NCBI RefSeq assembly: GCF_014284155.1
Contig: NZ_JACOFZ010000001.1
Coordinates: forward strand, 762,545 to 826,544
Source of the DNA: Affinundibacterium nitidum
GTDB taxonomy: Bacteria > Pseudomonadota > Gammaproteobacteria > Burkholderiales > Burkholderiaceae_D
DNA length: 64,000 nt
Direction of reading: 5' to 3'
Every line of letters starts with the position of its first letter. The first letter of the stretch is position 1. A program made the translations under genes and the position numbers. Shown one piece after another: positions 1-64,000 of this stretch. The notes under the pieces were generated by a model that saw only the letters and a program-made list of their open reading frames with translations, was not told the DNA's origin and made no database searches.

Positions 1-277
1 GAGCTTTTCAACATCTTAGACTGAATACGCCATGCCTCGTGTCGATTTTCATAGTCAGGTCAACGACAAATATAACTACACCTGCCGTCTTGTGCGCAAG
101 GCACGGGCGGCGAACTGCCAAATCATTATATTCGATTCTAAATTGATCGAGCTTTTCAACATCTTAGACTGAATACGCCATGCCTCGTGTCGATTTTCAT
201 AGTCAGGTCAACGACAAATATAACTACACCTGCCGTCTTGTGCGCAAGGCACGGGCGGCGAACTGCCAAATCATTAT
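1..277. repeat. 129-bp perfect direct duplication (1-129 and 149-277)
   Basis: Bases 1-129 are identical to 149-277. The copies are 148 bp apart with a unique 19-bp spacer (130-148). The repeated unit covers the holC upstream region, its start codon and the first 32 codons. Only the second copy continues into the full gene. The first copy begins at the window edge, so the true repeat could extend further left. Perfect identity points to a very recent tandem duplication or an assembly error at a contig or circularisation join. Confidence 0.95.
32..172 (+). pseudogene. Truncated duplicate of the holC 5' end
   Basis: An ATG at 32 opens a frame whose first 32 codons are identical to holC. It then leaves the repeat, reads about 14 unrelated codons through the spacer and the next repeat start, and stops at TGA 170-172, seven bases before the intact holC start. 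The 46-residue product lacks most of the chi fold and should not function. If the duplication is an assembly artefact, this fragment does not exist. Confidence 0.7.
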
Positions 278-605
278 TCTTGTCAAAGACGAAGATCAGC
301 TCCGTCTACTTGATGAGGAGCTTTGGCAATTTTCCACGACCGACTTCTTACCTCATGTCAGCTTGAATGATGCACTAGCTCCAGTCACGCCGATTCTGCT
401 GACTACGCATTTATCGAATGCGATTCCACATCGAGATCTTTTGATCAATTTACGCAATGAAGTCCCCGATAGCTTTGAACAGTTTAATCGCGTTATCGAA
501 ATCGTCTCAAGTGACACCGAAGATGCACAAGCGGGCCGTCAACGCTTTAAACAATATCAACAAAGCGGCGTCCAACCAACACATACTGTAGCAAGCACAA
601 CATGA
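180..605 (+). CDS. holC: DNA polymerase III subunit chi (HolC)
   Basis: The 141-residue protein has the length and layout of HolC, the chi subunit of the DNA polymerase III clamp loader. In known systems chi pairs with psi and contacts single-strand binding protein during replication. The N-terminus (MPRVDFHSQVNDK) and the following YTCRLVRKA stretch match the family start, and the C-terminal tail after about residue 125 is Gln/Thr-rich and probably disordered. The stop overlaps the next gene by four bases (ATGA), so the two are co-transcribed. A second copy of the first 32 codons lies just upstream in the repeat. Confidence 0.9.
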   Translation: MPRVDFHSQVNDKYNYTCRLVRKARAANCQIIILVKDEDQLRLLDEELWQFSTTDFLPHVSLNDALAPVTPILLTTHLSNAIPHRDLLINLRNEVPDSFEQFNRVIEIVSSDTEDAQAGRQRFKQYQQSGVQPTHTVASTT

Positions 606-1072
606 ACGATCAAATTGACTCTAGCATTCCTGTTTTGACCGAGGTCATCCTGCCACCTGGCGCGGAGCCTGTGACTCCAAAGAAAGTCACACCACCGACA
701 ACGATTCCAGCAAATACTCTCCGCACACCTGCACCCATTACACTTGCGCCGCAAGCTTTAATCCGTGAGAACACGTCGGATGGACTAGCGAGCCCAAAAT
801 CTTCTGAAGGCGATGCCACGCTGGCACCCGAACCGGGTAGTGACGATTGGAACTTGTTGGAACAGACCGTGCGCGAAAATGTGTTAAAGCAAGTACTCTC
901 GCGTATCGATTTCGTACTCGAACACCGTGTCAGCGATAGCCTTGCTGATGTCTTGCAAAATGCGGTTGATCAGCTTGCAGATGATATCCGTGCAGGATTA
1001 AAACAGAGCATCGAAGAAGTGGTAACACGCGCAGTCAATCAAGAATTAGCGAAAGTTAAAGGGACACGATAA
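602..1072 (+). CDS. DUF2486-like protein, function unknown
   Basis: The 156-residue protein overlaps the holC stop by four bases. Its N-terminus (DSSIPVLTEVILPPG) resembles the start of the DUF2486 family, which sits next to holC in Burkholderiales. Residues 20-80 are rich in Pro, Thr and Ala and likely disordered. Residues 82-156 look helical and amphipathic (LKQVLSRIDFVLEHRV, then VDQLADDIRAGLK), suggesting a coiled-coil or helical-bundle contact domain. There are no catalytic motifs, signal peptide or membrane segment. The link to HolC is by context only; the family assignment is from memory of the N-terminal motif. Confidence 0.7.
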   Translation: MNDQIDSSIPVLTEVILPPGAEPVTPKKVTPPTTIPANTLRTPAPITLAPQALIRENTSDGLASPKSSEGDATLAPEPGSDDWNLLEQTVRENVLKQVLSRIDFVLEHRVSDSLADVLQNAVDQLADDIRAGLKQSIEEVVTRAVNQELAKVKGTR

Positions 1073-1585
1073 CTATTTACGAGAAACTCGAACTGAGAGT
1101 TCGGGCGCTTTCTCGTCGAACGCAATGCGAGTCGTAAATTTAGCGCGCTTCATTGGAAAGCGTGAATGAAAATGGCGTACGTTACCCGACCCTGAAATGG
1201 CGCGCCGTACAAATTGGTAATATGCTTCCATATCAACCACATGTATCACCAAGAAATAGTCGATCTCGCCAGAGACAAAATAACACTGCATGACCTCAGG
1301 TTCATGACTCATGCATGCTTCAAAGTCACGCATATGTTCATCCGATTGGTTCGCCAATGAAATTTCAAGGAAAGCTAACATGCCATACCCAATTGAAAAC
1401 GGATCGACCATTGAGACATCGGCACTAATCACACCAGCATCGCGCAGTGCCTTAATACGGCGCAAGCAAGTTGGCTGTGAAATATGTAATTTTTCTGCGA
1501 GAACACGCGTGGGCGTTTGATTATCTTTTTGTAAAAGATTAAGAAGCTTACGATCGATCTTATCGAGAGTGTGGAATTTCGCCAT
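1073..1585 (-). CDS. Lrp/AsnC family transcriptional regulator
   Basis: From the ATG at 1585 the protein is about 170 residues, the usual Lrp/AsnC size. An N-terminal winged helix-turn-helix (LDKIDRKLLNLLQKDNQTP, then LAEKLHISQPTCLRRIKAL) is followed by a RAM ligand-binding domain (about residues 70-150) with the typical VMQCYFVSGEIDYFLVIHV strand pair. These regulators form dimers and octamers and respond to amino acids. A longer reading frame to 1744 is rejected because it runs back through the terminator at 1683-1707. The effector is not predictable, and no metabolic partner gene is adjacent. Confidence 0.88.
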   Translation of the reverse strand: MAKFHTLDKIDRKLLNLLQKDNQTPTRVLAEKLHISQPTCLRRIKALRDAGVISADVSMVDPFSIGYGMLAFLEISLANQSDEHMRDFEACMSHEPEVMQCYFVSGEIDYFLVIHVVDMEAYYQFVRRAISGSGNVRHFHSRFPMKRAKFTTRIAFDEKAPELSVRVSRK

Positions 1586-1682
1586 GGGTAATCTAACGCG
1601 ATTGACTTTGAGTGAGCGCTGTTCGGGATGAAAAAAACAGACCAAAGCATAAGCAAAAATCAGCCTCCCGTCCATCCATAAA

Positions 1683-1707
1683 AAAAGCCCGGACACGCCG
1701 GGCTTTT
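1683..1707 (-). terminator. Rho-independent terminator of the cytochrome c gene
   Basis: A ten-base-pair stem (AAAAGCCCGG / CCGGGCTTTT) with a five-base loop lies 16 bases past the cytochrome c stop. The T-run on the minus strand completes an intrinsic terminator. Confidence 0.85.
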
Positions 1708-1722
1708 CTGAATTCATCCAGT

Positions 1723-2028
1723 TTATTTCAAGCTTAACACCCACTTAACTAGTGTTTTGGCTTCAGCTTCGCTCACTTGCGCATTGGCTGGCATTGGAAC
1801 GGCACCCCATGCGCCACTACCGCCTTTGAGTACTTTTTGTACTAACTTAGCCTCTGCAGTCTTATCACTTGCATACTTCTTCGCCACTTCTTTAAAGCCT
1901 GGACCAACGACTTTATTTTCAACACTATGGCAAGTTAAGCAGTTCTTTGACTTAGCAAGATCAGCGTTTGCCATTGCTGCTCCGGAAAAACTCATAGCGA
2001 CTAATGCTAAAACGAGGGATTTTTTCAT
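1723..2028 (-). CDS. Small periplasmic class I cytochrome c
   Basis: The 101-residue protein has a cleavable signal peptide (MKKSLVLALVAMSFSGAAMA) and one haem-binding CLTCH motif just after it. A likely axial Met lies in AVPMPAN near residue 77. Size and motif order match cytochrome c551/c552-type monohaem electron carriers that shuttle electrons to a terminal oxidase or peroxidase in the periplasm. The start at 2028 is supported by a TTGGAG ribosome site seven bases upstream; an ATG four codons earlier lacks one. The gene is monocistronic, with a terminator directly downstream. Confidence 0.9.
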   Translation of the reverse strand: MKKSLVLALVAMSFSGAAMANADLAKSKNCLTCHSVENKVVGPGFKEVAKKYASDKTAEAKLVQKVLKGGSGAWGAVPMPANAQVSEAEAKTLVKWVLSLK

Positions 2029-2258
2029 TGCGTTCTCCAAGTAAGTTTGCGATAACCTATTCTAGCGCCTTTCTTTCCATAAACCAATCAATTCCAGCCA
2101 TTAAAGCCTTCATTTGATTACTTTAATCTGGGTCACCGCCCGTCAGAGAGCGGTTGACCACTGCTTGAATTGTCCCTATGATGAAGTGACAGAGTGCTGA
2201 AACTAATTTAGCGCAAAATCACTCCGACTTTACGTCCACTTAACACTTCCGACTTGCG

Positions 2259-2480
2259 ATGATACTCATTATTATTTTAGTTTTGATCTACGGTTTAAAG
2301 TTCGCCGAAATTGGCTTTATGGAGCAAATTTCTTGGTGGTGGGTGAATGGATTTGCTTTCCTCGCTTTTCTTTGGTTCGAATTTATCGAACGTGCGCTAG
2401 GTCTCGACAAGAAGACGGAAGATATTTTGCACGAAAAGATGAAAAAAGAGAGATTAAAACGCGAGTTCAAGAGAAAATAG
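2259..2480 (+). CDS. Small Trp-rich membrane protein (TIGR04438-like)
   Basis: This 73-residue protein has two hydrophobic segments (about residues 1-16 and 26-40) around an ISWWWVNGF cluster, followed by a highly charged Lys/Glu-rich tail. That layout matches the small Trp-rich protein family (TIGR04438) of Burkholderiales, whose role is unknown. It is probably an inner-membrane peptide with a cytoplasmic basic tail. It stands alone between the divergent cytochrome c gene and the LysR gene. Its short length makes the start uncertain by a few codons. Confidence 0.72.
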   Translation: MILIIILVLIYGLKFAEIGFMEQISWWWVNGFAFLAFLWFEFIERALGLDKKTEDILHEKMKKERLKREFKRK

Positions 2481-2543
2481 TTGGCCGCTCAGATATTCCA
2501 TATCAATGCCATCCGACAATAAGCCATCCCGAAAACGCAAACG

Positions 2544-3431
2544 ATGTCCATAGAAACCCGCCAGCTTCGCTATTTTGTGGCGGTCGCTGAAGAACTTCAT
2601 TTCGGACAAGCAGCTCGGCGCTTGCACATGACTCAGCCACCCTTGTCCCAAGCAATTCAAGGCTTGGAAGCGCAACTCGGTGTCGAGTTGTTCCATCGCA
2701 CCACACGTCAGATCAGCCTCACCCCCGCTGGCATTGCTTTACTACCTGAAGCAAAACGCTTACTGTTACAGACCGAATCTTTACCTTTATTGGCGCAACG
2801 CGCAGCAGCGGGTCAGCTAGGCCAACTAAAACTCGCCTTTGTCTCGATCGCTGATTACAGTGTACTGCCACCAAGTTTGCAGCAATTCCGTTCTGCTTAT
2901 CCCCAAGTCCAAATAGAGCTGCAAGAAGCGACTTCAGATGTGCAGCTGCTAGCCTTGGAAAAGGGGCTCATCGATGTAGGCTTGTTGATCCCCCCTATTC
3001 CGGACAATTTGAGTACGATCATCACCTATCGTCGCTTACGCATCGAACCATTAATACTGGCAATTGCAGAGCATAGACGGAAACGCAAATCTGCCAGCCA
3101 GCTCAGTAGCTATAAAGATTTGCCATTAGTACTATTTCCCCGCAAAATTGCGCCTGCTTTTCATGACTGCATTTTGAGTTGCTTTCAGCAGCAAGGCTTG
3201 ACCCCCAAGATCTCTCAAGAAGCGATACAGATGCAAACGATTATTGCACTGGTATCGGCGGATATGGGGATAGCCTTGGTGCCGCAATCGGTATCGAACC
3301 TCAAACGACCTGGTGTGTACTATCAGAACTTGAGCGACATCGACGCAGCAGTCGAAATCGGTGTTGCTTGGCGCAAGGATAACAACTCACCTGTACTCCA
3401 GGCTTTTTTGAATTTACTAGAAGAACAATGA
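2544..3431 (+). CDS. LysR family transcriptional regulator
   Basis: The protein has 295 residues, typical for LysR regulators. The N-terminal helix-turn-helix (QLRYFVAVAEELHFGQAARR, then LHMTQPPLSQAIQGLEAQLG) is a near-consensus LysR DNA-binding domain. Residues 90-290 form the two-lobed effector-binding domain. The family binds DNA as tetramers and responds to small metabolites, often controlling a neighbouring catabolic gene. Here the next gene is lgt, only one base after the stop and on the same strand, so the pair may share a transcript without a shared function. The target is unknown. Confidence 0.9.
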   Translation: MSIETRQLRYFVAVAEELHFGQAARRLHMTQPPLSQAIQGLEAQLGVELFHRTTRQISLTPAGIALLPEAKRLLLQTESLPLLAQRAAAGQLGQLKLAFVSIADYSVLPPSLQQFRSAYPQVQIELQEATSDVQLLALEKGLIDVGLLIPPIPDNLSTIITYRRLRIEPLILAIAEHRRKRKSASQLSSYKDLPLVLFPRKIAPAFHDCILSCFQQQGLTPKISQEAIQMQTIIALVSADMGIALVPQSVSNLKRPGVYYQNLSDIDAAVEIGVAWRKDNNSPVLQAFLNLLEEQ

Positions 3432-3432
3432 C

Positions 3433-4293
3433 ATGTTAGAACATCCTAATTTTAACCCGGTAGCCTTGGATCTCGGCTTTATCAAAATTCACTGGTATGG
3501 CATCATGTACTTAGTCGCATTCGCGCAGTTCATGCTACTGGGCCGTTTGCGCCTGCGTTTGCCACATGTTAGCGCCCTTGGTTGGACCAAAGAGCATATC
3601 GATGACATGCTGTTTTATGGAGTCCTGGGTGTAGTGATTGGCGGTCGTCTCGGGGAAGTATTTTTCTACAATGCGTCATATTATCTAGCGCATCCTATTG
3701 AGATTCCGATGATCTGGCGCGGCGGTATGTCTTTCCATGGTGGATTTCTCGGTGTACTAGCGGCCATGTACCTTTGGTCACGCAAAGCAAAACTTTCGCT
3801 GCCTGTAGTTTATGATTTTATTGCGCCACTTGTGCCGCTTGGGTATGCAGCAGGCCGTATGGGGAATTTCATTAATCATGAACTCCCTGGTCGCATCGCC
3901 TCCTCTGACTTACCGTGGGCCATGATTTGGCCTGGTGTGCCTTACCCTGTGCATCCATCGCCACTGTACCAAGCCTTAGTCGATGGTGTTTTAGTCGCAA
4001 TTATCATGTGGTGGTTTGCATCCAAGCGACGTCCCACGCTGGCAGTGGGTGCTTTGTATGTCACGCTGTATGGCTGCGCCCGCTTCTTCACCGAATATTT
4101 CCGTACGCCCGACTATGAAGTCGATATCTTGGGTATCACGATTTCTGCCGGTCAAATGTTGTCATTCCCCATGATCGTGGTGGGAATCATATTGATGGTT
4201 TTTGCGTATCGCGGAAGCTTTGAACCGAAAGCTGTGACCCCTAATCCAGCACCGAGTGCCAACAACAAAAAAAGCAAAAAGAAAAAAGCCTAA
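3433..4293 (+). CDS. lgt: Prolipoprotein diacylglyceryl transferase (Lgt)
   Basis: Lgt transfers the diacylglyceryl group from phosphatidylglycerol to the lipobox cysteine of prolipoproteins, the first step of lipoprotein maturation in the inner membrane. The 286-residue, multi-spanning protein carries the signature GRMGNFINHE at residues 141-150, the GGRLGEVFFYN stretch near 70-80 and GGMSFHGG near 97-104, including the His and Arg positions important in the E. coli enzyme. The C-terminal 20 residues are Lys/Asn-rich and cytoplasmic. Several lipoproteins encoded in this window would be its substrates. Confidence 0.96.
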   Translation: MLEHPNFNPVALDLGFIKIHWYGIMYLVAFAQFMLLGRLRLRLPHVSALGWTKEHIDDMLFYGVLGVVIGGRLGEVFFYNASYYLAHPIEIPMIWRGGMSFHGGFLGVLAAMYLWSRKAKLSLPVVYDFIAPLVPLGYAAGRMGNFINHELPGRIASSDLPWAMIWPGVPYPVHPSPLYQALVDGVLVAIIMWWFASKRRPTLAVGALYVTLYGCARFFTEYFRTPDYEVDILGITISAGQMLSFPMIVVGIILMVFAYRGSFEPKAVTPNPAPSANNKKSKKKKA

Positions 4294-4362
4294 ATCGGCT
4301 GAACAAAATCAAAAAAAATGCGCAAGGCAAAGCCGAGCGCAATAAACAAAGTGGAGACTGTT

Positions 4363-5136
4363 TTGGAAAATATTCGCTGCGATATCGAAGGCGTGATCGC
4401 TCACGTCACAATTTCAAATCCTGGAAAGTTGAATGCCTTAAACATGGCAATGTGGAATGCGCTCACCCAGCATTTCATCGAACTCAATGCAAGAGATGAT
4501 CTGCGTTGCATCATTATTCGTGGCGCCGATAAACATTTTGCTGCAGGCGCTGATGTAGAAGAATTCAGCACTGTGCGCAATACACTCGCCGACGGCATGA
4601 AGTACCACAACCAAACTGTCGCGGCCGCGCTTAAAGCGATTAGTGAATGCCAACATCCTGTCGTAGCTGCAATTCAAGGCGTCTGCGTCGGCGGTGGATT
4701 GGAGATAGCCATTTCTAGTGATATTCGAATTGCTGATCCAGCGTCACGTTTCGGCATCCCTATCAATAAGCTAGGATTCCCTCTGGCCCCTAAAGAGTTA
4801 CAAAGTCTACTCGGATTAGTCGGTCGTGCCACAGCACTCGAAATCTTGCTCGAAGGACGAATTCTAAACGCCATCGAAGCCAAACAAAAAGGTTTAGTGC
4901 ACCGTCTCTCGGATGATGTTCATGCTGAAGCATTAGAAACCGCAAAACGTATTGCAGAGGGTGCCCCATTAGCAGCTCGTCTCAACAAGAAATTTATCCG
5001 TCGCTTGAGCTTCGTACCTGAGCGTTTGAACGACGATGAGCAATTAGAAGCCTTTTCTTTCTTAAATACTCGAGACTATCAAGAAGGTGTACTCGGTTTT
5101 CTTGCTAAAAAAGTACCAGAGTTCACTGGAACATAA
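4363..5136 (+). CDS. Enoyl-CoA hydratase/isomerase family protein
   Basis: A crotonase-fold protein of about 258 residues. It has the oxyanion-hole stretch FAAGADVEEF and the second GGGLEIAISSDIRIADPASR block typical of enoyl-CoA hydratases and isomerases acting on CoA thioesters. I place the start at the TTG at 4363 because GTGGAG sits six bases before it; an in-frame ATG at 4318 adds 15 basic residues and has no ribosome site. The gene lies just before an acyl-CoA synthetase gene (20 bp gap), so the two probably act on the same CoA-linked acid. The exact substrate cannot be read from sequence. Confidence 0.85.
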   Translation: MENIRCDIEGVIAHVTISNPGKLNALNMAMWNALTQHFIELNARDDLRCIIIRGADKHFAAGADVEEFSTVRNTLADGMKYHNQTVAAALKAISECQHPVVAAIQGVCVGGGLEIAISSDIRIADPASRFGIPINKLGFPLAPKELQSLLGLVGRATALEILLEGRILNAIEAKQKGLVHRLSDDVHAEALETAKRIAEGAPLAARLNKKFIRRLSFVPERLNDDEQLEAFSFLNTRDYQEGVLGFLAKKVPEFTGT

Positions 5137-5156
5137 ATCGCTCTTCTTCACATCAG

Positions 5157-6686
5157 ATGACCATGAACGCCAATCTCTATGCGCTATTTGCACAAGGTTT
5201 TCCGTCCGATCAATCGCGCTGCTGCATTGAAACTTTAGACCAAGCTTACTACTCATATCGCGATATAGAACGGGCCTCCGCCAAAATCGCGAATCTGCTG
5301 AGCAGTCTCAATCTCAGTCCTGGCGCGAGAATCGCTGTGCAGGTGGAGAAGTCACCCGAGGCATTGATCTTATATCTCGCAACACTGCGAGCGGGTTACG
5401 TCTTTCTGCCTTTAAACACCGCCTATCAACGACAAGAGATTCAATATTTTATTGAAGATGCAGAACCAGAAGTGGTTGTTTGCTCTCCTAAACATTTCGG
5501 CTGGGTATCTCAACTTGCTTTTCAAGCTGATACCAAATTTGTATTCACCTTAGATGCGACTTCAGCAGGCGCCAATCGCGGCAGCTTACTCGACCGTGCT
5601 ACTCCTATGTCCGATGAGTTTGAAACCGTACATCGTGACTCGCACGATCTAGCAGCAATTCTGTACACCTCGGGAACCACTGGACGCAGCAAAGGGGCGA
5701 TGCTTAGTCATGGCAATCTTTATTCCAATGCGAAAGTCTTGCATCGCGCTTGGGCTTGGCAAGAAAATGACGTCTTGATTCATGCTCTCCCTCTGTTTCA
5801 CGTGCATGGTTTATTTGTTGCATCGCATGCGGTTTTGATGAGTGGTGCCCGCATGATTTTTCTGGCCAAATTCGACGCTGAACGAGTAATTCAAGAGTTA
5901 CCACGCGCGACCGTGATGATGGGTGTTCCGACCTACTATGTACGCTTGCTGCAAGAAGCTCATTTAAATCGGCAAATTTGCCAATCAATGCGTCTCTTCA
6001 TTTCAGGCTCAGCCCCGCTACTTTCTGAAACGTTTCATGCTTTTGCCGAGCGCACTGGCCATACTATTTTGGAGCGTTACGGCATGAGTGAGACAACCAT
6101 GTTGGTATCGAATCCCTATCTCGGAAGACGCAAAGCAGGTACGGTAGGCATGGCTTTAGAAGGTATTTCGGTTCGAGTGGTTGACGAACATGGCAAAGCT
6201 TGTCGGCAAGGAGAAATCGGCGGCATCGAAGTGCATGGTCCCAATGTTTTTCAAGGCTATTGGCGTATGCCGGAAAAGACGGCAGAAGAATTTACCTTAG
6301 ATGGCTATTTCCGCACGGGTGATGTCGGTAGATTTGATGAAGAAGGCTATCTCAGCATCGTCGGCCGCAGCAAAGATCTGATTATCTCGGGCGGCTACAA
6401 TGTGTATCCGAAAGAGATCGAATCTATCATCGATGACATGCCTGAAGTGGACGAATGCGCGGTAATTGGAATCCCACATGCGGACTTTGGAGAAGCCGTG
6501 TGCGCTGTCGTGGTCTTGAAGCGATTTGAGACGCTAGACGGTGCAAGTATTATTCAGCGCTTAAAGTCACAGATTGCTAACTTCAAGGTACCGAAGCAAA
6601 TACACATCGTGACTGAGTTACCACGCAACGCTATGGGTAAAGTGCAAAAAAATCTCTTGCGTCAACAGTATTCGACCTCGATCTAA
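5157..6686 (+). CDS. matB: Malonyl-CoA synthetase-like acyl-CoA ligase
   Basis: A 509-residue ANL-superfamily ligase that should activate a carboxylic acid through an acyl-adenylate to the CoA thioester. The phosphate-binding TSGTTGRSKG lies at residues 171-180, ERYGMSETTM at 306-315, then FRTGDVGRFDEEGY and the hinge GRSKDLIISGGYNVYPKEIE. A C-terminal Lys in NAMGKVQK is the expected adenylation lysine. The SNPYLGRRKAGTVG region after the ERYGM motif resembles MatB, which uses malonate or methylmalonate. Downstream, the EVE gene converges with an eight-base gap. Family certain; malonate specificity is probable rather than proven. Confidence 0.85.
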   Translation: MTMNANLYALFAQGFPSDQSRCCIETLDQAYYSYRDIERASAKIANLLSSLNLSPGARIAVQVEKSPEALILYLATLRAGYVFLPLNTAYQRQEIQYFIEDAEPEVVVCSPKHFGWVSQLAFQADTKFVFTLDATSAGANRGSLLDRATPMSDEFETVHRDSHDLAAILYTSGTTGRSKGAMLSHGNLYSNAKVLHRAWAWQENDVLIHALPLFHVHGLFVASHAVLMSGARMIFLAKFDAERVIQELPRATVMMGVPTYYVRLLQEAHLNRQICQSMRLFISGSAPLLSETFHAFAERTGHTILERYGMSETTMLVSNPYLGRRKAGTVGMALEGISVRVVDEHGKACRQGEIGGIEVHGPNVFQGYWRMPEKTAEEFTLDGYFRTGDVGRFDEEGYLSIVGRSKDLIISGGYNVYPKEIESIIDDMPEVDECAVIGIPHADFGEAVCAVVVLKRFETLDGASIIQRLKSQIANFKVPKQIHIVTELPRNAMGKVQKNLLRQQYSTSI

Positions 6687-6693
6687 AGCCAAG

Positions 6694-7146
6694 CTAACTG
6701 AGTAGCTTAAGGACGGCTTTCCATTCTTCTGCTGTGACAGGAGTAATCGAGAGCCTACTCCCTTTTTGCAACACCACCATACTCGCCAATTGTGGCAGCG
6801 TACGCATTTCTGTCAAGCTCAATAACTTCGTTTTACGTACACCTTTCACATCGACCAAGATCCAACGTGGATTCTCTCTGGTCGCTTTAGGATCAAAGTA
6901 TTTACTCTTTTCATCGAATTGAGTTTCGTCAGGATATGGAGTACTGGCGACTTCCGCAATTCCTGCAATTCCTGGCTCGGCACAACTTGAATGGTAAAAC
7001 AAGACTCCATCGCCGACCTGCATTTGATCTCGCATAAAATTACGCGCTTGGTAATTGCGTACGCCAAACCAAGGTGCTGCGCCGATACGAATCGCATCGT
7101 CGATACTGACATCATCGGGTTCGGATTTCATCAACCAATACTTCAT
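6694..7146 (-). CDS. EVE domain protein (thymocyte nuclear protein 1-like)
   Basis: The 150-residue protein is a single EVE domain, a PUA-like fold that binds modified bases in nucleic acids. It starts with the family hallmark YWLMKSEPDDVS and has WFGVRNYQARNFMRDQMQVGD and FYHSSCAEPGIAGIAEV, the standard core of bacterial EVE proteins. Many homologues are encoded near ubiquinone or cell-division genes (including zapA) in Proteobacteria, but here it stands alone and convergent to the CoA ligase. The biological ligand is not known. Confidence 0.9.
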   Translation of the reverse strand: MKYWLMKSEPDDVSIDDAIRIGAAPWFGVRNYQARNFMRDQMQVGDGVLFYHSSCAEPGIAGIAEVASTPYPDETQFDEKSKYFDPKATRENPRWILVDVKGVRKTKLLSLTEMRTLPQLASMVVLQKGSRLSITPVTAEEWKAVLKLLS

Positions 7147-7186
7147 ATCTGCGCTTCCTTTTCGTGATCCAACTCAATCTCGATGC

Positions 7187-9250
7187 CTACACCGGTTTGA
7201 CTTGTGAGCATGCCGTGTATTGCTTTAGTTTACACATTGCTTGCAATCGTTTCTTTGCGTCTTCATTGCCTTGTTTGATTGCTCGTTCGTACCATTGAAC
7301 TGCAAGCTCCAAATCTTTAGGCTGTTTATATAGAGCCTTCTCAGCGATTAAACCAAGATCATATTGTGCTCGAACATAGGATTTATCCGCGCTCTTCTTC
7401 AAATAAGCATACCCTTTTTCAAGATCTTTTATCCCACCCAATTGACCGGTTAAATAGCTCATACCAGCGTGTCGCAATGCCACAGGTTCTCCAGCAACAG
7501 CACCTCTTTCATAATACTCCAGCGCTTTTAGTGGGTCTTTTTTCACGCCACTTCCACGCTCATACAGATAACCAAGATTATTGAGGGCCTGTTTCTCGCC
7601 ACTATCCACTGCTTTTTGAGTCCATTCAAAAGCAAGTTTTTCATCTTTTTTTACACCACGTCCCATAAGAAAATCATTGGCCACGCCAAAATACATACGC
7701 GTTTTCCCCCGCTCTGCTGCCTTCAAACGATATTGATGAGCGAGTTCGGGATTCTCCAAACCTGTCTTCGGGTCTGCATATAAATCGGCCAAATGCGCAA
7801 TCGCATCAAGATGGTCGGTTTGTGCAGCAGCCAACCAAGCAGACTCTGCATTTTTAAAACTCTGAACTTTATTATCGCGTCCAAAATAAGCGTCTTCACC
7901 GGCCAAAAATAAACGATCTGCATTGGTCTCTTTTGGCTTTTCTGTTTTGCCACCGACACTTTGCGAGAACGGAGAAGACTGCACCGATGGTGAATGTGTT
8001 TTCTCATTTCCGCAGCCTCGAACAATCGACAACAAGACAAAAATAACAAAGAACCAAATGCCTCCATACTGCGAAAACGAAGAAGGCTCTTTTTCAGGCT
8101 TAGTATTGACTGCCTTCGCGGCTTCTGGAACGATTTTTAGTTCGTCTGCACGTTCGCGCCAAGCTTGCAGGTTGGTCCAACTTGTCACGAGATTTAACCA
8201 ATTAGGAAAAGAACTGGTCATGTGATGGATAAATTGTATATGCTCACGCAAAAAATGTTTATCCGGTAAAGTCGCTGCCCTTGCGCGACGAATCAACTGA
8301 ACTTGTCGATCGGCTAGCCCACGTTCCTGCTGATTAAACATGCTCATTTCGACCAAGGCATGTTCCAAATAATATCCGAGCTCACCAAAACGTAACAAAC
8401 GACTCTTATCTTCATTCCACTTAAAAGATTTGACTGTCGCACCAAACAAGTTGCCATTTCCTGGTTGCCAACCTTGCGCCACATGATTGGCCATCAGCCA
8501 CTCAAATAGATCTGCCGCTTCAACATTGATTAGTCGGTCATCATCCAAGGCTTGCCGCAACAAGGGAACGAGATCGGCATTTTCATCATTTAAGGTCTGA
8601 ATCTTCTGCAAGACCTCTTCCATTACCTGTTTCGCCACATCGATCGGTGCCGACAATTGTGGCAAGTCCTCAACCGCAACTTTGGTCGCGGCCTTATCAA
8701 TATGAGCAGCATTTGTAATTGCGAGCTCACTCGAATTTTCTGTTGCGGCTGTCTCACCATCCAATGACATCAAAGACTGAGACTGTGTATGCTCACCCTT
8801 AAATTCTTGTTCTGGCTCCTCAAGACTCAGACTCATCAAAGCAGGTGCGCTGCCATTCGTTTGTTCAACACTACCCTGCAATATCGGGGAAGAGACAATA
8901 TGTTCTGAAGGTACATCCTGATTTTTCGACGGGATTGTTTCATCAACGATAGGAGCATCATCAGCTTTTGTGCCTGACAATGGGGCTTCTGGAGCAACTA
9001 CCACAGGCAGATCATGGGATTCAGACTCTTGCAAGGCAAGCCAATCACGATGACGAGCCCAGCTCAAAGCATACTCGTATGATTCTCGTAAATCTTGAAA
9101 ACCGGTCAGATCGTTTTCCTGATCAATTTGTTTTAATGCCTTGGCATAGGCGCGCTTAATCGTGCGCTCGTCTGCACTTTGTTCAAGTCGCTGGTCAATA
9201 AAAAAAGAAGGTAGATCCTGCATCTCTTGCATATACTCCGTGCCTTGCAT
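7187..9250 (-). CDS. Atypical J-domain / Sel1-repeat membrane protein, HscC partner candidate
   Basis: A protein of about 687 residues. Residues 14-62 resemble a J domain (ERTIKRAYAKALKQIDQEND, then FQDLRESYEYAL), but the catalytic HPD is replaced by IDQE, as in a divergent J-like group. Residues 75-210 are acidic, low-complexity linker. A single membrane segment (IWFFVIFVLLSIVRG) lies near residue 400, and several Sel1-type repeats fill residues 470-680 (for example ALNNLGYLYERGSGVKKD). The start codon follows the hscC stop by only a few bases, so the two are co-translated. Probable function: client or co-chaperone adaptor for the Hsp70 next door, anchored in the membrane. I use the ATG at 9250; a GTG precedes it. 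Confidence 0.8.
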   Translation of the reverse strand: MQGTEYMQEMQDLPSFFIDQRLEQSADERTIKRAYAKALKQIDQENDLTGFQDLRESYEYALSWARHRDWLALQESESHDLPVVVAPEAPLSGTKADDAPIVDETIPSKNQDVPSEHIVSSPILQGSVEQTNGSAPALMSLSLEEPEQEFKGEHTQSQSLMSLDGETAATENSSELAITNAAHIDKAATKVAVEDLPQLSAPIDVAKQVMEEVLQKIQTLNDENADLVPLLRQALDDDRLINVEAADLFEWLMANHVAQGWQPGNGNLFGATVKSFKWNEDKSRLLRFGELGYYLEHALVEMSMFNQQERGLADRQVQLIRRARAATLPDKHFLREHIQFIHHMTSSFPNWLNLVTSWTNLQAWRERADELKIVPEAAKAVNTKPEKEPSSFSQYGGIWFFVIFVLLSIVRGCGNEKTHSPSVQSSPFSQSVGGKTEKPKETNADRLFLAGEDAYFGRDNKVQSFKNAESAWLAAAQTDHLDAIAHLADLYADPKTGLENPELAHQYRLKAAERGKTRMYFGVANDFLMGRGVKKDEKLAFEWTQKAVDSGEKQALNNLGYLYERGSGVKKDPLKALEYYERGAVAGEPVALRHAGMSYLTGQLGGIKDLEKGYAYLKKSADKSYVRAQYDLGLIAEKALYKQPKDLELAVQWYERAIKQGNEDAKKRLQAMCKLKQYTACSQVKPV

Positions 9251-9261
9251 CACTCGTCGCC

Positions 9262-10980
9262 TTATTCTGTAAAGTCAGGATGCAAAACGACATCACGTTC
9301 AATTTCATCAAGAATCTCAGAAAATTTCTTCTGTGCAGGGGTAATCAATTTCACATTCTGAGTTTCGACAACGCGTTCGAACTCTGCAATTTGCGCCGTC
9401 AACCAAGCGCGAGAATCGCCTTTCAGTTGTTGGTAGACACGATCTGCACGGGCCATCAAAGTTCGATTTTCTAAAGTGTCACGCGGGTGCATCTTAATTT
9501 TTTCAAGTTCAGTAAAGCGTGCCGCGATCTGTTCGTCACTTAACAAACCAGGATTGCCTTGAATCACCATAGCATGTTTCTTTTGAGTTCGTAACACCGT
9601 TGCTTGCACCTCAAGCAAACCATTCACATCATAAGTAAAACGAAGGTCAACCCCATTCTCCTCACTTGGCAACGGATCTAACGGGAATTCCATTTTCCCT
9701 AGAAAAATATTGTCTTTAACGAGGCGTGACTCGCCTTGAAAAATATTAAAGATCAATTTATCTTGCTTATCTTCGAGGGGGAAATATCGTTTCACTCGGC
9801 TCACCGGCACAGTGCTATTGCGCTCGATGATGGGAGAGAAATGTCCACCAACGCTCTTGTTATCCGACAGCATGATGGTCGTGTCAACGCCCAAAGAATA
9901 AGGTGCAACATCAGTCATCACCACCTCGTCGAGTGCTGCGTCTTTCATTTTCAAACCCGCTTGCACCGCGGCCCCCATCGCTACCACTTCATCGGGGTTT
10001 ATTTCACTTTGAGGGAACCGACCAAACATCATTGTCACCAATCGTTTAACGATAGGCATGCGAGTTGCACCGCCCGCCAGTACAATACTATCGAGCTGAT
10101 TACTGCGTAGATTTGTGTCGCGCAAAGCGCGTTCAACAGGCTCACGTAAACGTTTGATCAACGGTGCTGTAATTTTACTGAGCAATTCTTCGTTAAACTC
10201 TAATTGTAAAAGCTGATCCGTGGTTTGCACTTCCATCAAGGTTCTGTCAGACGATGTCAAATCACGTTTTGCTTTCTCAGCGGCGGCAAATAACTGCTGC
10301 ATAAAACGTGCATCATTCTTAATTTTGGATGGAAATTGATGTTTATCGATAAAGGCGTCGACCATCACCTTGGTGATATCTTCCCCTCCCAAATAATTAT
10401 CGCCAGCCGAAGCGCGCACTTCCATCACACCATCAAACATCTCGAGAATTGAAACGTCGAAAGTACCGCCACCCAAATCGAACACTAAAAATTTGCACTC
10501 ATCACTAAATTGATGCATACCATAAGCTAAGGCCGCTGCTGTTGGCTCATTCACCAAACGATCAACTTTTAAGTTAGCCAATTGCCCCGCCACCTTGGTC
10601 GCTTTGCGTTGCGCATCAGAAAAATAAGCAGGAACAGTAATCACAGCTTCCGTCACTGTTTCGCCAAGGAAGGCTTCAGCATCGGCTTTAAGGCTCTTCA
10701 AAACAAAGGAGGACAATTCTTCAGCGCGAAATTCACGATCACCGAGGCGAATTTTCTTATCACTTCCCATGTAACGTTTGAATACTGCAGCGGTTCGTTC
10801 AGGATGCGTTTGCAAACGCTCACGTGCGGCTCGCCCCACTAGGATACTGCCATCTTCATCGAGACTGACGCACGAAGGTGTCAATATCTCACCTAAACTA
10901 TTTGGAATTAACTGCGCCTTCCCATCTCGCCAAATTGCCACCAAACTATTTGTAGTTCCTAAATCGATCCCGATGATCAT
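9262..10980 (-). CDS. hscC: Hsp70 family chaperone, HscC type
   Basis: The 572-residue protein begins with the phosphate-1 motif IGIDLGTTNSLVAIW and has VFDLGGGTFDVSIL (phosphate 2) and VLAGGATRMPIVKRL (adenosine motif), so it is a true Hsp70 ATPase. The substrate-binding part is shorter than in DnaK and lacks the long lid tail; the total length fits HscC (about 556 residues in E. coli) rather than DnaK or HscA. HscC works with special J proteins, and the next gene encodes one. No grpE or dnaJ gene is nearby. It lies first in a two-gene operon. Confidence 0.9.
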   Translation of the reverse strand: MIIGIDLGTTNSLVAIWRDGKAQLIPNSLGEILTPSCVSLDEDGSILVGRAARERLQTHPERTAAVFKRYMGSDKKIRLGDREFRAEELSSFVLKSLKADAEAFLGETVTEAVITVPAYFSDAQRKATKVAGQLANLKVDRLVNEPTAAALAYGMHQFSDECKFLVFDLGGGTFDVSILEMFDGVMEVRASAGDNYLGGEDITKVMVDAFIDKHQFPSKIKNDARFMQQLFAAAEKAKRDLTSSDRTLMEVQTTDQLLQLEFNEELLSKITAPLIKRLREPVERALRDTNLRSNQLDSIVLAGGATRMPIVKRLVTMMFGRFPQSEINPDEVVAMGAAVQAGLKMKDAALDEVVMTDVAPYSLGVDTTIMLSDNKSVGGHFSPIIERNSTVPVSRVKRYFPLEDKQDKLIFNIFQGESRLVKDNIFLGKMEFPLDPLPSEENGVDLRFTYDVNGLLEVQATVLRTQKKHAMVIQGNPGLLSDEQIAARFTELEKIKMHPRDTLENRTLMARADRVYQQLKGDSRAWLTAQIAEFERVVETQNVKLITPAQKKFSEILDEIERDVVLHPDFTE

Positions 10981-11188
10981 GCTTCAACTCTCCAAAAGCA
11001 CAAAAACACACCCCCAAATTAAGGGCGAAAGCCATGAAAACTTCTCTCAAGTAACGAAAGAAAATGATCATGGCATTGTAGGGGGATTCGGAAAAATTGA
11101 CAATTTTTACATGCGAGTGCGCGCACAAGGGAATCGGTTTGAAAGCGATAAAGCAAAATTTTGTTTGATAGAAAATAGGTCAAAGAGA

Positions 11189-11311
11189 CTAACAAAAAAC
11201 AAATTTGTTCGCCAAATCCATCAAAAACCCCGGTTGAAAATAGGCCCAAAGCGCGATAATCAGAGACAGTAAGAAAGCGAGAATGAGTGCTATTTCTTTT
11301 GAAATTTTCAT
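11189..11311 (-). CDS. Small single-pass membrane protein (40 residues)
   Basis: An ATG at 11311 opens a 40-codon frame with one strong hydrophobic helix (IALILAFLLSLIIALWAYF), a short basic N-terminus (MKISKE) and an amphipathic tail ending at TAG 11189-11191. A GGGA element eight bases upstream could serve as ribosome site, and the frame starts 37 bases after the MFS transporter stop on the same strand. The residue pattern is that of a genuine small inner-membrane protein, but no family is recognised and its reality rests on composition and position alone. Confidence 0.5.
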   Translation of the reverse strand: MKISKEIALILAFLLSLIIALWAYFQPGFLMDLANKFVFC

Positions 11312-11348
11312 TTACTGGTTCCCATCACCTTCTTTGCCACTAGCGCAG

Positions 11349-12578
11349 CTAAACAGTGGAAGCTGTTGACTGTTCACGCTCAATCGCCTTCTCATCAATC
11401 GGTAAATTGATCAGTGTCGCGAATAAACCGAGACCAATTACGATGATCCATACAGCATCATAGTTGCCGTTCTTGGTGTACATATAGCCGCCCAACCAGG
11501 CGCCAATAAAACTTCCGAGTTGGTGTGAAAAGAATACGAAGCCCGATAACATCGACAAATACTTCACGCCGAAAATACCTGCGATCACACCATTCGTTAA
11601 TGGTACGGTGGAGAGCCACAATAAACCCATTGCGGCTGCGAAGACGTACACACTATATTGGCTCAATGGTGCCAGAATAAATAAGGCGATCACGATACTA
11701 CGTGAGAGATAAATCGACGATAGCAAATAACGCTTAGGGAACATACCTCCCAGTTTGCCTGCAAAATACGAACCGAAAATATTGAATAAGCCAATCAGTG
11801 ATAAAGCAATCACCGCAACTGAAGGATCGACAATTCCTTTGTCTTTCAAATACGCTGGCATATTCACACCAATAAAGACGAGTTGGAATCCACATACAAA
11901 ATAACCTGCTAACAGCAGCAAGAACGGCTTATGACCAAAGGCCTCGCGCACAGCCTCCATCGTGCTTTGTTGAGGACCAGTGGCTGCGACTACGGGTGGT
12001 TCGCGAAGGCGCCAAGCCATCGGCAACATGAACGCGAGAATAACGATCGCCAAAACATACAGAGCGTTTTGCCATCCTGCATGTTGAATCAATTGTTGAT
12101 CGACCGGCATCATCACAAACTGACCAAAAGAACTGGCCGCCGAAGACATCCCAAAAGCCCAGGAACGTTTGGCCTCAGGTGCGGTGCGACCGATAATTCC
12201 GCTGACTGCGCCAAACGTAGTACAAGCCAAGGCAGCGCCAATCAACAAGCCGGATCCGCCAATAAATAAAACCGGCTGCGTTGCCATGGCCATCCAAATC
12301 AAGCCCAAAGCATATAAAACTGCACCCAGCACGATAACTTTGGCCGTGCCTAGCTTATCTGCTGCCATACCAGCAAATGGGCCAAACACTCCCCACATCA
12401 GATTTTGGACAGCAATCGCCATCGAAAATGTTTCACGTGTCCAGTTGTTGCCTTGCGAGATAGGTTGTAACCAAAAGCCGAATCCATGACGGACACCCAT
12501 GGCCAAGGTCAGCACGCAGCCAGTCGCGAGTAAAACAGTTTTCAGATCAGGCGCAGTGCGAATAGAGGTGGTCGACAT
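11349..12578 (-). CDS. MFS transporter
   Basis: A 409-residue major facilitator with 12 predicted helices. It has a conserved loop 2-3 signature region (GPFAGMAADKLGTAKVIVLG) and a long central cytoplasmic loop after helix 6 (WRLREPPVVAATGPQQSTME). The arrangement resembles the oxalate/monocarboxylate-type branch of MFS. No substrate can be assigned. A short membrane ORF follows on the same strand. The start at 12578 is preceded by an AT-rich spacer with no strong ribosome site visible. Confidence 0.88.
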   Translation of the reverse strand: MSTTSIRTAPDLKTVLLATGCVLTLAMGVRHGFGFWLQPISQGNNWTRETFSMAIAVQNLMWGVFGPFAGMAADKLGTAKVIVLGAVLYALGLIWMAMATQPVLFIGGSGLLIGAALACTTFGAVSGIIGRTAPEAKRSWAFGMSSAASSFGQFVMMPVDQQLIQHAGWQNALYVLAIVILAFMLPMAWRLREPPVVAATGPQQSTMEAVREAFGHKPFLLLLAGYFVCGFQLVFIGVNMPAYLKDKGIVDPSVAVIALSLIGLFNIFGSYFAGKLGGMFPKRYLLSSIYLSRSIVIALFILAPLSQYSVYVFAAAMGLLWLSTVPLTNGVIAGIFGVKYLSMLSGFVFFSHQLGSFIGAWLGGYMYTKNGNYDAVWIIVIGLGLFATLINLPIDEKAIEREQSTASTV

Positions 12579-12705
12579 AAAAAATCCAACATTAATATAT
12601 CTTCAAAGTGTAGCCGAAATCCTCAACTGAGGTTAGCGAAGTCAAAATTTTTGATACTTATGCTTGTCTTTTTCACTAAACCTCGATCACTTGAGACAAC
12701 ACTTA

Positions 12706-13305
12706 TCACTGGCGCGATATCAAGAACTGGCGCTCACGTTCAACGAAACTTTCGAGCTGCGGAAAGAACTCAAAGAATAAAGCACTTAACTGGGTATAGT
12801 GCAATTCCAAGTCTTGTAAACCATCTCTCAATAAATGACCATTTCGACTCAAACGATGAGACATGCGTTGAATCGCGATTTGTACACCCTCAAATTCTGT
12901 ATATGAACTAATCCAGTCTTGCTCCACCATTTTTGGCGCAGCATATTGCAGGTTATCGGGAAAGAATTCAGATCTTTGCATTAAACCTGCATAAAAGCTC
13001 TGAACAAAATGCTCAAATTGTTGATCCGAATAATGATGCCAATGCTTAGCCAACACATGATCATAGAAAACATCGAGCAATATGCCTGCATATCGTCGAC
13101 GGCCATCTTGAAAAAGTCTGCGCGCTTCTAAATTGAGTACATGCGCATCGGTGAAGCTATCAACTTTACGATGAAGGACGATCTCGCGTTGTACTTCAAG
13201 CCCCAAATGCGTATCTTGCCCGGGCTTGACAAAGTCTCCAAGCAAAGCACCAAACTGAGCGTCAGCACTTTGCCTCGCCAGGTAAATATGGGCTAGATAA
13301 TTCAT
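12706..13305 (-). CDS. acpH: Acyl carrier protein phosphodiesterase (AcpH)
   Basis: The 199-residue protein starts with the AcpH hallmark MNYLAHIYLA and continues with GALLGDFVKPG, EIVLHRKVDSFTDAH and YAGILLDVFYDHVLAKHW, the His/Asp-rich HD-like metal core. AcpH removes the 4'-phosphopantetheine group from holo-ACP to give apo-ACP. It is monocistronic and transcribed away from the 6S RNA terminator that lies upstream of it on the same strand. Confidence 0.93.
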   Translation of the reverse strand: MNYLAHIYLARQSADAQFGALLGDFVKPGQDTHLGLEVQREIVLHRKVDSFTDAHVLNLEARRLFQDGRRRYAGILLDVFYDHVLAKHWHHYSDQQFEHFVQSFYAGLMQRSEFFPDNLQYAAPKMVEQDWISSYTEFEGVQIAIQRMSHRLSRNGHLLRDGLQDLELHYTQLSALFFEFFPQLESFVERERQFLISRQ

Positions 13306-13372
13306 CTTTTCGTCGTAAACTAAAACTTGATTGATGCAAGCAAAGGTTAATCGAAATTAGCGCTAAAAATAA

Positions 13373-13405
13373 AAAAGCACTCATCACCTTCGCGACGAGT
13401 GCTTC
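13373..13405 (-). terminator. Terminator of the 6S RNA
   Basis: An eight-base-pair stem (13375-13382 with 13397-13404; AAGCACTC / GAGTGCTT) is followed on the minus strand by a T-run. It lies about 13 bases beyond the inferred 3' end of the 6S RNA. Confidence 0.8.
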
Positions 13406-13417
13406 TTTATCTGAATA

Positions 13418-13588
13418 AGTTCCCACCTGTGCCGCTGGCCGGCATCCTGAACCTGGCGGTTCAAGTTGGTCAAGGTCAGTTCAAATCGGGTTCATCGGAC
13501 ATAAGCGACGCTCACGCCATTGAACAATTTCCTCAGCCTATGCACATAAATGGTTCAAGGAATATATGGCCTGGCGAACACGGTAGGA
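13418..13588 (-). ncRNA. ssrS: 6S RNA (ssrS)
   Basis: On the minus strand, downstream of zapA, lies a 170-base region with the 6S layout: a closing stem (TCCTACCGTG at the 5' end against CACAGGTGGGA at the 3' end), the CCTTGAACC block, a large central bubble, and the conserved 3' half (CTTGAACCGCCAGGTTCAGG, then GCCGGCCAGCGGCACAGG). 6S RNA mimics an open promoter and sequesters sigma-70 RNA polymerase in stationary phase. The zapA-ssrS order is conserved in many Proteobacteria. A -10 box ends seven bases before the 5' end and a terminator follows. Ends are approximate to a few bases. Confidence 0.9.
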
Positions 13589-13594
13589 GACTGT

Positions 13595-13600
13595 AGTTTA
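13595..13600 (-). promoter_or_regulatory. -10 element of the 6S RNA promoter
   Basis: TAAACT on the minus strand ends seven bases before the inferred 6S 5' end at 13588. No good -35 box is visible at the right distance, so upstream sequence or activator binding may compensate. Confidence 0.55.
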
Positions 13601-13669
13601 CTCCTTTCCCAGAAAAAACTCATCATTTTTTCAAGGCGGATTGATTGTTTTAAGTAATGTGAACCGAAT

Positions 13670-13996
13670 TTAAAATAGATTCTCTTGTGGGGTCAGTGCT
13701 TGATCAATAACATCATTCATGCCTTGAATTTTTTGCTTCACTTCACCCAAGCTAAGGCCAGACATGGGGCCATCATGCGATTTGGTTGATAATAAATCTG
13801 CCGCCATACTTAAAGCCGCCATCACTGCGATACGGTCTGTGCCTTTAATTTTGGATTGATCGCGAATACCACACATTTTTCCATCGAGATAAGACGCCGC
13901 TTCCTGCAAAGCTCGATCTTCCCCTTCTTTACAGGCAAGCTTATAAGTCTGCCCCATGATGCTAACGTCAATCTGTATCGATTTTGCTTCGCTCAT
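13670..13996 (-). CDS. zapA: Cell division protein ZapA
   Basis: ZapA bundles FtsZ filaments at the division site. The 108-residue protein has the family N-terminal domain (IQIDVSIMGQTYKLACKEGE, residues 6-25), the DRIAVMAALSMAADLL helix and a C-terminal coiled coil that forms the tetramer. Its start overlaps the stop of the upstream coiled-coil gene by four bases, giving a translationally coupled pair, and the 6S RNA follows. This zapB-like/zapA/ssrS order is standard in the Burkholderiales. Confidence 0.93.
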   Translation of the reverse strand: MSEAKSIQIDVSIMGQTYKLACKEGEDRALQEAASYLDGKMCGIRDQSKIKGTDRIAVMAALSMAADLLSTKSHDGPMSGLSLGEVKQKIQGMNDVIDQALTPQENLF

Positions 13997-14205
13997 GCTG
14001 CATCCTTTCCATCATCTTCAGGCAGTTGTGCCAAAATTGCTTCAACTCGTCCATGTGCCTCTTGCACACGTTCACGCAATTCTTTGTTTTCCGACGCCAA
14101 TTCCACCGCCGTACGACGCAATGCCGCGTTTTCTGAGCGTAGCGTTTGTGTCAGTTCCGCGAGGCGGCTGACTTTATCAGCGAGCTGTTCAAATTCAGAA
14201 ATCAT
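13993..14205 (-). CDS. Small coiled-coil protein upstream of zapA (ZapB/TIGR02449-like)
   Basis: From the ATG at 14205 the product is 70 residues and nearly all heptad coiled coil (ISEFEQLADKVSRLAELTQT, then ASENKELRERVQEA), with an acidic tail. It resembles the small coiled-coil proteins encoded before zapA, likely a Z-ring accessory factor in the manner of ZapB, but sequence alone cannot prove that. The ATG has an AGAAGAAG element seven bases upstream; a GTG start at 14241 would add 12 residues and lacks one. It is coupled to zapA by an ATGA overlap. Confidence 0.75.
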   Translation of the reverse strand: MISEFEQLADKVSRLAELTQTLRSENAALRRTAVELASENKELRERVQEAHGRVEAILAQLPEDDGKDAA

Positions 14206-14351
14206 CTTCACACTTCTTCTCAAAATCGATGTGGTCGACACGGTCGACGTGAATTACTAACTTCCCTTTCAACTCTCCAGCACGTAATTGCCTTAGGTTT
14301 ACGGCTAGGCGCGGCTCCTAAATTGCTTGAGCTTGCGCTGGAAGGGCCTTC

Positions 14352-14357
14352 ATTATA
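14352..14357 (-). promoter_or_regulatory. -10 element for the zapA operon
   Basis: A consensus TATAAT on the minus strand lies about 145 bases before the coiled-coil gene start. A weak -35 (TGTTAT) is 18 bases upstream. It is the best promoter candidate for the zapA-6S transcription unit. Confidence 0.5.
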
Positions 14358-14406
14358 AAGGGGAATTTCAGAGAATAACACGCCTTCCGGCTTTAGGACC
14401 TGTTAA

Positions 14407-14655
14407 CATTTAAATCGGGAGTGCGAATGCGGAAAAACGGGCACAGGGCTAGGGATCAAGGCGCTCTGCAGTGCGAGCACTGTAGGGGACTTGCAACAAC
14501 GCCATGCCATCGTTTTACCCTTTCTCGAAGAGTTCAAGCCGAAACGCACGATGCACAGCGTTGTAGCTATTGCCAAGGCACCAACCGCGGCGGCGAACTA
14601 TGCCTTTCCATCCCACCCGCACCTATCGATTCAAACAGTGACAGGCCTTAATTGA
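14407..14655 (+). other. Unexplained open frame in the zapA-addA gap
   Basis: The gap between addA (stop at 14707) and the zapA operon holds no recognised gene. Within it, the plus strand is open from 14407 to TGA 14653-14655 without an early ATG. The codon choice in its second half looks coding (LPFLEEFKPKRTMHSVVAIA), and another frame (14421-14651) is also open. It is richer in G+C than its surroundings and contains a nine-base-pair hairpin at 14467-14486 (CTGCAGTGC / GCACTGTAG). It may be the remnant of a mobile element or a conserved intergenic repeat. I cannot name it. Confidence 0.35.
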
Positions 14656-14706
14656 GGGCTTTGATCTTCCAGCCATGTTTATATCCAGACAAACAACATC
14701 ATAATC

Positions 14707-17700
14707 TCACACAGGCATTTGCAGTGCCAAACTACCATCTGCCAAAATCAAAGCTGATCGCACCACCCGATTCGGATAAATAGCAGCAACCGCTTGTCGA
14801 TAGGTCTGCATTTGCTGCTGGTATTCGACACGTTCTGATTCCAACAAGCGACGTTTGTAATCGAGCACCCACACTTCATCGGCGCATTTGCTCGCTTGAC
14901 TCTGAAACACCACTAAACGATCAAGGCGCATAAGTACCCCTTCATGCATGATATCCATCTCATTGCGCGCAAAACTATGTTGAGTCGCATCGTAGAAATG
15001 CGCCAACTCGGTATTTTGTAAAATACTTAAGGCTTGTTCACGAACAGTTTTAGCAATACTTAATGCGCACGGCAACCAATTAGAAATGACCTCGGCATGA
15101 GGAACGGCATTCGCCCACGACTTTCCAACACGCGGCAATTGCGTAAGACGCTCCATCAATGCGTGTAATGCAACGCCCTCCACTTGCTCATCCGACATTG
15201 GCGCTACCAGCTCTGGAAAAGGAAGACTCAAATCTGGGGGCGTGAACAATTGCATTACGAAAGTCTGTGCTGGCGCAAGACTTTGATTTGGTGCCTGCAC
15301 TTGGAATACAGTTTCAGGCAAATGGGCGAATCGTTGATACCAACTGCCCTCTGCCACCCCAGGAAGCGTTGCATCTTGCGATGCCTTTTTGTCGCTGGCA
15401 ATGCCGCTCACAAGCAAAATTTCCTTGGCGCGAGTTACCGCCACATAAAGTAAGTTCCAATTTTCTTGGGCTGCTTGAATTGCCTCTGCTTGAAATAAGG
15501 CATCACGCGCGGCACCGCGTTCATTGGTTTTACCAAATACAGAAAAATGTTTTTGCTCACCCGCTTTCAAGGGCCAAGCACATAAAACGCCCACGCTATC
15601 TTTGCTCGCCTCACTGTGATTGCAATCTAACATCACCACAACTTTCGCTTCCAAGCCCTTGGCACTGTGAATTGTTAAAATTTGCACGGCATCGAGACCG
15701 CTCGCGACGTTCGATTCGTCTGGCGATTCTGTTTCAGCACCTTTGTCGTACTCGTTCAAACTGGCAATAAACTTCGGCAAGCTCGGGTAACGTCCTCCGT
15801 CAAGATTCAAAGCCAACTCGGTAAATGCCGTGAGATTACCGATTAACTGCTCGCGTTCCCCAAAGGAGACAGATTGCGCATAGCGCGCCACAAGATCACC
15901 TTGATGCAAGATGCGATCAATCAAATCATGTACCGGCAAATCATGAGCCGCTTGCATCCAATGTTGCAGCAGTCGATAGGCTCGCACAAAAACACTGTCA
16001 TTCGCCGCTTCTTGTTCAGCGATACGCTGCAGACGTTTCCACCATTGACCATCTTCCCCTTGTGCTAAAACAATCAAGTCTTGATCTTGAGCTGAGAACA
16101 TTGGTGACTTCAGCACATGCGCCAAGGAGCGATTATCGCCAGGTGTCATCAAAAAATTGAGCAAGGCTGTTAGGTCAGAAATTTCTAAGGTCTGAAGCAA
16201 ACCACCACGGCGATTCGAGACAAAGGGTATTCCCGCTTCACGCAGTGCACGCTCGTAGGAGCTTAAATGACTACGTCGACGGACCAATAACATGACTTCG
16301 GACCAAGCCAAGTCTCTTCCTGCAGAGCGTTCACGCTGACGCAAGTCGAGTAAGCTATACGCAACTTGCTGTCCCTCTTGATAGCGACGCAAATCCTCTT
16401 CCTCTTCATCGGCAGCTATCAGAGGATCACGTAAAGGAAATGGACTCTTCTCGGTTGCCTTCGAGCTAGTTTCTCCATCCTCGGTAAGCGCATTTTCCTC
16501 TTGCATAGCATCAGGGCTAGCACCGATCTGAATGGTATCTAACGCATGCTGAATCAAAGGCAAGCGAAATACTTCGCCAGCCTTATTCGATAAGGTTGTT
16601 TGCGGCGAATACATACCATTACCTTGCATCGCTTGATTCAATACTTCCACCACGCGGGGCGCATTGCGACGTGTTTGATTGGTCTTGAGGATCGCCGCCC
16701 CCTGTTGCGCAAGTAACTCTTGCGCGGCAAGAAAGACTCGTGGATCAGCACGACGAAAACGATAAATAGATTGTTTTGGGTCACCCACAACGAATACCGA
16801 TGGTCGTTCATGATCGGCCCCATAGGCATCTAACCATGCGCTCACGATATTCCATTGCAGGGGATTGGTATCCTGAAACTCATCGAGCAAAATGTGTTTA
16901 TAGCGAGAGTCCAATCGTCCCAATAGATAAGCAGCATATTCTTCATTTCGCAACAAACGATAAGCTTGCCATTCCAAGTCGGCGAAATCTAACATACGCT
17001 GTGAAGACTTCAACTCTTGATAACATTCCAAATAATATTGTCCAACCCGGAACAAAGCCTGATTCACGCGTAAAACGTCAAGCTCCTGGCTACGGCGTGA
17101 ATATTCTTTTAGTGCTTCCGCGATTGCATTGCATTCGTCATCGAATGCATGTTCGTTATTGGCGCCCATCCATGCCTCAATCGCTTTCAGCAACTCCTTG
17201 GTATGGCGATTTTTACGATAACTACCGTCGTTCGCATAAAATTCTGTTGCAAGTGCTTCGAAATGAGAAGGTTCTATTTGCCCTCGTTGGCGTGAAATTT
17301 CTCTAGCTGTCGTCAGCGCTGTTTCTATCTTCTGCGCACGCGTTTGATTGATCTTGCTACCCTTACCTAAACAAGCGGCGATCTGTGCGATTCGCTCAAG
17401 CAAAGTTTCATTTGACCACAACTGCAAACGCGCATCACGTTCACCATCCTCACCCATCAAACCGCGAAGCTGAGATAACGGCAGTTCTGGGTCGACCGCG
17501 TTACCATCTTCACAGCTCACCGCCCACCATTCAGCCCGTTTTTCAAGAAAAGCATCTAGCATATTTTGGGTATTGAAATCACCCAAAGTTTCAAATAGGT
17601 AGCGTAATTCGCGTTTGATTTGGCCTCGTTCCGAGACCTGTTCATGTTCATTCTCATCGACTTGTACGCCTAAGCCTAGCATCATTTGACCCCAAGCTTC

Positions 17701-18192
17701 TCTTTGCAAGCCACTAGTCGACTCCAGCAAAGAAAAACCATGCGGCACACCTGACGCCAGCGGTGCCAGTTGCAATAAGCGTCCGAACCAGCTATGGAAA
17801 GTATCCATCGCCAATCCTTGAGGATGACTCAAAAGATTTTCGTATAGCGTCCGTGCCCTTGGCAGGGCTTTACTCAACTCTTGCTCCGCAACCCCGCGTT
17901 CAAGCAAAATTACTCGCGCGTGATCTTCATCAGCGAGGGCTAATTCTCGTAGCAATTCCATCAACCGATGACGCATTTCTTGCGCCGCCTTACGGGTAAA
18001 GGTGATGGCTAACAATTCTGATGGCTCGGCGCCAGCCAATAGCAATCGTAGCATGCGAGCTACCAGCAACCAGGTTTTTCCACTACCAGCGCAGGCTTCG
18101 ACCACCACCGATTGATAAGGATCACAGGCTGCCTGCGTAAAACTCGTCGCATCGACGGCGTGACCATTACACTCATATGCTTGTGCTTGCAT
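14707..18192 (-). CDS. addA: AddA-type UvrD helicase/nuclease subunit
   Basis: This subunit of about 1161 residues combines a UvrD/RecB-type helicase with a C-terminal RecB-like nuclease. The Walker A motif ACAGSGKTWL is near residues 33-42, ITFTRKAAQEMRHRL is motif Ia, LLDEFQDTNPLQW is the Walker B/motif II, and VVGDPKQSIYRFRRADP is motif III. The nuclease domain shows VWVLDYKRRLL and a following QMQTYRQ near the end. With the next subunit it processes double-strand breaks for RecA-dependent repair. I use the ATG at 18192 because it overlaps the addB stop as TAATG and has GGGAG seven bases upstream. Confidence 0.88.
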   Translation of the reverse strand: MQAQAYECNGHAVDATSFTQAACDPYQSVVVEACAGSGKTWLLVARMLRLLLAGAEPSELLAITFTRKAAQEMRHRLMELLRELALADEDHARVILLERGVAEQELSKALPRARTLYENLLSHPQGLAMDTFHSWFGRLLQLAPLASGVPHGFSLLESTSGLQREAWGQMMLGLGVQVDENEHEQVSERGQIKRELRYLFETLGDFNTQNMLDAFLEKRAEWWAVSCEDGNAVDPELPLSQLRGLMGEDGERDARLQLWSNETLLERIAQIAACLGKGSKINQTRAQKIETALTTAREISRQRGQIEPSHFEALATEFYANDGSYRKNRHTKELLKAIEAWMGANNEHAFDDECNAIAEALKEYSRRSQELDVLRVNQALFRVGQYYLECYQELKSSQRMLDFADLEWQAYRLLRNEEYAAYLLGRLDSRYKHILLDEFQDTNPLQWNIVSAWLDAYGADHERPSVFVVGDPKQSIYRFRRADPRVFLAAQELLAQQGAAILKTNQTRRNAPRVVEVLNQAMQGNGMYSPQTTLSNKAGEVFRLPLIQHALDTIQIGASPDAMQEENALTEDGETSSKATEKSPFPLRDPLIAADEEEEDLRRYQEGQQVAYSLLDLRQRERSAGRDLAWSEVMLLVRRRSHLSSYERALREAGIPFVSNRRGGLLQTLEISDLTALLNFLMTPGDNRSLAHVLKSPMFSAQDQDLIVLAQGEDGQWWKRLQRIAEQEAANDSVFVRAYRLLQHWMQAAHDLPVHDLIDRILHQGDLVARYAQSVSFGEREQLIGNLTAFTELALNLDGGRYPSLPKFIASLNEYDKGAETESPDESNVASGLDAVQILTIHSAKGLEAKVVVMLDCNHSEASKDSVGVLCAWPLKAGEQKHFSVFGKTNERGAARDALFQAEAIQAAQENWNLLYVAVTRAKEILLVSGIASDKKASQDATLPGVAEGSWYQRFAHLPETVFQVQAPNQSLAPAQTFVMQLFTPPDLSLPFPELVAPMSDEQVEGVALHALMERLTQLPRVGKSWANAVPHAEVISNWLPCALSIAKTVREQALSILQNTELAHFYDATQHSFARNEMDIMHEGVLMRLDRLVVFQSQASKCADEVWVLDYKRRLLESERVEYQQQMQTYRQAVAAIYPNRVVRSALILADGSLALQMPV

Positions 18193-21089
18193 TACCAAGC
18201 TCCCTTACGGCACAAGCCGCGCATTTCACAATACTGACAGGCACTTTCCACGCCATTTGCAGGCAATGCGTGGCCCCGTTGAATTGCGTGCATATTCGTT
18301 TCTATCGTTTTCTTCAACTCATTCTTCCATTGTTGATAGTTACCCGCTTCCACATCACCTGTCTTATCTTTTTCCAACTCCAAGGCAACATAGTTGGCGG
18401 TATCGACGGGGTCAAGATATTGTTTCTCATCGTTTTTATTTTCAGAGGGTATGACCGGTAATAACAAACCGTAAAACGCCAGTTGGTGATCTTCGAAACT
18501 CTTAACGCGTTTATCCAAAGATCGCTTATTCTTAGTCTTGTAATCGAGGACAGCTAACTCTTGATCACCGTTATCTAAAAGTCGTTGATCAATACGATCC
18601 AAACGACCTCGCAGCAAAATTTCGCCCTCGCCCCAACTCAGTTTTTGTTCCGCCCAAACTTCACCAAAGATGTACTGCCATCCATCCGCCTCACGTTGAT
18701 TAGCCCAATCGACATAAGCAGGAATCACCTTCTCCCAGCGCATACTGTAGCCAAGTGCCGCGGGACTGTGCTTTAACACGCGCTTAAACCAGGTCGCCGA
18801 AATATCGCGCAAAATACTCACACGATCGGCTTGCAAGGCGATTTGATGTTGCGTTAAGTGATCATGATAATTTTTGAGAATCGCATGCAACCAATCGCCA
18901 TAGTCTCGCTTTTCAGGCATATCGTTCAATTCATCAAGCGCTGCCAATTTCAGCATACGGCTAGCGAAGAATTGGTACGGACATGCAATCAAACTACTAA
19001 GCCCGCTCGCCGACAAAGTTTGTGGCAATAACTCGGCAGCCGTTGGCAAAGGCTGAGCGACAGGCGTATAACTCAAGTGTCGAGCCGTGAGCTCTTGTTT
19101 TTTAAGATGTAATTGGGGCTCACCACGGCGCGCTAAATCTAAGTTAATTTGCTCAATCCAAGGACTGACCGCATTCAACTCGCCATTATTTTGCGACTGC
19201 CACGACAAGACTACTTCATCATTGGTGAGTAAGACTTCTGCGAAGTCTCGCAACTGCTGCAATTGACGTTCTTCACGACTGACCAAACCACACTCGCGCC
19301 GAACCGCATTGGTGAAGAATAATGTTTCTTGCGGCTTTGATGGAAGATGTCGGGCATCGCCACCGATCAAATAAACGGCATCGAATCGTCGTAACCGCGC
19401 CCCATTCAATGGCAACATCAACACTCGTTGATCATGATGAGAAAACTTGAACGCCGTGTTCTCCATTTGTAGCTGAATAAAGGCACGCCACTCGCTAAAA
19501 TTAAACTGTAAGGTGATCGATTCGCATTCACTGGCCAATGCCTGCAACATCTGTATCAACTGAGCACCGGCTATATCGCTTTGCAAATTACCTAGCAAGC
19601 CAAGTTCTTCAAAGGTTTGCAGACTCAGGCTTGTCCAATCCTTGAGATTACGTCGCGATGCTGAAGCGCTAGCGCCATAGCTATGGGCTAAGCGTGCGAT
19701 TTTTGCGATCCATTGACGTGCTGCTGGGTGCGTTTCTAACGCTGACAAAACCGCATCCCAAGCACCGACCACATTATGCCGACGCAACACTAACTCGATC
19801 TCCATTACCAAATCGGCTTTATCGGCTTCGGCCAAAACTTTGCCATCCGTCGCAATCAGATCAGATTCAAACACACTGAGGAAGGGAGACTTCAGAAAAT
19901 CTAATAACACTAAGCTGTCAGCACGCGTCGCGACCACATCAAACCAAGAAGCAACACCAGCAGCAGCACGTGTGGTCGACAATTTCCAGCCAGTTTCATC
20001 GGCAACAAAAACACCAGCGCGCTCGAGCAAAGCACGTAAACGACGCGAAACGACTCGATCTTGCGCAATCACAGCGATTTCCTGCTTACCTGCCTGCAAC
20101 CACTCGATTATCGTTTGCGCCGCCTGCACCGCTTCATCTTCGAGGCTAGCTGCATCACATAAACGTAGGCGTGACCAGCAAAATTCTGGAGATACAGAAT
20201 TCGAATCCGTCGATCTCGAACTCAATTTTTCATCCGTAGGTTCACCCGTAATCCTCGGCCAAGCACTGAGCACCTGCCTCGGCAAGGCCTTAGCATTCCA
20301 ATCAATACTCATCACGTGTACGGTTCTTTTATAGGCTTGCAGAAAAGCCTCTTCCATCGCATTTGGCATGGTCGGGGAGATCCAAAACAACTCTTCCTCC
20401 GCCTGTGCCGCAATCACCAACATTTTCTGTAAAAGTTGCACGTTATGATCATGTTGATCTAGCTGCCCCTGCCACAATGTCCAGACCAATTGACTCTCAT
20501 CTGAAACCATTTTTTGGACTGGCAAGGGTAACTGTGCAAGCGCTTGTTGCCAGGTATCGACCATTTTTTCTGGCGAAATCGTGCCGTTCGCATCGAGTAC
20601 CTTTGGCAACCAAACTTGCGTCAGTTCATCAGACAAATTTAAGAGTGTTTGCGCCAAGGGCAGTAAATCGGTGTTACTGCGCGCACCAAATAGTTTTTTT
20701 AACCATTCGTGCTGACGTAATTCACCATATAAGCTCATCAGTCGTTGACTGTCTCCCGAGACGTTCACCGCCAATGGAGCCTGCTGACCAGTCCAGGCGA
20801 ACATGGTCAAAATGCGTGGTGGAATGAAATGCGTGCCTATTGCCTGCTGTAGTGCCTTCAAAAAAACTTGAGCATGTTCAAAGGTCGGTACAACGACGCG
20901 CAAATGCGCGTAGTCATGAACGATTCGAGAATTGGTTGTCGACTCATCTGCTGGAGCAAACAAATCAGCTTGCATACGCTTAGCTGTGGCCTGCGCGATC
21001 GCATTCTTATTTGCTTTTTCAAGGAAGGCAGAGGCAACTTGCTGCCAGAAACTGGCCGAAACGGGAATTAACTGCAAAGTTCTTGTCAT
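18192..21089 (-). CDS. addB: AddB-type PD-(D/E)XK nuclease subunit with Fe-S cluster cysteines
   Basis: The 965-residue protein is the partner of the AddA-like helicase. The N-terminal half is helicase-like without an obvious Walker A; the C-terminal half holds the nuclease, with ELAVLDYKTKNKR near residue 848. The four cysteines expected for the AddB iron-sulfur staple are present: one in ACPYQFF near residue 703 and three in CQYCEMRGLC at residues 951-960. The enzyme degrades DNA from broken ends until a recombination hotspot is met. It is the first gene of the minus-strand addBA operon and is divergent from trxA. Confidence 0.87.
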   Translation of the reverse strand: MTRTLQLIPVSASFWQQVASAFLEKANKNAIAQATAKRMQADLFAPADESTTNSRIVHDYAHLRVVVPTFEHAQVFLKALQQAIGTHFIPPRILTMFAWTGQQAPLAVNVSGDSQRLMSLYGELRQHEWLKKLFGARSNTDLLPLAQTLLNLSDELTQVWLPKVLDANGTISPEKMVDTWQQALAQLPLPVQKMVSDESQLVWTLWQGQLDQHDHNVQLLQKMLVIAAQAEEELFWISPTMPNAMEEAFLQAYKRTVHVMSIDWNAKALPRQVLSAWPRITGEPTDEKLSSRSTDSNSVSPEFCWSRLRLCDAASLEDEAVQAAQTIIEWLQAGKQEIAVIAQDRVVSRRLRALLERAGVFVADETGWKLSTTRAAAGVASWFDVVATRADSLVLLDFLKSPFLSVFESDLIATDGKVLAEADKADLVMEIELVLRRHNVVGAWDAVLSALETHPAARQWIAKIARLAHSYGASASASRRNLKDWTSLSLQTFEELGLLGNLQSDIAGAQLIQMLQALASECESITLQFNFSEWRAFIQLQMENTAFKFSHHDQRVLMLPLNGARLRRFDAVYLIGGDARHLPSKPQETLFFTNAVRRECGLVSREERQLQQLRDFAEVLLTNDEVVLSWQSQNNGELNAVSPWIEQINLDLARRGEPQLHLKKQELTARHLSYTPVAQPLPTAAELLPQTLSASGLSSLIACPYQFFASRMLKLAALDELNDMPEKRDYGDWLHAILKNYHDHLTQHQIALQADRVSILRDISATWFKRVLKHSPAALGYSMRWEKVIPAYVDWANQREADGWQYIFGEVWAEQKLSWGEGEILLRGRLDRIDQRLLDNGDQELAVLDYKTKNKRSLDKRVKSFEDHQLAFYGLLLPVIPSENKNDEKQYLDPVDTANYVALELEKDKTGDVEAGNYQQWKNELKKTIETNMHAIQRGHALPANGVESACQYCEMRGLCRKGAW

Positions 21090-21191
21090 GAGTTTATCTT
21101 TTTATAGCCACGATCTTAGCGATATTGGTGCTCGAACACTTTTAAGATATTCCTAAAGTAGCCATGAATTAAGCCAAATGAGGTATCAGAT

Positions 21192-21272
21192 GCTGACGAT
21201 CTTGCATTTTAAGTCAGCCACGCGACATTAGGCGTCGCGGGTGGCGAAAAATCAGGTTTTACGCCACTTTTT
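21192..21272 (+). promoter_or_regulatory. Three overlapping, mutually exclusive hairpins (attenuator-like)
   Basis: Three stems share arms. GCTGAC (21192-21197) pairs with GTCAGC (21213-21218). GCCACGCGAC (21217-21226) pairs with GTCGC-GG-GTGGC (21234-21245). GTGGCGAAAA (21241-21250) pairs with TTTT-A-CGCCAC (21257-21267) and is followed by five T. The middle stem competes with both others, and the third has terminator form on the plus strand. The block lies between divergent addB and trxA, so it could be an attenuator or the end of an unrecognised short transcript. Confidence 0.4.
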
Positions 21273-21494
21273 AAAAAATAGGGTATGATTTCTCCAAGAT
21301 AGTTCAAAAATCGTTAAATTCACCGGTACATTCATTAAAATTACAAATGAAAACTAGGGCTAACGAGAACAAATTGAGCGAACAAATCGCTTGAATTTAA
21401 AGAGAACATCCCCACTTTCTGGAAACACCTAATTTTACTCACCTCCTTCTCATCAATTGATGCGATAGAGATTAACCACAATAACGAGAACTTC

Positions 21495-21821
21495 ATGAGC
21501 GACAATATCATTTATGTAAGCGATGCTTCTTTCGAAGCGGATGTATTGAAATCCGACAAACCAGTCTTGGTTGACTTCTGGGCAGAATGGTGCGGCCCTT
21601 GCAAAATGATCGCTCCAATTTTGGAAGACGTGGCTAAAGAATATGCTGGCAAAATTGTGATCGCCAAGATGGACGTTGACGCCAACCAAGCTGTACCTGC
21701 GAAATTTGGTATCCGTGGTATCCCAACTTTGATTTTGTTCAAAGATGGCGCCGCGGCTGCACAAAAAGTGGGTGCTTTAGCAAAAGGTCAATTGACTGCT
21801 TTTATTGACGCTAACGTTTAA
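21495..21821 (+). CDS. trxA: Thioredoxin 1 (TrxA)
   Basis: The 108-residue protein is a classical thioredoxin, the general cytoplasmic disulfide reductant. The active site WCGPC is at residues 32-36, preceded by VLVDFWAE and followed by the cis-Pro stretch [11 protein letters not shown]. It lies 390 bases before rho, the usual trxA-rho order. A TATGAT at 21284-21289, about 200 bases upstream, could be its -10, implying a long leader. The overlapping minus-strand frames are shadows. Confidence 0.96.
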
Positions 21822-21851
21822 TTCAAAAAACGTTCGTATTGAATCAGACGT

Positions 21852-21913
21852 TTTGCCGGAAACTACATGTAAAAGCAGCGCGAGCTACCCTCAACATGAG
21901 AGATTCCGGCAAA
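21852..21913 (+). promoter_or_regulatory. Long stem-loop in the trxA-rho intergenic region
   Basis: Ten-base perfect arms TTTGCCGGAA (21852-21861) and TTCCGGCAAA (21904-21913) enclose 42 bases. The 390-base gap between trxA and rho holds no gene; a possible -10 TACAAT lies near 21995. The rho leader is a known site of autogenous control in E. coli, so a structured leader here is plausible. It lacks a T-run, so it is not an intrinsic terminator. Confidence 0.4.
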
Positions 21914-22213
21914 TATCAGTCCCAAAGCGGTAAAAGTCTGCAGTCTATCGCCTGAAATACAAAGTTTTTGTAGAAAATCACTAAAGTTTTGTTTTACAAT
22001 AGCGAAACTAATTGCATCTCACTCATCGTCATTAAAGATGAATTATCGTTTGCAGTAGTCAATTTAAAATAAGCTTAGAAACCTAGAGACATTATTACGA
22101 AATACTTCTTGGTCTAAATCTGAGAAGAGTTCATAATCATTTGTAGTTCATTTCTTTTTTTCACCTCTGTTCACTCCCCCACCTCACATTCCCATCTCGG
22201 GACACTCACAACT

Positions 22214-23476
22214 ATGCATTTATCTGAATTAAAGGCCTTACACGTCTCTGCGTTGTTAGAAATGGCCATCGGACTCGATATCGATAATGCTGCGCGTATG
22301 CGTAAGCAAGAATTGATGTTTGCGATCTTGAAAAAACGCGCCAAAGCTGGCGAACAAATTTTCGGCGACGGCGCCCTCGAAGTTTTGCCTGATGGCTTTG
22401 GCTTCTTGCGCTCACCTGATGCGAGCTACATGGCATCAACTGACGACATCTATATTTCGCCATCACAGATCCGCCGATTCAATTTGCATACGGGTGATTC
22501 GATCGAAGGTGAAGTACGTACACCCAAAGATGGTGAACGTTATTTCGCTTTGGTCAAAGTGGACAAGGTTAATGGCGAACCGCCAGAAATGTCTAAGCAC
22601 CGCATTCTGTTTGAAAACTTAACGCCACTGCACCCAAGCAAGCTCCTACACTTAGAGCGCGATATGCGCGGTGAAGAAAACACGACAGGCCGTATCATCG
22701 ATTTGATCGCCCCTATCGGTAAAGGTCAACGTGGATTGTTAGTGGCATCACCAAAATCGGGTAAGTCCGTGATGTTGCAGCACATCGCTCACGCGATTAC
22801 GACTAATCACCCTGACGTCACGATGATCGTCTTGTTGATTGACGAACGCCCAGAAGAAGTTACCGAGATGCAGCGTTCCGTGCGTGGTGAAGTTGTGGCT
22901 TCGACGTTTGATGAACCAGCAACCCGTCACGTACAAGTGGCTGAAATGGTCTTGGAAAAAGCCAAGCGTTTAGTCGAAATGAAAAAAGACGTGGTGATCT
23001 TGTTAGACTCCATCACCCGTTTGGCACGTGCGTACAACACGGTTATTCCAGCATCCGGCAAAGTCTTGACCGGTGGTGTTGACGCGAATGCTTTGCAACG
23101 CCCAAAACGCTTCTTCGGTGCGGCACGTAATGTCGAAGAAGGTGGCTCCTTAACGATTATCGCAACAGCTCTGATCGAAACTGGTAGCCGTATGGATGAC
23201 GTGATCTACGAAGAATTCAAAGGCACCGGTAACATGGAAGTGCATTTGGAACGTCGCCTCGCAGAGAAACGTACCTACCCAGCGATCAACCTCAACAAGT
23301 CTGGCACACGCCGTGAAGAATTGTTGATTAAACCTGATCAACTGCAAAAAATCTGGATCTTGCGCAAGCTCTTGTATAGCATGGACGAGATCGAAGCGAT
23401 GGAGTTCATCCTCGACAAAATGAAGGCCACCAAAAACAACGCAGAGTTCTTTGAAATGATGCGTCGCGGCGGGTAA
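22214..23476 (+). CDS. rho: Transcription termination factor Rho
   Basis: The 420-residue protein is full length for Rho, the hexameric RNA-dependent ATPase helicase that ends transcription. The N-terminal RNA-binding domain contains [20 protein letters not shown] (residues 61-80). The ATPase core has the P-loop ASPKSGKS at residues 178-185, [13 protein letters not shown] and [16 protein letters not shown], and the Q/R-loop region near [15 protein letters not shown]. No insertion domain is present. A strong intrinsic terminator follows. Confidence 0.97.
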
Positions 23477-23508
23477 TTCAATTATTCGTTGTTGGTGAAC
23501 TTCAAATG

Positions 23509-23537
23509 AAAAGCCAGACCATGTGTCTGGCTTTTTT
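23509..23537 (+). terminator. Rho-independent terminator after rho
   Basis: An 11-base-pair perfect stem (AAAAGCCAGAC / GTCTGGCTTTT) with a five-base loop and a T-run begins 32 bases after the rho stop. Confidence 0.92.
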
Positions 23538-23565
23538 GTATATGCGATCTGATTTTGATTTTTTT

Positions 23566-23722
23566 GTAGGTGCGACTAGCGCAGCGTAATCACACGTATG
23601 TGAGTCGATACAGGCCATAGCTTGGATAAAACAAAAAAACCTATTCGAATACACACATTTACAAATGCAGTGACTTCCCAAATATTTCATGCGTGCGATT
23701 ACGCTGCACGAATCGGACTGAT
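23566..23722. repeat. REP-bounded dispersed repeat, copy 1
   Basis: A unit of about 157 bp whose ends are imperfect inverted repeats of 35 bp. Each end contains the REP-like palindrome GTGCGATTA...TAATCGCAC (copy 1 has one change in its left end). The core (GTCGATACAGGCCA, then TTGGATAAAACA) matches copy 2 at 24278-24436 in the same orientation. No coding capacity; it is a small non-autonomous element or paired REP (BIME-like). The cognate RAYT transposase is not in the window. Confidence 0.85.
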
Positions 23723-23726
23723 GAGC

Positions 23727-24236
23727 TTAATTCGCCTTCGGCGGCTCAATATACTTTATTCCATACTCAGCGAATGACTCTCTATTTGAGGGTGGAGATT
23801 GTGGCTGACACCCACCGCTAAATGTGAACGGATAACCAGACTCACTCAACCTGAGCCATTTTCTTTCAGCAGAAAAAACCTTATAAGAAAGAACTAGCTC
23901 ACCGTTTTTTTCATCAACATATCGCCACTGTGCTGATCGCATTCTCATCCAGTCGTTGTCAATATTTTCTCGAATAACCTTTTCCAAATAGACCGTCCGT
24001 CCAATAGCTGTTTTCTTATCAAAATGTACCGTCGAATTTTCTGCACACAGTTTATCAAACTGCCATTTCCCGATAATTTCGTCGACCAATGGCAATGGAA
24101 GCAGTATGAAAAAGATCGCTATCGCAATGAAAAACTGCGACATCGGTCTTGCAATTTTTGGGGTTACATAAATAATGATGCTAAAGACAATCGTCAACCA
24201 GAACCCAAATATAAAAACCAAAAACAATCCACTCAT
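23727..24236 (-). CDS. Hypothetical membrane protein between two repeats
   Basis: The 169-residue product has two N-terminal membrane helices (about residues 3-24 and 34-52) and a soluble C-terminal part with an EKVIRENIDNDWMRMRSAQW region and a C-terminal PPKAN tail. It resembles no family I know. It lies exactly between two copies of a 157-bp REP-bounded repeat, with the left copy ending four bases from its stop, which suggests the gene and repeats could have moved or been duplicated together. The soluble part most likely faces the periplasm. Confidence 0.6.
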   Translation of the reverse strand: MSGLFLVFIFGFWLTIVFSIIIYVTPKIARPMSQFFIAIAIFFILLPLPLVDEIIGKWQFDKLCAENSTVHFDKKTAIGRTVYLEKVIRENIDNDWMRMRSAQWRYVDEKNGELVLSYKVFSAERKWLRLSESGYPFTFSGGCQPQSPPSNRESFAEYGIKYIEPPKAN

Positions 24237-24277
24237 ACAGCTCCTGTGCTTTAGAGACCAACCATCTATTTTAGCCG

Positions 24278-24436
24278 GTAGGTGCGATTAGCGCAGCGTA
24301 ATCGCACGTATGTAAAAGTCGATACAGGCCACAGTTTGGATAAAACATAAAACCAATTCAAATACACACAAATTAAAAATTCTGTGATTTACCCAATATT
24401 TCATACGTGCGATTATGCTGCGTTAATCGCAGCTAC
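24278..24436. repeat. REP-bounded dispersed repeat, copy 2
   Basis: A 159-bp unit homologous to 23566-23722 in direct orientation. The left end (24278-24312) and right end (24402-24436) are 35-bp inverted repeats with four mismatches, and the left end contains a perfect GTGCGATTA / TAATCGCAC palindrome around GCGCAGCG. The internal part is A+T-rich. It lies between the hypothetical membrane protein gene and the interrupted gene downstream. Confidence 0.85.
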
Positions 24437-24495
24437 TTTACTGACGAGACTGTTTAGTCTCGATATTGAATTTGTTGGCATAATTTCGTTTGACC

Positions 24496-25050
24496 TTAGT
24501 TGAATATAAGTTTCGATTTTTCTTTACCCTTTAGCAAAGTGGGGCAAGAGACGCTTGAAGGAGCATTTAACAAAGTTCTGCTCTGCTCAAACTGTCCATA
24601 CACAAAAACTGTATAGTTGAATATCACTTCACCTGTTTTTGCTGATAGCACTTTAACTTCACTTTTTCCAAGGCGAACCTCGTCAGGCATCATTTCGTTC
24701 ACGTATCTCAACCGATATTTCACCTCTTTTGATTCATCGACTGGCTTAAAGACATAGTCTGGCTCATAGTATCCAGGTTCTTTTCGGACGCCGTAGACAT
24801 CAAATTTTTCACCTTTTTCATTTTCATAACGCACGAAGCCGACTTTACCCAAGAAGAAAGGTGATCTGTAACCTTGTGGGTCTTTGCTATCCGCCAACCA
24901 ACCTTGATCTGGTAAGACCTTCCCATTGACGTTTAAGCCCCCGTACTTTTGACAATACCCTTAAAAAACAAAATATCCCCAAATATTGGAAGAAAACCAA
25001 AGCAATGTGACGCCAACTATACTCACTAGATAAATCAAGAACTTACGCAT
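24496..25050 (-). pseudogene. Hypothetical membrane-anchored protein with in-frame stop
   Basis: An ATG at 25050 with AGGA seven bases upstream opens a frame beginning with a membrane anchor (MRKFLIYLVSIVGVTLLWF). It hits TAA at 24961-24963 after 29 codons. The same frame then continues without a break for 154 codons to the stop at 24496, and the residues just after the stop (GYCQKYGGLNVNGKVLPDQG) look coding. The simplest reading is one gene of about 184 residues broken by a nonsense change. The downstream part could still be made from the TTG at 24897. No family recognised; the product is similar in plan to the hypothetical membrane protein nearby. Confidence 0.6.
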
Positions 25051-25161
25051 CAACATTTCCTTTGATAGCTTTTCAAGCGACACCTTGTACGTGTATTCGC
25101 CAATTGTAAAAACAGCAATTTAACACAATCTCATGAAACTCCAAAAAATGGATTCACCCAT

Positions 25162-25192
25162 AAAAAAACCGAACCCACAGGTTCGGTTTTTC
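25162..25192 (-). terminator. Terminator of the RND efflux operon
   Basis: A 12-base-pair stem (arms 25164-25175 and 25180-25191) with a four-base loop and flanking A/T runs, 26 bases past the outer-membrane factor stop. Confidence 0.88.
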
Positions 25193-25217
25193 GTTGAGGT
25201 CAACTCAAGCAAACCAA

Positions 25218-26666
25218 CTACATCTTCCAACCACCGCCAACGGCTTTATACACATTGACAATCGCTGACAAATGGGCGCGTTTCGCATCGATGATTGCCG
25301 TCTCTGCCGCCAATAGATCACGCTGTGCGTTGAGCACTTCGAGGTAGCTGCTGTAGCCATTTTGGTAGCGCAACTCAGATAAGCGTAATGCCTCTTTCAA
25401 TGCACTCACGCGGCGTTGTGATGCCGCTTCGATCTGTTGGTTGGCTTCGCTTGTCGCTAATGCATCGTGCACGTCTTTGAATGCGCCCTGCACGCTTTGT
25501 ACGTATTGTCCTAAGGCGATACGTTTGCGGGCTTCAGCACCTTCAACTAATGAGCCCACTGCACCAGCGCGGAAGATGGGTTGTACCAAACTACTACCAA
25601 CATTCCACAACAATGAACTTGGGCTGAACAAATCTGATAAATCACGCGACTCGCGTCCTAAGCCAGTGGTTAATTTCAAGCTCGGGAAGTAAGACGATTT
25701 TGCTTGCCCGATATCGGCATTTGCCGCGATCAAATTTTGTTCGGCGGCGATCAAATCCGGGCGACGGTTAAGCAAGTCTGATGGTAATTCAGCTGGCATA
25801 CTCATTTGCTTGTACAGCGCATCAATACTCGCACCGCGTGCAATATCGGTGGTGGTGATCGCTTTTGCGGAACGCCCCAACAATACTGCCAAAGCAGATT
25901 CGACATTACTCAAAGCTAGCTTCGCTTGTGTTTGTGAGATTTCACTTGCGGCTAATTCCGCTTCCGCAAGACGTAAATCCGCTTCGCCAATGGAGCCAGC
26001 AGTAAAACGCTTTTGTTGCAATCGAAGATTCTCTTGACGTGTTTTCAAACTCGCATCTGCTAAAGATAATTGCGAATCGAAAGCACGTAGAGAAAAGTAG
26101 GTTTGTGCAACGTTCGCTATCAAACTCGTTTGCACCACACCGCGACTGCCCTCTTGCGCCAATAAGCGTGCTTTGGCCGCTTCATCGGCGCGACTGAGTT
26201 TACCGAACAAATCCAACTCATATCCAGCACTCAAACCAAATTGAAAGTCTTTGGCAAAGGGGGCAGCGCCGGCTGGCAACTTCCCTGAGTTTTCGCTAGT
26301 ACGCGAACGCGTCGCGACCAGGTTTGCATCAACAGTAGGAAAACGATTTGATAAGGCGATGCCTGCAGTCGCTTTTGCGTCATCGATCCGTGCAATCGCA
26401 ATCTGCAAATCTTGATTGTTCGCTAGGGCCTCTTCTAACAATTGATTGAGTACCGGGTCGTTAAACGACTTCCACCAACTCAACCATTGCACGGCTTCTG
26501 TACTTGCATTTGCGTTTGCGTTCGAATCAAGCGATTTGGCCGAAAGCGATTTCGGCACATCGAGATTTGGACGCTTGTAGTCTGGCCCAACAGCGCAAGC
26601 ACTGAGCAAAGTCGCGCCCATCAGTGCCACAACAATCGCGCGTGGAGCATTAGTAAAGCGCATCAT
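25218..26666 (-). CDS. Outer-membrane efflux lipoprotein (OprM/NodT family)
   Basis: The 482-residue protein is a TolC-like channel of the OprM/NodT family. It has a lipoprotein signal with lipobox LLSAC (Cys 24), the N-terminal VGPDYKRP motif usual for the family, two duplicated helical repeats, and the PSDLLNRRPDLIAAEQNLIA linker with its RRPD motif. It would span the outer membrane and dock to the adaptor/pump pair encoded upstream. Its start overlaps the pump stop by four bases (ATGA), so it is the last gene of the tripartite operon. Confidence 0.93.
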   Translation of the reverse strand: MMRFTNAPRAIVVALMGATLLSACAVGPDYKRPNLDVPKSLSAKSLDSNANANASTEAVQWLSWWKSFNDPVLNQLLEEALANNQDLQIAIARIDDAKATAGIALSNRFPTVDANLVATRSRTSENSGKLPAGAAPFAKDFQFGLSAGYELDLFGKLSRADEAAKARLLAQEGSRGVVQTSLIANVAQTYFSLRAFDSQLSLADASLKTRQENLRLQQKRFTAGSIGEADLRLAEAELAASEISQTQAKLALSNVESALAVLLGRSAKAITTTDIARGASIDALYKQMSMPAELPSDLLNRRPDLIAAEQNLIAANADIGQAKSSYFPSLKLTTGLGRESRDLSDLFSPSSLLWNVGSSLVQPIFRAGAVGSLVEGAEARKRIALGQYVQSVQGAFKDVHDALATSEANQQIEAASQRRVSALKEALRLSELRYQNGYSSYLEVLNAQRDLLAAETAIIDAKRAHLSAIVNVYKAVGGGWKM

Positions 26667-29600
26667 GATTTCACCTCATTATTGCTGTCAGTCGCCGCTT
26701 CATTTTTGTGCTCGACGTTTTTAGATGGACTCTTAGTTGGTCCCTTAAACGGACTGTCGTATGGATCATTGGCATATTGATGTTCTGGATGATCAAAATC
26801 CGTATCTAAAGTCTTGAAGCGACGGTCGTAGATTAATTTGAAGAATAAAGGCACCAAGAAGATCGCCAAGAATGTTGCGGCGATCATGCCACCCAAAACG
26901 CCAGTTCCCAAAGATTGACGAGCTGCTGCACCTGCACCGTGCGAGAACGCCAATGGCACCACACCCAAAATGAATGCGAGCGACGTCATCAAGATGGGAC
27001 GGAAACGCAAGCGTGCTGCTTCTAAGGCTGCTGCTACTGGCGCATAACCCTCATGCACTTTCATGACCGCAAACTCGACGATCAGAATCGCATTCTTGGC
27101 CGACAAGCCTAGCAAGGTAACGAGACCAATTTGGAAATACACGTCGTTATTGAAGTGGCGCAAATACACCGCGAGCAAAGCGCCGAAGATACCGAATGGC
27201 ATCGCCAACAATACCGAGAATGGCAAAGACCATTTTTCATACTGGGCAGCGAGGATCAAGAAAATCATCAAGACACCAGCACCCAGTGCCAAACCGCCCG
27301 CATTACTGCTCCGTTTTTCTTGGAAAGAGGCACCGCCCCAGTCATAGGTAACATCGGCTGGCAACACCGCTTTTGCCGCGCGCTCCATTGCCGCGATCGC
27401 TTGACCAGAACTAAAGCCTGGTTTCGCATCGCCGAGCAATTTAATCGCTGGTAGAGCGTTAAAACGTGGCACCGAGTCTGGACCAGTAATGAACTTGACC
27501 GATGCAAATGCACGAATCGGTATCATTTGCCCGCTCGTTGAACGCACATACAAGTTACCAATGTCTTCAGGCTTAGCACGATACTGCCCTTCAGCCTGCA
27601 ATTGCACCGTATACACGCGACCATTTTTATTGAAGTCGTTGATGTAATAACTACCGAGAGTTGCAGCGAGCGTGTTGTAGACATCCGATAACACGACGCC
27701 CATAGAGCGCGCTTTTTCATTATCGACGTCAACAAAAAGTTGTGGCGAATTCGCTTGCCACAGGGTTTTCACACCAGCTAATTCTGGTTGTTTATTGGCT
27801 TCTGCGATCAATGCAGGCAGCAAACCGGCCAAACGTTTAACGCCGCCCTCGCCTTTATTTTGCAAATAAAATTCAAAGCCACCCGTCTGGCCCAAGCCTT
27901 GAATCGCTGGTGGGCTAAAGAACAAAGGCAAACCTTCTTTGATATTGCCCGTGCGCATAAACGCTTCACCGACCAATTCTTTCGCTGATTTATCGCGCTC
28001 GTCCCAAGGACGCAATGGGAAGAACATGGTAGCAGCCGAAGATTTCAAACCGCCGCCACCGAGGAAGTCTAAGCCGATCAAAGCAAAACGGGTGTCGATA
28101 TTTTTATTGCCTTCGAGTGCGCTTTCCATTTGTTTCACCATCATATTCGTGCGTTCAAGCGAAGCGCCTTCAGGCAAGATCGCGGCACCGATGAAGTAGC
28201 CTTGATCTTCATCAGGCACCAAACCACCTGGCACGGTATTCCACAGCAAACCAGCCAAGGCGATCATGCCTGCGAACAAACTCACCCCTAACACTGCGCG
28301 CTTCAAGAAGAAAGTAACACCGGAGGTATAACGTTTGGTCAAACGGGCAAACGCATGATTAAACCAAGTGAAGAAACGATTGTGATTCTCTGCGCCGGGT
28401 TTTAACAAGATCGCGCACAATGCAGGAGTCAAAGTCAATGCCACGACACCAGACAAAATCACTGCAATCGAAATCGTCACCGAGAATTGGCGATACAACT
28501 CACCTGCCAAACCACCCAAGAATGCGATAGGGCCGAAGGCAGCTACCAGTACCAATACAATCGCAATGACTGGGCCTGTCACTTCATTCATCGCCTCGAT
28601 TGCAGCCTCTTTGGGTGACATGCCTTCTTCATTCATCAAACGCTCAACGTTTTCCAAAACCACGATGGCATCATCAACCACGATACCAATTGCCAGTACC
28701 ATACCGAACAAGGTTAAGGTGTTAATGCTATAGCCGAGTAGATGCAAACCCGCCATGGTACCGATTAACGATACAGGCACTGCAAGCGTCGGAATAATCG
28801 TTGCGCGCCAGCTTTGCAAGAAGACGTACACGACGATAAATACCAAGACCATCGCTTCTGCAAGAGTTTTCAACACTTCAGCGATAGACTCAGTTACAAA
28901 CGGTGTGGTGTCATATGGCGTCGCGTAAGTCATCCCTTCAGGGAATTTCGCCTTCAACTCTTGCATGGTTTTTTCAACCGCTTTTCGTGTATCTAAAGCG
29001 TTGGCACCTGTCTGCAAGAAGATACCTATGTTGGCTGATGGATGACCGTTGATACGACCGTAGAGGTTGTAATCTTTCGAGCCAAGTTCAACCCGCGCTA
29101 CATCTTTCAAACGTATGGTGCTACCGCCTTTTGCAGCCTTCACGATGATGTTTTCAAACTCAGTTGGCTCCAACAAACGGCCACGCGCCGTTACCGTCAT
29201 CGTCAGCTCTTCAGTGTTGTTCGGTGGTGCGCCAATCTTACCGGCGGCATATTGCGCATTTTGTTCGCCGACCGCACTGGCAATATCGTTGACGGTAATA
29301 CCTAATTGCGCCATGCGATCAGGACGCATCCAAATACGCATCGCATAATCCTTGGCACCAAACACTTGCACATTGGTCGTACCCGGAATACGTTTGATCG
29401 CATCCAACACGTTTTGGGTCACATAGTTCGACAAGAACAAACTGTCGTAACGATTATCTTCTGAATAAATCGCAGAGACCACTAAGAAGTTCGACGAACT
29501 CTTGGACACTGTTACACCTTGGCGACGCACTTCTTGCGGTAATTTCGCTTCAGCTTGTCGCACGCGATTGTTGACGTTGACCGCTGCAATATCTAAGTTC

Positions 29601-29896
29601 GTCCCCACTTCAAAAGTGATGTTGATAGAGACACGGCCATCGGCAGATGAAACCGAATCCATGTACAACATATTTTCGACACCGTTGATTTGCTCTTCGA
29701 TCGGCGCTGCAACCGTGCGCTCTAATACTTCAGCCGATGCGCCTGGATAAAATGCCACCACGTTGACGACCGGTGGTGAGATATCTGGATAACGTGAGAT
29801 GGGCAAGATGCGCAATGCAGCCAGCCCGGCGATGACGATAATCAACGACAACACAGTCGCGAAAATCGGTCGATTAATAAAAAATTTGGAAAACAT
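26663..29896 (-). CDS. RND multidrug efflux pump, HAE1 (AcrB-like) family
   Basis: The 1077-residue inner-membrane pump has 12 helices and two large periplasmic loops. The proton-relay motif IVVDDAIVVLENVERLM in helix 4 carries the paired Asp residues, and NRPIFATVLSLIIVIAGL is the typical first helix. AcrB-like pumps export hydrophobic drugs, dyes and bile salts by proton antiport as trimers. The C-terminal tail after residue about 1035 is long and charged. Substrate range cannot be read from sequence. Genes follow the order adaptor, pump, outer-membrane factor. Confidence 0.95.
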   Translation of the reverse strand: MFSKFFINRPIFATVLSLIIVIAGLAALRILPISRYPDISPPVVNVVAFYPGASAEVLERTVAAPIEEQINGVENMLYMDSVSSADGRVSINITFEVGTNLDIAAVNVNNRVRQAEAKLPQEVRRQGVTVSKSSSNFLVVSAIYSEDNRYDSLFLSNYVTQNVLDAIKRIPGTTNVQVFGAKDYAMRIWMRPDRMAQLGITVNDIASAVGEQNAQYAAGKIGAPPNNTEELTMTVTARGRLLEPTEFENIIVKAAKGGSTIRLKDVARVELGSKDYNLYGRINGHPSANIGIFLQTGANALDTRKAVEKTMQELKAKFPEGMTYATPYDTTPFVTESIAEVLKTLAEAMVLVFIVVYVFLQSWRATIIPTLAVPVSLIGTMAGLHLLGYSINTLTLFGMVLAIGIVVDDAIVVLENVERLMNEEGMSPKEAAIEAMNEVTGPVIAIVLVLVAAFGPIAFLGGLAGELYRQFSVTISIAVILSGVVALTLTPALCAILLKPGAENHNRFFTWFNHAFARLTKRYTSGVTFFLKRAVLGVSLFAGMIALAGLLWNTVPGGLVPDEDQGYFIGAAILPEGASLERTNMMVKQMESALEGNKNIDTRFALIGLDFLGGGGLKSSAATMFFPLRPWDERDKSAKELVGEAFMRTGNIKEGLPLFFSPPAIQGLGQTGGFEFYLQNKGEGGVKRLAGLLPALIAEANKQPELAGVKTLWQANSPQLFVDVDNEKARSMGVVLSDVYNTLAATLGSYYINDFNKNGRVYTVQLQAEGQYRAKPEDIGNLYVRSTSGQMIPIRAFASVKFITGPDSVPRFNALPAIKLLGDAKPGFSSGQAIAAMERAAKAVLPADVTYDWGGASFQEKRSSNAGGLALGAGVLMIFLILAAQYEKWSLPFSVLLAMPFGIFGALLAVYLRHFNNDVYFQIGLVTLLGLSAKNAILIVEFAVMKVHEGYAPVAAALEAARLRFRPILMTSLAFILGVVPLAFSHGAGAAARQSLGTGVLGGMIAATFLAIFLVPLFFKLIYDRRFKTLDTDFDHPEHQYANDPYDSPFKGPTKSPSKNVEHKNEAATDSNNEVKS

Positions 29897-29943
29897 GAGA
29901 TGTCCTTAATTCTGTCTATTCAGGGCGAGTTCTAGTGACACAA

Positions 29944-31230
29944 TTAGTGCGCACTTTTAGCCGCTGAAGCCGCTGCTGGATTTGCGCTCGGTGCGGCAGC
30001 TTTGGCGCCTGCGCTTCCCAATGGAACTGGCGTTACTGTCATCCCCGGATCATGGGCCTTAATGAAACCATCGACTAACACGCGCTCACCTGATTGCAGG
30101 CCTTTCGTTACCACCCACTCACCACGAGACCAACCATCCAATTCCACTGGATGTGGCACGAGTTTATTATCTGGGCTCACCGCGAACACCATCTTGCCCA
30201 TTGGGCTATCGATCACTGCGCGCTGTGGTACCGATATCGCACTGCTGCGGCTACCACCTTGCAACATGACGCGAACAAATTGACCAGGACGCAAAGCGCC
30301 ATCTGGGTTCGCGATCTCTGCACGGGCATCAAAACCACCGGTGTTGGGGTTCACTTTTTCGCTGGTGAAAATCATCTTGCCGGCAGTCGGGAAAATGCTG
30401 CCATCGGCTTGCTTTACATGCACTTCAAAAGCAAGGCTGCCGTTATTGCTTCGTTTGCCTGGCAGTTTTAGTTTGCCGTTGGCGACATCAGCATTCATCT
30501 TCAAGAAATCAGCTTCAGTCACACTAAAGTTCACATACAGTGGATCTGTTTGAACGATGGTCGTCAACAAACTATCAGATGGCGTCACCAAGCTGCCATT
30601 TGGTTTAGCCGCAATGCCAGTGACACCAGAGATTGGCGCCACTACTCGCGTGTAACTCAAATTGAGCTTGGCTTCATTGACTTGTGCTCGTACTTGTTTG
30701 TAGTTCGCTTCGGCCATTTCCAAATTCGACTTGGCGTCGTCATATTCGCGCTGACTAATCGCTTTTTCTGCAGCCAAGGGCGCTAATCGAGCAAACTCAC
30801 GTTTCGCTTGATTGAGCTTTGCCTCAGCAACACCTGCCGCTGCTTCTGCTGAGGCTAATTGTGTTTGATAGCTACCTGGATCAATTTGAAATAAAACTTG
30901 GCCAGCTTTGACCTTTGCGCCTTCTTCGTAAACACGTTTCTCTAAGATCCCGCTAATACGTGCGCGAACTTCGGTTTCGCGAATACCCGCGGTCTGACCT
31001 ACATATTCGTAATCGATCGGCAGATCACGGGCCTGTACAGTCACCACACTAACCTCTGGTGGCGGAATGCCGTTGGGCCCGCCTTGGGCCCCTGCCCCTT
31101 GTTTCCCGCACGCACTGATCAACAAAACAGGCGCGCACAATAACAAACTTGTCGCCAAAACACTGATTTTTGGCTTCAACATACTGTAACTCTCACTAAA
31201 AACATGTTTCTTATCCATAAGCGTGCGCAT
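29944..31230 (-). CDS. RND efflux adaptor (AcrA-like membrane fusion lipoprotein)
   Basis: A periplasmic adaptor of about 428 residues. The signal ends in a lipobox (LLISAC) and is followed by a low-complexity Gly stretch, the lipoyl/barrel-sandwich domain (YEYVGQTAGIRETEVRARIS), a coiled-coil hairpin (residues about 120-185) and the C-terminal barrels (VDGFIKAHDPGMTVTPV). The tail is Ala/Ser-rich. I place the start at the ATG at 31230, which has AGAGG five bases upstream; an ATG at 31182 directly before the signal peptide is also possible. It is the first gene of the operon, directly downstream of the palindromic operator. Confidence 0.9.
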   Translation of the reverse strand: MRTLMDKKHVFSESYSMLKPKISVLATSLLLCAPVLLISACGKQGAGAQGGPNGIPPPEVSVVTVQARDLPIDYEYVGQTAGIRETEVRARISGILEKRVYEEGAKVKAGQVLFQIDPGSYQTQLASAEAAAGVAEAKLNQAKREFARLAPLAAEKAISQREYDDAKSNLEMAEANYKQVRAQVNEAKLNLSYTRVVAPISGVTGIAAKPNGSLVTPSDSLLTTIVQTDPLYVNFSVTEADFLKMNADVANGKLKLPGKRSNNGSLAFEVHVKQADGSIFPTAGKMIFTSEKVNPNTGGFDARAEIANPDGALRPGQFVRVMLQGGSRSSAISVPQRAVIDSPMGKMVFAVSPDNKLVPHPVELDGWSRGEWVVTKGLQSGERVLVDGFIKAHDPGMTVTPVPLGSAGAKAAAPSANPAAASAAKSAH

Positions 31231-31263
31231 ATTTACCTCTTTAAATGATGATCGTAGTCTGCT

Positions 31264-31291
31264 ATTATATACATACACGAATGTTTGTATA
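31264..31291 (-). promoter_or_regulatory. Efflux promoter -10 and AcrR-type palindromic operator
   Basis: A 24-bp operator at 31268-31291 has arms TATACATACA and TGTTTGTATA around CGAA; nine of ten arm positions are symmetric. It resembles the AcrR operator of E. coli (TACATACA...TGTATGTA). A consensus TATAAT for the efflux operon (minus strand, 31264-31269) overlaps its edge, so repressor binding would block polymerase. The TetR-type regulator gene lies on the other side. Confidence 0.8.
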
Positions 31292-31498
31292 GTTCTTGCG
31301 TAAAAAATTTCTTAAAATGAATTTTTTAAGTGATTTTTTATTAATCTGAAATAAGCTTGCTCTAATTACTGGATGTACATGAAGCGCGGCGAATGTAACA
31401 ATACTGGCCGTCACAATGAATAAGGCAACAAAATCAATCGACAGACTTAACATTTCCACAAGAACTCAAAACGAGTCTCGTCGATGAGGAGTAACACT

Positions 31499-32131
31499 AT
31501 GGTCAGAAAAACGAAAGAAGATACCCAGCAAACCTATGATGCCCTGCTCGATGCAGCGGAAATCGTGTTTTGTGAAAAAGGGGTTTCCAATACTACGCTC
31601 AATGATGTCGCTAGTGCCGCGGGGATGACGCGTGGCGCTATTTACTGGCACTTCAAAGACAAAAAAGAATTATTCCACGCGCTTTGCGATCGAGCCTTCT
31701 TGCCGATTGAGATTCTTCTCAATGAAATTACCAGTACGCCGATTGAAGATCCGATGGCGGCTATTCGTCAACTGTACGTCCATTTTATTCAACAAGCAAC
31801 TGGCAACCCTCGTCAGACTAAGGTCTTCGACATTATTTTTCATCGATGCGAAAAAACTGCTGAAATGGAAACCTTCATTGAAGAACGTGAAGGCAAACGA
31901 GAATGTTTATGCAAAGTACAAGAAATCTTTGAACTAGCGGTGGCACAAGGCGTTCTACCCATCGACACCGACACTTGGATAGCAGTGCAAATCACACATA
32001 GTTTTTTGATTGGACTGGTGCATGAATGGCTGATTGATACCAATGCCTACGATCTGGGTGCTCATGGCGAAGCGATGATTGACGTGATGCTAGCAGGCTT
32101 AAGCGCAAAGCCACCGCGCAAAAAAATCTAA
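31499..32131 (+). CDS. TetR/AcrR family regulator of the efflux operon
   Basis: A protein of about 210 residues with an N-terminal TetR helix-turn-helix (LLDAAEIVFCEKGVSNTTLN, then AAGMTRGAIYWHFKDKKELF) and a helical ligand-binding C-terminal domain. It is divergent from the adaptor gene, the standard arrangement for AcrR/TtgR repressors that bind between the two units and release DNA when drugs bind. GAGGAG seven bases before the ATG at 31499 fixes the start; an ATG at 31484 lacks one. Its stop overlaps the convergent TRIC gene by four bases. Confidence 0.92.
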   Translation: MVRKTKEDTQQTYDALLDAAEIVFCEKGVSNTTLNDVASAAGMTRGAIYWHFKDKKELFHALCDRAFLPIEILLNEITSTPIEDPMAAIRQLYVHFIQQATGNPRQTKVFDIIFHRCEKTAEMETFIEEREGKRECLCKVQEIFELAVAQGVLPIDTDTWIAVQITHSFLIGLVHEWLIDTNAYDLGAHGEAMIDVMLAGLSAKPPRKKI

Positions 32132-32760
32132 CCCGGTAACTTCCAATCAAAACGCACTGCCAATAGACGCAACACCACAGTCATGGCAATGCCGGCCAAC
32201 ACTGCGGGCAACTCTGTAAATTGCAGCAATGCCATTGCTAGGTAGGTCCAGCATCCGAGGAATGCACAAGTCGCATACAGTTGACCGCGCCGAAATACCA
32301 TGGGAATCTCGTTACAGATCATATCGCGCAAAACACCGCCAAAGATGCCCGTAATGACTCCCATCATCACGCACACAAATAAAGGCATTTTCATTTCAAA
32401 CGCTAAAGACGCACCACCGACACTAAAAAGGCCCAAGCCCAAGGCATCGGCATACACAATTACTTTCTCAGTGACCACCTGCCGTAACTGCCTGAAAAAC
32501 GGTGACACCAAAAGACAAAATAGGAAGATGAGCGTCGGATATTCGTAGTTTTCTATCCAAAATAGAGGACGTCGATCAAGCAAGATATCGCGCACGGTGC
32601 CGCCACCAAATGCCGTAATGAAGGCAACCGTAAAAACCCCTACTAAGTCCATCTTTTTGCGCCGTGCCTCGACTAGACCTGAGCTAGCAAAGACAAAAAC
32701 ACCAATCACTTCAATCACATGCAACAAACTGCTCATATTGACGTGCATATTGCTAGACAT
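32128..32760 (-). CDS. TRIC-type cation channel family membrane protein (UPF0126)
   Basis: A membrane protein of about 210 residues with two repeats of three helices each, each carrying a Gly-rich FGGG/GGxxRD turn (FITAFGGGTVRDILL and VITGIFGGVLRDMICNEIP), the signature of UPF0126/TRIC proteins. Bacterial members form trimeric potassium-permeable channels. The start at 32760 has AAGGGAAA upstream; an earlier in-frame ATG at 32808 adds 16 polar residues with no helix. It converges on the TetR gene. Physiological role unknown. Confidence 0.88.
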   Translation of the reverse strand: MSSNMHVNMSSLLHVIEVIGVFVFASSGLVEARRKKMDLVGVFTVAFITAFGGGTVRDILLDRRPLFWIENYEYPTLIFLFCLLVSPFFRQLRQVVTEKVIVYADALGLGLFSVGGASLAFEMKMPLFVCVMMGVITGIFGGVLRDMICNEIPMVFRRGQLYATCAFLGCWTYLAMALLQFTELPAVLAGIAMTVVLRLLAVRFDWKLPG

Positions 32761-32964
32761 GCAATTTCCCTTCTTTTTTTGCCAATGCTGGATCTCATTG
32801 AGCCCCAAATTAATGCATCGCTGCCATTTTATTGTATAATCTTGGGCTTGGTTGAATCTATTCAGTCAAAGTATTTTAACCCTGGCAAGTGATAAGCAAT
32901 CGGGTCAAGAAGCAAGACGACCGACGAAGTGACTATTGGCTACCAATTTATTTTTGAGGCAAGC

Positions 32965-33234
32965 ATGAAAGACGGTATCCACCCAAATTATCGTGAAGTT
33001 GTATTCCACGACGTATCTAACGATTTCAAATTTATCACACGTTCCACTATCGGCACGAAAGATAAGATCGAATTCGAAGGCAAAGAATATCCATTGGTAA
33101 AGATTGAGGTTTCTGCAGAATCTCATCCTTTCTACACTGGCAAACACAAAATCGTGGATACAGCTGGTCGCGTTGATAAATTCCGTAAGAAATTCGGCAC
33201 TGTTGGTTCTAAAACAGCCGTTTCTGCGCAATAA
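32965..33234 (+). CDS. rpmE2: 50S ribosomal protein L31 type B
   Basis: The product, 89 residues, is a type B L31: it starts with [16 protein letters not shown] and contains [20 protein letters not shown], and it has no zinc-binding cysteines. Such zinc-free L31 copies replace the zinc-containing form in many bacteria under zinc limitation. GAGG six bases upstream supports the start at 32965. A TATAAT at 32835-32840 lies about 125 bases upstream. I see no obvious Zur box. A terminator follows. Confidence 0.95.
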
Positions 33235-33343
33235 TTCGCAAATCGCTTACTATTTCTGCTAGTAGTCGAAAAAACGACTAAACAGCATATAAGCAGCAAA
33301 TAGTTAGAGAAATACGCAACAGCAGTACGCGAAGTAAGAAAAA

Positions 33344-33368
33344 ACAAGGCAGCTACGGCTGCCTTTTT
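33344..33368 (+). terminator. Terminator after rpmE2
   Basis: An eight-base-pair stem (AAGGCAGC / GCTGCCTT, with TACG bases in the loop region) followed by a T-run, about 110 bases after rpmE2 and before the glycosyltransferase gene. A second small hairpin (TAGTCG / CGACTA) lies at 33261-33278. Confidence 0.8.
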
Positions 33369-33399
33369 TGTATCATCGAGTTTTATCGAAAAAAAATCT

Positions 33400-35199
33400 A
33401 TGAAGCCAGTTCGCCTACCTGCCGCTGCGACTATCGCCTTACCCCGTTGGGCTATTCTCACCCTCTGCCTTTTATATATTTTGCCAGGCCTGATTGGCCG
33501 AGATCCGTGGAAGGGACCAGACGCTGCAAGCTTTGGGGTGATGTGGACCATGGCACATGGCAGTCTCAATGACTGGTTATGGCCACACGTGGTCGGTTTA
33601 CCAATGCCAGAGGAAGGACCGCTCGCCTATTGGTTAGGCGCGCTTTGCATCAAGATCTTTGGCGGAATCATTGGTGATCCGATGGCTGCACGCATCTCGA
33701 CCGGCTTAGCTTTCTTGCTCGGCGCAATTTCCGTTTGGTACACAACGTATTTACTCGGTCGACGTACTGAAGCGCAACCACTCAAGCTTCCATTTGGCGG
33801 GCAACCGGAGCCAAAAGATTTTGGCCGGACACTGGCTGATGGTGCCTTACTGTTTTATCTGGGATGTTTAGGCTTACTCATTCCAAGTCATATGACCAGT
33901 GCGGGTCCACTGTTCATCGCTTTAATTGCTTACGCTATTTATCAAGCAGCGCGTTACTTTGAGCATCCTAAGAAACTCACTGCGCTCAAACTAGGATTGA
34001 TTTTAGGCCTACTGACGCTAACTCATGGCTGGGTAACACCTGCAGCGATGCTATTCACGTTATTGGTACTTTGCTTCTATCGCAAACAAAACCTATATCT
34101 CGGCTTGACAGTCATCACGACACCGGCAGCAACACTCCTCGTCATAGCATGGCTTATGTTTATCGAAAAGGTCCAGCCCTATAACAGTAGTCCCTATCAA
34201 GCTTGGATGGAATGGAACTACTTGCAAATCGCCAAACCGAGCTTGGACAATATCCTGCATTTCTTCAAATACGGGATTTGGTTCACATGGCCAGCATGGC
34301 CATTTGCGGCATGGGCGATTTACGCTTGGCGCAAACAAGAAAAAACCTTACACATCTCATTAGCCGCTGGTTTCGTCATATGCTTCACGATACTCGCCAT
34401 GCTTAACCCGAACCGTGAAGAGAGTTACCTGCTCCCGTTACTACCTCCACTTGCCATCTTAGCGGCCTTCGGATTGCCGACAATGAAGCGCTCCGCAATC
34501 AACGCCGTTGATTGGTTTGCTGTAATGGTAATGACCGGTGCTGCTGGTTTATTTTGGTTTGCATGGATCGCCGCTCAAACTGGTTGGCCCATCAAAATCA
34601 GCCAAAAGGTTCTGAAGTGGGCACCTGGATATGTGCCTGAATTTAATGCATTTACGCTCATGATTGCTTTGGCAGTCACGGCGATCTGGTTCCGTATTGT
34701 GTACTGGCGCATTTCTCGCCAACCATCGGTGTTGTGGCGAGCGGTCGTGCTATCTACTGGCGGAGTAATCCTTGGCTGGTTCTTGCTGATGTCCCTGTGC
34801 TTGCCCTTAATCAATCATCGCGTTAGCTATTCCTTAGTAGCAAAAGATATGGCGCAGAAAATCAATATGCCTTATCGCTGCATTGATAGCAAACTCGGCC
34901 CAGCGCAACGAGCCTCTTTTGCATATTTTAGCCAAGTGCATTTCGCAGGATTTAACGAACAAAACTGCGATCTCTTACTCACTCAAGGCAACCGCAGTAA
35001 GGCGAAATCGAAGATTGTGACCGACCCCGACTTCCCCGGCAAATGGGAATTAATTTGGGAAGGACAGCGTGCAGCGGATAACGATGAGTTCTTTACCTTG
35101 TACAAAAAACGCGAAGCGAAAATAAGGGAGAGTAATGCTCAAACGGCACCGAGTAAAAACGATACTGACAATAAAGAAATAGAAGAAGGAAAAGAGTAA
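33400..35199 (+). CDS. ArnT-like GT-C glycosyltransferase membrane protein
   Basis: The 599-residue protein has about 12 membrane helices and resembles the ArnT/PMT-type GT-C glycosyltransferases. The first external loop after helix 1 contains LIGRDPWKGPDAASFGVMW, where GT-C enzymes carry the catalytic acidic residues, and a later NPNREESYLLPLLPPLAIL matches the conserved segment RxxxYxLPxxP of ArnT. ArnT moves sugars from undecaprenyl phosphate to lipid A. The acceptor and sugar here are unknown. The C-terminal tail is soluble and charged. It is not in an arn operon. Confidence 0.8.
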   Translation: MKPVRLPAAATIALPRWAILTLCLLYILPGLIGRDPWKGPDAASFGVMWTMAHGSLNDWLWPHVVGLPMPEEGPLAYWLGALCIKIFGGIIGDPMAARISTGLAFLLGAISVWYTTYLLGRRTEAQPLKLPFGGQPEPKDFGRTLADGALLFYLGCLGLLIPSHMTSAGPLFIALIAYAIYQAARYFEHPKKLTALKLGLILGLLTLTHGWVTPAAMLFTLLVLCFYRKQNLYLGLTVITTPAATLLVIAWLMFIEKVQPYNSSPYQAWMEWNYLQIAKPSLDNILHFFKYGIWFTWPAWPFAAWAIYAWRKQEKTLHISLAAGFVICFTILAMLNPNREESYLLPLLPPLAILAAFGLPTMKRSAINAVDWFAVMVMTGAAGLFWFAWIAAQTGWPIKISQKVLKWAPGYVPEFNAFTLMIALAVTAIWFRIVYWRISRQPSVLWRAVVLSTGGVILGWFLLMSLCLPLINHRVSYSLVAKDMAQKINMPYRCIDSKLGPAQRASFAYFSQVHFAGFNEQNCDLLLTQGNRSKAKSKIVTDPDFPGKWELIWEGQRAADNDEFFTLYKKREAKIRESNAQTAPSKNDTDNKEIEEGKE

Positions 35200-35315
35200 G
35201 GAAAGGCTAATGAGCGAGAGGAGAAAAAACGGTGAAATGCCCTGCCCAAATTTTAAGCACGCCGCTGTTTTGAACAAGGAAACCATAAAATATAACAGCA
35301 ATTTCGCTAAGCCGC

Positions 35316-35344
35316 TTGCAAAAATCGCGGCACCCTGTCATAAT
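35316..35344 (+). promoter_or_regulatory. Promoter of tRNA-Leu
   Basis: A -35 TTGCAA (35316-35321) and a -10 CATAAT (35339-35344) are 17 bases apart, the optimal spacing. The predicted start is about 35351, eight bases before the mature tRNA. Confidence 0.75.
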
Positions 35345-35358
35345 TCTTCTCATGCGTT

Positions 35359-35443
35359 GCCGAGATGGCGGAACTGGTAGACGCACTGGACTCAAAATCC
35401 AGCGCCGCAAGGCGTGCCGGTTCGATTCCGGCTCTCGGCACCA
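35359..35443 (+). tRNA. tRNA-Leu (anticodon CAA)
   Basis: The 85-base cloverleaf has acceptor arms GCCGAGA / TCTCGGC, a long class II variable arm (GCGCCGCAAGGCGT), an anticodon stem CTGGA / TCCAG with loop CTCAAAA (anticodon CAA, decoding UUG), the T-loop GTTCGATTC, and an encoded CCA end. Confidence 0.97.
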
Positions 35444-35452
35444 AAAGTATTC

Positions 35453-35481
35453 AAGCCTCTTGAGAAATCAAGAGGCTTTTT
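35453..35481 (+). terminator. Terminator after tRNA-Leu
   Basis: A ten-base-pair stem (AAGCCTCTTG / CAAGAGGCTT) with a six-base loop and a T-run follows the tRNA by nine bases. Confidence 0.9.
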
Positions 35482-35641
35482 GCTTTTACAGCACATAAAT
35501 TGTGCTAGATCAGATAGATTCCCCCTCTCCCTCCCTTCCATTCGATTGTCATTCCCTCGTTTTTAATGGATACTATTGCTCCAAGGGAAGTTCTATAAGT
35601 AAGAGTATTTTCATTTTTACATCTCAAGAAACATCCACTCT

Positions 35642-35659
35642 TCCTTAATCAATTAAGGA
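35642..35659. promoter_or_regulatory. 18-bp palindrome upstream of the receiver-TPR gene
   Basis: TCCTTAAT-CA-ATTAAGGA is a perfect inverted repeat with eight-base arms, 117 bases before the receiver-TPR start. The 295 bases between the tRNA terminator and that gene show nothing else recognisable. It could be an operator, but no regulator can be assigned. Confidence 0.35.
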
Positions 35660-35776
35660 TGCTCCCCCATGCTGTATCGTTTTTTGCCTTTGGTTTTGGC
35701 AACACCGCTTATCAAGTTTCCGTAGTACGAATTTGTTTTAGTTTGTCGTTGATTTTTACAGGACCTGTGAATCACT

Positions 35777-37426
35777 ATGGCTAATCCCTTCTTAAGTTCT
35801 AACGCGGCACCGATTTCTTTTACTGATCGTAAAATTCTCGTTCTTGATGATATGCCTGACATGCGCACCACCATGCGCAACCAGATGCAGGCCTTGGGCA
35901 TTACCAATGTGAGCCTGGCATCCAATGTAAAAGAAGCGCTCAATTATTTGGCTCAACGTACTTATGATGTAATTCTGTGCGATTACTATCTTGGTGGCTC
36001 TACCGATGGCCAACAGTTTCTTGAGTATTTGCGCACCACCAACAAAATTAGCCGCGCCACACTGTTCATCATGATCACGGCGGAAACTGGTTTCAATAGT
36101 GTGATTACTGCAGCGGAATGCCTTCCCGACGACTATCTCTTGAAACCATTCACTGGTGAGACCCTAAAGATCCGCTTAGAACGACTACTGGAACGTAAAG
36201 CGCGGCTCGCGAATATCGACAGACTGCAAGACAAAGGCGACTGGCCTGCTATCATCAAAGCTTGCGACGATATCATTGCCAGCCGTGACAAGTACATGGT
36301 TGATGCAATGCGTATTAAAGGAAACGCACTACTCACCCTCGACAAAGTCGACGCCGCCATCAGCTTCTACCAAGATGCCATTAAAATGCGTGACATGCCT
36401 TGGGCTAAGCTTGGTTTGGCTCGAGCGTTAAAGAGTAAAGGGCAAGGACAACAAGCAGGACAACTATTAGAGGGAATTATTCAAGATAATCCTAAGCTCC
36501 TCGCCGCCTATGATCTGCTCGGCAAAATCCACACTGAATCCGGCGATAGCGAGAAAGCTTTGAACGTTCTTGATAATGCCTGCAAAATTGCGCCGCATTC
36601 CTTGGCACGCCAACGTTCGATCGCCAACCTTGCCGAAGAAACTGGTGACTACGCTCGCGTCGACAAAGCTCTCAGTGTCGTCGTCAAACAAACCAAAAAT
36701 TCACCGCTACGTGACGCCAAGGACTTCGTTAAATTAACCAATGCCTTAACAGAAACAGGCGAACTTGAACGTGCGGTCGGTGTGATTAAGGATGCCAAAG
36801 AGAGTTTCAAAGAAGGCCCCGAAGTCAAACTTCTAGCGGCAGTTGAAGCAGTCACTCAACAAAAAGCAGGGAATAAAGATGCGGCACAGAAAGCCTTGAT
36901 GGTTGCATTGGAACCGGACGAAAACAATCTAACGGAAGATACCAAACTCGCGATTGCCAATGCTTGCCTCGTCAACGGACGTAAAGATGAAGCCATGCAA
37001 ATGCTTAAGTCAGTGGTACAAAACAATCCAGACTCGAGCAAACTGCAAGCGCAAATCGCGCATATCTTCAAAGATCATGGTGGTGCCGATGTGGCGAAAC
37101 AACTAATCGATAGTTCGGTAAAAGAAGTGATCAACCTCAACAATGACGCGGTTCAGAAAGCGAAATCAGGTGCCTACGCCGAAGCGTCAGAAATGCTGAC
37201 GGAGGCCGCATTGCGTCTACCCAACAATTTGCAGATTGTTTCAAATGCGTCCTTATCGATTTTAATGGACGTCTTCATGAATGGTTACGACAGCGCCAAA
37301 ACGCAACAAGCGAAGCAGTTCCAGGAAGCGGTCACGGCGCAGAACAGTCAGTATCCGAAGCTCGCCGAGATCATGGCATTTCAAGTGAAGATTCAACAAA
37401 AATATAAGCAAGAGATGGCGTCCTAA
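35777..37426 (+). CDS. Response-regulator receiver with TPR repeats
   Basis: The 549-residue soluble protein has an N-terminal CheY-like receiver (residues 17-140) with the acidic pair D24/D25, phosphoacceptor D69 in LCDYYLGG, T101 and K123 in LLKPF. From about residue 145 to the end are TPR-like helical repeats (for example YDLLGKIHTESGDSEKALNV). It has no DNA-binding or enzymatic output, so it probably acts through protein contacts controlled by phosphorylation. The next gene, three bases on, encodes a small soluble kinase that is the obvious partner. Confidence 0.88.
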   Translation: MANPFLSSNAAPISFTDRKILVLDDMPDMRTTMRNQMQALGITNVSLASNVKEALNYLAQRTYDVILCDYYLGGSTDGQQFLEYLRTTNKISRATLFIMITAETGFNSVITAAECLPDDYLLKPFTGETLKIRLERLLERKARLANIDRLQDKGDWPAIIKACDDIIASRDKYMVDAMRIKGNALLTLDKVDAAISFYQDAIKMRDMPWAKLGLARALKSKGQGQQAGQLLEGIIQDNPKLLAAYDLLGKIHTESGDSEKALNVLDNACKIAPHSLARQRSIANLAEETGDYARVDKALSVVVKQTKNSPLRDAKDFVKLTNALTETGELERAVGVIKDAKESFKEGPEVKLLAAVEAVTQQKAGNKDAAQKALMVALEPDENNLTEDTKLAIANACLVNGRKDEAMQMLKSVVQNNPDSSKLQAQIAHIFKDHGGADVAKQLIDSSVKEVINLNNDAVQKAKSGAYAEASEMLTEAALRLPNNLQIVSNASLSILMDVFMNGYDSAKTQQAKQFQEAVTAQNSQYPKLAEIMAFQVKIQQKYKQEMAS

Positions 37427-37429
37427 TTC

Positions 37430-38074
37430 ATGGATAACACCAACGATAAGCAAGATTTATTTGCACATATTGCTGCTCTCACCATTCATGATGTCAAAAA
37501 CAATTTGACACAATTGGCGAACGATGCAGAAACGCGTGGTGATCTCGCGAGCATGAAGGTCGCTCTGCATGCCTCTGAAACGCTGACTGGGCTTTTGTGT
37601 TTTTATCGTTCCGAAACGCATCATCTCGACTTACAAATCGATAGCCACGATCCTGTTGAAATGCTACAAGATTTGTTGGGCAACTTACCACACAGCTTAC
37701 GCGACGAGTCGCGCATCCAAATTTCACTACACACCGATCACGCACCAGCGATCGCTTTCTATGACAAAACCTTGATCGAAATGGTACTGAACAATGCCTT
37801 ACAAAATGCCTTACGCTTTGCGCGAAATAACATCGAGTTGGGTGTACGAACGCATGCCGACAAGATAGAGTTCTATGTTCAAGACGACGGTGATGGATAT
37901 CCCCAAGCCGTATTAGACGACAAAGACGTCAACAGTCCAGTGAGCCGAAATGGCACAGGCTTAGGCCTACGCCTCGCACAACGCGTAGTTGGTATGCATG
38001 AGAGCTCTGGTCAGCACGGTGAGATAGTGCTTTCTAATTCGCCAGGCGCTCTATTCCAACTATTCTTGCCCTGA
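37430..38074 (+). CDS. Minimal soluble histidine kinase
   Basis: The 214-residue protein consists of a short dimerisation/phosphoacceptor helix with HDVKNNL (His 20) and a HATPase domain: N-box NNALQNALRFA, G1 DDGDGYP and G2 GTGLGLRLAQ. There is no sensor domain and no membrane segment. It follows the receiver-TPR gene by three bases, so the two should form a phosphorelay pair. Its input must come from another protein, perhaps through the TPR repeats of its partner. Activity as kinase or phosphatase cannot be decided from sequence. Confidence 0.85.
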   Translation: MDNTNDKQDLFAHIAALTIHDVKNNLTQLANDAETRGDLASMKVALHASETLTGLLCFYRSETHHLDLQIDSHDPVEMLQDLLGNLPHSLRDESRIQISLHTDHAPAIAFYDKTLIEMVLNNALQNALRFARNNIELGVRTHADKIEFYVQDDGDGYPQAVLDDKDVNSPVSRNGTGLGLRLAQRVVGMHESSGQHGEIVLSNSPGALFQLFLP

Positions 38075-38099
38075 GCTATCCCAAGAGCGAAATTATCGA

Positions 38100-38936
38100 T
38101 TATTTTAGGCGAGTAAGAATCTGTGTTAATGCCTTGGCGGCGCCGATTGGAATAGAGATGTCTTGAGGGCGCGCCACCTGTGGCTCACCTGAATTAATTC
38201 GAACTAAGGCGCCTTTCTGGGATGCTATCAAAGACGCGCCGAAACGTCGCGCACTGGGAATTGCAGTACCCGCGCCGATTTCCAATACAACCAAACGTTC
38301 GCTGCGCGCCGCCCATGTCAACAGAAAGTCTTGCGAACGCGCATAACGATCACCTTCAAAATCCCAATCTCCGAACATCAAAATATTCGGTCGCGCTAAA
38401 CCTGCACAGATTGGACAAATCGGCAAATCAGACAACAACTGACAAGCGCGCTCATCTATCTCTGGGTGAAAATCTTTGGCCAACCACGCACTTTGACCGC
38501 ATTGATTCATGCACTGTAAATAATGTATCGAGCCATGACACTCAGTGACATGATGATCGTCAAATCCAGATTTTTGAAACTGCCCATCGACATTACTAGT
38601 GAAGTGTCGCATACCAAGTGGCATTTTCGCAGATAGCGTCAGCAAACTTTGGAAACCAGCATGCGGCAGAGTTGCTCGATACAAGTTCAAACGGTGTCCA
38701 TAGAATCCCCATGCCAAGCGTGGATGTTGTTTGAAAGCCTTAGGATTAGCTATTTCTACAAACGAGATTCCGAGCTCACCCAGAGCAGGGTAAGCACGCC
38801 AGAATCCATTCTCACCACGAAAATCTGGCAGACCAGAATCTATCCCTATCCCAGCTCCGGAAGTTACCAACACGGCATCAGCCTCGGCGATTAAATCAGC
38901 GGCAGCATCGAGCGCATATTCAATATCGGAATCCAT
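38100..38936 (-). CDS. Sir2 family NAD-dependent protein deacylase
   Basis: The 278-residue sirtuin has the NAD-binding GAGIGIDSGLPDFRG at residues 27-41, TSNVDGQFQKSG in place of the usual TQNIDGLH, the catalytic His in ECHGSIH (H134) and RPNILMFGD. The four zinc ligands are probably C142, C146, C174 and C177; the first pair is spaced by three residues rather than two. Sirtuins remove acyl groups from lysines using NAD. It converges on the kinase gene. Substrates unknown. Confidence 0.88.
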   Translation of the reverse strand: MDSDIEYALDAAADLIAEADAVLVTSGAGIGIDSGLPDFRGENGFWRAYPALGELGISFVEIANPKAFKQHPRLAWGFYGHRLNLYRATLPHAGFQSLLTLSAKMPLGMRHFTSNVDGQFQKSGFDDHHVTECHGSIHYLQCMNQCGQSAWLAKDFHPEIDERACQLLSDLPICPICAGLARPNILMFGDWDFEGDRYARSQDFLLTWAARSERLVVLEIGAGTAIPSARRFGASLIASQKGALVRINSGEPQVARPQDISIPIGAAKALTQILTRLK

Positions 38937-38987
38937 GTTCTTCAGTAGGTGATTTATATCTCAATTCGTTGATAGATCCTATTGGTG

Positions 38988-39518
38988 CTAAGAGAGTTCA
39001 TCGAATTCTAACAACATCCAAACGGGGCAAGCATTATGTCCAGTATTTCCTAGCGCTTGGTCAATATACCGAAACCCCATTTTCTGATACAGGGCTTGAG
39101 CAGCGAGCATATTGGGCAGAGTCTCAAGATAGCATTGTGTATAACCAAAAGAACGCGCCCTTTCGACGCATAAACGTACCAGTTTTTGGCCAATTCCCAA
39201 TCCTCGGCAAGCGGGTCGTAAGTACATCTTCTGTAACTCACATAAGTGATCGCCTTCACCGGGCAAAGGGCCGAAGCCACAGCCTGCGATCACTTCACCT
39301 TCGAGCTCTGCCACGAAATAACTGGCGCGTGCTTGCTGCGCATAGTGTTCAGTCATGGTATCCAAAGAGGGATCTGCATAAGCGGAACCCACCCGCGGCG
39401 CATCCATCTCGATTAATACACTACGTATCACTTCCGCAATTTTGGCATTATCTGTGTGCCGAATTTCACGCAACTTCAGTGTCGCCAATGAAACCTCGTG
39501 TCGATTTGATGCATCCAT
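38988..39518 (-). CDS. GNAT family N-acetyltransferase
   Basis: From the ATG at 39518 the product has about 176 residues. The acetyl-CoA motif A is MYLRPACRGLGIGQKLVRLC and motif B is CYLETLPNMLAAQALYQKMGF, both typical GNAT. A TTG start 11 codons upstream is possible but has no ribosome site. It lies between the sirtuin and a hydrolase gene, all on the minus strand, but with a terminator between it and the hydrolase. Substrate unknown. Confidence 0.85.
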   Translation of the reverse strand: MDASNRHEVSLATLKLREIRHTDNAKIAEVIRSVLIEMDAPRVGSAYADPSLDTMTEHYAQQARASYFVAELEGEVIAGCGFGPLPGEGDHLCELQKMYLRPACRGLGIGQKLVRLCVERARSFGYTQCYLETLPNMLAAQALYQKMGFRYIDQALGNTGHNACPVWMLLEFDELS

Positions 39519-39564
39519 ACTTTTTAAGTCCACGACAAAATGGGGAAACAAGGTCTCAAAATAG

Positions 39565-39597
39565 AAAAGGTGAAGACAACTTCATCTTCACCTTTTG
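39565..39597 (-). terminator. Terminator after the MBL-fold hydrolase
   Basis: A 12-base-pair stem (arms 39565-39576 and 39585-39596; AAAAGGTGAAGA / TCTTCACCTTTT) lies 21 bases past the hydrolase stop. A/T ends make it work in both directions. Confidence 0.88.
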
Positions 39598-39617
39598 CAT
39601 TGTTTTAAACCTCAGAG

Positions 39618-40619
39618 TTACTGCACAGGTACGTAATTCACTGGCACCCACACATAACCTTTACCTTCAGCACGAATATAGCCAAGACCCGGGAAGGACA
39701 AATGCGTCGCGCCTACCATATAGCCCTCTTTTGCCGCTTCTGCATAGGCTTTCTTACGTTGCGCTTTTGCTGCTTTGCTGTCGCTGTCAAAACCTATGGT
39801 CACCTCTGGGTTTTCAAACTGGACGGCAGCCACGTGCATTAAGTCACCCCACAAAATCAATTTTTGGCCTTTGCTTTCAGCCATGTAAATGCTGTGACCT
39901 GGCGTATGACCGCGCGCGGCGATTGCTTTTACACCTGGCACCAGTTCAGTATCGCCATCGAAAGTCTTGAACTTTCCTGCTTTCACATAGGGGTTCAGAG
40001 AAGCCATCGCACCTTGGAAACCACCTTTTCCATCAGCCGGTGCTTTGTCCATGTTCGCTTGGCTCAGCCAAAAATCTGCATCGTGTTTATCCGCGCGAAT
40101 GATTGCATTCGGAAATGCCAACTGATCGCCATTCATTAAGCCGCCCACATGGTCGCCATGCATATGCGTGATATACACTTCATCGACTTGGTCTGGCGTG
40201 TAACCCGCTGCTTTCAAGCTATTAGCGAGGCGCCCTAAAGTTGGGCCAAACAAACCAGCAGCACCTGTATCGATCAATACCAGCTTACTGCCCGTATTAA
40301 TCAAATAGCCATTCACTGAAGTTTGTAAAGGTGTGGTCAAATGATTCTTTGTCAGCGCCTTCAAAGTCTTGTCCGGCGTCGTATTCGTCAACAGTTTATC
40401 CACTGGCAACGCGACCGTACCATCAGACAAGGCTGTGACTTCGAAATCACCAAGCATCACGCGGTAATAGCCTGGCGCAGCGGCTTTCACCATCGGTGCG
40501 CCAGCATATGCAGGGGCGGTGCCGAGAGAACTCAATATACCAACCGTCAAGACCATCGCTGTTGCGCGCGGTGCGACTTTTGTAATAGATTCTAGGGTAG
40601 TACGAATACGAGATTTCAT
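39618..40619 (-). CDS. Secreted metallo-beta-lactamase-fold hydrolase
   Basis: The protein of about 333 residues has a signal peptide (AMVLTVGILSSLGTAPAYA) and an MBL fold. The metal motif is THMHGDHVGGL, with further ligands expected in AARGHTPGHSIYM and the WGDLMHVA segment. The fold resembles the quorum-quenching/methyl-parathion-hydrolase-like group (VALPVDKLL and the LPQTSVNGYLI-type start of the fold). It would act in the periplasm or outside. I use the ATG at 40619; two earlier in-frame ATGs lack a ribosome site. Confidence 0.87.
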   Translation of the reverse strand: MKSRIRTTLESITKVAPRATAMVLTVGILSSLGTAPAYAGAPMVKAAAPGYYRVMLGDFEVTALSDGTVALPVDKLLTNTTPDKTLKALTKNHLTTPLQTSVNGYLINTGSKLVLIDTGAAGLFGPTLGRLANSLKAAGYTPDQVDEVYITHMHGDHVGGLMNGDQLAFPNAIIRADKHDADFWLSQANMDKAPADGKGGFQGAMASLNPYVKAGKFKTFDGDTELVPGVKAIAARGHTPGHSIYMAESKGQKLILWGDLMHVAAVQFENPEVTIGFDSDSKAAKAQRKKAYAEAAKEGYMVGATHLSFPGLGYIRAEGKGYVWVPVNYVPVQ

Positions 40620-40826
40620 CACTGACGGTCTCCAAAAGTGAAATGAAAAAAGCTGAAACATGGCCCTAATAGCCAACAACTATTATGACGACATTTCAAT
40701 TTTTCTGCTGCGTCACGCTTAATTTATCAATTTGCACAAAAAATAAGCAGAATGTCATTTCAATCTGATCGAAAATAACTGATAGTAGATCAATCAACTC
40801 ACTCTTTATCTTGCACCGAGATCAAC

Positions 40827-41423
40827 ATGGCAATCAACAGCGTCAATACGATTAATAATCTATTTAAAAGCGACACCATAACGAGCAGCGCACCTGCAAA
40901 TAAAGCGCTTGAGAACCTGTATGGTGTGAGTCCATCCACGTCCAGTACGACGACTAATGCGATTACGAATAGCTCTGGAAATAGCCTATCTAGCGCCGTG
41001 CAACAAGCCTTAGTCCAATTAAATGCTGGCAAAGATATTTCTGCTTTCTTTAACGACGATAATGGAAACCAATCGAGCAGCAATTTCAGCAATAACTTAC
41101 TCGCTAGCTTACCGGGTATCAGCGGAGATACAAACGGCAATACGGCCAAAAATCAGGCAACAAGCACACCGATCAAATTAGATCCAAATAGCAGCAGCAT
41201 CCAATTACAAAGTGCAATTCAAAAACTCATTACTCAACTCGACAATGGCAACAGCAGCAGTGAAGCAGCTGGCTTGGGAAGTTTGCAAACTGCATTCAAC
41301 TCATTAGTGAGTAAGAGTGGTGGAGACCCAAGCGCGCAGAACCTGCAATCTTTCCTTAAACTGGTAGCAGTCAATATTCAGGGCAGCACATCAATTGGCA
41401 GTATCTTTAGCACGAGTGCTTAA
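40827..41423 (+). CDS. Ser/Asn-rich protein of unknown function
   Basis: The 198-residue protein is rich in Ser, Asn and Thr, with no Cys and no signal peptide or membrane helix. Two helical, Gln/Leu-rich segments (SSAVQQALVQLNAGKDISAF and IQLQSAIQKLITQLDNG) repeat a similar pattern, so it may contain an internal duplication. The composition is typical of secreted or surface-associated bacterial proteins that leave without a classic signal. No family recognised. A strong terminator follows. The long antisense frame is a shadow. Confidence 0.72.
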   Translation: MAINSVNTINNLFKSDTITSSAPANKALENLYGVSPSTSSTTTNAITNSSGNSLSSAVQQALVQLNAGKDISAFFNDDNGNQSSSNFSNNLLASLPGISGDTNGNTAKNQATSTPIKLDPNSSSIQLQSAIQKLITQLDNGNSSSEAAGLGSLQTAFNSLVSKSGGDPSAQNLQSFLKLVAVNIQGSTSIGSIFSTSA

Positions 41424-41465
41424 CATAGAGGACATGAATCCCCGTTCATCCTTTGGTGTTAATGC

Positions 41466-41495
41466 AAAGGGCTCACTAAGCAGTGAGCCCTTTTT
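41466..41495. terminator. Bidirectional terminator
   Basis: A 12-base stem (AAAGGGCTCACT / AGTGAGCCCTTT) with a four-base loop and T-run lies between two convergent genes (Ser/Asn-rich and secreted hypothetical) and can serve both. Confidence 0.9.
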
Positions 41496-41526
41496 CATTA
41501 GCGAAATCGTAGATTGAATTTTTGGC

Positions 41527-42942
41527 TTAGTTACCAAATAAATTTTTAAGTAAATCCGTCGCCTTGTTCTTCTTGTCTTCTTTCGGTTTCTGCTTTGGCC
41601 CCGCTTCACCGACGCCACCCAGAATCGAGGTAAAGGTTGACTTGTTTCTCAATTTCAGTTGCCAGTCGGGTTCCCATGCGATCTTCGGATCCGTAGGGCG
41701 AGGCGGATAGGCGAAATAGGACTCTGAACCGTAGGCAATCATCCGCAGCATACCCGTTCCTTGTTCACCAAAGATACCTTTAGGTACTTCGCATTTCGTT
41801 GTAGTTGCGGGTAAGATTACTCTCTCATTGATCCAATTATCAATGTCTTTATTCGATTGATAGTCCATCAAACCAAAACCAAAATCTGGTAACTCGCTTG
41901 ATGTCCACAATACCATTTCACCACTGTCACGATCACCACCGCGTTCGCGGCCTGACATACCGCCCATCACAGCGATAAAGTAACCACGTGCTTGATTCAG
42001 GCTTTTCCATTCAAGACTGACACTCCCCTCTTTTTTTGTCTGCATTAATTCAATAGCCGGCATCAGATCTTGGGCTGCAGCCAACTCAAATTTGAAGGAA
42101 TCTGGAATACCATTACCGACAAAATGATGAGTACCGACTAAAGATGCGTTCTCAGGTACTTTTCTATCGTCAACCTTATTTGGCCACGCTGGATGACCTG
42201 GCTCTGAGCGCGCGCCCTTGGTCGTCTTGCCGCGCATCACAAAAAATTTTGCATAGTCATCGATTGATGCAGTTGCGACATCGAGCGTGCGCGGTTGTCC
42301 TGCTCTCACCGTTTCACCACACCCCCAATATATCGAGATTTTTCCTTTCGGTTTTTCGTAGCTTGTTTCTCGCGGGCTTTCGTCCACTACCATAGGTGGT
42401 GTGGGTGCCGTTTTTTCTGGCACGGGTGCATTGAGTTGCAAACTTTCGCCCAATAACATGCTCGATGGCAACGTCTGTTTTGCTTCACTGAGCCCAGGGT
42501 TTTTCGAAGTATGTACGGAAATATCCAAAAATTTTCCCATGCCAAAACCCATATTATGGGTGCTACCAAAAATATTACCCCTATCATTCGGTGTCGCAGC
42601 GCCCTTCGCCATCCCCTTTAAGGCGCCAAAAAGCCCCCCTCCAGCCTGAGATCCTTGCATGGCAGCACCCATCATATTCATCCCGGGCATGTCACTTGTA
42701 CTGGTAGCCGCATCGATATATGCCAACGCAATCGGCGGTTTTACCACTTGTACCATCGGCATCTCTTTCGCTGCTGTGCTTGGTTGCTTTACAGGATTTT
42801 TACTTTTACTTGCCGTCTGTGCCATCGCATTTAAATGCAATGCCCCAATTGAAATCAGCGCCACTGAAACTGTTCTTAATGCCAATTGCTTCGTTGAATC
42901 AAAACTCGTTACGTTCGATAACATCGTCATTGTTTGCTTCAT
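41527..42942 (-). CDS. Secreted protein of unknown function
   Basis: From the ATG at 42942 (AGGAG seven bases upstream) the product has about 471 residues with a signal peptide (VSVALISIGALHLNAMAQ). Residues 60-150 are Met/Gly-rich and low complexity. The remaining part contains an ISIYWGCGETVRAGQPR segment, SLEWKSLNQARGYFIAVMGG and a Pro-rich YFAYPPRPTDPKIAWEPDW stretch. The C-terminus is a basic Lys-rich tail. No known domain or catalytic motif is recognised. It is probably a periplasmic or surface protein. Confidence 0.72.
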   Translation of the reverse strand: MKQTMTMLSNVTSFDSTKQLALRTVSVALISIGALHLNAMAQTASKSKNPVKQPSTAAKEMPMVQVVKPPIALAYIDAATSTSDMPGMNMMGAAMQGSQAGGGLFGALKGMAKGAATPNDRGNIFGSTHNMGFGMGKFLDISVHTSKNPGLSEAKQTLPSSMLLGESLQLNAPVPEKTAPTPPMVVDESPRETSYEKPKGKISIYWGCGETVRAGQPRTLDVATASIDDYAKFFVMRGKTTKGARSEPGHPAWPNKVDDRKVPENASLVGTHHFVGNGIPDSFKFELAAAQDLMPAIELMQTKKEGSVSLEWKSLNQARGYFIAVMGGMSGRERGGDRDSGEMVLWTSSELPDFGFGLMDYQSNKDIDNWINERVILPATTTKCEVPKGIFGEQGTGMLRMIAYGSESYFAYPPRPTDPKIAWEPDWQLKLRNKSTFTSILGGVGEAGPKQKPKEDKKNKATDLLKNLFGN

Positions 42943-43227
42943 TTCCCGCTCCTTCAAGATGAGATACAAGACTGCAACTGAATATTTCCGCTGGAATCAT
43001 AGCCCAATTCAACATCAAAAAAGACATCCGCGTTCATCTCAAGACAAGATACAACAACTGGATTTATTAGACATCCTCCGCATTAATTGATCTAGCTCAA
43101 ACCAAAACTGATAGGCACCACCTTTCCTTGACCTATAATGGGATTGCATGCTTATTTGCGCATTTACTCAAATAAGAAGAACTACCTTTACGTATTTTAT
43201 CTAGGCAACAAATTTAAGGAGAAAGTC

Positions 43228-43419
43228 ATGTTGAAATGCAATGTTGGCGGAATTGACCGCGTTTTACGTATTCTTGTCGGTCTTGCCTTGATCGGAGCAA
43301 CCCTAATGGGCTGGATTAATGTGCTGGGGTGGATTGGCGTAGTGCCCTTGTTGACTGGTGTATTTGGCTTTTGCCCTGCGTACACTTTGCTGGGAATAAA
43401 GACTTGCAAAGTCAACTAA
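43228..43419 (+). CDS. DUF2892 inner-membrane protein
   Basis: The 63-residue protein begins MLKCNVGGIDRVLRILVG and contains two hydrophobic helices, ending YTLLGIKTCKVN. This is the DUF2892 (YgaP-tail-like) family, in which the C-terminal domain of sulfurtransferase YgaP is found alone. AAGGAG eight bases before the ATG at 43228 supports this start over a longer frame. A TATAAT at 43134-43139 may be the promoter. A role in sulfur handling is only suggested by the family. Confidence 0.88.
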   Translation: MLKCNVGGIDRVLRILVGLALIGATLMGWINVLGWIGVVPLLTGVFGFCPAYTLLGIKTCKVN

Positions 43420-43473
43420 GTGTGAACCAAGAAAGTCTGCCGAACGTGTGCAAAGATTAGCGCGACATTACCA

Positions 43474-43809
43474 ATGTCTGTCACCGTATCACTTTCACCA
43501 CTTCAAAGTGAAACGCCAGACATGATGAAAGCGTTTTCGGCTCTCGCCCAAACCGGCAGAAAAGACGGCACGTTGGATAAAGAACCGAAAAAAATCATCA
43601 CACATGCCTTAAGGATCGCGGCACATTGCGAAGGCTGAATTGCGAGTATCGGCTGGTATGCTATGGAACACCAGCTTACTGCAATTTTGCGCAGGTTCCA
43701 TATTGATTTGAGGCTGAACTTCTTTGCTCGTTGGGCAGCGATGATGGTGCCCATCTATTTACGTCCACGAGTTGATGAACGGCTGCTAAAGAACACAGCT
43801 GATGACTAG
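43474..43809 (+). pseudogene. Broken carboxymuconolactone decarboxylase/AhpD-like gene
   Basis: An ATG at 43474 gives an N-terminal AhpD-like part (ETPDMMKAFSALAQTGRKDG, then KKIITHALRIAAHCEG) that stops at TGA 43636-43638. That TGA stands exactly where the second Cys of the redox CxxC motif should be. The frame then continues 56 codons to TAG 43807-43809, with a faint C-terminal match (WAAMMV...IYL), but the conserved downstream His is gone. A degraded gene is more likely than a selenoprotein. The reverse-strand open frame here is a shadow. Confidence 0.6.
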
Positions 43810-43874
43810 CTACTATCATCTCGCCAGTACTATTTCATGGTAAGGTTATAGGATTGATTTGATGATCCTATTCT

Positions 43875-45119
43875 ATGAAACTATCCGAGCTCGAACTGCA
43901 AACGGTACGTTCCGAATTTCCCGTTTTTGCACAACACAATCCAACGCTCTTTCTCGACAATGCGGGTGGCTCCCAAGTGTTGGGACGCGTCGCCAATCGC
44001 ATCAGCACCTACCTATTAACGACCAGCGTGCAACTCGGTGCGAGTTACTCAACGTCACAACAAGCAAGTGAACGAGTGTTGCAAGCACGGCGTGACGTCG
44101 CGGAGCTAATTAATGCACCAGATGATCGCGAAGTGGTGATGGGCGGTTCGACTACGGGCTTAATGTTTCTATTGATTCAGGCGATTATGCCCAGCATTCA
44201 AGCAGGTGACGAAGTCATCATTACCAACACTGACCATGAAGCGAATATTGGTGCTTGGAAGCGATTACAAGCCGCTGGAGCCATCATCAAAGTCTGGGAA
44301 GTCAATCCGAATAACATGCTGTTAGAACTTTCTAGTTTGCAGCAATTGTTGAATTCGCGCACCAAGTGGGTGGCGATGACGCATGCCTCAAACGTCTTAG
44401 GTACGATTAATCCTGTCGCTGAAGTTGCTCGCGTTGCGCACGCGGTAGGTGCTCGCCTTTGTGTTGACGGTGTCGCATACGCGCCGCATCGTTTAGTCGA
44501 CGTACAAGCAAGTGGCGCCGACATATACGTATTTAGTTTCTATAAAGTGTTTGGCCCACACTACGCAGTGCTGTGGGGCCACTTCGAACTTTTAGAGAAG
44601 CTCGCAGGCTTAAATCACTTTTTCATTGGGTCGGAAAATCTACCGTACAAACTTCAACCTGGTAACGTTAACTTTGAACTGTCTTATGGCTGCGCGGGTA
44701 TTCGTGAGTATTTAATCGCTATCGGTGAAAGCTTTGGAGGCAAGGGCTCCACACGTGAACTCATGCAGCACGCATTTGATCGTTTTGAAGCACACGAAAA
44801 TTCACTTGCAGAGCAATTGCTTTCATTCTTACGCAGTCGCCCTCAAGTTCGCATTATTGGTTTATCGGAAGTGGCGCAAGATGCATGCAAGCGTGTGCCA
44901 ACGATAAGCTTTGTCGTCGAAGGAAAGGATTCCGAGAGTATCGTTCACCATATTGATCAATACGGCATCGGCATCCGCTACGGTGATTTTTACGCCAAGC
45001 ATTTAATACATGCTTTAGACGTAGAAAAGCATGGTGGTGTGGTGAGGGTTTCAATCGCTCATTACAATTCCAGCCAAGAGATTGATCGTTTAATTGAACA
45101 TCTGAGCGAGATCATTTAA
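43875..45119 (+). CDS. Cysteine desulfurase-like PLP enzyme (TIGR01976-like)
   Basis: The 414-residue class V aminotransferase-fold protein begins with NAGGSQVLGRVANRISTYL and has the MGGSTTGLMFLLIQA loop, HASNVLGTINPVAEVA and the PLP-binding Lys 224 in FSFYKVFGPH. It fits the cysteine-desulfurase-like subfamily (TIGR01976) rather than IscS or SufS, and no iron-sulfur assembly genes are nearby. The next gene starts two bases after its stop, so it is co-transcribed with the nucleotidase. Real substrate unknown. Confidence 0.85.
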   Translation: MKLSELELQTVRSEFPVFAQHNPTLFLDNAGGSQVLGRVANRISTYLLTTSVQLGASYSTSQQASERVLQARRDVAELINAPDDREVVMGGSTTGLMFLLIQAIMPSIQAGDEVIITNTDHEANIGAWKRLQAAGAIIKVWEVNPNNMLLELSSLQQLLNSRTKWVAMTHASNVLGTINPVAEVARVAHAVGARLCVDGVAYAPHRLVDVQASGADIYVFSFYKVFGPHYAVLWGHFELLEKLAGLNHFFIGSENLPYKLQPGNVNFELSYGCAGIREYLIAIGESFGGKGSTRELMQHAFDRFEAHENSLAEQLLSFLRSRPQVRIIGLSEVAQDACKRVPTISFVVEGKDSESIVHHIDQYGIGIRYGDFYAKHLIHALDVEKHGGVVRVSIAHYNSSQEIDRLIEHLSEII

Positions 45120-45121
45120 GT

Positions 45122-46021
45122 ATGCCATTTTCTCTCGACAATTTACTGGTGATAGGCATTTCCTCGCGGGCGCTTTTTGATTTAGAAGCAGAAGAAAAAA
45201 TTTATCAAGAACAGGGCCTTGACGCTTATCGTCTCCATCAATTACAACATGAAAACGAAATTCTACGCCCTGGTGCTGGCTTCCCTTTGGTGAAAGCCCT
45301 GCTTCGTTTAAATCAAATGACACCTGGAAAACGTTTAGTCGAAGTCGTAATTATGTCGCGCAATTCATCGGAAACCTCATTGCGCATCTTTAATTCAATT
45401 GCACATTATGGTTTAGACATTAGCCGCGCTGCGCTGGCTGGAGGGGCACCACTGGCACCGTATCTCAAGGCCTTCAATGTCAGCCTATTCTTGTCATTAC
45501 ATGAAGATGATGTGCAGGCTGCCATCAACTCTGGGACGGCTGCAGCGATGCTATATCGCTCCCCCTTATCCGCTGCGGATCCCGAACAAATTCGTATCGC
45601 CTTTGACGGCGATGCGGTAATTTTCTCCGACGAAGCAGAACGTATCTATCAATCTGGTGGTATAGAGGCGTTTGAACAGCATGAACGTGAGAACGCAAAA
45701 AAACCGTTACCCGAAGGACCATTCGCCAGACTCTTACTTGCGATCTCCTATTTACAAAATAATTTCAAAACAGATGATCCAAATGCTTTGCCCCTACGAA
45801 CAGCCTTGGTCACAGCACGTTCCTCGCCCGCGCATGAACGGGTAATTCGCACACTACGCGCGTGGGATATTCGTATCGACGAAACCTTCTTTATGGGTGG
45901 GGTTAGTAAAGCTGCAGTTTTGGCGGCATTCCAGCCCCATATGTTTTTTGATGATCAACATGGGCACTGCATTAGCGCAGCAGATGTGGTACCCACAGGG
46001 CGCGTACCCTACAAACAGTAA
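45122..46021 (+). CDS. Cytosolic 5'-nucleotidase, cN-I family
   Basis: The 299-residue protein has the cN-I-type arrangement (FDLEAEEKIYQEQGLDAYR, then VEVVIMSRNSSETSLRIFNS and FDGDAVIFSDEAERIYQ). The last block matches a HAD-like Asp-containing motif, FDGDAV, and a late FFDDQHGHC supplies further acidic residues. This family hydrolyses nucleoside 5'-monophosphates. Start and stop sit tightly between the PLP enzyme gene and the GNAT gene (gap 25 bp), forming a three-gene unit. Confidence 0.85.
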   Translation: MPFSLDNLLVIGISSRALFDLEAEEKIYQEQGLDAYRLHQLQHENEILRPGAGFPLVKALLRLNQMTPGKRLVEVVIMSRNSSETSLRIFNSIAHYGLDISRAALAGGAPLAPYLKAFNVSLFLSLHEDDVQAAINSGTAAAMLYRSPLSAADPEQIRIAFDGDAVIFSDEAERIYQSGGIEAFEQHERENAKKPLPEGPFARLLLAISYLQNNFKTDDPNALPLRTALVTARSSPAHERVIRTLRAWDIRIDETFFMGGVSKAAVLAAFQPHMFFDDQHGHCISAADVVPTGRVPYKQ

Positions 46022-46046
46022 ATAAGCAAAAAAAGGGATTGTATCT

Positions 46047-46505
46047 ATGGACATTCGTGCAGACGACTTGAGTGGCGAAAAAATTGTCGCTCTGATTCAA
46101 CTACATCTCAACAATATGGCATCCATATCACCTCCCGAGAGCTGTCATGCTCTTGCGATCGACTCACTGAGGCGTCCGAACATTCAAGTATGGAGTGCTT
46201 GGGAAGAAGATGACTTAATGGGATGCGGGGCATTGATGCGCCTCGACGATATGCATGGAGAAATCAAATCGATGCGCACAGCAGCGCAACATTTACAGAA
46301 AGGTGTCGGCGCGGCGATCCTAAAACACATCATCCAGGTAGCCCAAGAGCAAGGCCTGAAACGATTAAGTTTAGAAACCGGTTCGCAGGTCGAATTTATT
46401 CCAGCGCGAAAAATGTATGAAAAATTCGGCTTTATTGAATGCCCGCCTTTTGGCGACTACGTGCTTGATCCATTGAGCGTGTTTATGACAAAGACCCTGG
46501 AGTGA
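46047..46505 (+). CDS. GNAT family N-acetyltransferase
   Basis: The 152-residue protein shows the GNAT core: GCGALMRLDDMHGEIKSMRT, the acetyl-CoA loop HLQKGVGAAILKHIIQVA and LETGSQVEFIPARKMYEKFGF, ending with a YVLDPLSVFM strand. It belongs to the YitI/ElaA-like small GNATs. It follows the nucleotidase gene by 25 bp and probably ends this transcription unit. Substrate unknown. Confidence 0.88.
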   Translation: MDIRADDLSGEKIVALIQLHLNNMASISPPESCHALAIDSLRRPNIQVWSAWEEDDLMGCGALMRLDDMHGEIKSMRTAAQHLQKGVGAAILKHIIQVAQEQGLKRLSLETGSQVEFIPARKMYEKFGFIECPPFGDYVLDPLSVFMTKTLE

Positions 46506-46751
46506 TAATCCAAACTTCAATCGCAGACAAGTTACTGCGGATCATTGTTCATGCTAATTCGAAGCCGGTTGCAGTAGCGCCAACCGCCAATAACAGTTAT
46601 GCAGTTTAGAACAACCACTATTGATTAATATATTTATAGTATACTTAAGCTTTTTTAAGCGAAGCCATCAAGAACGTACTAGTACATCCCAATGGTGGCT
46701 GGTCGCTCAACATGATCAAAGTTGCTCAAATTTTGCGCATAATAGCCCCCT

Positions 46752-47828
46752 ATGCTGAATCTCAATGCCGCCGACGCCCTAATATTAGTCCAACAACATT
46801 GGCAAATCACTGGCCTTATTAGCGAACTTCCCTCTTATGCGGACCGTAACTTTAAGATTAGTAGCCCAGATGGCACCTATGTGTTCAAGATTGCGAATCC
46901 AAATTGGTCATATGCAGACCTCGATATAGAAAATGCAGCGCTTTTACATCTCGAGAAAACTTGTCCAGATCTGGCACTTCCTCAGGTCATAATCAGCCAA
47001 CAAGGTTTGCATATCATCCCGTTACTGCTACCTACGTCGGACGATATCAGCATTGCAGAACCCAAAAACCAATTGTGTCACATGCGCTTGCTGACCTTCG
47101 TGGAAGGCGAAGTGTACGCCAAGGTCGCTCAAGACCCGACAGTCAATCTCCATGAGCTAGAGACGAGTTTAGGTGTCGCCATAGGCAAACTCGATCGTGG
47201 CCTCAAGGACTTTGAACATACTGCCATGAACCGCTTTGTCGATTGGAGCATTAGCAATCTTCCGACTCTCGAAAACGAAATTGAACATATTGAGGACCTG
47301 CATTTACGTCAACTCGTCGCTCACCATACGAAACATTTTGCGCAACATGAAGCGACATGGAAAAGCCAATTGCCCATGGCGGTTATTCATAATGATGCCA
47401 ACGATTTCAACGTGATTGTTGCGCGCGAAGCGATGCCTATATCGCGTACTAACACAAACAAAGTCGAGGTCAATGCCATCATCGATTTTGGCGATATGTG
47501 CCGTCATTTGCGCGTGGTAGACCTCGCGATTACGATCGTCTATGCGTTACAACATGCGGACGAGCCGAAGCGCATTCAAGAATGTATCTTATCCATTTTA
47601 CGCGGCTATCAAGCAGTTCATCCCTTAACGCAAGCTGAGCTGCTCGCCTTACCCGCTTTGATTTTGGCGCGACTCAGTCAAAGCGTACTGATGGCAACAC
47701 GCGCCTATCGTAAGAACCCAGAAAATACTTACATCATGGTGTCGCAAGTGGGCGTCCGTCGCCTACTCAAACAATTTGACACCATGGGGCAAGCGCCATT
47801 GCAAGCACTAATCTTAAGCGTCCTCTGA
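46752..47828 (+). CDS. Aminoglycoside-phosphotransferase-fold kinase (hydroxylysine kinase-like)
   Basis: The 358-residue protein has the protein-kinase-like APH fold. The catalytic loop is VIHNDANDFNVIV and the metal site is IIDFGDM, with the N-lobe Lys in YVFKIANPNWS. It resembles the hydroxylysine kinase (HYKK) branch, which is often encoded or fused with a phospholyase of the class-III aminotransferase family. Such an enzyme follows 24 bp downstream, so the pair most likely phosphorylates an amino-alcohol and then removes phosphate and ammonia. Substrate unproven. Confidence 0.8.
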   Translation: MLNLNAADALILVQQHWQITGLISELPSYADRNFKISSPDGTYVFKIANPNWSYADLDIENAALLHLEKTCPDLALPQVIISQQGLHIIPLLLPTSDDISIAEPKNQLCHMRLLTFVEGEVYAKVAQDPTVNLHELETSLGVAIGKLDRGLKDFEHTAMNRFVDWSISNLPTLENEIEHIEDLHLRQLVAHHTKHFAQHEATWKSQLPMAVIHNDANDFNVIVAREAMPISRTNTNKVEVNAIIDFGDMCRHLRVVDLAITIVYALQHADEPKRIQECILSILRGYQAVHPLTQAELLALPALILARLSQSVLMATRAYRKNPENTYIMVSQVGVRRLLKQFDTMGQAPLQALILSVL

Positions 47829-47851
47829 AACCATTTACTGCATTACCAATT

Positions 47852-49174
47852 ATGACTACCACTGCTCAAGCCATTCCTCAACGCAGCCCGCAAGAAATCA
47901 TCGATTTACGCCGTCGCCATTTGAATCCGAGTCTGAGTATGTCGTATCGCGAGCCGATTAAAATGATACGTGGTGAAGGTGCTTATTTGTTCGACCAAGA
48001 TGGTCACGCCTACTTAGATATGGTGAATAATGTTTGCCACGTTGGCCACTGCCATCCTGCAGTGGTGGCTGCTGGCCAAGCGCAGATGGCGCAGCTCAAT
48101 ACCAACACCCGCTATTTGCACGACAATATCGTTGAGTATGCAAAACGTTTAAGCGCGACAATGCCCACAGAACTTTCCGTCGTGTTTCTAACCAACTCGG
48201 GTACTGAAGCCAACGATCTCGCTTTACGCCTAGCAAGAACCTATACCAAAGCAAATGACATAATCGTGGTCGATCACGCCTATCATGGCAATTCGCCAAC
48301 CATGATAGAACTGTCGCCGTATAAATTTGATGGTAAAGGTGGTCAAGGACGCCCTGCACATATACAAGTTGCTGAAATTCCTGATGACTATCGAGGCCGA
48401 TTCCGTCGCGACGACCCCGAAGCTGGCGCCAAATACGCACACGATCTGCATCGCGCGATTGCTGCTATTCGCCAGCGCGGTGAAGCGCCTGCCGCATTTT
48501 TCTGCGAATCGATACTTGGGTGTGGTGGACAGGTGGTGTTACCTGAAGGCTATCTCAAGCATGCCTATGCCATCGCCCATGAGGCTGGCGCTGTTTGCAT
48601 TGCAGACGAGGTACAGGTCGGTTTCGGGCGCGCTGGATCGCATTTCTGGGCCTTCGAAGATCAATGTGTGGTGCCAGACATTGTCACCATGGGAAAACCG
48701 ATTTGCAACGGACATCCTATGGGGGCAGTAGTCACTCGTCCTGAAATTGCGCAAGCATTTATGAATGGCATGGAATACTTCAATACCTTTGCCGGCAACC
48801 CAGTTTCGTGCGCAATGGGCCTTGCGGTACTGGATGTGATCGAACAAGAAAAGCTGCAAGCCAACGCAGCATCAGTAGGAGAACATATCTTGCAAGGCTT
48901 GCGTGCCCTGCAGTCAGAGTTCAAGTTGATTGGCGATGTGCGTGGTACAGGTTTATTTATTGGTGTCGAACTGGTGAGAGATCACCATGCGCTCACACCT
49001 GCGACAGACGAAGCAAATGCCGTCATCGAATATCTCAAGGCACATCGTATCTTACTTTCGACAGACGGCCCTTATGACAATGTACTAAAGCTGAAACCGC
49101 CTATCGTGTTCAGCCATGAAAACGCAGAGGAATTCTTGCAGCGACTGCGAGAAGCGCTGACTACGCTTCAGTAA
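47852..49174 (+). CDS. Class III aminotransferase-fold phospholyase (PHYKPL/ETNPPL-like)
   Basis: The 440-residue PLP enzyme has the class III features: FLTNSGTEANDLALRLAR, DHAYHGNSPTMIELSPYKF, the IADEVQVGFGRAGSHFWAFE strand and the PLP Lys 282 in MGKPICNGHPMGAV. The N-terminal LNPSLSMSYREPIKMIRGEG resembles phospholyases acting on phosphohydroxylysine or phosphoethanolamine more than ordinary transaminases. With the kinase encoded just upstream it forms a two-step route. The last seven bases overlap the convergent dgkA gene. Confidence 0.82.
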   Translation: MTTTAQAIPQRSPQEIIDLRRRHLNPSLSMSYREPIKMIRGEGAYLFDQDGHAYLDMVNNVCHVGHCHPAVVAAGQAQMAQLNTNTRYLHDNIVEYAKRLSATMPTELSVVFLTNSGTEANDLALRLARTYTKANDIIVVDHAYHGNSPTMIELSPYKFDGKGGQGRPAHIQVAEIPDDYRGRFRRDDPEAGAKYAHDLHRAIAAIRQRGEAPAAFFCESILGCGGQVVLPEGYLKHAYAIAHEAGAVCIADEVQVGFGRAGSHFWAFEDQCVVPDIVTMGKPICNGHPMGAVVTRPEIAQAFMNGMEYFNTFAGNPVSCAMGLAVLDVIEQEKLQANAASVGEHILQGLRALQSEFKLIGDVRGTGLFIGVELVRDHHALTPATDEANAVIEYLKAHRILLSTDGPYDNVLKLKPPIVFSHENAEEFLQRLREALTTLQ

Positions 49175-49593
49175 TAAAAGCGATTAAACAGGATAACAGA
49201 CCAAGTTGCGACCGCGATCAAAAACGTCAGCAGCACCGCCGCGCTACCAAAATCCTTAGCGTTTTTGGACAGCGCATGCCGTTCTAAGGAGACACGATCG
49301 ACCACGGCCTCAATCGCCGAATTCAGCAGCTCCACGACCAGCACTAATACCAAGACCGCGATCATCATCAGCTTCTCAAAAGCAGAGACTGGCAAGAACA
49401 AAGCGACCACAATACCCAAAATTACTAGCACTAATTCTTGGCGAAAAGCATGCTCTTGTCGCCACGCAGCTCGCAGGCCATCAATGGAATAAAAGAAGGC
49501 CGAGAAAATACGTTTAATACCGCTTTTACTTTTGAATTCACTCACCGCCTGTTCACTCGTCTGCTGGAGTTCATTCACTTTAGGTTCTGTCAC
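49168..49593 (-). CDS. dgkA: Diacylglycerol kinase (DgkA)
   Basis: The 141-residue protein is a small integral-membrane kinase that phosphorylates diacylglycerol to phosphatidic acid. It shows the DgkA core: WRQEHAFRQELVLVILGIVV with the catalytic-site region, VLVLVVELLNSAIEAVVDRV with the conserved Glu/Asn, and HALSKNAKDFGSAAVLL. Three membrane helices are predicted. An N-terminal extension of about 35 residues precedes the core. It is convergent with the aminotransferase gene. Confidence 0.93.
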   Translation of the reverse strand: MTEPKVNELQQTSEQAVSEFKSKSGIKRIFSAFFYSIDGLRAAWRQEHAFRQELVLVILGIVVALFLPVSAFEKLMMIAVLVLVLVVELLNSAIEAVVDRVSLERHALSKNAKDFGSAAVLLTFLIAVATWSVILFNRFYY

Positions 49594-49796
49594 TTAGGTT
49601 TCCTTCAAATAAGAGAAATAGATTCTTCTTCATTTTATCAGCTTAAAAAAACATAAAGATGACATTACGGTTGCAATCAGGACAAACCGTGAGTACGCGC
49701 CGTCATCGCTGCCGCGAAAGATACTTAGGATTGTCTAAACATTAATTTTATGGCATTATTTACATCATTAAGATCAAACAACATTTACCCCACATT

Positions 49797-50666
49797 ATGC
49801 GCATCCTCTTCAGTTGTCTGCTCACCTTCGCCCTAAGCGCATGTGTGACGGTTAAATCCATCTACCCAGAAACCGTAAAGCTCAATGAACAACAACAAAA
49901 GGCATTTAAGAGCTACGAAGATGTGAAAGGCAACAAAGCCTTCCTCGCTTCGGAAAATGGCGCCTACGCAACCTTCAGTAGTGACGTCGCAAACTCTGGA
50001 CTGCTTCGCTATACGTTTTCCGAATGCCAGAAAAAAGCATCCGCACCGTGTCAAATAATTGGCTTGAATGGTACGGATTACCTCAAAGAATATGCCAAAT
50101 TTTCTAACGCCTCGGCCAATGCAATTTCACGTATGAAAATACGTTCTGAACAATATCGTTTGGTCGAACAGCAAGATTGGTTGATGCCCGAACCCGATGG
50201 TCCAAGAATAATCGATGAAGGCGTTCATTTTGCTACGCCCACACAAGTCAAGGCTGCGAAAACCATCGATACTGCAAGCTTGGTTGAACTGATTAAGGCA
50301 GAGAAAATCGTCTTAATTCATGCAACCATGCTGGCCGACTCGGACTCCGAGACAATCCCAAATGCGCATGTGTTTGATAGTGCAGGCATTGTCTACGGCC
50401 AACAAAGTAATAAGCACCAGCTTGATGACTCAAGCATCAAGAATTTGGAAATCATCATGAGGAAAATCGCACCAGAAAAGAACCAAGCGATTGCTGTATT
50501 CTGTGCATCACCAGAGTGCTGGATGAGCTTAAATACCATTATGAGACTTCATGATTTGGGCTATACGAATTTGCATTGGTATCGAGGCGGGCTGACAGCA
50601 TGGATGGTCGCTCAACTCCCAACTGTTAAAGCCGTTCCATTTGCAACAGTTTGGGCGAAACAATAG
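49797..50666 (+). CDS. Lipoprotein with C-terminal rhodanese-like domain
   Basis: The 289-residue protein has a lipoprotein signal (MRILFSCLLTFALSAC, Cys 16). Residues 30-140 form an unknown domain with two extra cysteines. Residues 160-285 form a rhodanese-like domain ending in LHWYRGGLTAWMVAQLP; the active Cys is likely in VFCASPECWMS. It would be anchored in the outer or inner membrane and act on sulfur or redox in the periplasm. The direct partner is unknown; the next gene is a sensor kinase. Confidence 0.78.
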   Translation: MRILFSCLLTFALSACVTVKSIYPETVKLNEQQQKAFKSYEDVKGNKAFLASENGAYATFSSDVANSGLLRYTFSECQKKASAPCQIIGLNGTDYLKEYAKFSNASANAISRMKIRSEQYRLVEQQDWLMPEPDGPRIIDEGVHFATPTQVKAAKTIDTASLVELIKAEKIVLIHATMLADSDSETIPNAHVFDSAGIVYGQQSNKHQLDDSSIKNLEIIMRKIAPEKNQAIAVFCASPECWMSLNTIMRLHDLGYTNLHWYRGGLTAWMVAQLPTVKAVPFATVWAKQ

Positions 50667-50720
50667 TCTTATTTTTCCACAAGCATCAACAATGTTTTTC
50701 ATTTCTTGGGATTTAGTCTA

Positions 50721-50767
50721 AGCTCTCTCGGTAGAAGCCAATCAAGCTTGTTTTCGTTGGGAGAGCT
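50721..50767 (+). promoter_or_regulatory. Hairpin occluding the ribosome site of the GAF kinase gene
   Basis: AGCTCTCTC (50721-50729) can pair with GGGAGAGCT (50759-50767) in nine base pairs with one G-T pair, enclosing a 29-base loop. The downstream arm contains the GGGAGAG ribosome site, three bases before the ATG at 50771. Translation should be blocked when the stem forms, so temperature or a ligand/sRNA could control it. Confidence 0.5.
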
Positions 50768-50770
50768 GAC

Positions 50771-52708
50771 ATGAAAAACCGCTTAGAACGTCTCGAAGCC
50801 GTGCAGGCGATGGTACTCGAGATCGGTCGTCTCTCTTCACATACCTCCGATATACGTGAATTCATTCAAGCAATTCACCTTGCCTTGTCGCGCATCATGT
50901 ATGCCGCCAACTTCTATATTGCTCTCTACGACAGAGATGAAAATGCCGTGCGCTTCGCCTATTTTGTCGACGAAGTCGATGACGCTCCCGACCCTGAAGA
51001 AAGATTCAAACTCGATGAATCAGGCTATTCATTTACGAAGTGGGTAATTCTAAATAAGAAAGAAATGATCGTCACTGCAGAAGAGGACGAACAACTCACT
51101 TCGCTACCAGAACTTAAGGGCGTCACTGGAACACGCTCTGAGCATTGGATGGGTTATCCTTTGATCGATCATCAGAAAGATTGCCTTGGTGCGATGGTGA
51201 TTCAAAGTTATGATCAACGCCATCTCTACACACATGAAGATCAAGCACTGTTTCAATTGATCGCTGGGCATGTTTCAAACGCCTTACAACAGTTCCAAAG
51301 TGTTGATCGATTGGAGAAGGCAGTATCAGAAAGAACGGCGCTTCTAAAATATGAAATTAGTGAACGGCGACGCTCTGAACAAATCCAAAAAGCGCTCTAC
51401 TCGATCGCTGAGCTATCATTCTCAGTTGCGGACGCGGATGAACTATATGGCAATATCCACGCCATCGTCGACAGCCTCATTACTGCAAAAAATTTCATGG
51501 TTGCGCTCTACCACGCAGAGACCGAGGAGATTAGCGTACAGTATTTCATCGATGAAAAAGATGAACTTCCGGCGATGCATCGCTTCCCCCTTGGCATGGG
51601 CATGACATCCTTCGTAATACATAGCGGAAAGGCTCAACTCATCGATCAATCTCGCTTACAAGATCTCATCGCACAAGGTGACATTAAACAGGTGCTCGGT
51701 GGCGCAGATACCCAAAGCTGGATAGGTGTTCCGATATTAATCAACGAGCTCATCTACGGTGTCATCATCGTTCAAAGCTATGATGCAAAAAATAAATATT
51801 CTGAGAATGATATGGAGTTACTGGTGTATGTCGCTAGCCATATCGCCGTGGCCATTGATCGATTAAATTCAGAACGCAATCTACTCGAAACCAAAGCAGA
51901 CTTAGAACAGCAGAACAACGCACTCAATAGCGCGTTACTTGCCTTGCGTGAAGCTCAATCTGAGTTGGTTCGCAAGGAGAAAATGGCCTCACTCGGCGGG
52001 CTTGTCGCAGGCGTCGCCCATGAGATCAATACACCGCTCGGGATCTGTGTCACTGCCACAACGCATTTGATTGAAGAGCTTCGACTCACACGTCGCGATA
52101 TTGATGCAGAAAAATTCGACGACCGCCATAGAGCTCAATTCCTCGACGTGCTTGAACAATCCTTGCGCATTTTGAATGCCAATACAAAACGTGCGGCCTC
52201 GTTAGTGAGAAGCTTCAAACAGGTTGCCGTTGACCAAACGTCGGACGACAAACGAGAGTTTTACTTAGAGTCTTATCTGAATGAAATCATGGTCTCACTA
52301 CAACCAAAACTCAAAGGAAAAAACGTAGAAATTCATATTGATTGTCCCAACGACCTCAAGATTAACAGCCATCCAGGCGCGCTCTCACAGATCGTTACTA
52401 ATTTTGTAGTCAATTCGCTCAACCATGGCTTCGAGCAAACTAAAGAGGGACAAATTCATTTACGTTTGCAGAGACTTGATAGTCACCTTCTTTTTGAATA
52501 TGAAGACAATGGCAAAGGGATGGAACAAGAGGAGCTGGAAAAATTATTTGATCCGTTTTACACAACCAAACGAGGTCAAGGTGGTAGCGGCTTGGGGGCT
52601 CACATCGTCTTCAACTTAGTCACGGGCCTACTTCACGGTAGCATTAGAGCCTCAAGTCAGCCTGGAAAAGGTTTGCTCTACCAAATACGCATTCCGATCG
52701 AGACATGA
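50771..52708 (+). CDS. Soluble double-GAF sensor histidine kinase
   Basis: The 645-residue protein has two GAF domains (about residues 20-175 and 210-360), a coiled coil, a HisKA domain with AHEINTPL (His 417) and a HATPase domain with NFVVNSLNHGFEQ, DNGKGM and GGSGLGAHIV. There is no membrane segment, so it senses an intracellular small molecule. It converges on an HD-GYP response regulator gene ten bases away, a plausible partner. The 5' leader can form a hairpin over the ribosome site. Confidence 0.9.
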   Translation: MKNRLERLEAVQAMVLEIGRLSSHTSDIREFIQAIHLALSRIMYAANFYIALYDRDENAVRFAYFVDEVDDAPDPEERFKLDESGYSFTKWVILNKKEMIVTAEEDEQLTSLPELKGVTGTRSEHWMGYPLIDHQKDCLGAMVIQSYDQRHLYTHEDQALFQLIAGHVSNALQQFQSVDRLEKAVSERTALLKYEISERRRSEQIQKALYSIAELSFSVADADELYGNIHAIVDSLITAKNFMVALYHAETEEISVQYFIDEKDELPAMHRFPLGMGMTSFVIHSGKAQLIDQSRLQDLIAQGDIKQVLGGADTQSWIGVPILINELIYGVIIVQSYDAKNKYSENDMELLVYVASHIAVAIDRLNSERNLLETKADLEQQNNALNSALLALREAQSELVRKEKMASLGGLVAGVAHEINTPLGICVTATTHLIEELRLTRRDIDAEKFDDRHRAQFLDVLEQSLRILNANTKRAASLVRSFKQVAVDQTSDDKREFYLESYLNEIMVSLQPKLKGKNVEIHIDCPNDLKINSHPGALSQIVTNFVVNSLNHGFEQTKEGQIHLRLQRLDSHLLFEYEDNGKGMEQEELEKLFDPFYTTKRGQGGSGLGAHIVFNLVTGLLHGSIRASSQPGKGLLYQIRIPIET

Positions 52709-52718
52709 GCAAATAAAT

Positions 52719-54236
52719 CTAGTCTGGGAAGCGCTCGTTAATCTCGACGGCGCGATCGACATTTTGAACCAAGAGTTCCACAAATCTCGGATCAAGATGG
52801 CTACCACTGACATTCTTTAGATGAGCCACAACTTCGTCGATTGGCCACGCTGGTTTGTAACAGCGGCTATGCATCAATGCATCAAACACATCGGCCACTG
52901 CCACAATACGGGCATAAATATGAATTTCCTCCCCTGCCAAGCCTTGAGGATATCCGCTTCCATCGTATTTTTCGTGGTGTTGATGCGCGATGATCGATGC
53001 TGCTTTCAAAATTGGGCGATGCGAGCCATGCAGAATAGACATACCCACTTGCGGATGCAAACGCATAATGTCCCACTCCCCTGCATCGAGCTTGCCTGGC
53101 TTGAGCAAAACAGAATCTGGTGTGGCAATCTTCCCGATGTCATGCATAGGAGCAGCCTGTTTCAAGACGGCGGCTTCGTCAGCATCCATGCCTGAGGCAA
53201 TCGCTAGCAAATGACAAACTTCCGCCATACGGCGAACATGATTACCAGCCTCGGGGGATCGTGATTCAACCACATCACCAAGACGCATAATTAACTCGCC
53301 TTGGGTATCGCTAATCTCTTGGTTCAATAGGATGTTATCGAACGCAATGGCAACACCTGATGAAAACACTTCCAGCAATTTCGAATCAATTTCGCTAACC
53401 TTATCCACTCCCTGCAACACCAACAATGAAGCTTTTCCGCTTTGATTCGGGAAGTAACCAACATAGGTATCGCCATATAAACGAGAGATACGGTTGACGG
53501 TTGCCTCATTTAAATGCCGCAATAGTTCGGAACTGAACAACTGATGATCGTCATCAAAATTTCCAATCTTTGCTAAGACCTCATAACGATTTTCACCAGA
53601 GACACCACTTGCTCCCCGTAAGCGCAGCAACATACTCTTTTCTAAGCGCAGTAAGGCAACGACTTGCTGCAGCAAGCCATTGGCAAAATCATGCATATTG
53701 CGTTGTTGGTATATGTGAGCGGAAGCCTCAATCACCCGTTCAAGACCTTCGCGATAAGTCACTTGAAAACGCCTAGCCTCTTCTACAGTAAAGATGTCGC
53801 GATAGGCGCGCAACGCAGCGAAAGTCGTAGTGAAAAGTTTGGTGCGATCTAATTCTGTTTTTTCTTTGTAGTCATTGATATCGTAGTCAACGATAACACT
53901 TTCCTCTGGGGCCTGGCCGGGTTGGCCTGTGCGAAGCACGATACGCGTAAATTGGTTTTTCAAGTCTTGGCGCATCCATCGCGCAACTTCGAGCCCAGCA
54001 TCTTCTGTCTCCATCACAACATCGAGAAACACCAAAGCGATGTCAGGTTCGCGACTCAAAATTGCTTTCGCCTCTGGTCCACTATAGGCATCAAAGAACT
54101 GCAGCCCTCGTCCATCAAGTTCGAAGCGATGCAGTGTGAGTTTGGTGACATCATGTATATCAGGCTCATCATCCACCAAGAGAATTTTCCATGGTGAAGA
54201 ACGAAACGAGGTTGACATCACAGCAGTATTAGTCAT
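52719..54236 (-). CDS. Response regulator with DUF3369 and HD-GYP domain
   Basis: A 505-residue response regulator. The receiver (about residues 17-140) has LLVDDEPDIHDV and a phospho-Asp in VFLDVVMETEDAG. A DUF3369 middle domain (about 150-300) is followed by an HD-GYP phosphodiesterase with MHDIGKIATPD, HHEKYDGSGYPQGL and ARIVAVADVFDALM; the HD and GYP residues are intact. HD-GYP enzymes degrade cyclic di-GMP. I start at the ATG at 54236. It converges on the double-GAF kinase gene. Confidence 0.92.
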   Translation of the reverse strand: MTNTAVMSTSFRSSPWKILLVDDEPDIHDVTKLTLHRFELDGRGLQFFDAYSGPEAKAILSREPDIALVFLDVVMETEDAGLEVARWMRQDLKNQFTRIVLRTGQPGQAPEESVIVDYDINDYKEKTELDRTKLFTTTFAALRAYRDIFTVEEARRFQVTYREGLERVIEASAHIYQQRNMHDFANGLLQQVVALLRLEKSMLLRLRGASGVSGENRYEVLAKIGNFDDDHQLFSSELLRHLNEATVNRISRLYGDTYVGYFPNQSGKASLLVLQGVDKVSEIDSKLLEVFSSGVAIAFDNILLNQEISDTQGELIMRLGDVVESRSPEAGNHVRRMAEVCHLLAIASGMDADEAAVLKQAAPMHDIGKIATPDSVLLKPGKLDAGEWDIMRLHPQVGMSILHGSHRPILKAASIIAHQHHEKYDGSGYPQGLAGEEIHIYARIVAVADVFDALMHSRCYKPAWPIDEVVAHLKNVSGSHLDPRFVELLVQNVDRAVEINERFPD

Positions 54237-54500
54237 AGCGTACACTTCCCTAATTCTCAAAGAGTAAGGCAAAAGCAAACTGAAACCTGCAAATTAACGA
54301 GCGAAGCTTTTTGCATATTACACCCAAGCAATGATGCTGGGGTGAAATCATCAGAAATTTCCAGGGGAGACACAAACTAGAGTTTTTTCCCAACACATGC
54401 CAACTCTTTCCGATCTTTTGCTGCATATCTTTCTCATATTCCATAATAATCGGAGAAAAAAATCGATGACTAGAGTCGAATTCCTAGGCATTTGATTTCA

Positions 54501-54518
54501 CAATGTGGTATAACATTG
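54501..54518. promoter_or_regulatory. Palindrome before the IclR gene
   Basis: CAATGT-GGTATA-ACATTG is a perfect six-base inverted repeat, and the middle forms a TATAAC -10 candidate. It lies about 30 bases before the IclR start, so it may be the autoregulatory operator. Confidence 0.45.
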
Positions 54519-54547
54519 TTTAATTATTGCATTGCACCATCCACATC

Positions 54548-55333
54548 ATGAAAAATGACGCTCCCGTAAGTGATAAAACTTCGATTCAAGTAATCGAGCG
54601 CATGGTCTCTTTGTTAGATGCGCTCTCTCGTTATCAAGACCCTGTCAGCCTGAAAGAGTTGGCAAGCGTGACAGGCTTACACCCTTCTACAACCCACCGT
54701 ATTTTGAATGACCTAGTGATCACGCGATTTGTCGACCGTGCAGATACTGGCACCTATCGACTAGGTATGCGGCTGTTGGAATTAGGTAATATTGTCAAGA
54801 GCCGTCTGGATGTCCGTGAAGCGGCACTCGAATTCATGCGTAACTTACATCGCATTACAAACCAAACGATTAATCTCTCGGTAAGGCAAGGTGATGAAAT
54901 TGTTTATATTGACCGTGCGTTTTCGGAACGTTCGGGCATGCAGGTTGTGCGCGCGATTGGTGGCCGTGCGCCCTTACATCTGACCTCTACTGGAAAGCTC
55001 TTTCTTTCCATCGATGAACCCAAAGCTTTGCGTGCCTATATCACCCGCACAGGCCTTGCTGGACACAACAAAAATTCGATTACCGATGTTTCCAAATTAG
55101 AGCGTGAGTTAGCCTCTGTGCGAGCCAACGGCTATGCCCGTGACAATGAAGAACTGGAACTTGGAGTGCGATGCATGGCAGCGGGCATACACGACGATAC
55201 TGGAAAAATGATTGCAGGGCTATCGATTTCAGCACCTGCAGATCGGCTACAAGAGGCATGGCTTGGTGATTTGATGAGTACTGCGGCACAAATCTCAGCT
55301 GCACTTGGTTACGTCCCCAAAATCAGTAAATAG
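54548..55333 (+). CDS. IclR family transcriptional regulator
   Basis: The protein of about 261 residues has an N-terminal winged helix-turn-helix (VIERMVSLLDALSRYQDPVS, then VTGLHPSTTHRILNDLV) and a C-terminal IclR effector domain (GGRAPLHLTSTGKLFLS, then CMAAGIHDDTGKMIAGLSIS). These regulators respond to aromatic or organic acids and often repress neighbouring catabolic genes, but no such genes adjoin it. I start at the ATG at 54548; a TTG seven codons earlier is possible. A palindrome lies just upstream. Confidence 0.9.
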   Translation: MKNDAPVSDKTSIQVIERMVSLLDALSRYQDPVSLKELASVTGLHPSTTHRILNDLVITRFVDRADTGTYRLGMRLLELGNIVKSRLDVREAALEFMRNLHRITNQTINLSVRQGDEIVYIDRAFSERSGMQVVRAIGGRAPLHLTSTGKLFLSIDEPKALRAYITRTGLAGHNKNSITDVSKLERELASVRANGYARDNEELELGVRCMAAGIHDDTGKMIAGLSISAPADRLQEAWLGDLMSTAAQISAALGYVPKISK

Positions 55334-55347
55334 CCCCCCTGAAATAC

Positions 55348-55378
55348 AAAAGGCTGCCATTGAAACAGGCAGCCTTTT
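55348..55378. terminator. Bidirectional terminator between iclR and lepB
   Basis: An 11-base-pair perfect stem (AAAAGGCTGCC / GGCAGCCTTTT) lies between the two convergent genes and has T-runs on both strands. Confidence 0.9.
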
Positions 55379-55397
55379 ATATTTGGTCGATCGCTAT

Positions 55398-56087
55398 TTA
55401 TTGTGCGACTCGCGCACCGATACGGTCAAATCGCGGCATGTAGTTGTTTTCATAATCAAGTGAGAACATCAGGCGACTGACGCGACCGGTAATCAACTCG
55501 CGTTTCACGAAATGAAAATAACGTGAATCGCGGCTGTTATCGCGATTATCACCGAGCATCACATACTGACCTTCTGGGATCGTCGTCGGTGCAAACGATT
55601 GTATGGACTGATAGACTTCAGGCATGACAATGATGTTGTGATGTAAGTCGCCAAGTGTTTCGGTGAAAACACGTTGGCTGAGTTCATATTTTGGTGTCAG
55701 ATAATCACGTGGCACGTCAGGCACTTCTTGATAGTGTGCCTCGTCACCATTGATAATGAGCTTGCGATCGCGCATTTCTATCGTATCGCCAGGCAAGCCG
55801 ATGACCCGCTTGACCAATCTAGTACCATCTTCCGGTGAGAAAAACGTGACGATGTCACCACGTTGAGGATTGCCCACTTGCTTAATAACGATATCGGTAA
55901 ACGGTACACGAATATCATAAGCAATGCGATTAGCAATCACGCGATCTCCTTCAAGCAAATGCGGATACATCGAACTCGAAGGCACGACATACCAGTCAGC
56001 CAAGGCACTACGCATAAAAATCATGCCAAAAACTAAAATCAAGAATCCTTTGTTTTCACGCACCAATTGACGAATATGTAAAGTCAT
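55398..56087 (-). CDS. lepB: Signal peptidase I (LepB-like)
   Basis: The 229-residue protein has one N-terminal membrane segment (FLILVFGMIFMRSALADW) and the catalytic dyad: Ser 39 in VPSSSMYPHLLEGD and Lys 93 in TRLVKRVIGLPGDTIEMRD. MLGDNRDNSRDSRYF is the conserved box E. It removes signal peptides from exported proteins. It is shorter than usual LepB and not next to lepA or rnc, so it may be a second, specialised signal peptidase. It converges on the IclR gene. Confidence 0.92.
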   Translation of the reverse strand: MTLHIRQLVRENKGFLILVFGMIFMRSALADWYVVPSSSMYPHLLEGDRVIANRIAYDIRVPFTDIVIKQVGNPQRGDIVTFFSPEDGTRLVKRVIGLPGDTIEMRDRKLIINGDEAHYQEVPDVPRDYLTPKYELSQRVFTETLGDLHHNIIVMPEVYQSIQSFAPTTIPEGQYVMLGDNRDNSRDSRYFHFVKRELITGRVSRLMFSLDYENNYMPRFDRIGARVAQ

Positions 56088-56180
56088 AACAAACCTTTAT
56101 GAAAAAACTGCTAGCGATGCTTACCGAACCCAAGTTACGACAAAACTCCGCCAAACTTAACGTCGCACAGTATAGACAAA

Positions 56181-56208
56181 AAAAAGCCCCGATAGTTCGG
56201 GGCTTTTC
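56181..56208 (-). terminator. Terminator downstream of gap
   Basis: An 11-base-pair stem (AAAAGCCCCGA / TCGGGGCTTTT) with a four-base loop; on the minus strand it ends the gap transcript about 140 bases after its stop. Confidence 0.88.
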
Positions 56209-56214
56209 TCTAAA

Positions 56215-56345
56215 ACTACTCAAAAATTCAATTTCGGGGATGCAGCGCTAGGCGCCAATCCTGCAAATTCGACATCAATACTCAAGTATTGCGAGGACCG
56301 CCGTTGCAGCACCTACAACGCGATGCGCCCCACAATTGGATTTTC
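56215..56345 (-). other. Structured non-coding tail of the gap transcript
   Basis: The 130 bases between gap and its terminator hold no gene. They contain a 16-bp palindrome CAATACTCAAGTATTG (56276-56291) and the near-palindromic GCGCTAGGCGCC. The block could be a conserved 3'-UTR element or a small RNA source. Confidence 0.3.
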
Positions 56346-57359
56346 TTATTTAGCGTGCATCAGAGCTACAGTCGTATCTAACATACGGTTAGAGAAACCC
56401 CACTCATTGTCATACCAAGAAGATACTTTAACCAAACGACCGTTCACTTTAGTCAATGTTTCGTCGTAAGTAGAAGATGCCGGGTTGTGGTTGAAGTCAA
56501 CAGACACCAACGGTGCTTTGTTGTAATCCAAAATGCCTTTCAAGGCACCTTCAGATGCTTCTTTCAATACTTTGTTGATTTCTTCGACTGTGGTGTCGCG
56601 CTTAGCGATGAAAGTCAAATCGACAACAGAAACATTGATGGTTGGTACGCGCATCGCGTAACCGTCCAATTTGCCATTCAACTCTGGCAATACCAAACCT
56701 ACGGCTGCAGCTGCACCTGTTTTAGTTGGGATCATGCTCATGGTTGCAGAACGCGCACGGCGCAAGTCTTCGTGCATCACGTCTGTCAAAACTTGGTCAT
56801 TCGTGTACGCGTGAATAGTCGTCATCAAACCACTTTCGATACCGATCGCATCGTTCAATGGTTTTGCTAATGGTGCTAAGCAGTTTGTTGTGCAAGATGC
56901 ATTAGAGATAACGGTATCTGTTGCTTTCAACACGCCGTGGTTAACGCCATACACCACTGTTGCATCAACATCTTTACCGCCTGGTGCAGAAATGATGACT
57001 TTCTTCGCGCCGCCGGCCAAGTGGGCAGATGCTTTCTCTTTTGTTGTGAAGAAGCCTGTGCATTCCAACACAACGTCAACATTCAATTCACCCCAAGGGA
57101 TATTCGCTGGATTACGTTCTGCGAATACTTTGATTTTGTCGCCATTAACGATCATTGTGTCACCTTCAACACTGACTGTGCCTGGGAACTTACCGTGGGC
57201 TGTGTCGTAACGTGTCAAATGCGCGTTAGATTCCGCGTTACCCAAATCGTTAATTGCAACGATTTGAATTTCATTCTTAAACTTACCACCTTCGTAATGT
57301 GCACGCAGGATGTTACGGCCGATACGGCCATAGCCGTTAATTGCAACGCGAATCGTCAT
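56346..57359 (-). CDS. gap: Glyceraldehyde-3-phosphate dehydrogenase
   Basis: The 337-residue enzyme converts glyceraldehyde 3-phosphate to 1,3-bisphosphoglycerate with NAD. The nucleotide fold starts with [13 protein letters not shown] and the catalytic Cys lies in [30 protein letters not shown] is the usual C-terminal motif. It lies downstream of tkt and a GNAT gene on the same strand, the common carbon-metabolism block of Burkholderiales. High codon bias is visible. Confidence 0.97.
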
Positions 57360-57475
57360 GGTTCAATCTCCAAAAAGACAAACAGCAATAAAAAAATAAA
57401 ACAAAAAAAATTCTGAACATCTGGCAACAAACCTGTTTTGACCTGCCACCACAGCTTACTTAAATCAACAACAGT

Positions 57476-58060
57476 TTATTGAAGTGCGTTCGGAAACGGC
57501 AAGGCATCTGCCGCCGCTAACAGCACACTTAAGTCATTCCAGCCATAACCGACTTCCGTCAGGTCTAAGCCGTCCCAGCTAAAATCTTGCTCGATGAGGA
57601 TCTCACCACCGAGCTCTTCATAAAAGTTGCGTGCTGGAGAATTGCCATCAATCACCCAAATCACACAACCATGGCAACCCATCTCTTGTAAAGAACGAGC
57701 CGCCTTGTGCATCATGCGTTTTCCGATACCGCAACGCTGCCATTGTGGGCGGATATAAATCGCGTTGATTTCACCGTCCTTGCCTAACTTAGGTTCTGGC
57801 AATTTAATCACTGAGACGAAACCAATCACTTCGTCATCACTGATCGCGACGTACACACGCAAACTATCTTCTTTGGCAGGCAAGGCCTGCAAAATCGTCC
57901 GCCATTGCAACACATTTTCTTCCATCTGCATATTGTCCAAATAGGTATCTGGAATCATGCCGCGGTAAGTGGTACGCCAGGCTTCAATGCGAATTGCGGC
58001 AATGGCTTCGGCGTCTGCCAAATTCGCTTTTCGCAATTGAATTTCCTTAATCTTACTCAT
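57476..58060 (-). CDS. GNAT family N-acetyltransferase
   Basis: From the ATG at 58060 the protein has about 194 residues. GNAT core motifs are IYIRPQWQRCGIGKRMMHKA (acetyl-CoA loop) and VIWVIDGNSPARNFYEELGG. The sequence start IQLRKANLADAEAIAAIRIE matches the family N-terminus. It sits between tkt and gap on the same strand and may be co-transcribed with tkt (gap of 52 bp). Substrate unknown. Confidence 0.88.
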   Translation of the reverse strand: MSKIKEIQLRKANLADAEAIAAIRIEAWRTTYRGMIPDTYLDNMQMEENVLQWRTILQALPAKEDSLRVYVAISDDEVIGFVSVIKLPEPKLGKDGEINAIYIRPQWQRCGIGKRMMHKAARSLQEMGCHGCVIWVIDGNSPARNFYEELGGEILIEQDFSWDGLDLTEVGYGWNDLSVLLAAADALPFPNALQ

Positions 58061-58112
58061 ATTCGTTATCGACTTATTAGTTAACGTCAAGTTAAGCTCA
58101 GTTTGCCAACGT

Positions 58113-60116
58113 TTAAGCTAACACAGCTTTAACTGTGGCAACGACGTTGTCGACCGTGAAGCCAAAGTGCTTGAATAACACGCCTGCTGGAGCAGATTCA
58201 CCGAAAGTATCGATACCGACAACCGCACCTTCCAAGCCCACATACTTATGCCAGAATGCTGTCACACCCGCTTCGATCGCCACACGTGGCAGGCCTTTAC
58301 CCAAGACGCTTAATTGGTAAGCTTTGTCTTGACGATCAAACACATCAGTCGAAGGCATAGACACGACGCGTGCTGGAATACCTTGTGCGGCCAATTCTGC
58401 AGCGGACTTCACCGCCAATTCGATTTCAGAACCTGTCGCGATCAACACCACTTTCGCGTCAGCCGCATCTTGCAGAATATAACCACCACGCGCGATATCA
58501 GCGACTTGTTGCGCTGTACGCTCTTGGAATGGCAAATTTTGACGAGAGAAAATTAAAGTGGATGGGCCATCATTGCGTTTGATCGCTTCAGCCCATGCAA
58601 CGGTGGATTCAGTCGTATCGCATGGACGCCAGTTATCCAAATTCGGAATCAAACGCATGCTAGAGATATGTTCAACGGATTGATGCGTAGGACCATCTTC
58701 ACCCAAACCGATGGAGTCGTGCGTGAACACAAACAAACTACGAATCTTCATTAAGGCCGCCATACGAATCGCATTGCGGCTGTAATCAGAGAAGGTCAAA
58801 AAGGTTGCGCCGAATGGCAAATAACCACCATGTAAAGCGATACCGTTCATGATCGCGCTCATACCAAACTCACGCACGCCATAGTTGATATGATTACCCG
58901 CTTGGTTTGCACGTACCGCCACGCATTCTTTCCAATTCGTTAAATTCGAACCAGTCAAATCAGCAGAGCCGCCCAAGAATTCTGGCAGACTTGGTGCGAA
59001 AGCTTGAATTGCATTTTGACTGGCCTTACGTGTAGCAATTGTCTCTTTCTTCTCAACTACGTTTGCAACCGCTGCTTTGACAACATCGTCAAAGTTCGCT
59101 GGCAAGACACTATTCATACGACGTGTCAAATCAGCGGCTTTAGCTGGATAAGCTGCGGTATAAGCGGCAAACGTCGCATTCCATTCTGCTTCCGCTTTCG
59201 CGCCATCAGCTTTTGCATCCCATGCGCTATACACATCTGCTGGTACTTCAAATGGTGGATAGTTCCAATCGATATTCGCGCGCACGGCTGCAACTTCTTT
59301 GTCACCCAATGCGGCACCATGCACATTGTGTGTGCCTTCCATATTCGGAGAACCCTTACCAATTACAGTACGGCAGCAAATCAAGGTCGGCTTTTCAGAG
59401 GCTTTTGCAGCGATAATTGCTTGATTAACTGCTGCAACATTGTGTCCATCCACACCACGAATCACATTCCAACCATAGGCTTCAAAACGCGCAGGTGTGT
59501 CGTCGGTGAACCAGCCTTCGACATGGCCGTCGATGGAAATACCGTTGTCATCCCAGAATGCAGTTAATTTATTCAGCTTCCATGTACCAGCCAAAGAACA
59601 AGCTTCGTGCGAAATGCCTTCCATCAAACAGCCGTCGCCCATGAACACCCAAGTGCGGTGGTCGACGATGTTCGCGCCATCGACATTGAATTCCGCTGCC
59701 AATAATTTTTCGGCGAGCGCCATACCCACCGCGTTGGTGATACCTTGACCTAACGGTCCTGTGGTTGTTTCCACGCCTGGTGTGATATGCACTTCAGGAT
59801 GACCCGCTGTTTTGGAATGCAACTGACGGAAGTTACTAATCTCAGACATAGGCAAGTCATAACCTGTCAAATGTAACAATGAGTAATGCAACATGGAGCC
59901 GTGGCCATTCGACAAAACGAAACGATCACGATTCACCCATTTTGGATTTGTTGGGTTATGACGATAGTGACCAGCCCACAAGGCAACTGCAATCTCTGCC
60001 ATCCCCATTGGAGCGCCAGGATGACCAGAGTTGGCTTTTTGAACAGCGTCCATAGACAATGCGCGGATCGCATTGGCCATCTTAGAAGTGATTTCAGGCT
60101 GGAAAGTGGATGTCAT
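58113..60116 (-). CDS. tkt: Transketolase
   Basis: From the ATG at 60116 the enzyme has about 667 residues. It transfers two-carbon units between sugar phosphates using thiamine diphosphate. [20 protein letters not shown], the TPP-binding [16 protein letters not shown], and [18 protein letters not shown] are all intact. A longer frame to 60188 would add 24 residues and is not needed. It heads the tkt-GNAT-gap group and is divergent from the polyamine island. Confidence 0.97.
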
Positions 60117-60303
60117 AGCGGCAGAGAATAAAGTTAAGAAATCGGTTGTAGCAGTCGCTAATCGAATGAAACACTTCGAGCAGACCACGTTTCGGTGAAA
60201 TGTTGCTCAAAATCATTCATTTAATTAACAAAGTCCGTTATTTTACCAGAGCAGCTCGCTGCAGAATACAATTGCGACTTTCGCATCATTTAAGAATAAA
60301 AAT

Positions 60304-61539
60304 ATGGAAGGCTTACATCTCACTGCCGACTGCTTCGAATGCCAAGCTAACGAGCTCCTTTTGACGAATCATCAACATTGCGCTCCTCTATTACGTAAAA
60401 TCACGGAAGACGCCGGTCTGACCATCGTTGGAGAAAAGTTCTACCCCTTCGTTCATGAAGACGGTAAAGCAGCTGGATTCACGGGCACACTGCTTCTTGC
60501 AGAATCTCATATAGCCATCCATACATGGCCAGAAAAAGCAGCCGCAACCCTAGACGTTTATGTCTGTAATTTTGAAAATGATAATAGCGAGAAAGCCAGA
60601 ACAATCGTTGACCTAATCATTCAACTACTTCAGCCCAAGCGGACATTGCGACAAGAATTACTGCGTGGTGTTCCAAGTGAAGTTCCTCAGACAAAAATAA
60701 CTGAAAGACTGAGCCCTTTCACGTCGATGCAAACGGCGGCGACACAAAGCCTTGTCGCAAAACAAAGCGAATTTCAGCAAATTGAAATTGCTGAGACTCC
60801 AGAATTTGGCAAAATAATGCGCATCGACGGCGCCTTGATGACATCGGAAAAGGATGAGTTTTTCTATCACGAAGCACTGGTCCACCCGGCATCTATATGC
60901 ATAGGAGGTCCAGAATCTGCGCTCATTATTGGCGGTGGGGATGGCGGATCAACTGAAGAGTTGTTGAAATATGATTCGATCAAGAACATTCTCTTATGTG
61001 AAATCGATGCCCAGGTTGTTGAGATCGCACGTCAACATTTATGTTCAATCCATCACAACGCATTCGATGATGGCAGAGTCAACATTCAGCATAGAGATGG
61101 CTTCGCATTTATCGAAGAATGCACGCAAAAATTCGACTTGATATTGCTGGATCTAACAGACCCGATCGCTCCAAACGGCAGCAATTTAGCGGAATCATGT
61201 TTCAGTGGCAATTTCTTCGACGCTTGCTATGAAAAGCTCAATGATGCTGGGGCACTTGTACTCCACTTGGGCAGCAGGTTTTATCATCCAAATCGATACC
61301 TTTCTAGCCTAGAGAAACTCAACGCTCGTTTCGACCTTGTGCGCCCCTATTCGGTATTTATACCTTTATATGGCGCTCTATGGGGGATGGCGGTCGCCCT
61401 CAAAGATGTTCGAAAATCCACCATTCAAGATCCACTCAACATGAGCGAAGACGAAATCAATCTTGCACTGCAACAGCACCAACTTAAAGCACTTCAGTAC
61501 TACTCAGCGCAAACCCACGTTGCGATGTTCAGAATTTAG
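60304..61539 (+). CDS. AdoMet decarboxylase-spermidine synthase fusion (SpeD-SpeE)
   Basis: The 411-residue protein joins two enzymes. Residues 1-125 are a prokaryotic-type S-adenosylmethionine decarboxylase: LHLTADCFECQ, and AESHIAIHTWPEKAAATLD, where the Ser 68 of ESH would form the pyruvoyl group. Residues 140-411 are a spermidine synthase: FFYHEALVHP, ALIIGGGDGGSTEELLKY (nucleotide site) and LLDLTDPIAPNG. One polypeptide could therefore make decarboxylated AdoMet and use it to aminopropylate putrescine. It leads a polyamine-conjugation cluster and is divergent from tkt. Confidence 0.92.
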   Translation: MEGLHLTADCFECQANELLLTNHQHCAPLLRKITEDAGLTIVGEKFYPFVHEDGKAAGFTGTLLLAESHIAIHTWPEKAAATLDVYVCNFENDNSEKARTIVDLIIQLLQPKRTLRQELLRGVPSEVPQTKITERLSPFTSMQTAATQSLVAKQSEFQQIEIAETPEFGKIMRIDGALMTSEKDEFFYHEALVHPASICIGGPESALIIGGGDGGSTEELLKYDSIKNILLCEIDAQVVEIARQHLCSIHHNAFDDGRVNIQHRDGFAFIEECTQKFDLILLDLTDPIAPNGSNLAESCFSGNFFDACYEKLNDAGALVLHLGSRFYHPNRYLSSLEKLNARFDLVRPYSVFIPLYGALWGMAVALKDVRKSTIQDPLNMSEDEINLALQQHQLKALQYYSAQTHVAMFRI

Positions 61540-61675
61540 TTCAGGATGCGGCCGAATAAAAATTGATGCATAACAACGACAACGGTAAAACATTTAATTT
61601 AAGACCAATGTCTTGGTTATGCCTAAGTATTACAATCAAGCGCTTCAATATCGAGAAAAACAAAAAGGACGAAGT

Positions 61676-62119
61676 ATGAGTCAACAATTCAAGCGCAGGG
61701 CATCAAAAACATTGCCCCTATTGTTGGTAACATCCGCAGCGGTGGTCAACCTAACTGGATGCGGAGATGACGAGCCTAACTCCAATCTTGCCACTGTTCG
61801 GGATGAATACAAAAGTCTCGAAGATTGTGTGCAAGATTGGGGTAGTAGCGTTCCTTGTGAGCCCCAAAAAGCTCCAGAAGGAAGCTCCTCGCTTTCGAAC
61901 ACTGGCAATACTAGTGGCAGTCATATCTATTCTGGGCACTACTTCGGCCCATCTTACTATGATGGCCATCGTGATGTCGCTCAACGCAGTTTTCTAGGCA
62001 GCAAATTTGATAGCTCAACCGCACACGTTAGCGATAGAGCGGTAAGTCGAAGCGTGACTCGCTCTGTGAGCAGAGGCGGCTTTGGCTCGAGCTCTCGCGG
62101 TTTCTCGGGCGGAGGTTAA
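61676..62119 (+). CDS. DUF1190 (YgiB-like) lipoprotein
   Basis: The 147-residue protein starts at the ATG 61676 (AAGGA upstream). The N-terminus is a lipoprotein signal ending in NLTGCGDDE. The middle resembles DUF1190/YgiB (RDEYKSLEDCVQDWGS) and the C-terminus is a Ser/Gly/Arg-rich low-complexity tail (SVTRSVSRGGFGSSSRGFS). The next gene starts two bases after its stop, as YgiB precedes YgiC in E. coli. Its role in polyamine modification or envelope function is inferred from context. Confidence 0.85.
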   Translation: MSQQFKRRASKTLPLLLVTSAAVVNLTGCGDDEPNSNLATVRDEYKSLEDCVQDWGSSVPCEPQKAPEGSSSLSNTGNTSGSHIYSGHYFGPSYYDGHRDVAQRSFLGSKFDSSTAHVSDRAVSRSVTRSVSRGGFGSSSRGFSGGG

Positions 62120-62121
62120 GC

Positions 62122-63252
62122 ATGATTCGTGAGTCTTTACAGCCACGAAAAGATTGGCAACAACAATTCGAAGATCTTGGTTTTTCATATCATTCGATTG
62201 ATGGTCTATATTGGGATGAGCGTTATGCATATCGATTCAATGCCCAACAGATCGATGTTCTAGAACAAGCAACGATAGATTTACACCAAATGTGCTTGCA
62301 GGCCGTTGATCATGTTGTACGCCACGGGCAAATTGAAAAATTTGCGGTGCCACGTTCGTTCTGGTCCGAAGTTGAAGAGAGCTGGCGCGACAAAGAGTTC
62401 TCATTGTATGGCCGCTTCGATTTGAGTTGGAATGGCAGCGGTGCGCCGAAAATGTTGGAATACAATGCCGACACGCCAACGGGTTTAGTCGAATCTTCAG
62501 TCGCACAATGGTATTGGCTACAAGATGTTCATCCGAACGCCGATCAATTTAATTCCTTACACGAAAAATTAATCGAGCAATGGAAAAAATTTGATGGCAA
62601 AGGTGTCATACATTTCGCCTCCGCAGACAGTGAAGAGGATATAGGCAACCTTTCCTACCTAAGGGATACGGCTATCCAAGCTGGATTTGCAACCAAACAA
62701 AACTTGATCAGCGATATTGGTTGGGATGAGGCGAATGCCGAACTGGTCGACGCAAATGACACCAAAATCGAGAATCTTTTCAAGCTATATCCATGGGAAT
62801 GGTTAAGTCGCGAGCAATTTGCAAATCATCTATTGTCTCGGCCCGCTCGCATTATTGAACCTGCATGGAAGATGATTTTATCGAATAAGGCCATTCTTCC
62901 AGTACTATGGGAGATGTTTCCAAATCATCCAAATTTACTTCCTGCATTCGCTGAGTCTTGGCGCATTAGTGGCAATTTCGTAAAAAAACCTCTACTTTCT
63001 CGCGAGGGTGAAAATATTTCGATATACGCCGATGGCGAAGTAATGCACACACCCGGCGAATATGGAGATGAGGGATACATTTACCAAGCATTTGCGCCAC
63101 AACCGAAATTTGATGATGGCATTACGCCCGCCTACACTTCAATCGGCTCCTGGATTGTCGGCGACGAAGCCGCCGGTATCGGCATCCGCGAAGACGAAAC
63201 TCTGATTACGAAAAATACGAGCCGTTTCGTTCCCCATTACTTTGTTGAATAA
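62122..63252 (+). CDS. Glutathionylspermidine synthetase-like ATP-grasp ligase (YgiC/YjfC-like)
   Basis: The 376-residue protein is a stand-alone synthetase domain of the glutathionylspermidine synthase family, lacking the amidase domain of E. coli Gss. The ATP-grasp features include KMLEYNADTPTGLVESS (residues 110-126), the EPAWKMILSNKAILPVLWEM block and FVKKPLLSREGENI with its ATP-binding lysines. It would ligate an amine, plausibly spermidine from the enzyme encoded upstream, to a peptide or protein carboxylate. Encoded in a tight operon with DUF1190 and DUF350 genes. Confidence 0.9.
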   Translation: MIRESLQPRKDWQQQFEDLGFSYHSIDGLYWDERYAYRFNAQQIDVLEQATIDLHQMCLQAVDHVVRHGQIEKFAVPRSFWSEVEESWRDKEFSLYGRFDLSWNGSGAPKMLEYNADTPTGLVESSVAQWYWLQDVHPNADQFNSLHEKLIEQWKKFDGKGVIHFASADSEEDIGNLSYLRDTAIQAGFATKQNLISDIGWDEANAELVDANDTKIENLFKLYPWEWLSREQFANHLLSRPARIIEPAWKMILSNKAILPVLWEMFPNHPNLLPAFAESWRISGNFVKKPLLSREGENISIYADGEVMHTPGEYGDEGYIYQAFAPQPKFDDGITPAYTSIGSWIVGDEAAGIGIREDETLITKNTSRFVPHYFVE

Positions 63253-63297
63253 CACACTCGACGAAATCAATAATTGAATCTATCAAGAGAGCACAAC

Positions 63298-63705
63298 ATG
63301 AATATGCAATTTTTTTCCGAAGGCTTAATCGCGTTTGCAAGTCACTTTGCTTCTTCACTTGCATTTTTATTTCTATTCATCGCGGTATATATCAGAATCA
63401 CACCCTACAAAGAGATTGCCCTTATTCGCGAAGGCAATACCGCTGCCGCAGCAAGTCTTTCAGGAGCAGTTCTCGGCTACTGTGTTGCGCTTGCGTCGTC
63501 GGTTGCCCATAGCATTGACTTACTTGATATGTTGGTTTGGGGAAGTATCGCCTTGTTCGTTCAGCTTCTCGCTTTTTTCGCAACTCGACTCATGCTTCCA
63601 GATCTCATGAAAGACGTTCCTCAAAACAAACTCGCATCGGGAATTTTCTTGGGCGCTATCAGCCTTGGCATGGGAATACTCAATGCTGCTTGTCAAAGCT
63701 ATTGA
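63298..63705 (+). CDS. DUF350 membrane protein (YjfL-like)
   Basis: From the ATG at 63298 (AAGAGAG upstream) the product has 135 residues and about four membrane helices. It contains IREGNTAAAASLSGAVLGYC, the conserved DUF350 core, and LPDLMKDVPQNKLASGIFLG between repeats. In E. coli YjfL stands in a cluster with YjfM (DUF1190) and YjfC (ligase), and the same three families are here. Its function is unknown; it may be a channel or part of a membrane complex. Confidence 0.9.
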   Translation: MNMQFFSEGLIAFASHFASSLAFLFLFIAVYIRITPYKEIALIREGNTAAAASLSGAVLGYCVALASSVAHSIDLLDMLVWGSIALFVQLLAFFATRLMLPDLMKDVPQNKLASGIFLGAISLGMGILNAACQSY

Positions 63706-63754
63706 GATGCAATTGGAAAAATTATCCATCACATTATTTTTTTAAACTAAAGAT

Positions 63755-64000
63755 ATGCCACGTTTTTACTGCGCTTTGCCGCTCCATGTTGGTGCGACCA
63801 TTGATCTGCCCGAAGAGATCGCCCATCACTTGTTCGTTTTACGCCTTCAAGTCGGAGACAAAATTGAACTATTTAATGGCGAAGGTGGTTCGTATGTATC
63901 TGTACTCAATGAGATAGGAAAAAAACGCGCAAATGCTGAAATTAAGCTGCATCTAACTCAAGAGTGCGAATTGCCTTTTGGCCTCAGTCTAGCTCAAGCG
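63755..64000 (+). CDS. rsmE: 16S rRNA m3U1498 methyltransferase RsmE, 5' part
   Basis: The frame opens at the ATG 63755 and runs off the window end. The 82 visible codons start MPRFYCALPLHVGATIDLPE and continue EEIAHHLFVLRLQVGDKIEL, the N-terminal PUA-like domain of RsmE. This methyltransferase modifies U1498 of 16S rRNA. The SPOUT catalytic domain would lie beyond the window. No ribosome site is strong. Confidence 0.88.
   Translation, partial: MPRFYCALPLHVGATIDLPEEIAHHLFVLRLQVGDKIELFNGEGGSYVSVLNEIGKKRANAEIKLHLTQECELPFGLSLAQA

Follow-up and report, generated by a model that had tools for sequence, protein, structure and literature searches.

Within the window, by which we mean the whole 64,000-nucleotide stretch of Affinundibacterium nitidum DNA analysed, four genes follow one another on the + strand, as read from the open-frame list and Pfam matches. 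They encode a SpeD-SpeE fusion, a DUF1190-like lipoprotein, an ATP-grasp ligase and a DUF350 membrane protein (the last three hereafter the trio), in the order given by the original prediction, with the DUF1190 match below its cut-off. The open frames span 60304-61539 (411 aa), 61613-62119, 62122-63252 (376 aa) and 63274-63705, with likely start codons at 61676 for the lipoprotein and 63298 for the DUF350 protein. The features are as follows.

58113..60188, - strand: divergent flank, a frame of 691 aa used as flank marker, which we take to be tkt (transketolase)
60304..61539, + strand: AdoMet decarboxylase (class 1b)-aminopropyltransferase fusion SpeD-SpeE, 411 aa (Pfam AdoMet_dc and Spermine_synth)
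61676..62119, + strand: DUF1190-like lipoprotein of the YgiB/YjfM type, 147 aa (sub-cut-off Pfam match, lipobox, tail and position)
62072..62116, + strand: C-terminal tail RGGFG...SGGG, proposed ligase recognition and modification site (motif counts)
62122..63252, + strand: stand-alone GSP_synth ATP-grasp ligase of the YgiC/YjfC type, 376 aa (Pfam, similarity to YgiC and YjfC)
63298..63705, + strand: DUF350 (YjfL family) membrane protein, 135 aa (Pfam, 125.3 bits)
63755..64000, + strand: flank with a PUA_4 match, running beyond the window end, presumably rsmE (16S rRNA methyltransferase)

The gaps are 136 nt between fusion and lipoprotein, 2 nt between lipoprotein and ligase, 45 nt between ligase and DUF350 gene, and 49 nt between the latter and rsmE. 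Scans of the region for promoters (9, against 6.3 in shuffles, s.d. 2.8) and for terminators (4, against 3.2, s.d. 2.1) gave values inside the shuffle range.

The ligase and its relatives

The ligase matches Pfam GSP_synth with 486.8 bits (cut-off 29.3) over positions 1-371 of 371, and the amidase half is absent, as had been predicted for a glutathionylspermidine-synthetase-like enzyme. Its residues R98, D100, E113, N115, K250, K289, R294 and E357, presumably those of the ATP-grasp active site, are invariant among 38 aligned ligases. It aligns over nearly its full length with YgiC (PDB 7uk8, E = 2.4e-106) and YjfC (PDB 7uk6, E = 9.8e-103) of E. coli, both annotated by NCBI as peptide--spermidine ligases, and is by sequence a candidate peptide-spermidine ligase of this type. 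The synthetase domain of GspSA is also related to it; however, GspSA is bifunctional, whereas the window ligase has no amidase half and the genome has no Pfam match to the CHAP amidase domain. This fits the originally stated absence of a separate hydrolase, within a search limited to CHAP. The DUF350 protein scores 125.3 bits against a cut-off of 26, and of the 68 ligase loci of sample 1 (defined below), 43 have a DUF350 gene within the retrieved region.

As in the window, YgiC and YjfC are stand-alone GSP_synth enzymes with a tailed lipoprotein encoded immediately upstream; YgiB ends RGGFG...SMGG and YjfM ends RGGYG...HWGG, tails of the same kind as that of the window lipoprotein. Unlike the E. 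coli enzymes, the window ligase has a SpeD-SpeE gene alongside, and in the ligase tree it belongs to neither the YgiC nor the YjfC clade but to one of genus and family relatives plus two loci of another family. YjfI, YjfJ (PspA) and YjfK had no match in the 18 kb of its own locus, such matches being found in 17 of the 68 loci. On these two counts, the trio is no copy of the yjf operon.

The lipoprotein tail and its association with the ligase

The lipoprotein reaches 18.6 bits against Pfam DUF1190 (PF06693), below the gathering cut-off of 22. It was detected by our own DUF1190 profile, of which it is itself a seed, and it has a lipobox (LTGC), a YgiB/YjfM-like place 2 nt upstream of the ligase and the tail of the family, read directly from the sequence as RGGFGSSSRGFSGGG. 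No other of the 107 window frames of at least 100 aa has a tail of this kind.

The association of tail and ligase was counted in two samples. Sample 1 comprised 68 Pseudomonadota ligase loci, namely 8 family-search matches and 60 hand-picked from the matches in those 101 of 397 genomes that were positive, for the most part one from each genus, with stand-alone ligases preferred and bifunctional GspSA-type matches excluded. Sample 2, from another class, comprised 35 loci, one per genus, in genomes with both families, plus one further locus (L220), and excluded 5 genomes of sample 1 and same-genus repeats; one of its 36 members (L240) has a stop codon inside the Pfam match. Proteins encoded within about 6 kb on either side of the ligase, or about 8 kb in the case of the 8 family loci, were taken as partners; most of them, though not all, lie directly upstream of it. 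The profile was trimmed of the tail, its 16 seeds having been chosen for having one. The motif pattern was written after sample 1 had been seen; for sample 2, GGL was admitted and a following G/T/K/S required.

Sample 1 yielded a tailed partner at 66 of its 68 loci, the exceptions being L070 and L072. The profile found 57 of these partners, all with the motif, and in the other 9 loci, which gave no profile match, the adjacent small protein is still tailed; these were found by tail and position and are supporting only. The motif is present in 36/36 partners of sample 2 with GGL admitted and 34/36 without, and hence, over both samples, near the stop of 93/93 profile-found partners. Free variation of the neighbours, which would have spoken against the original prediction, is thus not seen for lipoprotein and ligase. 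One further ligase locus without a profile match (L221), outside the counts, has an adjacent frame ending RGGFGAIGRFFSGGS.

The last residue of the 93 partners is G in 63, S in 24, T in 5 and E in 1, and the same 63 end in Gly-Gly: 47/57 in sample 1 and 16/36 in sample 2, where the rest mostly end in Ser. A strict requirement for C-terminal Gly-Gly fails on the latter count, and Gly-Gly is kept as the usual form. Gly-Gly closes 51 of all 66 partners of sample 1, whereas shuffling of the last 30 residues predicts about 3.6 and control genes show it in 4/761. The first, looser motif pattern matches the last 45 residues of 15/761 control genes. On the ligase tree, the Gly-Gly label needs 12 changes against a shuffled mean of 13.7 (73 of 500 shuffles as low), and no clear correspondence between ligase clade and tail type was seen.

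Of nine DUF1190 proteins that lack their own ligase, none has the motif (0/9). Two of the nine are extra copies close to a ligase (L053), one of which, L053c, has GGFL within its last 45 residues and would have been scored by the looser pattern. Six, outside ligase loci, match only the first part of the DUF1190 profile, as far as positions 74-120 of its 159, that of genome G232 alone reaching position 151; these partial matches may mark a different subfamily in which the tail was never present. Genome G310 has a third DUF1190 match, a weak one of 23.9 bits, that is not in the counts. Two tail-bearing DUF1190 proteins, L217 and L219, come from assemblies in which no ligase was found; both were left out of the no-ligase count, as they lie near contig ends: the contig of L217 stops within about 200 nt past the Pfam match, and that of L219 within 1 kb, on the side where its relative L232 has a ligase about 4 kb away. 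With both included, the tail is present in 2/11 DUF1190 proteins without ligase. At genome level, the ligase family occurs in 68 of the 71 genomes with Pfam DUF1190 (among 397), and in 51 of 55 in a second set (among 347). No tail was seen among the gene ends shown for five loci with MFS-SpeE/DUF350 clusters of family relatives. Within the DUF1190 family, the tail is almost confined to loci with a ligase nearby.

The SpeD-SpeE fusion and the history of its site

The fusion scores 84.5 bits against Pfam AdoMet_dc (cut-off 25) and 136.2 against Spermine_synth (cut-off 22.9). Among NCBIfam models, PRK00811 is matched above its cut-off (275 bits, 260) and TIGR00417 below it (195, 249.6), and TIGR03330, for the decarboxylase part, is narrowly missed (74.3 versus 75.65). 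An alignment of 6 fusions has E67-S68-H69, H73, C88, GGGDGG and DLTDP invariant, and the residues E67 to C88 in this list we take to be those of class 1b AdoMet decarboxylases, including the self-cleavage site. The fusion is the sole Pfam AdoMet_dc match in the genome, in which an OKR_DC_1 match is a likely putrescine source. According to PMC11107197, Ca. Pelagibacter fusions with the same domain order are functional for spermidine and also gave spermine or thermospermine in assay. The window fusion is a putative spermidine enzyme.

Of 40 Undibacterium genomes searched, 36 had an rsmE match and, with 5 of these left out, 31 were examined. Upstream of rsmE, the four-gene block is present in 19, the fusion alone in 1, neither in 11 (copies elsewhere in the genome being ruled out for 4 of them) and the trio alone in 0. 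On the far side of the block, tkt is found in 14 of the 19 loci, and in 5 it is not within the retrieved stretch. Because the same four genes precede rsmE in 19/31 genomes, the gene order is not a matter of chance.

On a wider scale the two parts are seldom together. The ligase is near at least 12 of 80 named relatives of the fusion (some loci being short), and the fusion is near 5 of 68 ligases, comprising 5/8 of the window's own family and 0/60 of the others. Where the order tkt-fusion-rsmE occurs, 12 of 23 loci are without ligase, and there the fusion adjoins rsmE. In Burkholderiales, the tkt-rsmE interval has housed the fusion for longer than the trio. Since three family genomes (G036, G068 and G090) carry the ligase without any AdoMet_dc match, the SpeD-SpeE route to spermidine is not obligatory for it. 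The idea of a single synthesis-and-ligation island is weakened by these counts.

Discussion

Operons of ATP-grasp, DUF350 and DUF1190 genes, with an AdoMet decarboxylase in a variant, are described in the accessible part of PMC11237479, so the association of these families is already in print. The window shares the families, including that of the variant, but differs in having no YjfI, PspA-like YjfJ or DUF2491 (YjfK) match and in the fusion of its decarboxylase to an aminopropyltransferase. The earlier statement that the joint function is not known is accordingly true only in part, given these operons and the annotation of YgiC and YjfC. The same part of that article makes no mention of the tail, and in the open literature on the tail or on DUF1190 function the matches listed hold nothing on the tail. 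Judged against this part of the literature, the tracking of the ligase by the tail is new evidence of the present analysis.

We favour, if only slightly over its alternatives taken together, the reading that these genes form a module for the ligation of polyamine to protein, in which the tail of the DUF1190 lipoprotein is amidated with spermidine by the ligase. What the data show are the families, the conserved residues, the gene order and the tail-ligase association. SpeD-SpeE would make decarboxylated AdoMet and pass its aminopropyl group to putrescine, giving spermidine. The ligase would recognise the tail of the new lipoprotein by its RGGFG-like motif and small C-terminal residue (Gly-Gly here) and, by analogy with YgiC/YjfC and GspSA, would use ATP to activate the C-terminal carboxylate and then form an amide bond with spermidine. 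Because the tail tracks the ligase across DUF1190 proteins, the neighbouring lipoprotein is favoured as substrate and is probably amidated at its C-terminus; of the two targets originally named, a peptide or this lipoprotein, the second is strengthened. We infer the C-terminus as the site. Ligation would take place before or during export: the lipoprotein is exported and ATP-grasp ligases need cytosolic ATP, therefore modification would have to precede export, a constraint that counts against this reading. The product would be a protein anchored in the membrane whose durable polycationic end faces the envelope, with the DUF350 protein as a putative membrane partner.

It is unlikely, in our estimate, that the ligase instead uses some small peptide or thiol in free form as its acceptor for spermidine, with the DUF1190 protein binding, sensing or displaying the product and the tail serving as an unmodified dock for ligase or product. 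GspSA, a sequence relative of the window ligase, makes glutathionylspermidine. A terminal residue varying among G, S, T and E is easier to understand in a docking motif than in a reacting end, and the RGGFG-like core (93/93) is steadier than the last two residues (63/93 Gly-Gly). However, Gly-Gly abuts the stop even though anywhere between 5 and 30 residues separate the stop from the last GG[FYW] or GFG match, which points to a role of the end itself; moreover, YgiC reportedly does not make glutathionylspermidine, as stated, with citation of Sui 2012, in PMC12506659. Quite improbable is a sorting, folding or translational-coupling role of the tail unrelated to ligation, in which the Gly-Gly codons would be the ribosome-binding site of the next gene. 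The window codons GGC GGA GGT do hold GGAGG 6 nt upstream of the ligase start, and all 15 of the 97 tails with a strong ribosome-binding word end in Gly-Gly. Against this, 52 of the 82 tails without such a word are also Gly-Gly-ended, so that a ribosome-binding site is insufficient as sole cause; the ending persists in 9/11 cases where the ligase does not follow immediately (L093 excluded); and DUF1190 proteins without their own ligase lack the tail.

A more serious possibility, which we nonetheless hold to be somewhat the less probable, is that the closeness of fusion and trio is incidental, SpeD-SpeE being an ordinary Burkholderiales spermidine enzyme at tkt-rsmE beside which the trio was inserted. 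The rarity of the ligase near fusion relatives and of the fusion near ligases, the tkt-fusion-rsmE loci without ligase and the three family genomes with ligase but no AdoMet_dc match all agree with it. Conversely, the Undibacterium block is nearly all-or-none, with the trio never at the site without the fusion, and the fusion is the only AdoMet decarboxylase match of the genome. The all-or-none pattern is a moderate argument against incidental closeness, as joint loss could be one deletion. Taken as a whole, the original interpretation is partly supported. With its history corrected in this way, the locus illustrates how the proposed ligation module ended up at the same place as a commonplace spermidine gene.

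Extending the ligation-module reading beyond the window, we tentatively hypothesize, at a little under even chances, that YgiC/YjfC-type ligases across Pseudomonadota are dedicated to joining polyamines to proteins and usually act on a tail, with an RGGFG-like core and a small last residue, most often as Gly-Gly, borne by a small membrane-anchored protein. Such a tail would be a modification signal that can be transferred and that is better conserved than its carrier, and the outcome would be spermidine-ended envelope proteins. The tail points to concrete substrate candidates for YgiC and YjfC in E. coli K-12, namely the C-termini of YgiB and YjfM. If the reading is true, this would be a bacterial protein polyamination, C-terminal rather than on lysine as in hypusine; bacteria would fix spermidine to proteins of their envelope, and a function would be assigned to DUF1190.

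Results

The genome around the window comprises 4.38 Mb in 80 contigs. Four + strand genes follow one another in the order SpeD-SpeE fusion, lipoprotein, ATP-grasp ligase and DUF350 protein, flanked by a divergent tkt and a co-directional rsmE:

58113..60188 (-), tkt
60304..61539 (+), SpeD-SpeE fusion (AdoMet decarboxylase and aminopropyltransferase)
61676..62119 (+), DUF1190-type lipoprotein
62122..63252 (+), stand-alone GSP_synth ligase, 376 aa
63298..63705 (+), DUF350 protein
63755..64000 (+), rsmE

The last three genes of the block (the trio) are compact, with gaps of 2 and 45 nt, and the fusion lies 136 nt upstream. The lipoprotein scores 18.6 bits against Pfam DUF1190, below the cut-off of 22, and was therefore assigned to the DUF1190 type by its position, lipobox and C-terminal tail.

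The ligase matches the entire GSP_synth profile and has no amidase half (Pfam), as originally predicted. It is the only ligase match in the genome, and a search of the whole genome for a CHAP (amidase) domain gave no match. Its closest solved relatives are YgiC and YjfC, both annotated as peptide--spermidine ligases in the E. coli K-12 record. In excerpts of two papers, YgiC and YjfC are called peptidylpolyamine synthetases (PMC12568646), and YgiC is described as lacking glutathionylspermidine synthase activity (PMC12506659). An alignment of 38 ligases (that of the window and 37 from other loci) has 37 invariant columns, including R98, D100, E113, N115 and K250. In a tree of 73 ligases, the window ligase clusters with relatives from its genus and family and with two loci of another family, outside both the YgiC and YjfC clades. 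A divergent stand-alone ligase in genome G443 (loci L072 and L097, 277 bits) lies next to a cysteine-bearing protein, lacks a tailed partner and possibly acts on a different substrate.

The lipoprotein of the window ends in RGGFGSSSRGFSGGG and E. coli YjfM in RGGYGRSSSARGHWGG; E. coli YgiB has a tail of this kind too (RGGFG...SMGG). The core motif is an RGGFG-like stretch near the stop, and the small last residue is often part of a Gly-Gly end. The tail was cut from a seed set, and a profile of the remainder was searched against 83 loci. This tail-trimmed profile found the partner lipoprotein in 57 of the 68 ligase loci sampled from Pseudomonadota; in all 57 partners the core motif lies no more than 45 residues before the stop, and 47 end in Gly-Gly. 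In 9 further loci a small adjacent protein missed by the profile bears the tail (a looser one in L050), 4 of them with the Gly-Gly end, and no tailed partner was found in two of the 68 (L070 and L072). Overall, 51 of 66 partners end in Gly-Gly; shuffles of the 30 terminal residues predict 3.6, and among 761 other called genes 4 have this end. The distance between the stop and the last match to GG[FYW] or GFG ranges from 5 to 30 residues, some of the shortest distances being due to a second match beyond the core. A strict C-terminal glycine rule was rejected, since some partners end in Ser, Thr or, in one case, Glu.

The Gly-Gly end might instead reflect translational coupling. In the window, the lipoprotein gene closes with Gly codons (GGC GGA GGT) that contain GGAGG (62111-62115), 6 nt before the ligase start, and these codons double as the ribosome-binding site of the ligase gene. 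A strong ribosome-binding word is present in 15 of 97 tails, all 15 of which end in Gly-Gly. However, 52 of the 82 tails without such a word still have this end, as do 9 of 11 where the ligase does not immediately follow (one misassigned row removed). Coupling may add to the Gly-Gly end, but does not explain it.

The motif is absent from six DUF1190 proteins without an adjacent ligase (0/6). Three of these come from genomes with no ligase match (G232, G457 and G505), and the other three are additional copies, of which G470 holds one and G310 two; the G232 protein comes close to the motif with KKGGVGG. The second sample, from another class and drawn by the two Pfam families, contained 36 linked cases, with the core motif in 36 if GGL is admitted and 34 if not, and a Gly-Gly end in 16. 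The DUF1190 protein of G762 (L218), which has no ligase, lacks the motif. Two small DUF1190-like copies in a genome of another class (L053:8048-8410 and L053:8513-8863), in tandem downstream of a ligase, are tail-less; one of the two (L053c) contains GGFL, counted by the first, looser pattern only. In the pooled samples, the motif occurs in 93/93 partners versus 0/9 DUF1190 proteins without their own ligase, the nine excluding two tailed proteins close to contig ends for which no ligase was found (L217 and L219). Of the genomes with a Pfam DUF1190 match, 68 of 71 in the phylum sample and 51 of 55 in the sample of the other class also have a member of the ligase family. Most of the tail-less proteins align only with the N-terminal part of the DUF1190 profile and so may form a distinct subfamily; that of G232 matches positions 2-151 of 159, yet the tail is absent.

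Among the best 80 of 580 named fusion relatives, 72 are fused, 7 are split and 1 gave no match; a ligase lies within reach in at least 12 of these 80, a lower bound since some loci are short. In 28 loci tkt, the fusion and rsmE are all present; they stand in this order in 23, with the ligase present in 11 and absent in 12, where the fusion adjoins rsmE. Most simply, the fusion would be older at this site and the trio would have arrived later between fusion and rsmE. Conversely, the fusion occurs in 5 of the 68 ligase loci (5/8 in its own family, 0/60 outside); DUF350 is near the ligase in 43, and YjfI, YjfJ and YjfK in 17 each.

A search for rsmE in 40 Undibacterium genomes gave 36 matches, 31 of which were examined: 19 have all four genes, 1 the fusion only and 11 neither, and none has the trio without the fusion upstream of rsmE. 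The fusion-only genome (L212), with the fusion between tkt and rsmE, is a natural intermediate; Undibacterium squillarum (L105) has the same layout. In another Undibacterium genome without the block (L195), a 1422 aa frame occupies the tkt-rsmE interval. Across 146 genomes of the wider family, 5 have ligase and fusion, 2 the fusion alone and 3 the ligase alone. These last three (G036, G068 and G090; L017, L012 and L011) have the ligase and tailed lipoprotein despite no AdoMet_dc match anywhere in the genome. Other family members (L181-L185) carry an MFS-SpeE/DUF350/DUF4178-like cluster, named by resemblance to a published description, with no RGGFG tail among the gene ends printed there. The proposal that fusion and trio form one island is partly supported: in Undibacterium the block is nearly unitary (19 versus 0 with the trio only), which is moderate evidence, and among fusion relatives and ligase loci at large the two were seen together in few. 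An excerpt of PMC11237479 describes operons of ATP-grasp ligase, DUF350 and DUF1190, one variant of which adds an AdoMet decarboxylase and a polyamine oxidase, a link for which it cites Li et al. 2019.

Six fusions keep the expected residues, which we take to serve self-cleavage and catalysis. The fusion is the sole AdoMet_dc match in the genome, and the three other Spermine_synth matches each score below 47 bits, versus 138 for the fusion. The OKR_DC_1 decarboxylase of the genome could be the putrescine source. Same-order fusions of Ca. Pelagibacter make spermidine and spermine or thermospermine, according to an excerpt of PMC11107197.

Discussion

The association of ligase and tail says that the two act together. 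GspS-type enzymes use a C-terminal carboxylate; given this and the peptide activity of YgiC/YjfC, the C-terminal end of the tail would be the simplest target of the ligase. The original prediction allowed for a polyamine modification of a peptide or of the neighbouring lipoprotein: the pairing of the lipoprotein with the ligase is borne out by the tail, and the ligation itself stays putative. Among the matches listed in the open literature on the tail or on DUF1190 function, the tail is not mentioned, and prior publication is possible. On balance, we lean slightly towards the tail being the ligase substrate, joined with spermidine, and in Undibacterium the neighbouring fusion probably supplies the spermidine.
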